Shown: piece after piece, positions 1-41,452 of the stretch | Layout: every line of letters starts with the position of its first letter | Position numbering within the stretch: position 1 is the stretch's first letter | Assembly: GCA_030604405.1 (NCBI GenBank) | Contig: JAUVVY010000038.1 | Location: 1 to 41,452, forward strand | Length of the DNA stretch: 41,452 nt | Reading direction: 5' to 3' | Origin: a bacterium | GTDB taxonomy: Bacteria > Armatimonadota > Zipacnadia > Zipacnadales > UBA11051 | Made by a program: the position numbers and the translations under genes | The notes under the pieces: generated by a model | Seen by the model: only the letters and a program-made list of their open reading frames with translations | What the model was told of the DNA's origin: nothing | Databases searched by the model: none

Positions 1-373
1 GTGAGCCCGGCCCGCGCAGACCGCTATTCTGGCGTGCTCTGCACACCGCAACGGCCAACGACAACGGCAGGGCCAGGCTTGCAAGCTTCGCATTGCGAAG
101 CTTGCTGCGACAGGCCCCTCCATTACGACTAACGACGCCACACCGTCGCCCTACAACTTGAGTTACGCAGAATTTGCATAACTACTGTAGAAAGCCCCAC
201 CCACGCGCTGAAAAGGTTAGACGTTGGCTTTCGGAGGAGCCGAATACGCGCCCTGAGCCTGCCGAAGAGAGCCTGCCAAAGGGCAGTTTCGCCTTCTGTA
301 CGATGGTCTTCGCGAATAACCCGGGCCCAGGGAAACGATTATCATTCGGCAAGTGATCTGAGGAGGCCGTATT
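1..373. other. Gene-free left edge with palindromic repeats
   Basis: No convincing coding region is seen here. The stretch holds a perfect palindrome at 81-105 and, around 228-290, a degenerate repeat of the CCCTGAGCCTGCCGAAG type that resembles dispersed intergenic repeats elsewhere in the window (19799-19860, 38850-38890). The last bases carry the ribosome binding site AGGAGG (361-366) of the next gene. The open frame opposite the ceramidase gene that reaches into this stretch is a shadow. Confidence 0.5.
81..105. repeat. Perfect 12-bp palindrome
   Basis: Arms GCAAGCTTCGCA (81-92) and TGCGAAGCTTGC (94-105) are perfect reverse complements separated by one base. It lies inside a CAGG...CAGGC context typical of the intergenic hairpin repeats in this genome. 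Role unknown; it could end transcription entering from the left or be a mobile repeat. Confidence 0.7.
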
Positions 374-1831
374 ATGCAAGTAGGGTTCGCGTCTGCAGAC
401 ATCACGCCTGCGATCGGCATGGAAAAGCCGGGCGGCTTCAGCAAGGGCTTTCACCAGGCGATCCATGACCCGTGCTGCGCCAAGGCGATAGTCATCGAGG
501 GCGATGGCGAGAGAGTGGCGCTTGTCGGGCTCGATACGCTTTCGATCAAGCGGTCGGTAGTTGAGGCCGCGCGGGCGATGATCGAGGAGAAGACAGGGAT
601 ACCGGGCGATCACGTGATGGTCGGCGCCTCGCATACCCATGCCGGAGGTCCGGTGATGGGGGCCAAGCCGGGCGACTATGCCCACGCCTGCGACCCGGAG
701 CTGTGCGAGCGCCTGGCACAGGAGGAGTCCACAGCGCCCGACCTGTGCTACCTGGAGCACCTCACCAAACAGATCGCCACCGCGGTGATCATGGCCGATG
801 CCAATAAAGAGGAAGCGCTGCTTTCGATCGGCCGGGGTCATGAGCCGACGGTCGCCTTCAACCGCCGCTTCAAGATGAAAGATGGCACCACGATGACACA
901 CCCGGGCAAGGGCAACCCGGGCATTATTGAGCCGGCCGGGCCGGTGGATCCCGAGGTCGGGGTGGTCGGCTGCTGGCGGCCCAACGGCGATTTCCTCGGC
1001 TGCATCGTCAACTTCACCTGCCACGGCACCACGGGCAACCCCGGAGCCTCCGCCGACTGGATCTACTGGATGCGGGAGTGCATCACCAGTGGCATATGCC
1101 GTCGCCAAGGCTTCGGCGCACAAGTGGGCGGCGGGGAAGTAGTATTCCTCAACGGGGCATGTGGCGACGTGACGCAGGTTGACAACCTGTCAATGCGGGA
1201 GTCTGAGTCCGGGCCAAAATGGTCGCGTCGCGTCGGGCAGAAAGTCGGTGCCGAGGCACTCAAGGTCCTGTGCATGGCGGAGGCGGCGGAACTGCTGCCG
1301 CTCGGGGCGCTGCAGAAGATTATCAAGATCAAGACGCGCGAGGTGAGCGAAGAGCGCTTCCAGGAGGAATTGGCGACAGTCAAGTCTGGCACGCCTGATG
1401 ACCACAACTGGCTCTTCGCCCGCGAAGCGGTGCTGCTGCACGAGGCTAACAAGGTCGAGCCGGAAGTAACTTGCGAGGTCCAGGCCATACAGATCGGGCC
1501 GGCGGTGTTTGTGTCTAACCCGGCCGAGTATTTCTGCCAGTTCGGGCTCAACATCAAACAGCGGTCGCAGTTCCCCTTCACCTACGCGGTGGAGCTGGCC
1601 AACGGCTGCATCGGGTACGTGCCGACGGCGGACGCCTTCGGGCCTAACGGCGGCGGCTACGAGGTGCGCATGGCAATGAGCAGCAAGCTGGTGCCCGAGG
1701 CCGGCCAGACGATCGAGGACACCTGCGTGGAACTGGCGGCGTCGCTGAGGCCGGGCGAAGTGCCCGAGCCGCCACAGGCGCAGGTGCAGAACCAGGTCTG
1801 GAGCTATTCGGCCAGGTCAGACAAGGCCTGA
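374..1831 (+). CDS. Neutral/alkaline non-lysosomal ceramidase-like hydrolase
   Basis: The 485-residue protein opens with the family signature (VGFASADITPAIG, residues 3-15). It carries SHTHAGG (86-92) and NFTCHGTT (213-220), whose histidines match the zinc ligands of neutral ceramidase. The nucleophile region reads GACGDVTQ (261-268): where characterised ceramidases have a serine in a GDVSPN-type motif, this has threonine. Length is well below the roughly 650-700 residues of true ceramidases, so the C-terminal immunoglobulin-like domain is missing, and no signal peptide is seen. Many such short bacterial homologues sit beside sugar-degradation genes, so amide hydrolysis of something other than ceramide is plausible. 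The start is set by AGGAGG at 361-366, seven bases before ATG. It stands alone, transcribed towards the glycosyltransferase operon. Family membership is fairly certain, substrate is not. Confidence 0.8.
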   Translation: MQVGFASADITPAIGMEKPGGFSKGFHQAIHDPCCAKAIVIEGDGERVALVGLDTLSIKRSVVEAARAMIEEKTGIPGDHVMVGASHTHAGGPVMGAKPGDYAHACDPELCERLAQEESTAPDLCYLEHLTKQIATAVIMADANKEEALLSIGRGHEPTVAFNRRFKMKDGTTMTHPGKGNPGIIEPAGPVDPEVGVVGCWRPNGDFLGCIVNFTCHGTTGNPGASADWIYWMRECITSGICRRQGFGAQVGGGEVVFLNGACGDVTQVDNLSMRESESGPKWSRRVGQKVGAEALKVLCMAEAAELLPLGALQKIIKIKTREVSEERFQEELATVKSGTPDDHNWLFAREAVLLHEANKVEPEVTCEVQAIQIGPAVFVSNPAEYFCQFGLNIKQRSQFPFTYAVELANGCIGYVPTADAFGPNGGGYEVRMAMSSKLVPEAGQTIEDTCVELAASLRPGEVPEPPQAQVQNQVWSYSARSDKA

Positions 1832-1855
1832 GGCTTGCGGAATCAGACAACGGCT

Positions 1856-1875
1856 GTCGGGCTGGAAAGCCCGAC
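1856..1875. repeat. GGCT-GGAA-AGCC hairpin repeat, copy 1
   Basis: Perfect 8-bp stem GTCGGGCT / AGCCCGAC with a GGAA loop, followed by CCCACG. It sits 25 bases after the ceramidase-like gene in the convergent gap before the GT9 gene, and a T-run follows (GGATTTTTG), so it may also work as a terminator. The same element recurs exactly at 10271-10290 and, with altered stem bases, at 23889, 32274 and 40085. Confidence 0.75.
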
Positions 1876-1959
1876 CCACGGGATTTTTGTGGAGAGCGCG
1901 ACCCACCGGATTCTTGGGGGAAGCACGGCCCGCGCGGCGTAGGTTGTGAAATTCCGGAA

Positions 1960-3045
1960 TTACAAAGGTATGGTGTGTTTGCGTGCAGTAGTGGGCCGCT
2001 GCAGGACTTCGGCCAGAGCATCGGCGACTTCCTGTGGCGTGATGGCAAGCATGCAGTGGTAATCGCGGCAGGTCGGCTTGCGCTTACAGAAGCTGCAATC
2101 CTGAGGGTGGCAGATGACCCTGTGGATGTCGCCAAAGGGGCCGGTCTTGGCAGGATCGGTGGGCCCGAAAAGCGCAACACTCGGGACCTCGAGGGCCGCG
2201 GCGATGTGCATGGGGCCGGTGTCGGCGGTGACTAAGGCATCGAGGCGGCTGATGACGGCGACAAGTTGCTTGAGGCTGGTGCGGCCGGCGGTGACCAGGT
2301 GGGGCGTCTTTACTTCCCCGGCCACCTGCTGAGCCACCTCTACCTCACCAGGGCCGCCCAAGATCACCCAGTCAACGTCAGGCAGCACGTTCGCCACAGT
2401 TGCAAAGCGCTCGGGAGGCCATTGCTTGTGCGGACTGGAGGCGCCCGGGTTGATGCCGACCAGGGGCCGTGAGCCGTCAAGGCCCGCCTCAGCCAGCGTC
2501 TCATCGGCCCACGCGGCAGCGTCCGCGTCCACATGCAGGTCAAAGCGGGGGCTGCTGATATCGCAGTCCAGGTAGCGCGCCATCTGCAAGCAGCACAAGA
2601 CAGCATGTGCTTGCTGGGAAGCGGGCGCCAGTTCGTTGCACCAGCGATGGCTCAATTCGCGGCGTTCGTGACGCAAACCGATGCGCCGCTCGGCCCCCGT
2701 ACAGGGCAGCAAATAGGCACTCTTCAGCAGCCCCTGGAGGTCCACAGCCCAGTCGAAATCCCGCTTGAGCAATTCGCCGCGCACCCGCAGAGTGTCCCGT
2801 ATCAGGCTACTGACCTGATGAGCGGCGTAGCGCTCGATGGTGATTACCTCGTCCAGGGCCGGGTGCCGATCAAGAATATCGAAAAAGTGACTTTCCACCA
2901 ACCAGGCAATGTAGGAGTCGGGATAGGTGTCGCGCAGAGCATTGGCAACCGGCAAGGCGTGCACGATGTCACCAAGCGAACTGCGCTTGATGATCAGGAT
3001 GCGCGGCGAGCCGGCTTGCTTTTCGGGGATCTGCTGTTGTGTCAT
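1960..3045 (-). CDS. Glycosyltransferase family 9 (heptosyltransferase-like)
   Basis: The 361-residue protein shows the GT-B organisation of ADP-heptose:LPS heptosyltransferases. The N-terminal nucleotide-fold segment IIKRSSLGDIVHALP covers residues 18-32, NPGASSPHKQWP is at 199-210, and the donor-site signature TADTGPMHIAAA is at 273-284, followed by LFGPTDP. A cysteine-rich loop (C312, C317, C320, C326, C331) follows, as in many heptosyltransferase II-like proteins. It would transfer a sugar, classically heptose, to the LPS core at the inner membrane. It is the last gene of a leftward operon with a second GT9 gene 84 bases upstream and a GT2 gene before that. No clear ribosome binding site precedes the ATG. 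Heptose as the actual donor is inferred from family only. Confidence 0.85.
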   Translation of the reverse strand: MTQQQIPEKQAGSPRILIIKRSSLGDIVHALPVANALRDTYPDSYIAWLVESHFFDILDRHPALDEVITIERYAAHQVSSLIRDTLRVRGELLKRDFDWAVDLQGLLKSAYLLPCTGAERRIGLRHERRELSHRWCNELAPASQQAHAVLCCLQMARYLDCDISSPRFDLHVDADAAAWADETLAEAGLDGSRPLVGINPGASSPHKQWPPERFATVANVLPDVDWVILGGPGEVEVAQQVAGEVKTPHLVTAGRTSLKQLVAVISRLDALVTADTGPMHIAAALEVPSVALFGPTDPAKTGPFGDIHRVICHPQDCSFCKRKPTCRDYHCMLAITPQEVADALAEVLQRPTTARKHTIPL

Positions 3046-3129
3046 GGTTTCGGCACAGGGCTTGTTGATAAGCTGCGTGCTATATGATAGCAGCTTCGGG
3101 CAGTGGAATTCCAGAGGCGGGCGTGCCGC

Positions 3130-4320
3130 TCATGGGTGTGCGAGGAGTTCGTCCAGCGCGGCGGTGACCTGGGAGACGCTGATCCTGCCGAGACAATCGG
3201 CGGCATCGCAGCGGGGCATGGCCGACAGGTAGTAGCACGGGGCCTTGGAGCAGTCGTCGGAGGTGACTACCCGTGCTTGCTCGCCCCAGGGCCGCCACTT
3301 GTCGGGGTTGGTAGGGCCGAAGAGAGCCACTACAGGCGTATCCACGGCAGCCGCCAGGTGCATCGGGCCGCTGTCATTGCTTATGAGAACGACGGCACCT
3401 CGGAGCAGTTCGATGGTCTCGCGGATGCTGGTCTTGCCTGCAAGATTTGTCGCCCGTGGGCCGGCGGAGTCGGCGACCCGTTCGCCCAACCGGGCCTCGA
3501 AGGGTGCGCCGGTAATCACCACAGGCAGGTCAAACTGCGCGGAGACATACTTGCCAACCGCGGCGAAGTTGTCAGCCGCCCAGCGCTTGACCGGCCAGTT
3601 CTTGCTGCTGCCGGGGGCCAGGACGGCATAACTGTCGCCCGGCTGCAGACCTCCGTCAGCCAGCAGTTCAGCGACGCGATCAGCAGCCTCCGGATCGTGC
3701 CACAGCGAGAGCGCCATGTCATCGGTCTCGATGCCCAGGGACTTGAGAATGTCGAGGAAGCACAGTAGTTCGTGCTTGTCCGGGTCGCGGGGAGCTTTGT
3801 GGGTGTAAAGATAGCCACGGTGTTTGCCAGCGGTGTCGAAGCCGGCGCGGATCGGAGCCCCACTCAGGAAAGCAAGTATGGGAGTGATCTTGTAATACAG
3901 GTCCAGGTCCACGGCAATATCAGGGCGACAACGCCGCGTCGCCACCAGGGCTTGCCGCAGTGCCCGAGGCCCGGCACGCAACAGCTCCTTCATCCCGCCC
4001 AGGCCGGTGAGCTGCAAGGTGACGAGTTCGTCAATAAAGTCCCGGCCGAGGAAGGCGTCCACATTGCGGGGAGTGCAGATGAGGGTGAGACGGGCATCCG
4101 GGTAAGCCTGCTTGAGAGCGCGCACCGCAGGGCCGGCCAGCACGCCATCGCCCAGGCAACAGAGCTTGATGACGAGCAGGTTCTTCACGCCCAGCTCCGA
4201 AAGCGGCAGGCGATGGCGGCGCGAAAAGATGCGGCGCAGACCACCATAGAGAGCCAGAGCGCCCATGACCAGCAGGCCAAAGAAGGCGTCGAGGAATTTT
4301 CGGGCCGGATTGGTTTGCAT
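3130..4320 (-). CDS. Glycosyltransferase family 9 with N-terminal membrane anchor
   Basis: 396 residues. A hydrophobic segment at about residues 11-27 followed by basic residues (RRIFSRRHR) looks like an inner-membrane anchor. The nucleotide-fold start (LLVIKLCCLGDGVLAGP), a late ISNDSGPMHLAAA signature and LFGPTNPDKWRPWG define family 9. The C-terminal region has four spaced cysteines (SDDCSKAPCYYL..RCDAADC), the pattern common in heptosyltransferase II-like enzymes. The start lies two bases after the stop of the GT2 gene, so the two are co-transcribed and probably translationally coupled. Together with the downstream GT9 gene it likely adds successive sugars to LPS core or a related glycan. 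Confidence 0.85.
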   Translation of the reverse strand: MQTNPARKFLDAFFGLLVMGALALYGGLRRIFSRRHRLPLSELGVKNLLVIKLCCLGDGVLAGPAVRALKQAYPDARLTLICTPRNVDAFLGRDFIDELVTLQLTGLGGMKELLRAGPRALRQALVATRRCRPDIAVDLDLYYKITPILAFLSGAPIRAGFDTAGKHRGYLYTHKAPRDPDKHELLCFLDILKSLGIETDDMALSLWHDPEAADRVAELLADGGLQPGDSYAVLAPGSSKNWPVKRWAADNFAAVGKYVSAQFDLPVVITGAPFEARLGERVADSAGPRATNLAGKTSIRETIELLRGAVVLISNDSGPMHLAAAVDTPVVALFGPTNPDKWRPWGEQARVVTSDDCSKAPCYYLSAMPRCDAADCLGRISVSQVTAALDELLAHP

Positions 4321-4322
4321 GT

Positions 4323-5081
4323 CTATGAGCTACCGCTGCCGCTGCTGTCTGCGCGCAGGCCACGGTGCAGCCACCTGATGCGGAACAGGTCGCAGACCAT
4401 CTTAGGGCCGTCAATGAACATGTTGACTTTGGTACCCGGGTCGTTCACCCAGCGCACCGGAATCTGCGCGATCGTCAGCCCCAGTCGGCGGGCGATGAAC
4501 ATTAGCTCGGCATCAAAAGCCCAGCCGCTGAGCCGCTGGTGCGGCAAGATGCGCTCAATGGCCTGACGAGTGAAAGCCTTGAAGCCGCACTGGGTGTCGG
4601 GGATACCGTGCTGCAACACGATGCGATTTACGAGGCCGAAGGTGCGGCCCGCCAACTCGCGATACCAGGGCTGATGAAGCTCAATCCTGGAGCCGCGGAT
4701 CTGGCGGGAACCGATGGCAATATCAGCGCCGTTTTCGATGGCCTCCAGCAGCCCGTCGGCTTCATCAATGGGAGTAGAAAGATCGGCGTCGCTAAAAAGC
4801 GCAATCTTGCCACGGCTCTGCGACAGACCACGCTTGACCGACAGCGCCTTGCCGAGGTTGGGATCGTTGCGCAGCAGTTGGTGGTCGGTGTCCGCCAGAA
4901 CTTCTTCGGCCACCTGAGAGGTAGCGTCGTGGCTGCCGTCATCTACGACCACGATCTCCCAGGCAAAGCTCTTGCGCTGCAGGTAGTGCATAATGGCCTG
5001 CAGCGTAGGGGCCAGCCGGTGCTGTTCATTGTAGGCGGGAATGACGATGGATAAGTAAGGCTGGGCTTGTTGGCCCGGCAT
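4323..5081 (-). CDS. Glycosyltransferase family 2 (dolichyl-phosphate sugar transferase-like)
   Basis: 252 residues with a GT-A fold. IVIPAYNE at residues 12-19, VVVDDGS at 44-50 and the metal-binding SDADLSTP around D98-D100 are all present. QCGFKAF and the acceptor-region WAFDAELMFIARR follow in the order seen in polyprenyl/dolichyl-phosphate glucosyl- and mannosyltransferases. No C-terminal membrane segments are present, so it is the short soluble form that works at the membrane surface. It would load a nucleotide sugar onto a lipid phosphate carrier. It is first in the leftward glycosyltransferase operon. The start is set by AGGAGGT five bases before the ATG. Confidence 0.85.
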   Translation of the reverse strand: MPGQQAQPYLSIVIPAYNEQHRLAPTLQAIMHYLQRKSFAWEIVVVDDGSHDATSQVAEEVLADTDHQLLRNDPNLGKALSVKRGLSQSRGKIALFSDADLSTPIDEADGLLEAIENGADIAIGSRQIRGSRIELHQPWYRELAGRTFGLVNRIVLQHGIPDTQCGFKAFTRQAIERILPHQRLSGWAFDAELMFIARRLGLTIAQIPVRWVNDPGTKVNMFIDGPKMVCDLFRIRWLHRGLRADSSGSGSS

Positions 5082-5099
5082 TCGTGACCTCCTGCTTGG

Positions 5100-5290
5100 T
5101 GGCCCTCACCCCTTCAATTCCCCTCTCTCACCCACGCCTTTGGCGCGGGTACCCGGGAGAGGGGAGAACGGCAACCGCTGGGCCGGATGGCCGTGAGTTT
5201 GTAAGCAAACTCCCGTCCATGCGGCCCCTCCAAACGACAAGGACAACAACTATCGCGCTGGGAAGCCCGACCTACGCGCCAAGGATGAGA
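5100..5290. repeat. Intergenic repeat patch
   Basis: The gap between the dehydrogenase and the glycosyltransferase operon contains a CCCTCACCCC...CCCCTCTCTC / GGGAGAGGGGAG inverted pair (about 5104-5166), related to the long inverted repeat at 36467-36571. It also holds GGCGCGGG-type short hairpins and, near 5258, a half copy of the GGCT-GGAA-AGCC element (GGGAAGCCCGACCTACGCG). No gene is seen. Confidence 0.5.
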
Positions 5291-5323
5291 ATTCGTAAGC
5301 GGCATAACGATGGTTTTCGCACG

Positions 5324-6349
5324 CTACGCCAGGATGTCGTATCTGGAGTAATCCACAGCCCCGGCGACCGGCTTGCCTGCAAAAGCGGCCTCCAGGGCAT
5401 CCACCGTCGTCTCCCCTATCTTATAATACCCGTAGAATCCAGCCCCGGAAACATGTGGCGTGATGGCGACGTTCTTCAGCGTGCGGAACGGGCTGTCGGC
5501 GGGCAGCGGCTCCGGCTCCGTGACATCGAGCACCACGCATATGCGACCGGCAGCCGCTTCGGCCAGGAGCGCCTCGTGGTCTATGCAGTTGCCGCGGGCG
5601 GTGTTGACCAAAGTAGCGCCATCGCGCAGCAGCTTCAACTGCTCCGCGCCGATGAGGTTGTCAGTGGCTTCCAGCTTGGGCGCGTGAATTGTGACATGGT
5701 CGGAGCGCTCAAAGAGCTCGTCCAGTTCCACCTTCTCCACGCCCATCTCTTCCGCTTCTTGCTCGGTTACGTAAGGATCGTACAGTACCATTTCCAGCGG
5801 CCAGACGCTCAGCAGCTTGATGACCTCGCGGCCGACTTTCGAGGCGCTGATAATACCGACGGTAGAGCCCATCAGGAAGCGCGCGTTGGAGCGGATGGCC
5901 GGGGCTCGCCAGACGCCCGTTTCGCGGAAGTTCTCGGCAAATTGCGCCCAGCAGTGGCAGGCCATCAGCAGCATCCCCACAGAGCTTTCGGCGACATTGT
6001 AAGCGATGGCGTGGTTCGCCGAAAACAGAACGATATCGCGGGGGATGAGGTAATTGTCAATGACATCTCTGGATACCACGTGTCTGATTGAGCCTGCGGA
6101 ATGGGCGATGATTTTGAGCTTGTCGGCATTCGCCATGATCTCGCTGGTAATAGGGGGCGCGTTGCTCCAGCCGGTGACGAGGCCGTCGAAGCCCGCTATT
6201 TCGGCGGCGACGTCTGCGGATGTATATCGCTTGTCGGTCTCGTTGACGGTGACGTCGAAGGTGTCCAACATGCGCTTGTAATCGGCGGGGTCGAATGCCC
6301 TCTCGGTGTGACTGGCGGTCTGGATGTACCATACCCTCGGCTTGCTCAT
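5324..6349 (-). CDS. D-isomer-specific 2-hydroxyacid dehydrogenase-like protein with altered NAD loop
   Basis: 341 residues with the two-domain organisation of the D-2-hydroxyacid/phosphoglycerate dehydrogenase family. The catalytic triad is visible: R252 in NTARGN, E278 in DVTEPEP and H299 in TPHVSG. The cofactor loop is unusual. Where the family has GIIGLGxIG, this reads GIISASKVG (165-173), with serine replacing two of the conserved glycines. Either NAD(P) is bound in an altered way or the reaction has changed. The start has GAGGAGA six to seven bases upstream. It is divergent from the C45 hydrolase and unlinked to the second dehydrogenase of this family at 34015. Family assignment is firm, substrate unknown. 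Confidence 0.85.
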   Translation of the reverse strand: MSKPRVWYIQTASHTERAFDPADYKRMLDTFDVTVNETDKRYTSADVAAEIAGFDGLVTGWSNAPPITSEIMANADKLKIIAHSAGSIRHVVSRDVIDNYLIPRDIVLFSANHAIAYNVAESSVGMLLMACHCWAQFAENFRETGVWRAPAIRSNARFLMGSTVGIISASKVGREVIKLLSVWPLEMVLYDPYVTEQEAEEMGVEKVELDELFERSDHVTIHAPKLEATDNLIGAEQLKLLRDGATLVNTARGNCIDHEALLAEAAAGRICVVLDVTEPEPLPADSPFRTLKNVAITPHVSGAGFYGYYKIGETTVDALEAAFAGKPVAGAVDYSRYDILA

Positions 6350-6384
6350 TATCGGTTCTCCTCATTCAACGCATTGCGCGACTC

Positions 6385-6390
6385 ATTATA
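6385..6390 (-). promoter_or_regulatory. Candidate -10 element for the 2-hydroxyacid dehydrogenase gene
   Basis: On the minus strand the bases read TATAAT, about 35 bases before the start codon, giving a short leader of roughly 30 nt. No good -35 is seen at the expected distance, so the call rests on the -10 alone. Confidence 0.35.
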
Positions 6391-6498
6391 AGCCGTCACA
6401 GGTGTGCAGCACCAGCTTCAGTTCCGCGTTGCCACGGCATAGACCTTCGGAAGGAAGGAATGAGGCGAGTGGGGAATTGAGCAGCGGAGGTGGGCATA

Positions 6499-7572
6499 TT
6501 GTGCGCTGAATGTGTTGAAGTCTCAGGGTCGTATCGGGAAATGGGCCGGCAGCACGGGGAAGCCTTGCGCGAGGGCGCCGAGCAGATGTGCGAAATCCGC
6601 ATCGAGCTTTCGCTGCAGCGGGCCAGGCAGTGCCGTCCCGATTACCAGGTGGGCGATCTGCTGGAGCTTGCCGGCGAGCATCTGGTCTATCACGAACGCT
6701 ACTGCCCGGACACCTATGAGGAGTTTCTGGGCATCTGTGAAGGCGGAAATATCGAACCCGAGCGGCTGCTAATCGGCAACGGCTATACCGACTATGTTGA
6801 CGTGGTGACCGCGGGGCTTGCCGGCACCTGTGAATGTACCCATATCGCCGCCGGGCCACCCGCAACGGCTGACGGAATGTTGTATCTGGGTCAGACGTGG
6901 GATATGGACTTCGCGGCGGCTGAGTATGTGATATGCATCAGGCGCAAGCCGAAAAATGGCCCGGCGACGATAGGCATCACCACCGCGGGGTGTCTATCAC
7001 TCATCGGTATCAACGAGGCGGGCATCGCAATAGGCAATACCAATCTGATCTCGAATGACGCCCGGCCGGGCGTGATCTACCTGGCGACCATCAACAATGC
7101 GCTTGGCAAGGCGACCTTTGACGAGGCAGTGGATGCGATCAAAGATGCTCCGCGGGCCTCCGGGCATCACTTCTATGTCGGCGGGCCGCAGCGGCAGATG
7201 GTGGGGCTGGAGACATCGGCGACGGCTGCGGCGGAACTTGGCCCTGACGGCTGCGGAGTGTACGCGCATACCAATCATTACATCTCACAGCAGATGCGGC
7301 AGTACGAGGGAGCGCAGGCGCCGAGTGTCAACAGCATTGATCGCCAGGGCCGCGCCCAGCAGCTTCTGCATGAGAAGTGCGGAGAGTTGGACGTCAGCGG
7401 GATGATGGAGATTCTGTCGGATCATGCGGGGGAGAACCGGATCTGTCGGCATACCGACAACCCCAGTGAGGCGGCGTCGCTGGCAGCGGTGATTATGGCA
7501 CCCGAAAAGGGGCAAATGAGCTTTACTATCGGCAATCCATGCGAACGGGCGTTCACAAATCTGTGCATTTAG
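6499..7572 (+). CDS. C45-family autoproteolytic acyltransferase/hydrolase
   Basis: About 357 residues from a TTG start, chosen because GGAGGTG (6486-6492) sits six bases before it; a GTG at 6490 is in frame but lies inside that ribosome binding site. The opening (VSGSYREMGRQHGEALRE) and the central segment CECTHIAAGPPATADG...GQTWDMD are typical of the acyl-CoA:6-aminopenicillanate acyltransferase-like family. These Ntn hydrolases cut themselves to expose a cysteine nucleophile. The nucleophile is most likely the second cysteine of CECT, about residue 113. Later the GITTAGCLSLIGINEAGIAIGNTN segment matches the Ntn core. No signal peptide is seen. Substrates of bacterial homologues are mostly unknown; amide hydrolysis or acyl transfer is expected. 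Confidence 0.8.
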   Translation: MCAECVEVSGSYREMGRQHGEALREGAEQMCEIRIELSLQRARQCRPDYQVGDLLELAGEHLVYHERYCPDTYEEFLGICEGGNIEPERLLIGNGYTDYVDVVTAGLAGTCECTHIAAGPPATADGMLYLGQTWDMDFAAAEYVICIRRKPKNGPATIGITTAGCLSLIGINEAGIAIGNTNLISNDARPGVIYLATINNALGKATFDEAVDAIKDAPRASGHHFYVGGPQRQMVGLETSATAAAELGPDGCGVYAHTNHYISQQMRQYEGAQAPSVNSIDRQGRAQQLLHEKCGELDVSGMMEILSDHAGENRICRHTDNPSEAASLAAVIMAPEKGQMSFTIGNPCERAFTNLCI

Positions 7573-7882
7573 GCGTTACATCGGGGTGAACGGCATCGCC
7601 TGGGGAGATTCTTGGGGAAAACAAGATGAGCGTTGTGCACAAGAATAGTGTGTCGGGGCACAATTTCGCGGGTTTATCCACAGAAAACGGCCTCTGCAAG
7701 CGGTTTACCACAGACTTTTCCACATTCTGCCACCAAGCATCACCATTGTGGAAAACTGCGTACAGACGAAATTAAAGAGGCGAAAGTCCATTCTTGGGCA
7801 CGCACAGAGCTATCGTTTTCCACAGTTTAGCCATGGAAAAGTGAGCACAATCAGCCGGTTATACATGCCGTAGCACGAAAGG
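7573..7882. other. Intergenic DnaA-box cluster, candidate replication origin or DnaA-titration site
   Basis: This gap has no gene but holds an exact DnaA box TTATCCACA (7674-7682). TTTTCCACA occurs at 7716-7724 and 7816-7824, and on the minus strand at 7747-7755. A swapped variant TTTACCACA is at 7704-7712, and the palindrome TTGTGCACAA (7633-7642) reads as a one-mismatch box on both strands. Six sites in under 200 bases is far above chance in GC-rich DNA. A mild AT-rich patch (7768-7782) lies between boxes. It could be oriC, part of a split origin, or a DnaA-binding regulatory site. The dnaN cluster lies 12 kb away with another box-bearing region upstream of it. Confidence 0.6.
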
Positions 7883-7894
7883 ATGGCGAGGGAA

Positions 7895-10240
7895 ATGAAG
7901 CGCGTTCGATCAGTGCTGTTTTGTGCGATGGCGGCGGCCATTTTGATGGCCTGGAAAATGCCCGTTGCGCAGGCCCAGGCGGCTGGTGAGTTGACTATCG
8001 AATCGTGCCTGTACGGGAATATGCGGTGGTGCTGGATGCACGCGTACGGAACAGTTGTGAAGGAAGAATACAACCAGTTCCCGCTGGGGGCGGGCGTCAC
8101 CCACGTCCTGATCGGGGCCTTGCCTTACATTAACCCTCCGGAGCGTAAGGAGTATGACCGCCTGGCCGGTATCACCGAAAAGGACATCGCGTTTCTGCAC
8201 GAGCGCGGCATCAAGGTCTTCGGCTACCATCCCGGCACCTTTCTCTACGGCTACGAGGATGCGCCCGCGAAACGACCCAAGGGCGAGACCGGCCCGCTCA
8301 AGCAGTGGTTCGACTTCTTCGAGAGCCGCTGGGAGCAGCAGTACTCAGACTACTTCGGCAAGCGCCCCGCCACCGACCCGATGACATACCTCCAGGTGAC
8401 TGCCGATGGCGAGCCCATTCCCTATAGCTACCAGGGCCCGGCCGGATACTACTTCTGCGCCAACAGCCCCGAGTTTCAAGTCTATGCCCGAGGCATCATA
8501 GACATGATGATTGACGTGGGCTATGACGGCTGCTATCTCGACTCCACAGGTGTATGGAACGCCAAGGGGGCGTGCTATTGCGAGCACTGCAGGGCAGGCT
8601 TCAGAGAGTTTCTGAAGAGCACTTGCACTGAGGCGGAGATCACCGCAATACTGGGCATTGCCGATGTGGATAAGGTCGAGCCGCCCCTGGAGAAGACAGA
8701 TGATAACGCGGCGTTGTGGATGAGATGGCAGGAATTTCGCGCTCACGCCAGCCCAGACCTATTGCAGATGCTGGAGGGTTATGCGCGGCAGAAAGACCCG
8801 GATTTCGCCATATCGTGCAACTACTGCATGTCATGGAAGGACCTGCTGCAGAGCTTCCACGGTGCGTACGGGTCGGCGCTGAAGTATGACCTGATTGATG
8901 AGGCGCAAAGCTTCGGCCTGGTCGAGCACCCGCGCAAGCCGACAGTCACTGTAGCAGAGCCGGAGAATGAGCAATTCAAGAACTATGACGGCTTCCATAT
9001 TACATCCCACGCCTATCAGTACCGTTATCTGAGGGCAGTCGGCGGCGACAAGGGGATAGTGATGTTGGTTGCTCTCGGCTGGTGGCATACTCCCAAGTCG
9101 CCGGGGCACGAGAACATCACCAAGGCCTGGATCGCCAACACTCATGCCAACGGGCTGGTGCCGGATGCCACCTACACATACCTCAATGTGATGAGCGCGC
9201 TGCAGCAGGACGCGGTGACGCTGTACAACAATTTCTGGAAGGACCACGCAGAGCTGTTCGTGCGTGCGAAGATGGAAGCGAATGTTGGCATCTGGACCTC
9301 GACCCAGCAAGCCTATCTCAACCAGCCGACGATGTGCTTCCCGGCCTCACAACTGCTGTGGGAGGACGGGATTCTATTCCGCGCTGTGCTGGATAGGGAC
9401 ATCAGTGCCGCAGGGCTGAAGGATTTGGAGGCGCTCGTACTGGCCCATGTGCCGGTGATAAGTGACGCACAATACCAGACACTCGTTGAGTTCGCGGATG
9501 CGGGTGGCAAATTGGTGCTGTTCGGTGAAATCGGCACCTATGACGAATGGGGGCGCAAGCGCGACGATGCGCCGCTGCTGGTCGGACGGGCGCAGAGCGA
9601 CAAGCCGCTGCAAAAAACGATGAATAAGGGCACAGTAGGTTACCTGCCGTTGGGCGAGTGCCCGCTTGGATTCGGCGAGGGGCTGAGCCGCTGGATGAAA
9701 ACAGGCATCCCTCGAGCCGAATACGACAAGACGACCTACCTGCGGCGGATACCGGCGGCGCTGCGGCAGATCATGGCTGAGCCGATGACCTGCGAGATTG
9801 AAGATAAGCCGCTGACCACGGAACTGACGGTGATGAAAAGCGCAGGCGGGCAGTATGTGGTGCAGTTGGTGAATTTCAACATCCCACTGACGAGGCACGG
9901 CAGCAAGTGGTGGCGCGACCCGCAAAAGGCCCAGCAGAGCGGGCTGAACCAAGGCTTCTTGACATTGCTGGAAGAGGGCACCTGGGGCGGCAAACCATGG
10001 CCGAAGCTGGAGGCTTTAGGTTTGCGTGGCGAATGGGATGCTGAGATACATCCGGAGAAGAACTTGCAGGTGAAGCTGCGGGTGGCGGACGATTTTCAGG
10101 TCAGCAAAGTGCGGCTGCTGTCACCGGACATGGCCGGGGAAGTATTGTTGGATTATGAAATCATAGAGCCAGCAGGCGGCCGGCTAGTCAGCTTCACCGT
10201 GCCGCAGTTGGACATATACGCGGTGGCGGTTGTCGAGTAG
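7895..10240 (+). CDS. Secreted glycoside-hydrolase-like protein (GH42-like architecture)
   Basis: 781 residues from the ATG that gives a standard signal peptide (KRVR, hydrophobic core, AQAQA); an in-frame ATG 12 bases earlier is also possible. A TIM-barrel-like region spans about residues 25-450. It contains GYDGCYLDSTG (around 208), a candidate catalytic aspartate strand, followed by a CYCEHC cysteine cluster (about 226-231) that resembles the metal-binding loop of GH42-type and related hydrolases. Residues about 468-555 (ALVLAHVPVISDAQYQTLVEFADAGG) look like the amidotransferase-fold trimerisation domain of beta-galactosidases, and the C-terminus is a beta-rich domain. It would act outside the cytoplasm on a plant or microbial glycan. 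No GH family can be named from sequence alone. Confidence 0.7.
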   Translation: MKRVRSVLFCAMAAAILMAWKMPVAQAQAAGELTIESCLYGNMRWCWMHAYGTVVKEEYNQFPLGAGVTHVLIGALPYINPPERKEYDRLAGITEKDIAFLHERGIKVFGYHPGTFLYGYEDAPAKRPKGETGPLKQWFDFFESRWEQQYSDYFGKRPATDPMTYLQVTADGEPIPYSYQGPAGYYFCANSPEFQVYARGIIDMMIDVGYDGCYLDSTGVWNAKGACYCEHCRAGFREFLKSTCTEAEITAILGIADVDKVEPPLEKTDDNAALWMRWQEFRAHASPDLLQMLEGYARQKDPDFAISCNYCMSWKDLLQSFHGAYGSALKYDLIDEAQSFGLVEHPRKPTVTVAEPENEQFKNYDGFHITSHAYQYRYLRAVGGDKGIVMLVALGWWHTPKSPGHENITKAWIANTHANGLVPDATYTYLNVMSALQQDAVTLYNNFWKDHAELFVRAKMEANVGIWTSTQQAYLNQPTMCFPASQLLWEDGILFRAVLDRDISAAGLKDLEALVLAHVPVISDAQYQTLVEFADAGGKLVLFGEIGTYDEWGRKRDDAPLLVGRAQSDKPLQKTMNKGTVGYLPLGECPLGFGEGLSRWMKTGIPRAEYDKTTYLRRIPAALRQIMAEPMTCEIEDKPLTTELTVMKSAGGQYVVQLVNFNIPLTRHGSKWWRDPQKAQQSGLNQGFLTLLEEGTWGGKPWPKLEALGLRGEWDAEIHPEKNLQVKLRVADDFQVSKVRLLSPDMAGEVLLDYEIIEPAGGRLVSFTVPQLDIYAVAVVE

Positions 10241-10270
10241 GGGCACGGGCGCAAGGTTAACCGTAAAGGC

Positions 10271-10290
10271 GTCGGGCTGGAAAGCCCGAC
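10271..10290. repeat. GGCT-GGAA-AGCC hairpin repeat, copy 2
   Basis: Identical 20-bp hairpin to the copy at 1856-1875 (8-bp perfect stem, GGAA loop), followed by CTACGCG. It lies in the convergent gap between the secreted hydrolase gene and the leftward envelope pair, a place where a bidirectional terminator would be useful, although no long T-run follows. Confidence 0.75.
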
Positions 10291-10322
10291 CTACGCGTTG
10301 ATCAATAATGCGGGATAGGGGC

Positions 10323-11279
10323 TTACTGTGCGGCCTTGATCAGGAAGGTGGCGCTGGCCAGGGGTTCGCCGTCAGGCACCGATTTGACCACCGCGCGGTA
10401 GCTGCCAGGAACCAACACGGTCGCCTCGTCACGGCCAATCCAACCGTGACCCCAGCCCTGGGGTGATTCCAGGGTGATCTCGCGGACGGCGGAGGGTATC
10501 GCCTCGCCGTGAAAGAGCCATTCAATTCTCACCACACTGCCGGGCTCGGCATTGCTGAATTTGAAGGCCATGTAGATCTTTTCGTCATCGGTGGCGAAGG
10601 TGGTTTGGGGGCTTTGCGGTTCGCCAGCTGCTGTGACACCGGCGCAGATGGTGGCATCGGTGACCTGAACGCCAACAGCCTGCGGGACAGGTTGGTCGAG
10701 TATCTTGTCGGGCGCTTGCACCACCACGAAGCTGCTTTCGCGCACCACGCCCTCGGCGGTGCTGACCGCGACTTCATAGATGCCCTTGGAGAAGCCTGCC
10801 TCTGAGGGCGATTGCATGATAGCGTAGCCCACGGCAGCGCCGGAAGTGATCTTGCCAACAAATTCCTCCGGCAGTAATTCGCCCTGCGCTTGTCCGTCAT
10901 ACGACCAACTCCCCGACAGGCTACGAATATCCTTTACGCCGGGGAGACGGAAGTGGCAGTAGATAATCTTGACGCCGGCAGGCAGCATGTCGGGAGTTTT
11001 CTCCGGCGCAGTTGTGCTCGTGGCAAACACCAAGCCGACGCGGGTAGGCCCCGGAGCTGGTGCCGAGGCGTCGCTGGGGCGTGCCTGGTCAATCCCCGCA
11101 GAGGGGCTCTGCTGTCCGACGGCCAGGGCCAGCACCGCACCAAGGCCGAAGCCCAGCAGCACCAGGGCGAGGTACCAGCCGGCCCGCCGGTGGCTGTGAT
11201 ACCCACCCACAGCAGCCAGCAGGTTGGGGTCGGTGTGATCGTCGCCGGGCTTGTGCTCTATCTGGTCCTCCGGCCTCAT
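10323..11279 (-). CDS. Single-pass membrane protein with large extracytoplasmic domain, unknown function
   Basis: 318 residues from the ATG at 11279, chosen because it overlaps the stop of the upstream gene as ATGA (11276-11279), a sign of translational coupling. The N-terminus is about 33 residues, hydrophilic and histidine/aspartate-containing, followed by one membrane helix (about 34-54, GWYLALVLLGFGLGAVLALAV). A serine/proline-containing linker and roughly 250 residues of beta-rich extracytoplasmic sequence follow, with two repeated-looking halves (IYCHFRLPGVKDI and IYMAFKFSNAEPG). The halves may be Ig-like modules. I do not recognise the family. Coupling to the stalk/BsuPI protein suggests a joint cell-envelope role. 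Confidence 0.65.
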   Translation of the reverse strand: MRPEDQIEHKPGDDHTDPNLLAAVGGYHSHRRAGWYLALVLLGFGLGAVLALAVGQQSPSAGIDQARPSDASAPAPGPTRVGLVFATSTTAPEKTPDMLPAGVKIIYCHFRLPGVKDIRSLSGSWSYDGQAQGELLPEEFVGKITSGAAVGYAIMQSPSEAGFSKGIYEVAVSTAEGVVRESSFVVVQAPDKILDQPVPQAVGVQVTDATICAGVTAAGEPQSPQTTFATDDEKIYMAFKFSNAEPGSVVRIEWLFHGEAIPSAVREITLESPQGWGHGWIGRDEATVLVPGSYRAVVKSVPDGEPLASATFLIKAAQ

Positions 11280-12340
11280 CGCTGTTGTGCCCCCTCCGCG
11301 GACAGCGTATCCTGTATTGTAAAACACCACTGGTGAGCCCACAGTTCCGTATTTGTGTAAAGGTCCAGCAGGCAGTCGCCCGCCTCGACCTCCTTATCGG
11401 GCGCCCAGCGGTATGTCAGAACCTGTGTGTCGCCAGGCTGGATAGCGTCGGGAAGCGCCAGCGGCTGCTCCCACAACTGCGCAGTCGGGCTGGAAGCTTG
11501 ACCCGCGCGATATTGCAGATTGCTACGCTTGGCGATGGTGAGCTGCGCGCTGACTGCGGAACCAAGCTCAATGGGATGATCTGTATGATTGCTCAACTCC
11601 ACCTCGATGAGCACCTGCTCGCCCGGGCGGTAAGTAGCGCGGGCGGTGCTCAGGATGCAGGTCAGTGCGGCCAGTCCCGGCGGCTGCTGGATTTCAAGAA
11701 TGTCTAAGTATAAAGCTGCGTCCCTGGACATGCCCACTTTCCCGACAACCTCCAGCCGGTAGCCGCAGGGCAGCGCCAAAGGCGGCTGTGGCAGGGCAGC
11801 GACCGGCTCAATCTCGCCGAACACGCAGGATATGAGTTGGTAGCGGCCACGCAGCCGCCAGTCGCTCCGTCCGGCCGGCGGCGGCCCGGCGTACTCGCCC
11901 AGCACCTGCACACAGCACCCCAGGTATCGGAACGGCTCGTCCTTGAGTTGTCGGATGGTCACATTGACGGGGGCGCGCCGCTGCGTGTGCAGGTGCAGCG
12001 ATTTGGTTTCAGCGTCCCATTGCATCGCCATACCGATGAGGGGAAAGAAGCCGGCGGGCAGGTAGAGAGTGCCATTGATGTGACGTGGCAGGCCGTCGAG
12101 GGTTCTGTTCTCCTGGCCGAGGGTGACTTGCCGGCTATTCAGATAGATGGTTGCGGTGGGCCCATGGCCGCTGACTACCATGCAGTTGCGGTCCGCAAGA
12201 TACTGAACTCGGTACCCGGCCGCCGCCAGCACTGCACGAGCCGGCACCCAGGCGCGGCCATCCTGCACAAAGGCCGGCTGCGGCAGGCCGATCTGCAGAC
12301 CATTGAGCAGCAGTATCACGGCCACTGCTCCGGCGAGCAT
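11276..12340 (-). CDS. Secreted protein with copper-amine-oxidase-like stalk domain and BsuPI-like domain
   Basis: 354 residues. A short hydrophobic N-terminus (AGAVAVILLLNGL) serves as signal peptide or anchor. Residues about 20-115 (VQDGRAWVPARAVLAAAGYRV..., LYLPAGFFPLIGMAMQWD) match the copper amine oxidase N-terminal-like stalk domain common in surface proteins. Residues about 225-335 (YRPGEQVLIEVELSNHTDHPIEL ... PGDTQVLTYRW) match the BsuPI proteinase-inhibitor-like beta sandwich. The middle segment is unassigned. The start has GGGAGG seven bases upstream. It is the first gene of a two-gene leftward operon. No enzymatic residues are evident; a structural or binding role outside the cell is inferred. 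Confidence 0.7.
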   Translation of the reverse strand: MLAGAVAVILLLNGLQIGLPQPAFVQDGRAWVPARAVLAAAGYRVQYLADRNCMVVSGHGPTATIYLNSRQVTLGQENRTLDGLPRHINGTLYLPAGFFPLIGMAMQWDAETKSLHLHTQRRAPVNVTIRQLKDEPFRYLGCCVQVLGEYAGPPPAGRSDWRLRGRYQLISCVFGEIEPVAALPQPPLALPCGYRLEVVGKVGMSRDAALYLDILEIQQPPGLAALTCILSTARATYRPGEQVLIEVELSNHTDHPIELGSAVSAQLTIAKRSNLQYRAGQASSPTAQLWEQPLALPDAIQPGDTQVLTYRWAPDKEVEAGDCLLDLYTNTELWAHQWCFTIQDTLSAEGAQQR

Positions 12341-12421
12341 CTTTCAGCCTCCCTTTTGGTGGCACGCTGGAAAGCCCGACCCACTCCTTCGGAGTAGGTA
12401 CCCCACGCGTCTGTATCTGGC

Positions 12422-13699
12422 TTATGGCAGCGGTGGGACGATTACCGGCATGCCGCCCATGTACGGCCGCAGAGCTTCGGGCACCTCCACCGTCCCATCG
12501 GGCTGCTGGTAGTTTTCCAGGATCGCGGCGACGGTGCGGCCGGTCGCCAACCCGGAGCCGTTCATCGTATGAACGAACTCCGGCTTAGCCTCGGGGGCAG
12601 GCCGGTAGCGAGTATTGCAGCGGCGCGCCTGGTAATCGCCGTACTGGCTGCACGAGGAGATCTCAGTCCATATTTGCATCCCGGGCATCCAGACTTCCAG
12701 ATCGAAGGTCTGGCGGGGCTGCGATCCCATATCACCGGTACAAAGCGCCCCGCGGCGGTACGGCAGATCCAGCATTTCCAGAATCGCTTCGGCGTTCTCG
12801 ATCAGCTTCTGTAGCTCGTCGGCGGCGGTCTCGGGCGTGACGAACTTCATCATTTCGACTTTGTGGAACTGGTGCAGGCGGATCATGCCTCGCGATTCGC
12901 GGCCAGCGGCCCCGGCCTCGCGGCGGAAGCAGGCGGTATATGCGCAGTAGTGTTTGGGCAAATCCGCCGCCGCCAGAATCTCGCCCTGGTGCATGTTGGT
13001 CAGCGGCACCTCGGCGGTGGGGATGAGGTAGTAGCCGTCAAGGGTCTTGAAGAGGTCGTCTTCAAACTTGGGGAGGTTGGCAGTGCCGGTCAGGGAGGTG
13101 GCATTGGCCAGGAACGGGGGGAAGACCTCGGTGTAACCGTGTTTGCGGATGTGGGTGTCGAGCATGAAGTTGATCAGGGCGCGTTCCAGTGTCGCGCCGG
13201 CAGCGATATTAGTGACAAAGCGCGCGCCCGCGATGCGTGCTGCGCCCTCGAAGTCAAGGATGCCGAGCTTTTCGCCGATCTCCCAGTGGGGGAGAGCGTC
13301 AAAGTCGAACTGGCGGGGCTCGCCCCATGCTTTGACCACGACGTTGTCTTCTTCGCTCTCGCCAACGGGCACCTCGGCCAGAGGTATATTGGGGATCTCC
13401 AGCATCATCTGCTCGAATTCGGCCTCGACCTGCTCCAGCTCCGGCTCCATGGTGGCGATTTGGTCTTTGAGCGCGGCGACCTCGGCCTTCAGAGCTTCAG
13501 CATCGCCGCCGTCACGTATAATCTGGCCGATCTGCTGGGAAAGCTGATTGCGCCTGGCGCGGAGCTGCTCAACTTCGAGCAACTCCCTGCGCTTTTCGTC
13601 CAGCTCTATGAGCCGGTCGAGGTCAAAGTCGGACCGGCGGTTATTGAGAGCCTCGCGGATCTTCTCAGGTTCTTCTCTGAGCAGGTTGCGATCAATCAT
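12422..13699 (-). CDS. serS: Seryl-tRNA synthetase
   Basis: 425 residues from the ATG giving MIDRNLLREEPEKIREAL, the usual SerRS start, with AAGGAG about 11 bases upstream; the open frame extends further but without homology. The N-terminal tRNA-binding coiled coil covers about residues 27-105. Class II motif 2 (FRREAGAAGRESRGMIRLHQFHKVEM) and motif 3 (GLATGRTVAAILENYQ) are intact. Length is normal for the family. It charges tRNA-Ser (and tRNA-Sec) with serine in the cytoplasm. The gene is divergent from the riboswitch-controlled exchanger. I looked for a T-box leader and saw none. Confidence 0.97.
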   Translation of the reverse strand: MIDRNLLREEPEKIREALNNRRSDFDLDRLIELDEKRRELLEVEQLRARRNQLSQQIGQIIRDGGDAEALKAEVAALKDQIATMEPELEQVEAEFEQMMLEIPNIPLAEVPVGESEEDNVVVKAWGEPRQFDFDALPHWEIGEKLGILDFEGAARIAGARFVTNIAAGATLERALINFMLDTHIRKHGYTEVFPPFLANATSLTGTANLPKFEDDLFKTLDGYYLIPTAEVPLTNMHQGEILAAADLPKHYCAYTACFRREAGAAGRESRGMIRLHQFHKVEMMKFVTPETAADELQKLIENAEAILEMLDLPYRRGALCTGDMGSQPRQTFDLEVWMPGMQIWTEISSCSQYGDYQARRCNTRYRPAPEAKPEFVHTMNGSGLATGRTVAAILENYQQPDGTVEVPEALRPYMGGMPVIVPPLP

Positions 13700-13863
13700 C
13701 GCCCAGCACACTCCTTCGACGGTGCCGCCGGTGGCGGTCCAACTCTCGTGGCTTCCGAATGCAACTATAAGCCAAATGATGTAGCGGCGCAAGCCGCAGC
13801 GGACCAGGCCCTTGCAGGGAACTGACGGGGACCTCAGCCGGCCCATCAGCGCTATTGGCCGTG

Positions 13864-13892
13864 TTGCATCTGGAACGCCAATCTGTTAGAAT
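13864..13892 (+). promoter_or_regulatory. Sigma-70-type promoter of the exchanger gene
   Basis: TTGCAT (13864-13869) and TAGAAT (13887-13892) are separated by exactly 17 bases. Transcription would start near 13899, just before the first stem of the riboswitch at 13903, so promoter and RNA element support each other. Confidence 0.65.
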
Positions 13893-13902
13893 TGTGCCGC
13901 CC

Positions 13903-14011
13903 GCCACAGGGGAGTAGCAGAGCGGCCTGAGGCCGCTCCGGGAAGGCCAACAGCACGAAGAGTTTCTTCTGGTCTCCCGACCGGTCTTGCTCCGGGTGTC
14001 AGACCTTTGGC
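13903..14011 (+). ncRNA. yybP-ykoY manganese riboswitch
   Basis: The two hallmarks of this class are present. GGGGAGTAGC (13909-13918) is the 5' side and AGACCTTTGGCC (14001-14012) the 3' side. Closing stem P1 pairs GCCACAGG (13903-13910) with CCTTTGGC (14004-14011), seven of eight pairs. Inside is a perfect 8-bp hairpin GAGCGGCC-TGA-GGCCGCTC (13920-13938), then CCAACAGCACG and a 5-bp hairpin (13957-13969). The class senses Mn2+ and typically switches on metal exporters. It lies between a good promoter and the exchanger start, in the right orientation. How it controls expression is unclear; TCTCC at 13973-13977 is complementary to part of the ribosome binding site. Confidence 0.88.
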
Positions 14012-14064
14012 CATGCGCAATGACTGCGTGTGGCTGGATCTCGGCTGCACGCCCTGAGGAGAGA

Positions 14065-15321
14065 ATGCTGGTGCGCAAGCCGTATTTCCCCATTGTTCTT
14101 GCCGCTTTCGTGACCTTGCCGGGCGTCGTGGTTTCCCTGGCCCACGCGGAGCTGTCGGCTCCGCTGACTGCTGTGCTGTCCGGCGCCTCCATCATGGCCG
14201 CTGCCTTCCTGCTCGTATGGGCCTGCGACGCGGCCCAGGCGGACGTGTCCCAAGCCCTGGCACTGGCCGTGGTCGCCCTGATCGCAGTGCTCCCCGAATA
14301 CGCCGTGGACATGTACTTCACCTGGCAGGCGGGTCAGTTTCCTGACGGCGACTACTCGCAATACGCCATCGCCAACATGACCGGCGCCAATAGACTCATC
14401 ATCGGGGTCGCATGGGCGGTGGTGGCGATCATCTTCTGGGTGAAGACACGCCGTCAGGTGGTACTGGAGGAGGAGCGCCGCCTGGAGGTGCGCTTCCTGG
14501 CGATCGCCACACTGTACGCGTTCCTCATACCGATCAAGGGAACCCTGGCCTGGTACGACGGCATAGTTTTCGTCGGGCTGTTCGTCTGGTACATAGTGCT
14601 GGCGGGGCGACGCCCGCGAGCCGAAGAACTCGAGGCCGAGGGGCCGGGGGCCTACCTTTGCAGCCTGCCGCGTGTCACGCGCAGGGTCTGGACGATCCTG
14701 CTGTTCCTGTTCGCGGCGGGGGCCATCGTCGCCACCGCCGAACACTTCTGCGAGGGGCTGCTGGGCACCGGCAAGGCCTTCGGCATCAACGAGTTCCTGC
14801 TGGTCCAGTGGCTCGCCCCGCTCGCGTCCGAGGCGCCGGAGTTCGTGGTGGCGATCCTGTTCGCCTTGCGCGCGAAAGCCGGACTGGCTCTGGGGAGCCT
14901 GCTGTCGGCGAAGCTGAACCAGTGGACACTGCTGGTGGGGATGATCCCGGGCGTGTTCGCCGTGTCGTCCGGTACCCTGCAACACCCGCTGCCGATGGGC
15001 CAGTTCCAGATGCAGGAGATATGGCTCACCGCCGCACAGTCGCTGCTGGCCGTTGTGATGCTGGCGACACTGCGGCTGTCGATCGGCCAAGCGCTGCTGC
15101 TGTTTACCCTGTTCGCCGGTCAGTTGGTCGCTCCCGGGGTCGTGGAGGCCTTCTTCGACGGGCAGGTGATGGGCTTCCGCGGCGAGCAGATGCACGTGCT
15201 GTTCTCCTTCCTGTACCTGATGGGCGCCATCTCCCTGGTGGTGGATCAGCCTCAACGTCTCGGTCACCTGTTCCTGTGGCGCCGGCCATCTGGACAGCGG
15301 ACAGACCACCCGTGCGTGTGA
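14065..15321 (+). CDS. CaCA-superfamily cation exchanger, probable Mn2+/Ca2+ exporter
   Basis: 418 residues with about 11 membrane helices. The two alpha-repeat signatures of Na+/Ca2+-type exchangers are visible: ALIAVLPEYAVD in the N-terminal half, and PLASEAPEFVVAILFALRAKAGLALGS plus KLNQWTLLVG in the C-terminal half. Each has the conserved P-E pair that binds the ion. The start ATG follows GAGGAG (14056-14061); a GTG two codons later would have better spacing. It exchanges a cation across the inner membrane. The Mn2+ riboswitch in its leader argues that manganese efflux, or calcium/manganese efflux, is its physiological job. The gene has its own promoter and ends convergently with rtcB. 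Confidence 0.88.
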   Translation: MLVRKPYFPIVLAAFVTLPGVVVSLAHAELSAPLTAVLSGASIMAAAFLLVWACDAAQADVSQALALAVVALIAVLPEYAVDMYFTWQAGQFPDGDYSQYAIANMTGANRLIIGVAWAVVAIIFWVKTRRQVVLEEERRLEVRFLAIATLYAFLIPIKGTLAWYDGIVFVGLFVWYIVLAGRRPRAEELEAEGPGAYLCSLPRVTRRVWTILLFLFAAGAIVATAEHFCEGLLGTGKAFGINEFLLVQWLAPLASEAPEFVVAILFALRAKAGLALGSLLSAKLNQWTLLVGMIPGVFAVSSGTLQHPLPMGQFQMQEIWLTAAQSLLAVVMLATLRLSIGQALLLFTLFAGQLVAPGVVEAFFDGQVMGFRGEQMHVLFSFLYLMGAISLVVDQPQRLGHLFLWRRPSGQRTDHPCV

Positions 15322-15381
15322 CGTGCGGAGAGCTACTGAACGCCGCTGCCCGAGCTACGCGGCGTATTGTAAGCACGCGGG

Positions 15382-16833
15382 TCAGCCCTTGATGACCGCC
15401 AGCGGCCGCAGACGGGCCACACGCGTGGATATGCCTGCACCGTGGCAGACGGCTACGACCTCGTCAACGTCTTTATAGGCTTCCGGGGCCTCCTCGGCCA
15501 GCGTCTTCTTGCCGACTGAGCGGATCACGATGCCCTGCTGTGTGAGCTTCGCGCGCACCTCGTTGCTGTGCTGTTTGCGCAGGGCGGCCTTGCGGCTCAT
15601 GCGCCGGCCCGCGCCGTGGCAGGTCGAGCCCCAGCTCTGCTCCATGGCGCTTGCAGTGCCCACCAGCAGATGAGACGCGGTGCCCATGTCTCCGGGCACC
15701 AGCACCGGCTGGCCGTATTGGCGGTAATCATCAGGCAGCTCCGGGTGCCCCGGCCCAAAGGCCCGCGTGGCGCCCTTGCGGTGTATGCAGAGTTCCTTCT
15801 CCGAGCCGTTGACCTGATGCTTCTCGAATTTGGCCACATTGTGGGCGACATCATATACCAGCCGCAGCCCGAGCTTTTCGCTGCCGACTCTGAGCGTCTG
15901 CTCAAAGCGTTCGCGCAACTGGTGCGTGATCGCCTGGCGGTTGGCCCATGCGTAGTTGGCAGCAGCGGCCATGGCTGCATAGTAGGTGCGCCCCTCCGGC
16001 GAATCCACCGGCGTGCAGGCCAACTGTCTGTCGGGCAGCTCAATTCCGTACTTCTTGGCGGCCTTGAGCATCACCCCGATGGCGTCATCGCACACCTGGT
16101 GCCCCAGACCGCGGGAGCCGCAGTGGATCATCACGCAGATTTGGCCCACCTGCTCGAGACCGAAGGCGGCCGCGACCTGCTCGTCATCTATGCGGTCAAC
16201 GACCTGGATTTCGAGGAAGTGGTTGCCGGAGCCGAGAGTGCCCAGTTGCGGGCCGCCGCGCTCCAGGGCCCGCGAACTCAGTGCCAAGGCGTCCGCACCG
16301 GGCATACAGCCACCGGCTTCGGTGTGCTGGAGGTCCTGCTCGGTGCCGTAGCCCTGGGCCACCGCCCACCGCGCCCCGTCGTTAAGCACGGCCTCCAGTT
16401 GCTTGCGGTTGAGCTTAAAGGAGCCGCTCTTGCCCACGCCGGCCGGCACGCTGCTGAAGATGCGCCCGGTCAGGTCCTCAAGTTTGTCTTCGATATCGTC
16501 CCGGCTCAGATCGCTGCGCAGCAGCCGCACGCCGCAATTGATGTCATAGCCCACGCCCCCGGGCGAGATGACGCCTTCGTGGATGTCGAAGGCCGCCACC
16601 CCTCCAATAGGAAAACCGTAGCCCATGTGGCAGTCAGGCATGGCCAGCGATTTGCCAACTATGCCCGGTAGCGTCGCGACGTTGGCGACCTGCTGTAGCG
16701 TTGGATCATTGCGCAGGTCCTCAATTAGCTTCTCATCTGCGAAAATCATGCCGTCGGTGCGCATGCCCAGGCCTTTGTCCTGTGGCACCAGCCAACGGAA
16801 CTCGTCAAGCTGCCTGAGTTGTATCTGGGCCAA
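15382..16833 (-). CDS. rtcB: RNA-splicing ligase RtcB
   Basis: 483 residues from a TTG start, chosen because AAGGAG lies eight bases before it; a GTG nine bases earlier overlaps the dciA stop. The metal and active-site residues line up with characterised RtcB: D97, C100, H205, H237, H331, and the guanylylated histidine H406 in GSTCHGAGR. The enzyme joins 2',3'-cyclic phosphate or 3'-phosphate RNA ends to 5'-OH ends using GTP and Mn2+. No archease gene is seen nearby. It is the last gene of the dnaN-recF-dciA run with no gap after dciA, an unusual place for an RNA repair enzyme. Confidence 0.96.
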   Translation of the reverse strand: MAQIQLRQLDEFRWLVPQDKGLGMRTDGMIFADEKLIEDLRNDPTLQQVANVATLPGIVGKSLAMPDCHMGYGFPIGGVAAFDIHEGVISPGGVGYDINCGVRLLRSDLSRDDIEDKLEDLTGRIFSSVPAGVGKSGSFKLNRKQLEAVLNDGARWAVAQGYGTEQDLQHTEAGGCMPGADALALSSRALERGGPQLGTLGSGNHFLEIQVVDRIDDEQVAAAFGLEQVGQICVMIHCGSRGLGHQVCDDAIGVMLKAAKKYGIELPDRQLACTPVDSPEGRTYYAAMAAAANYAWANRQAITHQLRERFEQTLRVGSEKLGLRLVYDVAHNVAKFEKHQVNGSEKELCIHRKGATRAFGPGHPELPDDYRQYGQPVLVPGDMGTASHLLVGTASAMEQSWGSTCHGAGRRMSRKAALRKQHSNEVRAKLTQQGIVIRSVGKKTLAEEAPEAYKDVDEVVAVCHGAGISTRVARLRPLAVIKG

Positions 16834-16838
16834 CTGTC

Positions 16839-17492
16839 TCACTCCTTCCGCCGCTGTGCCGCACCGCTGCCCACTGCAGTGGCGCAGGCGATACAGTAGG
16901 GGCCGATTTCGTTGTGCAGCATCCCGCAGATGGTGCAATTGCGGTATCCCCGCTGCTGCTTCAGACGGCGCCGTTTGAGGTCGTTGGTCAGTGCCTTCAG
17001 GAAGCTTCGGCGGAGTTTTTCATCGGCTATTTCGCTGGCAGCCGCCTCGCAGAAGGCCACTTCTTCTTCGCTTAGGGCGACCTGTTGCAGCTCTGCGTCC
17101 TCAATCACAATCTGCATCGGGCGCTTCAACTGTGCAGCGATACTGCCGGCGGCGCGGCCCGCGCTGGACGCCCGGATACTTTTGACATATCTGCCGCCCA
17201 GGCGTTCGTTGAGCCGGCTGATGATCTCGTCCTGATCCATCTGCAACTGCTGAGCGGTGGCCGGCGCGTCACAAAGCACGCGCGCTTCGCCATTTTCGAC
17301 ACCCAGAATCTGCGTCTTGCGCGCATACCACGGCCCCACCACTTGCGGCCACAGCTCGATACACAACGTGGAGGTGCCGCGCTGCAGGTTGCCAGTGGAG
17401 GCGAGATAGTCGTTGAGCGCCCGCTGCAGCGGCCCCAACTTGCCGTCTCTCTTCCCAAGATCCCTGAAACTTCTCAAGTCGCTGTGCCTCAC
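16839..17492 (-). CDS. dciA: DciA-like (DUF721) helicase-loader protein with C-terminal zinc ribbon
   Basis: 217 residues. Residues about 20-105 (LGPLQRALNDYLAS...LWPQVVGPWYARKTQIL...LQMDQDEIISRLNERLGG) match DUF721/DciA, the ancestral loader of the replicative helicase DnaB. The C-terminus, absent from short DciA proteins, is a zinc ribbon with C186, C189, C200 and C203 preceded by a basic stretch (RRRLKQQRGYR), suggesting nucleic-acid binding. The start is GTG, overlapping the recF stop as GTGA (17489-17492), so translation is coupled. The position after dnaN and recF fits a replication role. The DUF721 assignment is good; helicase loading is inferred from the family. Confidence 0.8.
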   Translation of the reverse strand: MRHSDLRSFRDLGKRDGKLGPLQRALNDYLASTGNLQRGTSTLCIELWPQVVGPWYARKTQILGVENGEARVLCDAPATAQQLQMDQDEIISRLNERLGGRYVKSIRASSAGRAAGSIAAQLKRPMQIVIEDAELQQVALSEEEVAFCEAAASEIADEKLRRSFLKALTNDLKRRRLKQQRGYRNCTICGMLHNEIGPYCIACATAVGSGAAQRRKE

Positions 17493-18649
17493 TGCATTTC
17501 GGCCGCGCCAGGCGTTGTCTGCTCGATTCTGCCGTCTTCGACCCGGAAAAAGTCGGCATCGCTTCGCGCGGCCAGGACTTCATTCAGCACCGGACTGGTG
17601 ATGATTAGCCCCTGCAGGTGCTGAACCAGTTCCAGGATGCGGCTGCCGCGGCAGACATCAAGCTCGGAGAGGCAATCATCGAGCAGCAAGAGCGGCGGCT
17701 CCCCACGCCATGCCGTCACCACATCGGCCTGGGCCAGCTTCAGGCTCAGTGCCGCGGTGCGCTGCTGGCCCTGCGAGCCGTACCTGCGCAAGGCCGTACC
17801 GTTGATGATGATGGAGAAATCGTCGCGGTGCACGCCGACGGTGGTATAGCCGTACTCGACATCGCGGTCCTCGTTTTGTGCCAACAGCTCTGCAAAGCGC
17901 CCCTTGCGCGCCTCGTCATCATCACTGTCGGCCAAGTCGCCCCGGTAGCAAAGCACCAGCCTCTCCGCACCGTCGCTAAGATCACCGTGCACCAGTTCGG
18001 CGGCCTCGCTCAGCGTCTGTGTGAACTCCTGCCGGTCTGCGGCGAGTGCCGCTCCCGCTTCGATAAGCTGGGTGTCCCACGGTCCCAGGCCGCTGCGGGG
18101 CGCATCGGCATGGCGGATGGATTTTAGCACTTGATTGCGCTGGCTCAAAGCCCTGCGATAGCGCTGCAAGTCATCGAGATAGCGGGGCCGCAACTGAGCG
18201 GTGGCCACATTCAGAAATCTGCGCCGGTAGCCCGGCGAACCCTTGACGATATTGAGGTCTTCGGTGGAGAACATCACCACCGGCACGCGCCCGATCATCT
18301 GCGAGACGCTGTCAATGGCTGCGCCGTCCATCTTGACCTGTTTGGCCGTGGTGATCTGTTCGGCTTCGCCGGCGTGCTCACCGGGCAGGGTTATCGAGAT
18401 ATTCGTTGCCTGGTTCTGCGTGGAGACAAACTGCCCCTGCAGGCGGCTGTGGGGCGCGCCGGAGCGGACAAGCTGGCGGTCAATGTGCGTGCGTGGTGAC
18501 TTGGTGGTGGCCAGCAGGTGGATGGCTTCGAGTAAGCTGGTCTTGCCAGACGCATTGGGGCCGACGATAATAGTCAGCCCCTGTGAGAATTCCATCTGCA
18601 GCTCCGGATAGATGCGAAAGTTCTCCAGAGCGAGTTTGGTGATGTGCAA
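17489..18649 (-). CDS. recF: DNA replication/repair protein RecF
   Basis: 386 residues from a TTG start, ten bases after dnaN, with GAGG upstream. The SMC-like ATPase has Walker A GPNASGKTS (30-38), the IGRVPVVMFSTEDLNIVKGSPGYRRRFLN segment, and signature plus Walker B near the C-terminus (GQQRTAALSLKLAQ, PPLLLLDDCLSELD). Length is normal. RecF helps load RecA at single-strand gaps with RecO and RecR. The order dnaN-recF is conserved in most bacteria; dnaA, which usually precedes dnaN, is not in this window. Confidence 0.96.
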   Translation of the reverse strand: MHITKLALENFRIYPELQMEFSQGLTIIVGPNASGKTSLLEAIHLLATTKSPRTHIDRQLVRSGAPHSRLQGQFVSTQNQATNISITLPGEHAGEAEQITTAKQVKMDGAAIDSVSQMIGRVPVVMFSTEDLNIVKGSPGYRRRFLNVATAQLRPRYLDDLQRYRRALSQRNQVLKSIRHADAPRSGLGPWDTQLIEAGAALAADRQEFTQTLSEAAELVHGDLSDGAERLVLCYRGDLADSDDDEARKGRFAELLAQNEDRDVEYGYTTVGVHRDDFSIIINGTALRRYGSQGQQRTAALSLKLAQADVVTAWRGEPPLLLLDDCLSELDVCRGSRILELVQHLQGLIITSPVLNEVLAARSDADFFRVEDGRIEQTTPGAAEMQ

Positions 18650-18659
18650 TCCCGGCGCC

Positions 18660-19772
18660 TCACATGATCTGCATGGGCATTAGGACGTACAGGTAGTTCT
18701 CATCGTCCGCGGGGCGCAGCAGGCCGGAGTTGAGCGGGCCGGAAAGCTCGATGAGCAGCTCTTCGCTGTCAATTGCCCCCAGCATATCGAGCATGAACTC
18801 GGCGTTGAAGGCGATCTCGGCCTCGTCTCCCTCCAGCGAGATCTCGAGGGTCTCTTCAGCCTCACCGACATCCTGGCTCTTGGCGCTGACCGTCAGGGTC
18901 TCGCCTTTAGCGCGCAAGACTACTCGGTAAGCGTCCTGCCTGGCGACGACAAGCGCGCGGTCCAAAGCACTTGCAAGTTCATCGCACTTGACAGTGATCT
19001 TCTTGTCGCCACCTGTAGGGATCACTTTAGGATAGTTGACGAACTGCCCATCAATGAGCCGCGAACCAATCACCGTCCCGCCCACGACGAATTCAACCTG
19101 ATTCTGAGAAATGTGTATCTCGGCTTCTTCTTCGGCGTCCGGGTCAAGTATGCGCTGCAGCTCGACCAATGGCCGACGCGAAATGATCGCCTCCTGATCG
19201 CGCTGGACCTCGGAGGCAAGCAGGCTCTCATACAGCGCCAGGCGATAGGTATCGGTAGCGACCGTCTCCAACTTCTTGCCTGATATCTTGAGCAGCGTGC
19301 CGGTTAGGATCGGCCGCGTCTCGTCGGTGGAAGTGGCGAAGACTGTGCGGTCTAGAATATCAAGTAGATCGGCCTGCGTCATGGAGAAGCTGGTAGGGTC
19401 GTCAAGCTCGGGAAGCTGCTGAAAATCGTCGGCCGGCAGACCGCGGATATCAAAGTCCGAGTGCTTGCCGGTTATCTTCAAGGAATTGCTTTCGTCGGCG
19501 GCCAAGCTCACCGGTCCCGGCGGCAGCCTTCCCGCCAGATCGGTCAGAATCCGCGCCGGCACGGTTATGGTACCTTCCTCGGCCGCCTCTACCGCCATTG
19601 TCGTCTTCACGCCGATGAACTCCATGTCGGTAGCTACCAGGATTAAGTTGTCCGCAGCCGCCTGCAAGAAGATGTTATTCTGGATCGGCTGAGTGCTGCG
19701 GCCAGATACGCCCCGCGATACAAGCTGCACCTTCTCATACAACGTGTGCTGCTCACAGGTAACGCTGAACAT
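18660..19772 (-). CDS. dnaN: DNA polymerase III beta subunit (sliding clamp)
   Basis: 370 residues from the ATG at 19772; the in-frame TTG six bases earlier is only three bases from the strong AGGGAGG site, so ATG is preferred. The three clamp domains are all present. Recognisable parts include PARILTDLAGRLPPGPVSLAAD, the FATSTDETRPILTGTLLKI segment and the C-terminal YVLMPMQI end that binds partners. It encircles DNA and tethers the polymerase. It is the first gene of the leftward dnaN-recF-dciA-rtcB operon, preceded by a 1.1-kb gene-free region with origin-like sequence. Confidence 0.97.
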   Translation of the reverse strand: MFSVTCEQHTLYEKVQLVSRGVSGRSTQPIQNNIFLQAAADNLILVATDMEFIGVKTTMAVEAAEEGTITVPARILTDLAGRLPPGPVSLAADESNSLKITGKHSDFDIRGLPADDFQQLPELDDPTSFSMTQADLLDILDRTVFATSTDETRPILTGTLLKISGKKLETVATDTYRLALYESLLASEVQRDQEAIISRRPLVELQRILDPDAEEEAEIHISQNQVEFVVGGTVIGSRLIDGQFVNYPKVIPTGGDKKITVKCDELASALDRALVVARQDAYRVVLRAKGETLTVSAKSQDVGEAEETLEISLEGDEAEIAFNAEFMLDMLGAIDSEELLIELSGPLNSGLLRPADDENYLYVLMPMQIM

Positions 19773-20049
19773 GCTCAAACTACCTCCCTTGGATATTCAT
19801 GCTTCGACGAGCTCAGTAGAGACACTTCGACACTTCGGCGGGCTCAATACAGGCAAAGCTCAAAAAAAGCCGCCCGGATCAAATCCACAAACAGCCACGT
19901 CCCCACGCCAGACCGGTGTGACAACGCGCCTGGCCATCTGTTTCCTCACCGGCTACCGCCATGCCTGCTTGCCCACCGTAAACGGATCAGGCATTAGATG
20001 CAACGGTGCCGAAAGCCTGGTAGAAGTCTGTATGGATTTGGACTGCATA

Positions 20050-20079
20050 ATTGTACATCTCTTGTCGGGTACTTGTCCA
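20050..20079 (-). promoter_or_regulatory. Candidate dnaN promoter
   Basis: On the minus strand TGGACA (20079-20074) and TACAAT (20055-20050) are separated by 18 bases and point towards dnaN, about 270 bases from its start. A DnaA-box-like site (20086-20094) lies just upstream, which would allow control by DnaA. The match is moderate and other promoters may exist. Confidence 0.35.
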
Positions 20080-20085
20080 CTGTTG

Positions 20086-20408
20086 CTATCCACATGCCAG
20101 GTGTTAAGAGCCAGATTCGTGTCTGTGAGATGTGGCTGAATTGAATGCTCTGTAATCTTCGGAGGTGGTATGCAAACAATAGATGTTTGAGGGCGAGATA
20201 TAGGTTATCCCCGGGTTGTATTGGTACTAGATTCTATATTAAAGGCTAGTAGTCGTAGTAGTAGGCACGTGGATTTGGTGGAAAACTAGCTCTAGGTCAA
20301 GCGCCGCAGTACCTCGTCGTGTTGATAAGGCTGGTGAAAGACAGCAAGCCCTGTCCACATTACCCACATCCGCGAAAGTTACCCACATTTTCCTCAGCCT
20401 TTTGCACA
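20086..20408. other. Candidate chromosomal origin (oriC): DnaA-box-like sites plus TAG-triplet run
   Basis: Box-like sites are CTATCCACA (20086), GGTGGAAAA (20277, minus-strand box with one mismatch), CTGTCCACA (20351), TTACCCACA (20360 and 20379) and TTTTGCACA (20400), spaced 9, 19 and 21 bases in the right-hand group. At 20247-20264 six triplets read TAG TAG TCG TAG TAG TAG. This resembles the DnaA-trio (repeated 3'-GAT-5') that DnaA uses to open bacterial origins beside a DnaA box. An AT-rich stretch (20221-20243) lies just beyond it. Boxes to the right of the trio are in the expected direction. The site is directly upstream of dnaN, a classic origin location. Individual boxes mostly carry one mismatch. 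Confidence 0.6.
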
Positions 20409-20894
20409 GGTTGTCGTCAGGAAATCTAGAGCACACAATTACAAGGCAATGTCAACTGCAAGTCCAGGCTGCGGTGTTGACCATTACAGAATGATGCCTC
20501 GTGACAAGGAAAATTCCGCGCCGGCACGGAAACAACCTGCCAATGGAGATGTATAGCCTCCCGGGAAAAGGTGTTTGAGCATGACTGAACGGAAGCAGGC
20601 GCGGCTGGCTTTTCTGGGCGTGGGCCGGACCTGTGGGACAGCGCGAAGGCTCTGGCTATCGGTGAGGCCATCCATGACAGCGTCCAAAGTTGTTGAGTGA
20701 GCACAATGAATTGCGCCCCTACGGCCGACGCTGTGATGCGACAGGCAAAACGTTCTACCGACAATTCGTACAGGCACCCGCCGTGTGCCTTCACCTTGCT
20801 ACCAGGGCTTACTTAAGTTAATGTTAGATGTGCAGTGCGGGATGTGGTGCGGAGACGGGGCGGCACAACGCTGTGAACAGAAGGTGGGTTCCCG

Positions 20895-23855
20895 ATGGCT
20901 GAGCCATCAGCACAGCATGGACTGGCACTGGTCTTCACCGACATCGAGGGCTCGTCGGCGCTGTGGGAGCAGTTCGGCGATGACTTCATGGTGGCGATGG
21001 AAGCTCACAATGAGCTGCTGCGCGGGCTGTGCGGAGACCTGCGCGGTGAAGTCGTCAAAGAAGAAGGCGATGGCTTCTTCATTGTGTTTTCAGAGGCTGA
21101 GTCGGCCCTGAGGTTCGCCTTGCAGGCCCAGCAGCGGCTGCAGGAGTACAACTGGGCGCAGCACGGGCCGCAAAGCGTGCGAGTGCGGATGGGGCTGCAT
21201 TTCGGTGCTGCCTGGCAGCGCGGAGAAGACTTTTTCGGGCCGGAGGTCAACAGAGCGGCGCGGATCTGCGAGGCGGGTCATGGCGGGCAGATCCTGGCAA
21301 CAGAAGCGTTCATGGATGCCTGCGGAGAGCCAGAGAGCGAAGTGGTCATAACTGACTTGGCCCGGCATCGCCTCCGCGGCCTGGGCGAGCCGGAGCATCT
21401 CTACCAGCTAACGCTGGAGCACTGGGAGCAGCAAGAATGGCCGGTGCTGCGCACGGTTGATGATGTGCCCACGAATCTGCCGGCGCAGGTGACCAGTTTT
21501 GTCGGACGGGAGAAGGAGCTTAGCGATCTCGCGGCCCTGCTGACCGATCAGGAAAAACGCCTTATCACACTCACCGGCCCTGGCGGCAGCGGCAAGTCCC
21601 GGCTGGCGCAACAGGCAGCCGCCCACGTCATGGAGCATTTCCCCGACGGCGTGTTCTAGATTGAGCTGGCAGAGATCACCTCGCCTGACGCTGTAGTTGG
21701 TGCCATCATGCAGGTGCTGAAGATAGAGCCAGCCCCTGAGAAGTCGGCCGTTGAGCAGATCGCCCAATACGCAGGTGGCCGCCAGCTATTGGTTGTCCTG
21801 GACAATTTCGAGCATGTAATCGCCGCAGCCGACACGGTCGCTGACATAGTCCAGCACGCCGATGGAATCAACCTTCTGATCACCTCCCGCGAGATACTTC
21901 GCGTTGCGGGCGAGCATATCTATAAGGTCATGCCGCTGGTGGTGCCGGAGCCGCCGATCAACTGGCAGACACTGTCGCAATATGACAGCGTGCATCTGTT
22001 TCTGGACCGGGCCCAGGCGATCGCCGGGGAATTCGAGATTACTCTCGATAACGCCGCCGCTGTTGCCGAAATCTGCATGCGCCTCGATGGGATCCCGCTG
22101 GCTTTGGAATTGGCCGCGGCCTGGATACGCGATTTCACGCCCGAGCAGATAGTGGAGCAACTCGGCCCGCAGTCCCGTGTTCTGACTTCGCGCGTGCGCG
22201 GGGTTGCCGACCGGCAGCGCACCCTCCAGGACACTCTCGAGTGGTCCTACCGTCTGCTGGAGGAAGACGAGGAGCGCGTGTTCCGCATGTTGTCGGTGTT
22301 TCAGGGCGGCTTTTTCCCGGATGCCGCCGAGGGCGTCTGCGGAGCGGGCGCTACCGACAGCGTCATCAGCCTCCACGATAAGTCACTGCTCTACACTCGC
22401 GAAGTCCTCGGCCGACGGCGCTACTACATGCTCGAAACCATCAAACAGTTCGCTGCCGACAGGCTGCAGGACGCCGGCGAAGAACAGGACGTCAGAGCCG
22501 CCTTCCACACCTACTTCACGGCGGCGGGGGCTGCCCTGTTCGAGCCAATCGCGGGACCAGAGCCAGGTCCCTCATTCAGCGAAGGGGAGACCGAGCTTCC
22601 CAATCTCTCTCAATGCCTCCACTACGCTGCTCTGGAGCACCGCCCCGAAGGCATCGAGGGCCTGACAAAAGCATTGAACACTCTGGTCAACGGCAGGCCC
22701 GCGATTGCGCGGTCGCTGCTGCCGGTTGCCGAGGAGGCCTGGGGCTGGGCGCAGCAGCATCCCGGACAGCCGTGGACATACTGTCTCGCGCACACGGTCC
22801 TCGTTCAACTCCACACCGCCTATGAGTTCCAGAGGGCCCTTGACATCGCAGATGACGTACTCGCTGCAATCAAGGCATCACAGGACGAGAGCCGTATCTG
22901 GAGGTGTTTTGTGGTCCTCTGTCATTGTGCGCTTGATACGCGGGATTCGGATCTGGCCCGGCGCTGGGTTGATGAAGCCGAGCAGTACATGCCAGCACCG
23001 GAACGCTGCCTGGAAATGGCCCTTATCTACACCTTGCTGGGCATGCACGACCGCGCTATCGAGTGTGCGCGATATGTTCTCGCGCAACTTCCTCAAGACG
23101 GTCCCGGTCGCAACAGATCGGCTGGTCTCTCTCGTCTCATCGCGGCGGCCCTGCTCGGCGGACGAATCGAGGAAGCGTATCGAGCATCAGTGGAGCTTAT
23201 CGCAGTCGGCGAGTCGGCACTGCGGGGTGATCCGATGGTCGAGTTCTACACAACTAGGGATGCCATCGCTCCACATGCCCTGACCGGGCGCGTAGCGGAG
23301 GCAATTCAACTTGCTCGCGAGGCCGCCCGCATGGCGTCGTCATTCGCGCCGGAGACGGCTGCCATCAAATTGGCCGGGACTCTCCAGCCCATCAACTACG
23401 CGCAATTGTGGGCTCTGGGCGTGGAGTTGGCTGACGACCTGTATCCAGATTGGCCGCCACCTGAATTGACAGGAGATCGTCTGGTCTGGGCGGGCATAAC
23501 GATGGGCGAGGCCTGTGCGCGCACCGGTCGCGCCGACCGTGCCGTCAGCGAAATCGAGCGCGTTCTCAACGCTGACTGGGACTGGGATGGCGACGAACGC
23601 TCCTCCGGCCGCGCTCTCAAATGCACCGGCGAGGTCCTCCGCGTCACTGGCAACCTCGCCGAAGCCGCCAGCGTCACCGAGCTCGCCGCCCGCCTCCTCG
23701 ACAACCACCCCTTCCTCAAGGGCACGTGCGAGGACCTGCTCGACCTCATCGGCGAAGATATGGAGCCAGAAGAATTTGAGGCGGCGCGGCAGGCGGCTGC
23801 CGACCTCAAACCCTCCGAGGCTATAGAACGCGCCCGCGAGGCGTTGGGAGTTTGA
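20895..23855 (+). pseudogene. Adenylate cyclase-STAND ATPase-TPR regulator interrupted by an amber codon
   Basis: Read through, this would be about 986 residues. Residues 10-175 are a class III nucleotide cyclase with metal aspartates D16 and D59, K55, and the N119/R123 pair, all intact. A STAND/NB-ARC-type ATPase follows: Walker A GPGGSGKS near residue 228, Walker B LLVVLDNFEHV, and the RQRTLQDTLEWSYRLL segment. The rest is TPR-like alpha-helical repeats. Codon 255 (21657-21659) is TAG in the frame ...GVF-stop-IELAEI; relatives usually have an aromatic residue here, so TGG to TAG is likely. The 715-residue frame after it (from 21708 by its first ATG) is undamaged. It may be a recent pseudogene, a split pair, a readthrough case or a sequence error. 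The start follows AAGGTGGG by six bases. Confidence 0.8.
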
Positions 23856-23888
23856 TGGGGAAAGCGGAGAGATCCTTTTTTCCTAGCA

Positions 23889-23908
23889 CACAGGCTGGAA
23901 AGCCTGTG
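23889..23908. repeat. GGCT-GGAA-AGCC hairpin repeat, copy 3 with covarying stem
   Basis: CACAGGCT-GGAA-AGCCTGTG followed by CCACGCG. The inner stem and loop match the copies at 1856 and 10271, but the outer four bases differ on both arms in a way that keeps all eight pairs. Confidence 0.75.
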
Positions 23909-23924
23909 CCACGCGATAAGAAAG

Positions 23925-23950
23925 GGAAAAAGGGGTCTGTCCCTTTTTCC
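23925..23950. terminator. Hairpin between convergent genes
   Basis: GGAAAAAGGG (23925-23934) pairs perfectly with CCCTTTTTCC (23941-23950) across a 6-base loop (GTCTGT). It sits in the convergent gap between the cyclase-type gene and the leftward small membrane protein and could stop transcription from either side. The AGGGGTCTGTCCCTTTTTC core also resembles REP-like mobile hairpins of other genomes. Confidence 0.55.
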
Positions 23951-23998
23951 GACACTGCGCCAGGCGATCTTCCCTGCACCCACGACGCCGCGGCGTGG

Positions 23999-24316
23999 TC
24001 ACTCGCCGGAATCTTTATCTTCTCTCTGCTCGCAGAGCCATTCGCCGTAGGCGCAGCACGCCAAAATCAGCACCTGTACGAACGCGTACAGGAGAATCGC
24101 CGCCGCCAGAGCGGCGAGTCCATAGGCTACAAGCACTAAGCTGAGAGAGAAACTGGCCTTGCCAGGTCCGGAGGTCACCGCTATAGCTATGATCGCCAGG
24201 GCGGAGCCGATCACATACACGAATACCAAGTAGCGCAGGGCCTTGTAGAGATACGTCGCAGACGCGAAAAACTTCTCACGATACGATTTGTCATTACTAG
24301 AGTTCAGTAGCGCCAT
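23999..24316 (-). CDS. Small two-helix membrane protein, unknown function
   Basis: 105 residues with a hydrophilic N-terminus, two predicted membrane helices (about 28-49 and 57-79, possibly extending to 88) and an acidic tail (EQREDKDSGE). A double cysteine (CC, 87-88) lies at the end of the second helix. The start has GAGGT eight bases before the ATG. I do not recognise the family; the topology resembles DUF4282-like small membrane proteins but this is weak. It is divergent from nadA and not linked to other genes. Confidence 0.6.
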   Translation of the reverse strand: MALLNSSNDKSYREKFFASATYLYKALRYLVFVYVIGSALAIIAIAVTSGPGKASFSLSLVLVAYGLAALAAAILLYAFVQVLILACCAYGEWLCEQREDKDSGE

Positions 24317-24416
24317 TTCATCAACCTCAACTGTGAGTAACGATGCTACATCGCTGGTGCGGCCATTGCCGTATATAACCTCATTATACCCGACTTCGTC
24401 AAGTTCCTGCTCAAGA

Positions 24417-24445
24417 TTGGCACAAGAATCGCTAAGTAGTATAAT
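24417..24445 (+). promoter_or_regulatory. Near-consensus sigma-70 promoter of nadA
   Basis: TTGGCA (24417-24422) and TATAAT (24440-24445) are separated by exactly 17 bases. Transcription would start near 24452, giving a leader of about 42 nt before nadA. This is the best promoter match seen in the window. Confidence 0.7.
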
Positions 24446-24493
24446 TAGCCGCAGTGATAATGCTTGCAGTGCGGCTGTGAGGGTGTTGCTTTG

Positions 24494-25411
24494 ATGACGC
24501 AGACAGATACCAGACAGTTAGTTGAAGAGATAGACCGCCTGAAACGTGAAAAACGTGCGGTAATCCTCGGCCACAACTATCAAATCCCGGAGGTTCAGGA
24601 CATCGTCGATTACTTAGGCGATTCGCTGGAGCTGTCGCGGATCGCGGCTGGGACCGACGCTGAGGTCATCGTTTTCTGCGGCGTGCACTTCATGGCCGAG
24701 ACCGCCAAGCTGCTCTCCCCGGAAAAGACGGTCCTGCTGCCTGACAAGGACGCCGGCTGCCCGATGGCCGATATGGTGGACCCGGAAGCGTTGCGGAAGT
24801 TCAAGCAAGAGCATCCCGGTGCGCCCGTGGTCGCCTACGTCAATACCTCGGCGGCGACCAAGGCCGAAAGCGACATCTGCTGCACCTCGGCGAATGCCGT
24901 AGAGATCGTGCAGAGCCTCGACGCCGAAGAGGTCATCTTCATTCCCGACCACCATCTGGCCGGCTGGGTGCAGGAGCATACGGAGACTAGAATGATCGCC
25001 TGGCAAGGCTACTGCCCGACCCATATCCGCATATCGCCTCAGGCTATCAGCCAGGCCAAGGACAAGTATCCGGACGCGGCTGTGATAGTGCACCCCGAAA
25101 CTCCGGCGGAGGTCCGAAAGCTCGCCGACGCGGTGCTCTCAACCGGCGGGATGGTACGGTATGCTCGCGAAACGGACGCCAAAGACATCATCCTGGGCAC
25201 CGAGTACGGAATGGCCTATCGGCTGCAAAACGAGAACCCCGACAAGACCTTCTATACCATCCAGGCCGCGGTTTGCCCCAACATGAAGAAGATAACACTG
25301 CCCAAGGTCGCTGAGGCCTTGCAGAAGATGCAGTACCCCATCGAAATACCCGAGGACATCGCCGCCAGAGCCCGCGGCACAGTCGAGCGGATGCTGCAGG
25401 CAAGCGGATAG
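24494..25411 (+). CDS. nadA: Quinolinate synthase
   Basis: 305 residues from the ATG giving MTQTDTRQLVEEI. NadA condenses iminoaspartate with dihydroxyacetone phosphate to quinolinate in NAD biosynthesis. The three ligands of the oxygen-sensitive [4Fe-4S] cluster are visible: C89 (DAGCPMADM), C174 (WQGYCPTH) and C261 (AAVCPNMKK). HNYQIPEVQD (27-36), VNTSAATKA (116-124) and HPETP (200-204) are conserved family segments. Its length matches the short archaeal/Thermotoga-type form. It is monocistronic with its own strong promoter; nadB and nadC are not in the window. Confidence 0.96.
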   Translation: MTQTDTRQLVEEIDRLKREKRAVILGHNYQIPEVQDIVDYLGDSLELSRIAAGTDAEVIVFCGVHFMAETAKLLSPEKTVLLPDKDAGCPMADMVDPEALRKFKQEHPGAPVVAYVNTSAATKAESDICCTSANAVEIVQSLDAEEVIFIPDHHLAGWVQEHTETRMIAWQGYCPTHIRISPQAISQAKDKYPDAAVIVHPETPAEVRKLADAVLSTGGMVRYARETDAKDIILGTEYGMAYRLQNENPDKTFYTIQAAVCPNMKKITLPKVAEALQKMQYPIEIPEDIAARARGTVERMLQASG

Positions 25412-25608
25412 GCCGGGTGAGTTCGTGCTGGAAGCTCGCCGGCTGTACCTGTTCAGCATACTCACCATACGTTTTGGAACGCGTAGCGCGGCCTGAGCTT
25501 TGCAGCTTTTGCAAAGGTCAGGGGAGAATGCGTCAGCATTCTCAGCTTCCAGCCCGCGAATGCCTTATAGGTCGTCCTTATTCCCATACCGAAGGAGACA
25601 GACATCTG

Positions 25609-26973
25609 ATGAGAGGACTTGACGAGTTCTCGCTCGCACTGGCACTCACCGCAGCCGTGATGGTCTGTGCCACGACCGCCAGGACACAGGATGCAACAGA
25701 CCCGGCGAAGCTGGTCTATCCTGAGGGCAAGCGCTTTCCCCTGGGGCTGTACTCGATCGGCAACACCGAGGCGATGGCTGAGGCCGGAGAAGCCGGCTGG
25801 ATCATAGGCCACACGTATGGCTTTAAGCCGGATTATCTGGACCTGACCAAAGAGGCCGGCTGGCTGGCGCTGGCCCATCTTATGGGCAAAACGAAGGTAC
25901 AGGTTCCTGTAGAGAGACCAGCCGATGCCGGGGACCAGCCCAGGGCAGACCCGAAAGCCGACAAAGCGCAAGCTGCCAATGCAGAGGAAGCCGGCGAGAC
26001 GGGCAAGACATTCAAGATAGAAGAAAGACCTCAGACCGAGGCGGAGGCCAAGGCCGACATGGAGGTACTGGCGGCCTATGGCAACCTCGCGTGGTGGGAT
26101 TTTCCTGAGGAGTTGCGCTACTGGCGCGAGAATGAATATGACCTGCTCAAGAACCTGAGCGCGTGGACGCGCAAGTACGATCCCCGCCAGCGCCCCAACT
26201 ACATGTACATCCCCGGCCACTATACCGCAGAGGCTGTGGCGAAGTATGTTGAGTACCTCGACATCATCGGCTGCGGCACCTACACCGAGTACGCTCACCA
26301 GCCGCGTGCCTGGGTGCGCTGGCGGACGGAGGAATGCATAAAGGGCATCGAGCTAGCCGGCTATGAGGTCGGCCCCGATTACAAGAACGGCCAGAGGACC
26401 CTGATCGGCATCCCGATGCTGTTCTACGACAAGGACGACAAGTTCGATGTCATCACGCCGGCGGAGGCTTATCACGACTTCTGGTCCTGCCTCGCCTCCG
26501 GTGCCAAGGGGATACTGGTCTTCTCCTACTGGCACAAGCGCGACCTGCAAATTCTGCAGAGAACCTGGGAGCACGGCTACAAGCGGGCCGCTGCCAACCT
26601 CATGAGCGATGGCAAGCTCGACCAGGCGATACTGTTTGGCGAAGATGTCGAGCTGCAGGTGGAGATCACCGGGGGCTCGCCGACGACAGTGAACTTCCGA
26701 CCCTACGGCTATGCAGAGGATATCTCTTGTCCGTCCGTCAACGTGCTGGCCAGGGCCTACGAGGGCACGCTGTACATCATCGCCGTTAGCTCGCAGGAGC
26801 GGCCCGTCGCCGCCAAGATCAACGGCTTGCCTGAGGGCATAGGCGAGCTTGAGGTGCTCTTCGAGGACCGCCCCCAGGACGAGGGCGGCAGCAAAGTCGC
26901 GGTGACCGACGGCGCATTCGAGGACAGCTTCGGCTGGCTCGGCGTGCACGTTTACAGGGCAGCAATGCCGTAA
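25609..26973 (+). CDS. Secreted glycoside-hydrolase-like TIM-barrel protein
   Basis: 454 residues from the ATG at 25609, with GAAGGAGA about ten bases upstream and a signal peptide (ALALTAAVMVCATTART). The mature part reads like a (beta/alpha)8 barrel: LGLYSIGNTEAMAEAGEAGW, WWDFPEELRYWREN, YMYIPGHYTAEAVAKYVEYLDIIGCGTYTEY, LIGIPMLFYD and GAKGILVFSYWHKRD. A beta-sandwich-like C-terminus (VNVLARAYEGTLYIIAVSS) follows. A highly charged Ala/Glu/Lys/Asp-rich stretch of about 50 residues (about 105-150) is inserted early in the barrel and looks like a flexible loop. Catalytic acids cannot be named with confidence. It is similar in style to the secreted proteins at 7895 and 28542, suggesting a glycan-degrading lifestyle. 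Confidence 0.65.
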   Translation: MRGLDEFSLALALTAAVMVCATTARTQDATDPAKLVYPEGKRFPLGLYSIGNTEAMAEAGEAGWIIGHTYGFKPDYLDLTKEAGWLALAHLMGKTKVQVPVERPADAGDQPRADPKADKAQAANAEEAGETGKTFKIEERPQTEAEAKADMEVLAAYGNLAWWDFPEELRYWRENEYDLLKNLSAWTRKYDPRQRPNYMYIPGHYTAEAVAKYVEYLDIIGCGTYTEYAHQPRAWVRWRTEECIKGIELAGYEVGPDYKNGQRTLIGIPMLFYDKDDKFDVITPAEAYHDFWSCLASGAKGILVFSYWHKRDLQILQRTWEHGYKRAAANLMSDGKLDQAILFGEDVELQVEITGGSPTTVNFRPYGYAEDISCPSVNVLARAYEGTLYIIAVSSQERPVAAKINGLPEGIGELEVLFEDRPQDEGGSKVAVTDGAFEDSFGWLGVHVYRAAMP

Positions 26974-27120
26974 TAAGTGCGGCGCAGTGTTGTGCGAGCA
27001 GGAATCGCGATCTCGGCGGCGAAAATATACTGGGCCGAGGTGGAGTGGGACGGAGCATATCACAACGGCCACAGGCCACGGTTCACCAAAGATGGCCAGT
27101 GCATGTCCAGGAGCGAACAA

Positions 27121-27576
27121 ATGCCCGAGATCAATCTAACTCAGGCGGAGGCCGATGCACTAATTGCGATGGAGAAGCACCGTGCAGATGACGAGAAGTG
27201 GCACTACCCGGATATGGGTGGCTCAGTGTGCATACCGCTAGTGTCTGCGGACAAACGGGAGAACTTCCTGCTCGATATCGAACGAGGGGGCATTGACGCA
27301 GCGAAAATCAAGTACCAAGACCGCGCTCGGCAGGTAGTTGTGCTTTGCCGCTTAGACTTGGCAGGACCGACGCACCGAAATCCAGACGGACAGGAAATCT
27401 CTACTCCACATCTGCACTATTATGTGGAAGGCTACGGGGATAAGTGGGCAAGGATTGTTACTGAAAGTGATTTCCCTGACATTACGGATGCCTGGGAGAC
27501 GCTGCAAGCATTCATGCGCTTCTGCAATATCACACAGCCGCCCAGCATCGTCCGGCAGAGGTCGCTATTTGGATGA
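27121..27576 (+). CDS. DUF6978-family protein
   Basis: 151 residues from the ATG preceded by AGGAG (27109-27113) at seven bases. Conserved-looking features of the family are [32 protein letters not shown], the [22 protein letters not shown] segment, [16 protein letters not shown] and [15 protein letters not shown]. The clustered His, Asp and Arg residues (THRNPDG, PHLHYY) could form an active or nucleic-acid-binding site. No signal peptide or membrane segment is present. The stop overlaps the next gene's start as ATGA. The base composition appears lower in GC than the flanking secreted-protein genes, which hints at transfer. Its function is not established; pairs of this kind occur in accessory regions and may be defence or toxin-antitoxin modules. 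Confidence 0.65.
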
Positions 27577-28340
27577 TCAATGAGATTGAGGCTCTGCTAG
27601 ATCAATACGTTGAGTGGTTGAAGGATAAGACAAACCTTCGCCAGGTCACTGATGATTGGGTAGAGATTACGACGCCCTACCTGGATCGCCATAATGACTA
27701 TCTGCAGATCTACGCGAAGAGGACTGGGGAGGGATACATCCTCACTGACGATGGTTATGTTCTCCGAGATCTGAAGCTCTCTGGCTGTACGCTGGACACC
27801 AAGAAACGGCAGGACCTTCTCAGGATCACTTTGAATGGATTTGGCGTCCAGCTCAATAGCGAGGCACTGCAGGTCAGAACATCCCCCGATAATTTTGCAC
27901 TCAGGAAGCACAATCTGATTCAGGCGATGCTGGCAGTAAATGACCTCTTCTATTTGGCTGTACCAATGGTGGCGAGCATTTTCCTGGAAGACGTTACCTC
28001 GTGGCTTGATCTGCACGCTATCCGCTACACACCGCGCGTGAAGTTCGCCGGGAAGACGGGATATGACCATGTGTTCGACTTTGTGATACCCAAGTCTCGC
28101 GCTTATCCGGAGCGCATTGTACAGGCCATCAATGTCCCGAAGAAGTCCAATATCCAGAACCTGGTATTGCAGTGGTTTGATACGCGTGATGTCCGGCCTC
28201 CCGATTCTCGGATGTTTGCATTTCTTAACGACGCTGAGGCTAAGATTACAAGCTCCCTGCTTGACGCGTTGCGTAACTACGATGTTCGTCCCGTCCCTTG
28301 GGCAGAACGCGAAACTGTTAAAGATGAGTTGGTGGCGTAA
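27573..28340 (+). CDS. DUF1828/DUF1829 domain protein
   Basis: 255 residues. The N-terminal half (about 20-115) fits DUF1828, with [41 protein letters not shown]; the C-terminal half (about 150-245) fits DUF1829, with [24 protein letters not shown]. The DUF1829 core has a D/E-x-hydrophobic pattern that recalls nuclease-like folds, but I cannot name catalytic residues. The start overlaps the DUF6978 stop by four bases (ATGA), so the two proteins are made together and probably interact. An intrinsic terminator at 28411-28448 closes the unit. Function unknown; a restriction-like or toxin-antitoxin role is a hypothesis. Confidence 0.75.
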
Positions 28341-28410
28341 CGTACTCAGTACGATCCGTCAGCTAGGACAAGAGTAACGCCTATTGGCCAACAAAACGCG
28401 ATACATGCGC

Positions 28411-28448
28411 AGCCCCGCCGCGGGACAAGCAGCGGGGCTTTGCTTTTG
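28411..28448 (+). terminator. Intrinsic terminator of the DUF6978-DUF1828/1829 unit
   Basis: AGCCCCGC (28411-28418) pairs with GCGGGGCT (28432-28439) across a 13-base loop and is followed by TTGCTTTTG, a T-rich tail. It ends the two-gene module about 70 bases after its stop codon. Confidence 0.75.
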
Positions 28449-28541
28449 TGAGAGGACTCACATACGACGAGGGCGAATAGCCTCGTGCAGCCGTCATGTG
28501 CCACACGGCAAAGACGGTACGTCATGATTCGGAGGGCAACG

Positions 28542-31500
28542 ATGCGCAACGCAGTTCACTTCGGCCTGGCACTACTGCTCGTGAGCATCCCGGTGTCTGC
28601 CGCGCCGGACATCAGCAAGCAGGACGGTCTCTACATCCTGGAAAATGAGCTTTTGCGCGCTGAGGTCAAGTACTCCGAACTCTACCGCCTGACCTACAAG
28701 CCCACCGGCAAGGAGCTGATGACACCCGGCTGGCACGGCGTCATCAATCTCTGCGGCAAATCCAAGGTCCCGGGCAAAGACGAACCAACCTGGCTTTTTC
28801 AGGACTCTCTGGGCAGGAACCGCAAGTACCGGATCGAAACCGCCGACGATCAGGCCACTCTCATCGTCAACTTCGACTGGGTGGCGAGGCCGGATGACCA
28901 GCCTCCCTACTATGCCGTTGAACAGAAGCTGACCATATTCGATGACAAGCCCTACCTGCGGGTGCGCTATCACATCGTCGCCAAGCAGCCGCCTGACCCG
29001 CCCCCGGCCAGCTTCATGGTGCAGTCCTCCGGCACGCAGGGAACGCATTTTGTCGAGCCGGACGGGGAATTGCGAGTGGAAAAGCTTGGCGATGCGCGGA
29101 TGGCGGGCATGCGCACCGACCCCGACAGTTACTGGTTCGCCATCTGGGACCAGCCGTCCGGGCATTTCACCGCCTTCTTGCGCCCCGGCCAGACCGACCC
29201 GACGCGCTGCGTGTTTTGCAAGGACTCATGGTACGTCTCGCGCTGGTCCGAGCCATTCCTGGGCGAGCCGGGCCAGAGCCACGCCGAAGAGCTGTGGATC
29301 ATCGCCGGCAAGATTGACGGCGAGGCCCCCGCGCCAATTGCCGAGGCGGCGCACGATGGCTACGCCTTTGCCGAAAAACATGAGCCCATTCTGGCGACGC
29401 TTCAGAGCCCCTACGTTACCCACGAAGAGCTGGTCGAACAGGCGCAGCGTTTGCGCGCCGACGGCAAGGGCGATCACATCGTATTCAAGAACGAACGCCT
29501 CTATGTGGACGGCAAGCCGTTTCTGCTCTTTGCCCCGTGGGGCACTTATGAGGACAGGCTGCCTACTTACAAGAAGTATCACCTGACCGGCGTCTTCGGG
29601 CCACCTCGGCACCTGGATGCCTGCGCCGAGCACGACCTGATGCTGGTGACTGCAGCCCTCGAATGGCCCAAGTACAGGGGCGAAGAGTTGGAGGAGCACA
29701 TAGAAAAGCTCAAGGACCATCCGGCGGTCCTCGCCTGGTTCTTGCAAGATGATTTTCCCGGCAACCTGGAGATGCTGGCCAATATCGAGGCGATCCGCAA
29801 ACACGAAACCCACATCCCGACCGTTGCCGATGTCGTCGGCTATGATGCCTCCCGGCGACAGGCCAGCGCCTTTGTGGACATCTGCGCGCCGTACACGTAT
29901 CCGGCACCGGTTCACACGTATCGCTGGTATGCCCACTATCTCGAGCACGATCAGAAGATCATGGACCGGCAGTTCAACTGGACCTGCCCGCAGGCGCGGA
30001 CCTATTCGGGCTTTGCCCGCACCGGCCAGTCCACCGACTACTTTGTGGACTATCCGACCGCCGCCCAGATGCGCCTGCAGACCTATCTCGGCTTGGCTCA
30101 CGGCATCCGCGGCTTCATGTACTGGCCCGGCCGGGCGCTAGTTGACTACAAGCTTTCCGAGTTGGGCATCCTGTGCCTGGAAGTCGAGCCGGTTACCGAC
30201 CTGATTGTCGAGGCTGAGAAGAACTACGAGGCCGCCTCCGCCGATAACGAGCAGATAGAAGTGCAGCGGATTGACTGGGGCCAGCACACGCTGCTTTTCC
30301 TGATTAACTATCGCGACAAATCCGAGCGCTGGCCGACGGGTAAGCTGGCACGCAAATTCAGGGTCACTGTCAAAGATGTCGCGCCCGACGTGAGGGCCTA
30401 CAGCATGACCTTCGACAAGGACCTGCACATCGGCCGGGCGACAAAGTCCGGAGATGATTTGCAGTTTGAGGTATCAGGGCTTGACGTGGCGGCGATGGTG
30501 CTTTTGACCGGAGACGGCGGCTACGCCACAAGCCTGCAGCGCGAGCTCGAGCAAAGAGAGGCGGAAGCCACCGAGTTTGCCACCACCACGAACAAGTACA
30601 TGGCCGGGAAAGTTTACGGACTGCTCAGCAAGCTGGCCGGCATGAACGCGCCGCTGGGACGCGGCCCCGAGTTGTACAATGAGGCGGTCGCGCGCCTTGA
30701 TACAGAAGATACCTTCACCGGCCAGCGGCAGGTGGCCCGGCTGTTGCGGCAGGCGATGGGCGAGGCGCTTGCCCAGGCCGATGAGCTTGCCGATTATGCG
30801 CCGCTGTATGCCCAAAATAGCCTGCTCATCAACGTCTGGAAGCTGCCGCAGTTCATGGCCAGCTTCAATTTCCGGGCGCTCAACGAAGGCCAAGCGGCGA
30901 GTCTTGACCCAGCACCGGCAATAGAGCCGATGTCTCCTGCAGCCGAGCCGGAACAAGCCACGCCTATTGAGATCGGCAATATCATTGCCGGTGGCGAGGG
31001 ACGCGGCAGCAGCGGCCATGTGGCCGACCTGCAGGCCGCGACTACCTACTGCGTATTCCTGCACTCCGGAGGCTATGCCCTGCCCCTCTATTCCGACGAA
31101 ACAGCGTACCTGGCCGGCAACAGTGATTTTGTGGGTCTGCCGAACGACAACCTCGCCCTGACGGTTTCGCTGTGCCGGCCGGCGGAAGGCATGAAGCTTC
31201 ACTTCACCGCACCCAATACCGCAAAGGCGTTCGGCGTCCTGGCCGCCGCGCCGATGCAGATCGGCCAGGAGGTAACCGGCCCTGAGCTTGCGGCAGCGAG
31301 TCCCGTCGCAGTCTATGAGCTGCCGGCGAAAAAGGGCGACTCCTTTGAAGTCACGATGCAGAGCGCCGAGGGCTGTCACTTCGATCTGATACTATGTCAG
31401 GCCCATCCGCGCTGCGGACAGGTTCTGGCCTCGGGCCGCGCGGATGGCAAGGAGCCGCTGGCCTTGCGCTGCACGCTGCCTGATGAGGCGCCGCTGACAG

Positions 31501-32273
31501 TGGTCGTGGAGCGGGTGACAGGAGACGGGCCGTTCAGTCTCGCGGCGCACAGCATCGAGGAGCAGGTGCTGCCGCACGAGGCCGTGAACCCCTTTGCCGG
31601 CGTCAGGTTCGCTTTGTACGGGAAGGACACGTCTAGTTTCGTGCATATTCTGGCCTCCCACGGCATGAGCGGCGATCTGCTGACGGGCAAGTTGGCCGAT
31701 GCCGACCTGACCAACTATGATGTGTTGATCATGCTGACCAACTGCATCATGTACGATACCGATGACGAGCTCCAGACCAACGCCGACAAGCTCAGAGAAT
31801 TCGTACACGCCGGCGGCGATATCGTCGCCTTTCAACAGAACGGACGTGCTACCTGGGACAGCTCGATCTTCCCCTACGACATGGGCCTGATAGTAGGCAG
31901 ATCTACGACGAATCCTGTCCTGGTCGACGAGCGGCTTTTTGGCGGGGCAAAGGCCGATGCGTTCGGTGGCTATGTGGTAGTCTATTACCCGATAGATGTG
32001 GCCGGCACGGACAGCAACTGGCGCTACCTGGCATACGCTGATGACGACAAGAAGCAAGGCGCGATCGCGGTATGCAAATACGGCCAGGGCCAGGCGCTGA
32101 TTAACCAGTTCGCCGTTCTGGATCGCATTGGCGAGCCGGTGATGCGCAGTCTGGTGCAGCAGACCGTCCGCTACGTGCTCGACGAGCGGGAGCACGCTGC
32201 CAGTCCGCGCTCTGGCCCTGTATCGCATGGAGCACAATATCAATCCTGGGCCGCATTATTTGCTGACGCGTAG
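28542..32273 (+). CDS. Large secreted multidomain glycoside-hydrolase-like protein
   Basis: 1243 residues from the ATG preceded by GGAGGG (28531-28536), giving a signal peptide (RNAVHFGLALLLVSIPVSA). Residues about 20-270 are a beta-rich domain (LRAEVKYSELYRLTYKPTGKEL, LRVRYHIVAK). Residues about 315-540 look like a TIM barrel: LYVDGKPFLLFAPWGTYED, LAWFLQDDFPGN (about 401) with adjacent acidic residues, and LAHGIRGFMYWPGRALV. A beta domain and a helical segment (about 660-760) follow, then further beta modules. Residues about 1019-1220 (VRFALYGKDTSSFVHILA, LTNYDVLIMLTNC, LREFVHAGGDIVAFQQNG) resemble the amidotransferase-fold domain of ThuA and beta-galactosidase proteins. No single known family covers it. 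Polysaccharide processing outside the cell is inferred. Confidence 0.65.
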   Translation: MRNAVHFGLALLLVSIPVSAAPDISKQDGLYILENELLRAEVKYSELYRLTYKPTGKELMTPGWHGVINLCGKSKVPGKDEPTWLFQDSLGRNRKYRIETADDQATLIVNFDWVARPDDQPPYYAVEQKLTIFDDKPYLRVRYHIVAKQPPDPPPASFMVQSSGTQGTHFVEPDGELRVEKLGDARMAGMRTDPDSYWFAIWDQPSGHFTAFLRPGQTDPTRCVFCKDSWYVSRWSEPFLGEPGQSHAEELWIIAGKIDGEAPAPIAEAAHDGYAFAEKHEPILATLQSPYVTHEELVEQAQRLRADGKGDHIVFKNERLYVDGKPFLLFAPWGTYEDRLPTYKKYHLTGVFGPPRHLDACAEHDLMLVTAALEWPKYRGEELEEHIEKLKDHPAVLAWFLQDDFPGNLEMLANIEAIRKHETHIPTVADVVGYDASRRQASAFVDICAPYTYPAPVHTYRWYAHYLEHDQKIMDRQFNWTCPQARTYSGFARTGQSTDYFVDYPTAAQMRLQTYLGLAHGIRGFMYWPGRALVDYKLSELGILCLEVEPVTDLIVEAEKNYEAASADNEQIEVQRIDWGQHTLLFLINYRDKSERWPTGKLARKFRVTVKDVAPDVRAYSMTFDKDLHIGRATKSGDDLQFEVSGLDVAAMVLLTGDGGYATSLQRELEQREAEATEFATTTNKYMAGKVYGLLSKLAGMNAPLGRGPELYNEAVARLDTEDTFTGQRQVARLLRQAMGEALAQADELADYAPLYAQNSLLINVWKLPQFMASFNFRALNEGQAASLDPAPAIEPMSPAAEPEQATPIEIGNIIAGGEGRGSSGHVADLQAATTYCVFLHSGGYALPLYSDETAYLAGNSDFVGLPNDNLALTVSLCRPAEGMKLHFTAPNTAKAFGVLAAAPMQIGQEVTGPELAAASPVAVYELPAKKGDSFEVTMQSAEGCHFDLILCQAHPRCGQVLASGRADGKEPLALRCTLPDEAPLTVVVERVTGDGPFSLAAHSIEEQVLPHEAVNPFAGVRFALYGKDTSSFVHILASHGMSGDLLTGKLADADLTNYDVLIMLTNCIMYDTDDELQTNADKLREFVHAGGDIVAFQQNGRATWDSSIFPYDMGLIVGRSTTNPVLVDERLFGGAKADAFGGYVVVYYPIDVAGTDSNWRYLAYADDDKKQGAIAVCKYGQGQALINQFAVLDRIGEPVMRSLVQQTVRYVLDEREHAASPRSGPVSHGAQYQSWAALFADA

Positions 32274-32292
32274 GTCGGGCTTCCAGCCCGAC
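32274..32292. repeat. GGCT-AGCC hairpin repeat, inverted copy at a stop codon
   Basis: GTCGGGCT-TCC-AGCCCGAC starts on the base after the TAG stop codon of the 1243-residue protein. It is the same stem as the copies at 1856 and 10271 in the opposite orientation (TTCC instead of GGAA) with the loop one base shorter. Its position is suitable for protecting or ending the upstream transcript. Confidence 0.7.
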
Positions 32293-32313
32293 TCGGAAAA
32301 AGGAGATGTTCAA

Positions 32314-33072
32314 ATGCACCTTGGCCTAGTTACCTACAACCTCGCCGCAAACTGGGACCTCGAGCAGTTAATCGCCACCTGTGAAGCGACCGGCTTCGAG
32401 GGGGTCGAGTTGCGCACCACGCATGCTCACGGCGTCGAGCCGGAGCTTGATGCCCAGCAGCGCGCGGCTGTGCGCAAACGCTTTGAAGACACCGATGTGG
32501 TGCTCTGGGGCCTTGGCAGCACCTGCGAGTACCACTCGCCGGACCCCGACGAACTGCGCCGTAATATCCAGACGACCTCTGACTTCATTGACCTGGCCCG
32601 CGATGTCGGGGCCAGCGGCGTGAAGGTGCGACCCAACGACCTGCCTGAAGAGGTCCCGGTCGAGCAGACTCTGCGCCAGATCGGCGAAGCCCTGGCCGAG
32701 TGTGGCGACTATGCGGCCGACAAGGGCGTCGAGGTGTGGCTGGAGGTTCATGGCCCGGGCACCTCGCATGTCCCCCATATCAAGACTATCATGGATGTCG
32801 CGTCTCATCCGCAGGTCAAGGTCTGTTGGAACAGCAACGATGTCGATGTCGTGGACGGCTCGATTGTGGACAACTTCGCGCTGGTCAAGGACAAGATCGG
32901 CTCAGTACACATGCGAGATTTGTATCTGCAGGACTACCCATTCCATGAGCTGGTTGCGGGCCTGAAGAGCATCAATTACGAGGGCTTCTGTCTGGCGGAG
33001 ATACAGGCCAGTGACGATCCCGAGCGCGTCATGCGCTATTATGCGGCCCTGTGGCGGGAAATGACGAAATGA
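32314..33072 (+). CDS. Xylose-isomerase-like TIM-barrel sugar isomerase/epimerase
   Basis: 252 residues from the ATG with AAGGAG eight bases upstream. It belongs to the xylose isomerase-like (AP endonuclease family 2) superfamily: LGLVTYNLAANWDLEQLIATCEATGFEGVELR at the N-terminus, then candidate metal ligands E144 (WLEVHG), the CWNSND segment (171-176) where relatives have CWD-type ligands, H199 (GSVHMRDL) and E229 (CLAEIQ). It would interconvert ketose and aldose or epimerise a sugar or inositol-type compound in the cytoplasm. It follows the large secreted protein by 40 bases, with a hairpin between, and is the first cytoplasmic enzyme of the catabolic run. Confidence 0.85.
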   Translation: MHLGLVTYNLAANWDLEQLIATCEATGFEGVELRTTHAHGVEPELDAQQRAAVRKRFEDTDVVLWGLGSTCEYHSPDPDELRRNIQTTSDFIDLARDVGASGVKVRPNDLPEEVPVEQTLRQIGEALAECGDYAADKGVEVWLEVHGPGTSHVPHIKTIMDVASHPQVKVCWNSNDVDVVDGSIVDNFALVKDKIGSVHMRDLYLQDYPFHELVAGLKSINYEGFCLAEIQASDDPERVMRYYAALWREMTK

Positions 33073-33149
33073 GGCTAAGCGGAGCGGCAGAGGGCTCCTG
33101 GTGCTTATTCTCAGAACTGATACTGCATTGCCCACAACCCAAGCCAGCG

Positions 33150-33245
33150 GTAGGACAGGCCTCTTGCCTGTACGTTGTAGGGCGCGGGCTTGTACCGCGC
33201 CGGTCGTAAAATGTGTGCGGCGGGGCACAAGTCCCCGCCCTACAG
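33150..33245. repeat. Array of three intergenic hairpins
   Basis: Three GC-rich hairpins lie in a row: ACAGGC-CTCTT-GCCTGT (about 33157), GGCGCGG-GCTTGTA-CCGCGCC (33181-33201) and GGCGGGG-CACAAG-TCCCCGCC (about 33219). They are joined by related spacers (CCGGTCGTAAAATG, TCGGTCGTACAAT). The array fills the convergent gap between the isomerase and the leftward membrane protein. It has no coding potential. Confidence 0.6.
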
Positions 33246-33312
33246 AATGTCGGTCGTACAATATCTCTCTGGCAAACACGACACGAATTTCGAGAAACAG
33301 CGCTAGCGTTGC

Positions 33313-33720
33313 TCAGGCCGCTTCCAGCGCCTCTTCTGCGCGGTGCCACAACAGCCACACCATCAGCAGGTGCGCCAGGGCCGCGAAGACCATACCGCCA
33401 AAGAGCGCCGCCCCTGGCGGGCCCGACAGCGCAATATGCGCCGTCAGGTAGAACAGTAAGAATGCCGGCACGCTGGCAAGCGCCAACTCCACGCGCTGCG
33501 GGTCGAGGCTCAGGCAGGTCATCAGCCCCAGGCCGACGATGCACATCGCCACAAAGGCGCCCAACACCAGGCCGATGATGATGTTGCCAATCGCCCCGCC
33601 GTGGGCCAGTACGTACAGAAACATCAGGCACAGGCCTGCTCCGGTCTGTCCGAAGTAAAAGCTAAAAGTCGCCGCCACCCAATTCGCCGGCTTTCCCACC
33701 GTTCCGTTGGTACCTCTCAA
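33313..33720 (-). CDS. Four-helix membrane protein, unknown function
   Basis: 135 residues with four predicted membrane helices (about 23-40, 44-70, 79-98 and 104-124), small-residue rich, ending in a charged RAEEALEA tail. The TTG start shown has no ribosome binding site; a GTG seven codons in (33699) has GAGAGGT about 11 bases upstream and may be the real start. No family is recognised. It is the only leftward gene in the 28-41 kb run and lies between two hairpin-rich gaps. Confidence 0.5.
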   Translation of the reverse strand: MRGTNGTVGKPANWVAATFSFYFGQTGAGLCLMFLYVLAHGGAIGNIIIGLVLGAFVAMCIVGLGLMTCLSLDPQRVELALASVPAFLLFYLTAHIALSGPPGAALFGGMVFAALAHLLMVWLLWHRAEEALEAA

Positions 33721-33950
33721 TCATTATCGCGTGGGTCGGATGCCCGCCTCAAATTCATCAACGCACTCGCCATTATATCACCACAGCGTACCGGCGACAA
33801 ATGCTGCCTCTCTGCATCCTGGATTGCTCAGATACAATATACTTTCCAGCGCACTGTAGCAAGGAATCCCTGGCACCTGCAGCGAAATATGACTCCAGCG
33901 CTTTGTTGTCCCGATTCGCCGATGTCCCGTTAGCCTTTGCCGTCGCGTAG

Positions 33951-33984
33951 GACAGGTGACCCGCTGCGCGGGTGCCCGCCTGTC
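33951..33984 (+). repeat. Nested hairpin before the 2-hydroxyacid dehydrogenase gene
   Basis: Inner stem ACCCGC-TGC-GCGGGT (33959-33973) sits inside an outer stem GACAGG / CCTGTC (33951-33956 and 33979-33984). It lies about 30 bases before the start codon. The 33721-33950 stretch before it shows no gene. It resembles the other intergenic hairpins more than a riboswitch. Confidence 0.55.
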
Positions 33985-34014
33985 AATGCCGTTCATTGAT
34001 AAGGAGTGAGCATA

Positions 34015-35043
34015 TTGAAGACCTGGAAAGTCGTTGTCACCGACTACATTGAAGATGATCTGGACTGGGAAGCCGAGAAGTTCGCGGAGATGGCCAATGT
34101 CCAATTCGAGACCTACCAGCTCAAGCTAGCCCCCAAAGAGGAGGTCATCGAGGCCTGCAAAGACGCCGACATCATCCTCGTCAACATGGTCAAGTTTGAC
34201 GCCGAGGTCATTGATGCGCTGGAAAAATGTCTGCTGATCATCCGCCACGGCGTCGGCTATGACAATGTGGATGTCGAGGCCTGCACGCGCAATTGCATCC
34301 GCTTCGCCTACGAGCCGGACTACTGCGCCACCGAGGTCGCCGAGCAGGCCGTGGCGCTGATATTCTCCTGCACCCGGCAGGTTTTCGAGAGCCGCAAGAT
34401 TCTCGAACAAGCCGCCGAAAATCAGCTCTGGGACTTCTCCAGCCTGCTGCCGATGCACCGGATGTTCGGCCAGACCCTGGGCATCGTCGGCTGCGGGCGT
34501 ATCGGCGGCCGCGTCTATCGGATGACGAAGAATATCTTCGGCAAGACAATAGTCTGCGACCCGTACCTTGACGAGCGGCAGAAGGGCGCGCTGGGCATCC
34601 AGGATGACGACCTGGTGACCTTCGACGAACTCCTGCAGCAGGCCGACGTCATCACCATCCACACTCCGCTCAATGACGAGACCCGCTACATGTTCAACAA
34701 GGAAGCGTTCCAGAAGATGAAGCCGAGTGCCTACGTGGTCAACACCGCCCGCGGCGGGGTCATCAACACCGAGGACCTCATCTGGGCACTTGAGAACGAG
34801 CAGATCCAGGGCGCAGGCATTGATGTCTATGAAAAGGAGCCGCCCGACCGCGGCCTGAAGCTCTTTGAGCTTGACCGGGCGACTTTGTCGGCGCATCTGG
34901 GCTGGTGCTCGGAGGAGGCAGGCTGGACGATCCGCTACAAGATCTTCGATGACATCGTAGCCTGCATCAACGGCGAAAAGCCCGGCAGCACGGTCAACGA
35001 AGAGCTCGACCACGTCCTGGAGGGGAATTATAGAGAGGTGTAA
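34015..35043 (+). CDS. D-isomer-specific 2-hydroxyacid dehydrogenase (CtBP-like)
   Basis: 342 residues from a TTG start, chosen because AAGGAG (34001-34006) is eight bases upstream; the in-frame GTG at 34006 overlaps that site. The normal cofactor loop GCGRIG is at about 159-164 within LGIVGCGRIGGRVYRM. The catalytic residues are R246 (NTARGG), E273 (DVYEKEP) and H294 (SAHLGW). The overall pattern (EPDYCATEVAEQAVALIF) is closest to the C-terminal-binding-protein/phosphoglycerate-dehydrogenase-like branch. It would oxidise a D-2-hydroxyacid or reduce a 2-oxoacid with NAD(H). It precedes the class III aminotransferase, which could use a carbonyl product. Confidence 0.9.
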   Translation: MKTWKVVVTDYIEDDLDWEAEKFAEMANVQFETYQLKLAPKEEVIEACKDADIILVNMVKFDAEVIDALEKCLLIIRHGVGYDNVDVEACTRNCIRFAYEPDYCATEVAEQAVALIFSCTRQVFESRKILEQAAENQLWDFSSLLPMHRMFGQTLGIVGCGRIGGRVYRMTKNIFGKTIVCDPYLDERQKGALGIQDDDLVTFDELLQQADVITIHTPLNDETRYMFNKEAFQKMKPSAYVVNTARGGVINTEDLIWALENEQIQGAGIDVYEKEPPDRGLKLFELDRATLSAHLGWCSEEAGWTIRYKIFDDIVACINGEKPGSTVNEELDHVLEGNYREV

Positions 35044-35050
35044 ACTGCTT

Positions 35051-35117
35051 GAGGCAACAGCCTCAGGGCAACGTCGCGGGGCTCTGCCCCGCACCCCGCT
35101 GGGGACTGTGTCCCCAG
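35051..35117. repeat. Triple hairpin between dehydrogenase and aminotransferase genes
   Basis: Three stem-loops in a row: GAGGC-AACA-GCCTC (35051-35064), GCGGGGC-TCT-GCCCCGC (35076-35092) and CTGGGGA-CTGTG-TCCCCAG (35099-35117). This composite resembles intergenic repeats scattered in unrelated bacterial genomes. It lies just after the dehydrogenase stop and before the next ribosome binding site. Confidence 0.65.
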
Positions 35118-35144
35118 ACCCACATAAATGGAAGGGCGATGACA

Positions 35145-36461
35145 ATGCCTAAGAACTACGATCTGCCGGGGCCGAAATCACAGGACATCCTGGACCTTCA
35201 GGACCAGTACGAGCCCAGTTGCCGCGCCAGAGCTGCGCCGGTCGTGTGGGCCGAGGCCCACGGCGCGACAATTACCGACATAGATGGCAACGAGTATATT
35301 GACTGGACCTCGGGGGTCCTGTGCGCCAACATCGGCCACTCGCATCCGCACTGGGTCAAGGCGGTGCAGGAGCAGGTCGCCAAGGTGACCATGCCCTACG
35401 CCTACCCGACCGAGCCGCGTGCGACCTGCGCCAGGCGGCTGGTGGAGGCCATGCCCGACCATGCCAAGAATCTCGACACGTGTTTCTTGCTCAGCACCGG
35501 CTCCGAGGCCACCGAGGCCGCCATGCGCATCGCCAAGCGCGTCACCGGCAGGCACGAGGTCATCAGCTTCTGGGGCAGCTTCCACGGCCGCACCTGGGGC
35601 GCGATGTCCATGGCCGGCATCCGCTCCACCAAGAACAACTGGGGCCCGCTGATGCCCGGCACCATCTACGCCCCGTACCCGTATTTCTACCGCTGCCCCT
35701 TCGGCTCCAGGACCGAGCAGGAGTGCGCCGACAAGTGCCTGGAGTGGCTCGACCACAAGATGCGCTATGAATCCATCGGCGACCTGGCGGCGGTCATCAC
35801 CGAGCCGTACCAGGGCGGTGCCGGCTTCATCATCCCGCCTGAGGGGTTTCTCAAGCGGCTGCAGGACTGGACCCACGAGCAGGGCGCGCTGTTCATTGAT
35901 GACGAAATCCAGTCCTCCTTCGGCCGCACCGGCAAGATGTGGTACATGGAGCACGACAAGCTCAGCCCGGACTTCTGCTGCATCGGCAAGGGCATCGCCA
36001 ATGGTATCCCGACGGCGGCGCTGATGGGCAACCACGAGCTCTTTGACGCGCTCAACCCGGGGGAGATGTCCTCGACCACCGGCGCGAATCCGGTCTCGGC
36101 CGCCGCAGCCAATGCGGTGCTGGATGTCTTCGAGAGCGAGAACTTGCTGCAGAACTGCAACGAGGTCGGCGGCTTCATGGCCGATGAGATCATGAAGTTG
36201 CGGAACAAGTACGAAGTGCTCGGCGATGTGCGCCACAAGGGCCTGGTGATCGGGCTGGAGTTCGTGAAATCCAAGGCGACCAAGGAGCCGGCGCCCGACC
36301 TGACCACTGAGATCACCATGCGGATGGCGAGCAAGGGCGTCACGTGCGGGAAGGTTGGCATTTTCGGCAACGTGATTCGTGTGGCCCCACCGCTGTGCAT
36401 TACCAGAGAGCAGGCTGAAAAGAGTATCAAGTGCCTGGATGAGGTGCTGGGGGAGATCTAG
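35145..36461 (+). CDS. Class III aminotransferase (4-aminobutyrate aminotransferase-like)
   Basis: 438 residues from the second of two close ATGs, chosen because GGAAGG lies about nine bases before it and only three before the first. This is a fold-type I PLP enzyme. Glycine-rich STGSEATEAAMR (residues about 117-128), FWGSFHGRTWGAMS, the PLP aspartate D253 in FIDDEIQSSFGRTG and the Schiff-base lysine K282 in CIGKGIANGIP are all present. Family members move an omega-amino group to 2-oxoglutarate or pyruvate, or isomerise aminosugars or amino acids. It stands between the 2-hydroxyacid dehydrogenase and the M20 hydrolase. The exact substrate cannot be read. Confidence 0.9.
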   Translation: MPKNYDLPGPKSQDILDLQDQYEPSCRARAAPVVWAEAHGATITDIDGNEYIDWTSGVLCANIGHSHPHWVKAVQEQVAKVTMPYAYPTEPRATCARRLVEAMPDHAKNLDTCFLLSTGSEATEAAMRIAKRVTGRHEVISFWGSFHGRTWGAMSMAGIRSTKNNWGPLMPGTIYAPYPYFYRCPFGSRTEQECADKCLEWLDHKMRYESIGDLAAVITEPYQGGAGFIIPPEGFLKRLQDWTHEQGALFIDDEIQSSFGRTGKMWYMEHDKLSPDFCCIGKGIANGIPTAALMGNHELFDALNPGEMSSTTGANPVSAAAANAVLDVFESENLLQNCNEVGGFMADEIMKLRNKYEVLGDVRHKGLVIGLEFVKSKATKEPAPDLTTEITMRMASKGVTCGKVGIFGNVIRVAPPLCITREQAEKSIKCLDEVLGEI

Positions 36462-36466
36462 ATGCC

Positions 36467-36571
36467 CCCTCACCCCTTCCCCTCTCCCGCAGGGAGAGGG
36501 GAGTCTTGTCTGCAAGGAATGTGCCGTGAAGTGTTCCCCCTCTCCCACTGGGAGAGGGGAAGGGGTGAGGG
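36467..36571. repeat. 22-bp perfect inverted repeat
   Basis: The 22 bases at 36467-36488 (CCCTCACCCC...CTCTCCC) are exactly complementary to 36550-36571 (GGGAGAGGGG...GTGAGGG), 61 bases apart. Smaller inverted pairs (CTCTCCCGCAGGGAGAG, CTCTCCCACTGGGAGAG) sit at the base of each arm. It looks like a small non-autonomous mobile repeat. A related degenerate copy lies at about 5104-5166. Confidence 0.7.
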
Positions 36572-36619
36572 CTGACATACCGACTGTATCAACAGCCATG
36601 CTGTCGGAGATGAATTACA

Positions 36620-37090
36620 ATGTCCGACAAGGTCCAGGACGGGACAGCCAGGAAGCGACGCAAGTATGTCGTGATCGCGTGGATCGCGGGTCCGGTAGGC
36701 GCGGTGTTGATTGTGCTGTTCATCTTCCAGCCCGGGCCGGTGCGTGTGTGGTGTTTGGCTGTGGAGTTCGGCAATCTGCCCTTTGACCAGGAGCAGTGGA
36801 AAACAGCCCAGACCGATGCTGACGGCTACTGTGTACGCGGCGAGATGGTCAGTACGCTGTTGCGACGCCATAAGCTGGTGGGCATGACGCGAGACGAGGT
36901 CGTCGAACTTCTCGGCCCGCCGGATCGTGCGGGATGGGGGGACCCGACACGCGACGACGCGCCGCCCGAAGCGTGCGAGCTAGACTATGCGTTGGGCGTG
37001 TTCTCTGGGTTTCGCTTGGACATGGACTACTTGACTCTGCATTTTGATGACACCGGCAGAGTGGACGCTTGGTCAGTATGGCAGTCGTGA
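36620..37090 (+). CDS. Membrane-anchored protein with BamE/SmpA-like motif
   Basis: 156 residues. The basic N-terminus (RKRRK) is followed by one membrane helix (about 16-36). The extracytoplasmic part contains LVGMTRDEVVELLGPPD (about 86-102), the helix-turn pattern typical of the small BamE/SmpA-like fold, and a final beta strand LHFDDTGRVDAWSV. True BamE is a lipoprotein; no lipobox is seen here, so it is a distant relative with a membrane anchor. The start has GGAGA ten bases upstream. The role is unknown and a link to the surrounding catabolic genes is not evident. Confidence 0.55.
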   Translation: MSDKVQDGTARKRRKYVVIAWIAGPVGAVLIVLFIFQPGPVRVWCLAVEFGNLPFDQEQWKTAQTDADGYCVRGEMVSTLLRRHKLVGMTRDEVVELLGPPDRAGWGDPTRDDAPPEACELDYALGVFSGFRLDMDYLTLHFDDTGRVDAWSVWQS

Positions 37091-37147
37091 TATGCCAGGA
37101 GCGAAGGCTACCTTCGATTCGCCAACGTCATAAGGCGGCGAGAATCA

Positions 37148-37546
37148 ATGGGATCCATATTGCGCATATTGCTTGACAAGCGACGAACCGCAAGCAAGAT
37201 CGCTCGTCACATGAATGCCGACGAAAAGAGGCGAGCTGCTCAACTTGCCGAAGCGTACGGGAAATGGGTGGCATGGTCTTTTGCCGCACCCGTCGCCTTT
37301 GCATTCACACTGGCATTGATCATACATACCGGCATAGCGTCGGAGCTGGCCTTTGGTCAGTGGATTGACTTGGAGACCTCCCCTTGGCTGGTTCCCGTTG
37401 CTTGGGGCACATTCCTGTTGGTGCTGGGAGTCAGCTTGATTGTGCACATACGTGGGGCTATTCCTCGGCGCACGAGAATGAAGGAATTCCTCGTCGCGAC
37501 AGAATGGGCGAGAACACAAGGATATACCGTTCACGATGTATGGTAG
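37148..37546 (+). CDS. Two-helix membrane protein, unknown function
   Basis: 132 residues with a basic N-terminus (RILLDKRRTASKIARHMN), two predicted membrane helices (about 41-61 and 80-100) and a basic tail after the second helix (RRTRMK). The ribosome binding site is weak. It ends 34 bases before the M20 hydrolase gene and the two may be co-transcribed. No family recognised; it is a minimally supported gene, called on hydrophobicity pattern and position. Confidence 0.45.
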   Translation: MGSILRILLDKRRTASKIARHMNADEKRRAAQLAEAYGKWVAWSFAAPVAFAFTLALIIHTGIASELAFGQWIDLETSPWLVPVAWGTFLLVLGVSLIVHIRGAIPRRTRMKEFLVATEWARTQGYTVHDVW

Positions 37547-37580
37547 GGCTACCCCGATCGCATTCTCAGGGAGAATTGAT

Positions 37581-38816
37581 ATGGCCGACAACCTCAAAGA
37601 CTACTTCGCTGGCAAGCACGATGAGGCCGCTGACATACTCATGGACCTTATCCGCATGCCCTCGATGGCCGGTGGCGAGCGGCCGGTGGCCGAGTACCTG
37701 CACGACCACATGCAGGGCGTCTGTGACGAAATCGGCTATGTCGAGATCACTAGTGACATCAAGAACGATGTTGACTACACCACGCCGGTCAAGGGCCTCG
37801 AGTACGGCGACCGGCCCAACGTGCGGGCGGTGCAGAAGGGCTGCGGCGGCGGCAGGTCGCTGATCTTCAACACCCACATGGACGTGGTGCCGCCATCGGC
37901 GCGTCAGGAGCGCCCCTTCGACCCGTACATCGAGGACGGCGAGGTCTGGGGACGCGGCGCGTGTGATGCCAAGGGCCAGCTCGTCACCCTGTGGCTGGTG
38001 ATGCAGGCCTTGCGCGACCTGGGCATCAGCCCGGGCGGAGACGTCATCGCCCACCTGGTCATCGAGGAGGAGAACGGTGGCAACGGCACCATCGCCATGG
38101 CCCGCACCGGCGAGACGGCCGACGCCGCCATCGTACTGGAGCCGTGCAATTTCAATATCTATCCGCAGATCCGTGGCGCGGTGTGGTTTGAGACCACCAT
38201 CTACGGCCAGTCGGGCCATTCCGGCGCTCCGGGCGGCACCGTCTCGGCGCTGCTGAAGGCGATTAGGGCCATCGAGGTCTTCACCGAGTATCACGGCATC
38301 GCCCTGGCCGAGAGCCGTGGCAAGTATCCGCTGTTTGACCAGTTCGAGAACCCCGCGCCGCTGACGATCGGCGAGCTTCATACCGGTGACTGGCCGGCGC
38401 AGGCTCCTGAAAAGGCCGTCTTCACGGGCGTCTTGGGGATTCTGCCCGACCGCACCAAGGAAAAGGTCATGGACGATTTGAACGAGATGGTACGCAACTG
38501 CGGCGACGAGTGGCTGGCCGAGCATTTCGAGATAGACTTCACCTACCGCCACGACGCCACTGTCATCGAGCCTGACCATCCGATGGTGCGGGCCCTGGAG
38601 GCGGCGTGCCGGGGCGCGGGCACTGACTGCGCCGTCAGCGCCATGACCGCCTCGTGCGACGCCTGGTGGTACAACAACCAGCTTGCTATTCCGACCGTGG
38701 TATTTGGCGGCGGCGATCTGGGCGTAGCGCACAGCAACCGGGAGAACATGCCGATCCAGGATATGCTCACCGCAGCGGAAGTGCTTATCAGGTACATCCA
38801 GGACTGGTGTGCGTAA
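37581..38816 (+). CDS. M20-family metallohydrolase (ArgE/DapE-like)
   Basis: 411 residues from the ATG preceded by AGGGAGA (37568-37574). The two-zinc site is recognisable: H99 in NTHMDVVPP, the bridging D129 in GRGACDAKGQ, the catalytic pair around E163-E164 in VIEEENGGNG, and a late histidine in GVAHSNRENMP. The dimerisation domain (RGAVWFETTIYGQSGHSGAPGG) lies in between. Family members remove acyl groups from amino acids or cleave small peptides (acetylornithine, succinyl-diaminopimelate). A deacylase working on an amino intermediate would fit next to the aminotransferase. The substrate is not determined. Confidence 0.9.
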   Translation: MADNLKDYFAGKHDEAADILMDLIRMPSMAGGERPVAEYLHDHMQGVCDEIGYVEITSDIKNDVDYTTPVKGLEYGDRPNVRAVQKGCGGGRSLIFNTHMDVVPPSARQERPFDPYIEDGEVWGRGACDAKGQLVTLWLVMQALRDLGISPGGDVIAHLVIEEENGGNGTIAMARTGETADAAIVLEPCNFNIYPQIRGAVWFETTIYGQSGHSGAPGGTVSALLKAIRAIEVFTEYHGIALAESRGKYPLFDQFENPAPLTIGELHTGDWPAQAPEKAVFTGVLGILPDRTKEKVMDDLNEMVRNCGDEWLAEHFEIDFTYRHDATVIEPDHPMVRALEAACRGAGTDCAVSAMTASCDAWWYNNQLAIPTVVFGGGDLGVAHSNRENMPIQDMLTAAEVLIRYIQDWCA

Positions 38817-38835
38817 AGCGCCAGGTCTATTACAC

Positions 38836-38905
38836 GCGTGGCTCGGGCTTCCGGTTCGACAAGCTCACCGCCCTGAGCGAAGTCGAAGGGCAGCCCGAGT
38901 CCAAA
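38836..38905. repeat. Nested intergenic repeats
   Basis: An outer hairpin formed by CTCGGGCTTCC and GGGCAGCCCGAG encloses an inner imperfect inverted repeat, TTCGACAAGCTCA...TGAGCGAAGTCGAA. It looks like one dispersed repeat inserted in another. It fills the gap between the M20 hydrolase and the zinc dehydrogenase. Confidence 0.6.
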
Positions 38906-38920
38906 AAGTCAGGTGAAATC

Positions 38921-39955
38921 ATGAAGGCATTGGTGAAGACCGAAAAAGGCGTGGACAACATAGAACTGCGCGATGTGCCCGAGCCGACGATGGCTCCCGA
39001 TCAGGTGATGATCGAGATCAAGGCCGCCGGCGTCTGCGGCACCGATATTCACATCATGCACGACAACTTCCCCTACTGGCCGCCGGTGATCATGGGCCAC
39101 GAGTTCGCCGGCGAGATTGTGGCTGTCGGCGATGGGGTTGAGGGCTGGGAGGTGGGCGAGAGGGTCGTCGGCGAGCCGCACACTCTGGCCTGCGGCAAGT
39201 GCTACCTGTGTCGCACCGGCAACATCCAGATTTGCCCCGAGAAGCGCTCGCCGGGCTGGGGCATTGACGGTGCATTCACGAAATATCTGCCCTATCCGCC
39301 ACATCTGCTGCACCGCATCCCGGAGACCGTGACGTACGAGGAGGCCGCGCTGGTCGAGCCGACGGCGAACATCGTCACCGACGTGCTGGAGCGGGCGAAG
39401 GTCGAGCCGGAGGACTTCGTGGTGGTGCTGGGGCCGGGGCCGATTGGGCTGACGGCGGCGATGGCGGCCCAGGCCGAGGGCGCACGCGAGGTGATGATCA
39501 CCGGCACCGAGGCGGACGAGCCGCTGCGCCTCAAGACCGCCCGCGAGCTCGGCATTGACCATGTCGTCAACCTGCAGAAGCAGGACCCAATCGAAAAGTG
39601 CATGGAGCTGACCGACGGACGCGGCGCTGACTTGGTGGTGGAGTGCTCCGGCGCGCCGCCCGCCATCGCCTCTACGCCGCAGTATATCCGCAAGCTCGGC
39701 CGCATCTGCGCGGTCGGCCTGACTGGCAAGCGGCCTGTGGAGTTCGATTGGGACGCGGCCCAGGCCAAGGTATGCACGATAATCTTCAACATGTCCACCT
39801 TCTACACGAGCTGGGACCGCGCGATCAGCATGATCGCCTCCGGCAAGATCAACGCGAAAGCGATCACGACACACATCCTGCCGCTTGAGCGCTGGCAGGA
39901 AGGCTTCGATGCCATAGAGAAAATGGCAGCACTCAAGGTCGTACTGATTCCGTAA
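38921..39955 (+). CDS. Zinc-dependent medium-chain dehydrogenase
   Basis: 344 residues from the ATG with AGGTGA about four bases upstream. The catalytic zinc ligands C39 and H60 with E61 (AAGVCGTDIH, GHEFAGE) and the four structural zinc cysteines C91, C94, C97 and C105 are intact. The Rossmann loop VVVLGPGPIGLTAAMAA follows. The pattern is that of the threonine/sorbitol dehydrogenase branch of the MDR superfamily. It would oxidise a secondary alcohol of a polyol or sugar derivative with NAD(P). The gene sits between the M20 hydrolase and the Gfo/Idh oxidoreductase in the same direction, consistent with sugar catabolism. Confidence 0.92.
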   Translation: MKALVKTEKGVDNIELRDVPEPTMAPDQVMIEIKAAGVCGTDIHIMHDNFPYWPPVIMGHEFAGEIVAVGDGVEGWEVGERVVGEPHTLACGKCYLCRTGNIQICPEKRSPGWGIDGAFTKYLPYPPHLLHRIPETVTYEEAALVEPTANIVTDVLERAKVEPEDFVVVLGPGPIGLTAAMAAQAEGAREVMITGTEADEPLRLKTARELGIDHVVNLQKQDPIEKCMELTDGRGADLVVECSGAPPAIASTPQYIRKLGRICAVGLTGKRPVEFDWDAAQAKVCTIIFNMSTFYTSWDRAISMIASGKINAKAITTHILPLERWQEGFDAIEKMAALKVVLIP

Positions 39956-40084
39956 GGCTTGCCCACTTTGGAGTTCCGGCACAGCTTTGCATCATTGCAA
40001 GACTATCCACATCCGCGTGGGCACCCACGCCAAAGGCGTGGGTCCGGCTTCCAGCCCGCGAATAAGGCGATGAACTACGGCTCT

Positions 40085-40103
40085 GGCAGGCTGGAAGCCT
40101 GCC
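40085..40103. repeat. GGCT-GGA-AGCC hairpin repeat, copy with another covarying stem
   Basis: GGCAGGCT-GGA-AGCCTGCC followed by CCACG. The core matches the copies at 1856, 10271 and 23889, but the outer stem bases are changed on both arms so all eight pairs are kept. Just before it, at about 40020-40055, are CCCACGCC-AAA-GGCGTGGG and a half copy (GGCTTCCAGCCCGCG), which has a relative at 25548-25562. Confidence 0.7.
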
Positions 40104-40165
40104 CCACGAAACTAATTCAAGCCTCATCCAATCATGCAAAGCCCAACAGTTCAGGGAGGAAACAA

Positions 40166-41215
40166 ATGGTTGACGGGAAATTCGGATTTGGAATAGTTGG
40201 ATGCGGGTTGGTCTCCGCTTTCCACGGCAAGGCGATCAATGCTACTGAGGAGGCCGAGCTCGTATCCGCCGTGGACCTCGACCAGCAGCGGCTGGGCAGT
40301 TTCTGCAGCGAGTATGGCTGCGAGGCGGCGGAAAGCTTCGAGGCGATGCTGGCCGACGACCGCATTGACATCATCAACGTGCTGACCCCCAATGCCTACC
40401 ATGCGCAGTTCGCTGTTCCTGCTATGGAGGCGAGCAAGCACGTAATCATCGAGAAGCCGCCCGAGATGACGCTTCAGAAGGTTGACGAGATGATCGCCGC
40501 TCGGGACCAAAACAACGTCAAGTGCGCCATCTCGCTGCAGGTGCGTTTCCGCAAGCCGATCGAGGCCATCAAGGCGGCCATCGAGAGTGGCCGTTTCGGA
40601 CGCTTGCTGCACGGCGATACCTACATGAAGTGGTTCCGCGCCACCGACTATTACTTCCAGGACGACTGGCGCTCCAGGCGTGAAGAAGGCGCTGGCGTGA
40701 CCATCCAGCACGCCTTCCACTACATTGACCTGCTCTATCATCTGATGGGCGATGTCGAGTCCGTGCGCGCCTATATGTACAACCTCGCGCATCCCCAGGT
40801 CGAGCTGGAAGATACCTTACTGGCCTTTGTGGAATACAAGAATGGGGCGAAGGGTGTGGTGCAGGGCTCGACGGCGCTGTGGCCGGGCACCGATGTGCGA
40901 ATTGAGATCAACGGCGAGAACGGCACCGCCATCATGCAGGGCGAGCGGATCGTTGTCTGGGACTTCAAGGACGAGCAGCCCGGCGATGAGGAGATCCGCA
41001 GCGTGGGCAGCGAAGCGGTCAAGACCGCAGCCGGCGGCGCGGCTGATTTTGCCTATTTCGAGCACCAGTACATGACCCAGGACCTGCTCGACGCCATCAA
41101 GAGTGACGGCAGTCCGCGCGTGACCTTGGAGACCGCCCGTGGCAGCCTGGAGGTCGCCCTGGCGATGTACCAGTCCGCCGACAACGACGAAGTCGTGTGC
41201 CTGCCCCTTAGATAG
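40166..41215 (+). CDS. Gfo/Idh/MocA-family oxidoreductase
   Basis: 349 residues from the ATG preceded by AGGGAGGA (40153-40160). The N-terminal Rossmann fold starts FGFGIVGCGLVSAFHGKAI (6-24), the conserved EKP is at 96-98 (IIEKPPEMT), and the C-terminal substrate domain has GAGVTIQHAFHYIDLLYHLMG, where a histidine and aspartate normally contact the sugar. These enzymes oxidise or reduce sugars, inositols or amino sugars with NAD(P). It is the last gene of the catabolic run, followed by the IS110-like element. Confidence 0.9.
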   Translation: MVDGKFGFGIVGCGLVSAFHGKAINATEEAELVSAVDLDQQRLGSFCSEYGCEAAESFEAMLADDRIDIINVLTPNAYHAQFAVPAMEASKHVIIEKPPEMTLQKVDEMIAARDQNNVKCAISLQVRFRKPIEAIKAAIESGRFGRLLHGDTYMKWFRATDYYFQDDWRSRREEGAGVTIQHAFHYIDLLYHLMGDVESVRAYMYNLAHPQVELEDTLLAFVEYKNGAKGVVQGSTALWPGTDVRIEINGENGTAIMQGERIVVWDFKDEQPGDEEIRSVGSEAVKTAAGGAADFAYFEHQYMTQDLLDAIKSDGSPRVTLETARGSLEVALAMYQSADNDEVVCLPLR

Positions 41216-41340
41216 ATTCGGCGGTTATCATTCGCGTAGCTCGGGCATCCTTCTGTACTTGTGCAGATTTCTAGTTCTAAAAGGAGCTTAGAGCTTTGCA
41301 GGGGAGTCCCATTGCAGATTGTGCTGCCGTTGGAGGGGCT

Positions 41341-41417
41341 AACATGAAACGGCCCGCCTTATGGCGAAAGGGATAGCAGTTAGCCGTTAAACCGATCGCG
41401 AAAGGCGGGCCGTAACA
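41341..41417 (+). other. Structured leader of an IS110-family element (possible bridge-RNA region)
   Basis: A perfect 12-bp inverted repeat, ACGGCCCGCCTT (41349-41360) and AAGGCGGGCCGT (41402-41413), ends four bases before the transposase start. Within it GCGA (41364-41367) can pair with TCGC (41396-41399), giving a long stem with an apical loop of about 28 bases. IS110-group elements keep a non-coding segment next to the transposase that encodes a guide (bridge) RNA. Whether this hairpin is that RNA, part of it, or a ribosome-binding-site sequestering structure cannot be decided here. The element's left end lies somewhere in 41216-41348 but is not marked by an obvious repeat. Confidence 0.45.
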
Positions 41418-41452
41418 ATGACTTACATTGCGATGGACGTACACAAGACAAC
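41418..41452 (+). CDS. IS110-family transposase, N-terminal fragment cut by window end
   Basis: Only 11 full codons are visible: MTYIAMDVHKT. This matches the opening of IS110-type DEDD transposases (YIGIDVHKxT), where D7 would be the first acidic residue of the RuvC-like catalytic site. The rest of the gene lies outside the window. The hairpin-bearing leader directly upstream supports the assignment. Confidence 0.65.
   Translation, partial: MTYIAMDVHKT

Follow-up and report, generated by a model that had tools for sequence, protein, structure and literature searches.

Where does the chromosome of this uncultured member of the Armatimonadota begin its replication, and does a run of TAG triplets upstream of dnaN mark the place? 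The stretch of DNA that was analysed, here called the window, comprises 41,452 nucleotides and is contig C26 of a 4.37 Mb genome in 96 contigs (G000). An earlier note on this DNA had proposed that the region directly upstream of dnaN-recF is the origin or its unwinding part. Both gene assignments are backed by Pfam: dnaN, encoding the DNA polymerase III beta clamp, is located at 18660-19778 and recF, assigned by SMC_N/AAA matches and by its position after dnaN, at 17489-18649, both on the minus strand. Scans of the window for Rfam families and tRNAs gave no matches. We are highly confident that 20205-20408 is the origin of the chromosome, or the core at which it unwinds, and that it is built as a basal unwinding system (BUS). 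The proposal of the earlier note is thus supported by conservation throughout the order, by the match to the BUS and by GC skew in relatives.

The published definition of a BUS asks for three or more DnaA-trios (3'-NAN-5', usually 3'-GAT-5') no farther than 16 bp from a DnaA box; frequently there are two boxes in tandem (PMC8287927). The window carries six trios, TAG-TAG-TCG-TAG-TAG-TAG, on the plus strand at 20247-20264, exactly where the earlier note had placed them; five are TAG, one is TCG, and the three next to the boxes form an uninterrupted TAG run. A short G/C-rich gap (GCA at 20265-20267, plus strand; GGA in G001) leads to two tandem boxes on the minus strand. Mismatches were counted against TTATCCACA. 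The trio-proximal box at 20268-20276 (CGTGGATTT on the plus strand), 3 bp from the trios, is weak with three mismatches, up to four being allowed for the second box of a tandem; it is of a GTGGA type that recurs at equal spacing throughout the order. The other, at 20277-20285 (GGTGGAAAA on the plus strand, TTTTCCACC on the minus strand), is conserved and lies 12 bp from the trios with two mismatches, the maximum for a box within 16 bp. On the left side of the trios, which the earlier note had rightly described as AT-rich, A+T amounts to 62% at 20201-20250. The AT-rich core at 20228-20246 (CTAGATTCTATATTAAAGG), conserved with G001, is the putative first unwound DNA.

Chance does not readily generate such an arrangement. 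In a genome-wide search TAGTAGTMGTAGTAG occurred a single time in 4.37 Mb, at this array. Scored for TAG trios within 16 bp of a box with at most two mismatches, the array was the top site of the window with TAG in five of six positions; 60 Markov sequences of 41 kb reached at most two of six, and 2000 sequences of 350 bp with local composition at most three of six.

Additional boxes surround this module. A box with one mismatch (TTATCAACA) is located on the minus strand at 20320-20328; it emerged from the box scan and is kept in G001. It is followed on the plus strand by a distal cluster at 20351-20408, found by the same scan and conserved in G001, G003 and G004, with boxes at 20351 (CTGTCCACA), 20360 (TTACCCACA), 20379 (TTACCCACA), 20388 (TTTTCCTCA) and 20400 (TTTTGCACA). 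Five one-mismatch boxes had been claimed before; this holds for 20360 and 20379, while those at 20277, 20351 and 20400 have two mismatches each. The boxes at 20320, 20268-20276 and 20205 and a second cluster at 7613-7824 had been absent from that list. The box at 20205-20213 (TTATCCCCG, plus strand, two mismatches), recognised by its conserved position, lies on the left, 33 bp before the trios, and faces inward. Six boxes within 300 bp were counted both at the dnaN-side cluster and at 7613-7824, compared with a maximum of two in 30 Markov sequences. G003 and G004 have stronger origin boxes than the window, and both carry a perfect TTATCCACA in the final distal position.

Next to the oriC of Bacillus subtilis the likeness is close: six trios of TAG type, a short G/C-rich gap, two tandem boxes, the spacing, the position upstream of dnaN and the orientation are shared (PMC8287927, PMC10721633). 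In the cryo-EM model of the B. subtilis BUS seven DnaA protomers hold six trios; Arg202 and Glu228 contact the guanine and Asn187 the adenine, and among middle-base changes tested in vivo cytosine was tolerated best (PMC10721633). The DnaA of the window's genome keeps the trio-contact residues, i.e. the equivalents of Asn187, Ile190, Ile193, Asn196, Arg202 and Glu228 of the B. subtilis model. The window differs in that dnaA is not adjacent, as in its whole genus, the boxes are weaker than consensus, one trio is TCG and there is an inward-facing box on the other side of the AT core. TAG repeats beside AT-rich DNA and a DnaA-box region are also a feature of the Thermotoga maritima oriC, with TAG repeats in the DUE (eTrio); there, three TAG repeats away from box 1 bind DnaA assembled on distal boxes, whereas in the window six TAG-type trios directly adjoin the tandem boxes (PMC10316083). 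By analogy with these characterised systems DnaA would bind the duplex DNA of the tandem boxes at 20268-20285, and DnaA on the boxes at 20320-20408 would help assembly there. From the tandem boxes a DnaA-ATP oligomer would extend onto the plus strand, capturing one trio of 20247-20264 per protomer. The AT-rich core at 20228-20246 would open, with unwinding of 20228-20264, and permit helicase loading.

Conservation was examined at increasing distance. Within the genus the upstream region is available in G001, G003 and G004. Compared to the window, DnaN is 91% identical in G001 and 67-69% in G003 and G004. In all three the trios, the adjoining tandem boxes and the distal boxes are kept while the surroundings change; the array consists of six TAG in G003 and of CAG plus five TAG in G004. 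From 20228 to 20415 identity with G001 is 93%, whereas the flanks have 66% and 69%. This indicated that the trio region is under continued selection. Each family of the order that was examined has a trio array, a short gap and GTGGA-type tandem boxes ahead of dnaN, and so do sister families of the class. The module is least convincing in G045 and CP070816, and contig ends cut the region in G002 and G007. The distance of the module to dnaN is mostly 80-340 bp, 390-505 bp in the window's genus and approximately 1.8 kb in G031. The conservation check suggested in the earlier note hence came out positive, with boxes and triplets kept in the three congeners and, by place and orientation, order-wide. 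The arrangement and the orientation to dnaN are also seen in other bacteria, at 21 strong BUS sites that belong mostly to Bacillota.

One might argue that the trios are a chance TAG run and that the boxes only regulate dnaN. Indeed, TAGTAGTCGTAGTAG is also met coincidentally, e.g. within the uvrB coding sequence of genomes of family f5, and a box-like site overlaps the putative dnaN promoter. The array of the window, however, is intergenic, sits beside boxes and goes beyond what shuffles produce. Because its position and orientation are conserved order-wide, and with skew in relatives pointing to the same place, we consider a chance run very improbable. The promoter-like site (TGGACA-18-TACAAT, 20050-20079, minus strand) is overlapped by the box-like TTGTCCACT at 20073. 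One such promoter pattern was found against 0.8 expected by chance; a similar sequence is present in G001-G004. As the overlap is similar in all members of the genus, dnaN may have come under DnaA control after it lost dnaA as a neighbour.

GC skew, a further check proposed in the earlier note, gave a divided answer. In G037 (contig C135) the cumulative minimum falls on the locus, at 49,029, with dnaN at 48,418-49,521 and dnaA from 49,848. In the CP070816.1 chromosome the minimum within a 200-kb stretch is at 2,955,605, with dnaA from 2,960,643; the minimum is within about 7 kb of the locus, and in twenty samples spaced round this chromosome cumulative skew was lowest just before the dnaA-dnaN locus. 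In G041 the sign of the skew turns from minus to plus at the trio locus. The minimum of G021 (contig C4) is at 68,269, within about 8 kb of the locus, the dnaN-dnaA gap lying near 60,100. A skew signal at the homologous place was thus observed in several relatives, alongside the elements, their geometry and their conservation. In the window, as in G005 and G008, a clean minimum at the locus was not found, and G016 displayed only a local change; for 20 kb left of the trio locus the skew of the window is positive. The support from skew thus comes from relatives and does not apply directly to the genome of the window; in the window's family, which lacks a skew switch, the origin call rests on homology and conservation.

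The missing switch at 20.2 kb is one of two observations in favour of the main rival explanation, according to which the origin of the window's genus has moved to the second box cluster at 7613-7824, the trio region being a conserved relic or a dnaN control region. The other is the cluster itself. The intergenic region 7573-7882, 12.5 kb from the trio locus and beside an acyltransferase-like gene, contains six boxes: a perfect TTATCCACA, three copies of TTTTCCACA and two that are weaker. These boxes are stronger than those at dnaN, and in G001, G003 and G004 the homologous gene has a similar cluster next to it. Yet a trio scan of 7613-7824 detected no trio array. Further, the cluster is weaker in G005 and G006 and missing in G010 and G011, whereas the dnaN site is kept order-wide, and the 93% identity of the trio region with G001 signifies continued selection. 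A moved origin thus appears quite improbable to us. DnaA titration or control clusters of the datA/DBC kind are dense, intergenic groups of DnaA boxes away from an unwinding element. As far as sequence can tell, 7613-7824 resembles them, except that its neighbouring genes are particular to the window's genus. A titration or control site is the more likely role of this cluster, rather than an origin.

The origin at 20205-20408 raises the question of where dnaA lies. In most families of the order dnaA immediately precedes dnaN in the same orientation, and the trios separate the two genes. All five genomes of the window's genus have dnaA on a separate contig. Fragmentation is not the cause in G000 and G003, where over 19 kb of sequence upstream of dnaN is free of dnaA. 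The neighbour of dnaA in G003 is a beta-lactamase-fold gene, and reading of the G000 contig by eye suggests the same neighbour there. With dnaA on another contig in this genus and adjacent in most families of the order, dnaA has come apart from the origin-dnaN-recF block, apparently before the species of the genus diverged. The earlier statement that dnaA is not beside dnaN is accordingly correct for this genus. DnaA would be supplied from the gene elsewhere, the origin staying beside dnaN. An origin at the separated dnaA was considered and rejected: on its contig, C50, a single box lies near dnaA and a trio array is lacking. The usual place of dnaA is taken in the window by a cyclase/AAA/TPR-type regulator (20895-23855) with a single in-frame amber codon at 21657-21659, as had been described. 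Separately, a 105-aa open frame in G000 (C17, 37986-38300, L002) shares about 80% identity at its end with the C-terminal part of domain IV of DnaA. Its four congeners have no match to this frame except the full dnaA. The frame may be a DnaA fragment or a decoy copy. Two bins contain two full dnaA-dnaN pairs each (G035, C81 and C89; G040, C273 and C323), probably reflecting mixed strains or contamination and not two origins.

The left arm of the module permits a refinement at the same site. On the far side of the AT core, 25 of 43 genomes (12 genera) have an inward-facing box with no more than two mismatches, separated from the trio array by a gap of 28-40 bp, in the typical case 33-34 bp; none has one in the opposite orientation. 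Possibly, the AT core lies between two BUS modules that face each other on opposite strands, and one DnaA filament grows from each, opening the origin from two sides. In f5 the left box even carries its own trios, which have the TAC type and the 3-nt spacer of the main array of that family, e.g. TACTACTAC-GGC-CGTGGAGAA in G019, and the combined p over genera is roughly 2e-5. These data are set against others. The box as such is not special: it was present at 9 of the 21 BUS sites in other bacteria, mostly Bacillota, versus 2 in the control (gap 20-50), and hence is not confined to the order. In the window's genus a convincing left trio array exists only in G004, and the left array of f5 could be half of an inverted repeat. 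Since most genomes outside f5 score like shuffles in the left-arm trio test, two-sided opening stays a rival to the simpler reading, and we regard it as unlikely.

The trio type itself differs in one branch of the order. In 10 of 10 f5 genomes the dnaA-dnaN origin has TAC-type instead of TAG-type trios, in most of them in the left arm too, and f2, the sister family of f5 (pairing support 94/91), has mixed types (examples of f5/f2 trios are at 28567-28581 of G027:C272 and 16953-16967 of G031:C23). Matches to TAGTAGTCGTAGTAG away from dnaN were discarded as second origins: the f5 match checked for its frame is uvrB coding sequence (YYDYY), most of the remaining f5 matches read like it and none was accepted, and the match in G011 lies in a long open frame. 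Within the single-strand-binding motif, the DnaA proteins of f5 and f2 share the clade-specific residues His188, Met189, Ile/Val198 and Asp199 (B. subtilis numbering), with Cys192 in most f5. Of 359 DnaA columns, 18 are fixed in the four aligned f5 rows and differ from what the rest of the order has, f2 not counted; five of the 18 fall into the 15-column single-strand-binding motif (hypergeometric p 4e-4), an enrichment to be taken only as a lead because the alignment had been seen when this region was picked and the related sequences are not independent. A compensatory change for TAC trios at Arg202 or Glu228 was looked for and not found, both residues being unchanged in the f5 rows read. A natural co-divergence of DnaA and the single-strand origin code in f2/f5, possibly at a two-sided origin, can be proposed tentatively, though we would sooner bet against it than on it. 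A limited literature search retrieved no description of TAC arrays or of opposed trio arrays.

The locus is very probably a real BUS-type oriC, new to its lineage and ordinary in principle; a literature search found no origin work on Armatimonadota. What makes it interesting is that dnaA has separated from it, that a box faces inward and that a sister family has TAC trios. The TAC-trio relatives are a natural experiment on the reading of single-stranded DNA by DnaA, made precise by the cryo-EM model of the B. subtilis BUS. For the lineage, the finding would extend the DnaA-trio mechanism to uncultured Armatimonadota and would provide an origin marker for closing these genomes and for analysing growth rates, and it presents a case in which dnaA and a trio origin have separated while the origin stayed with dnaN.
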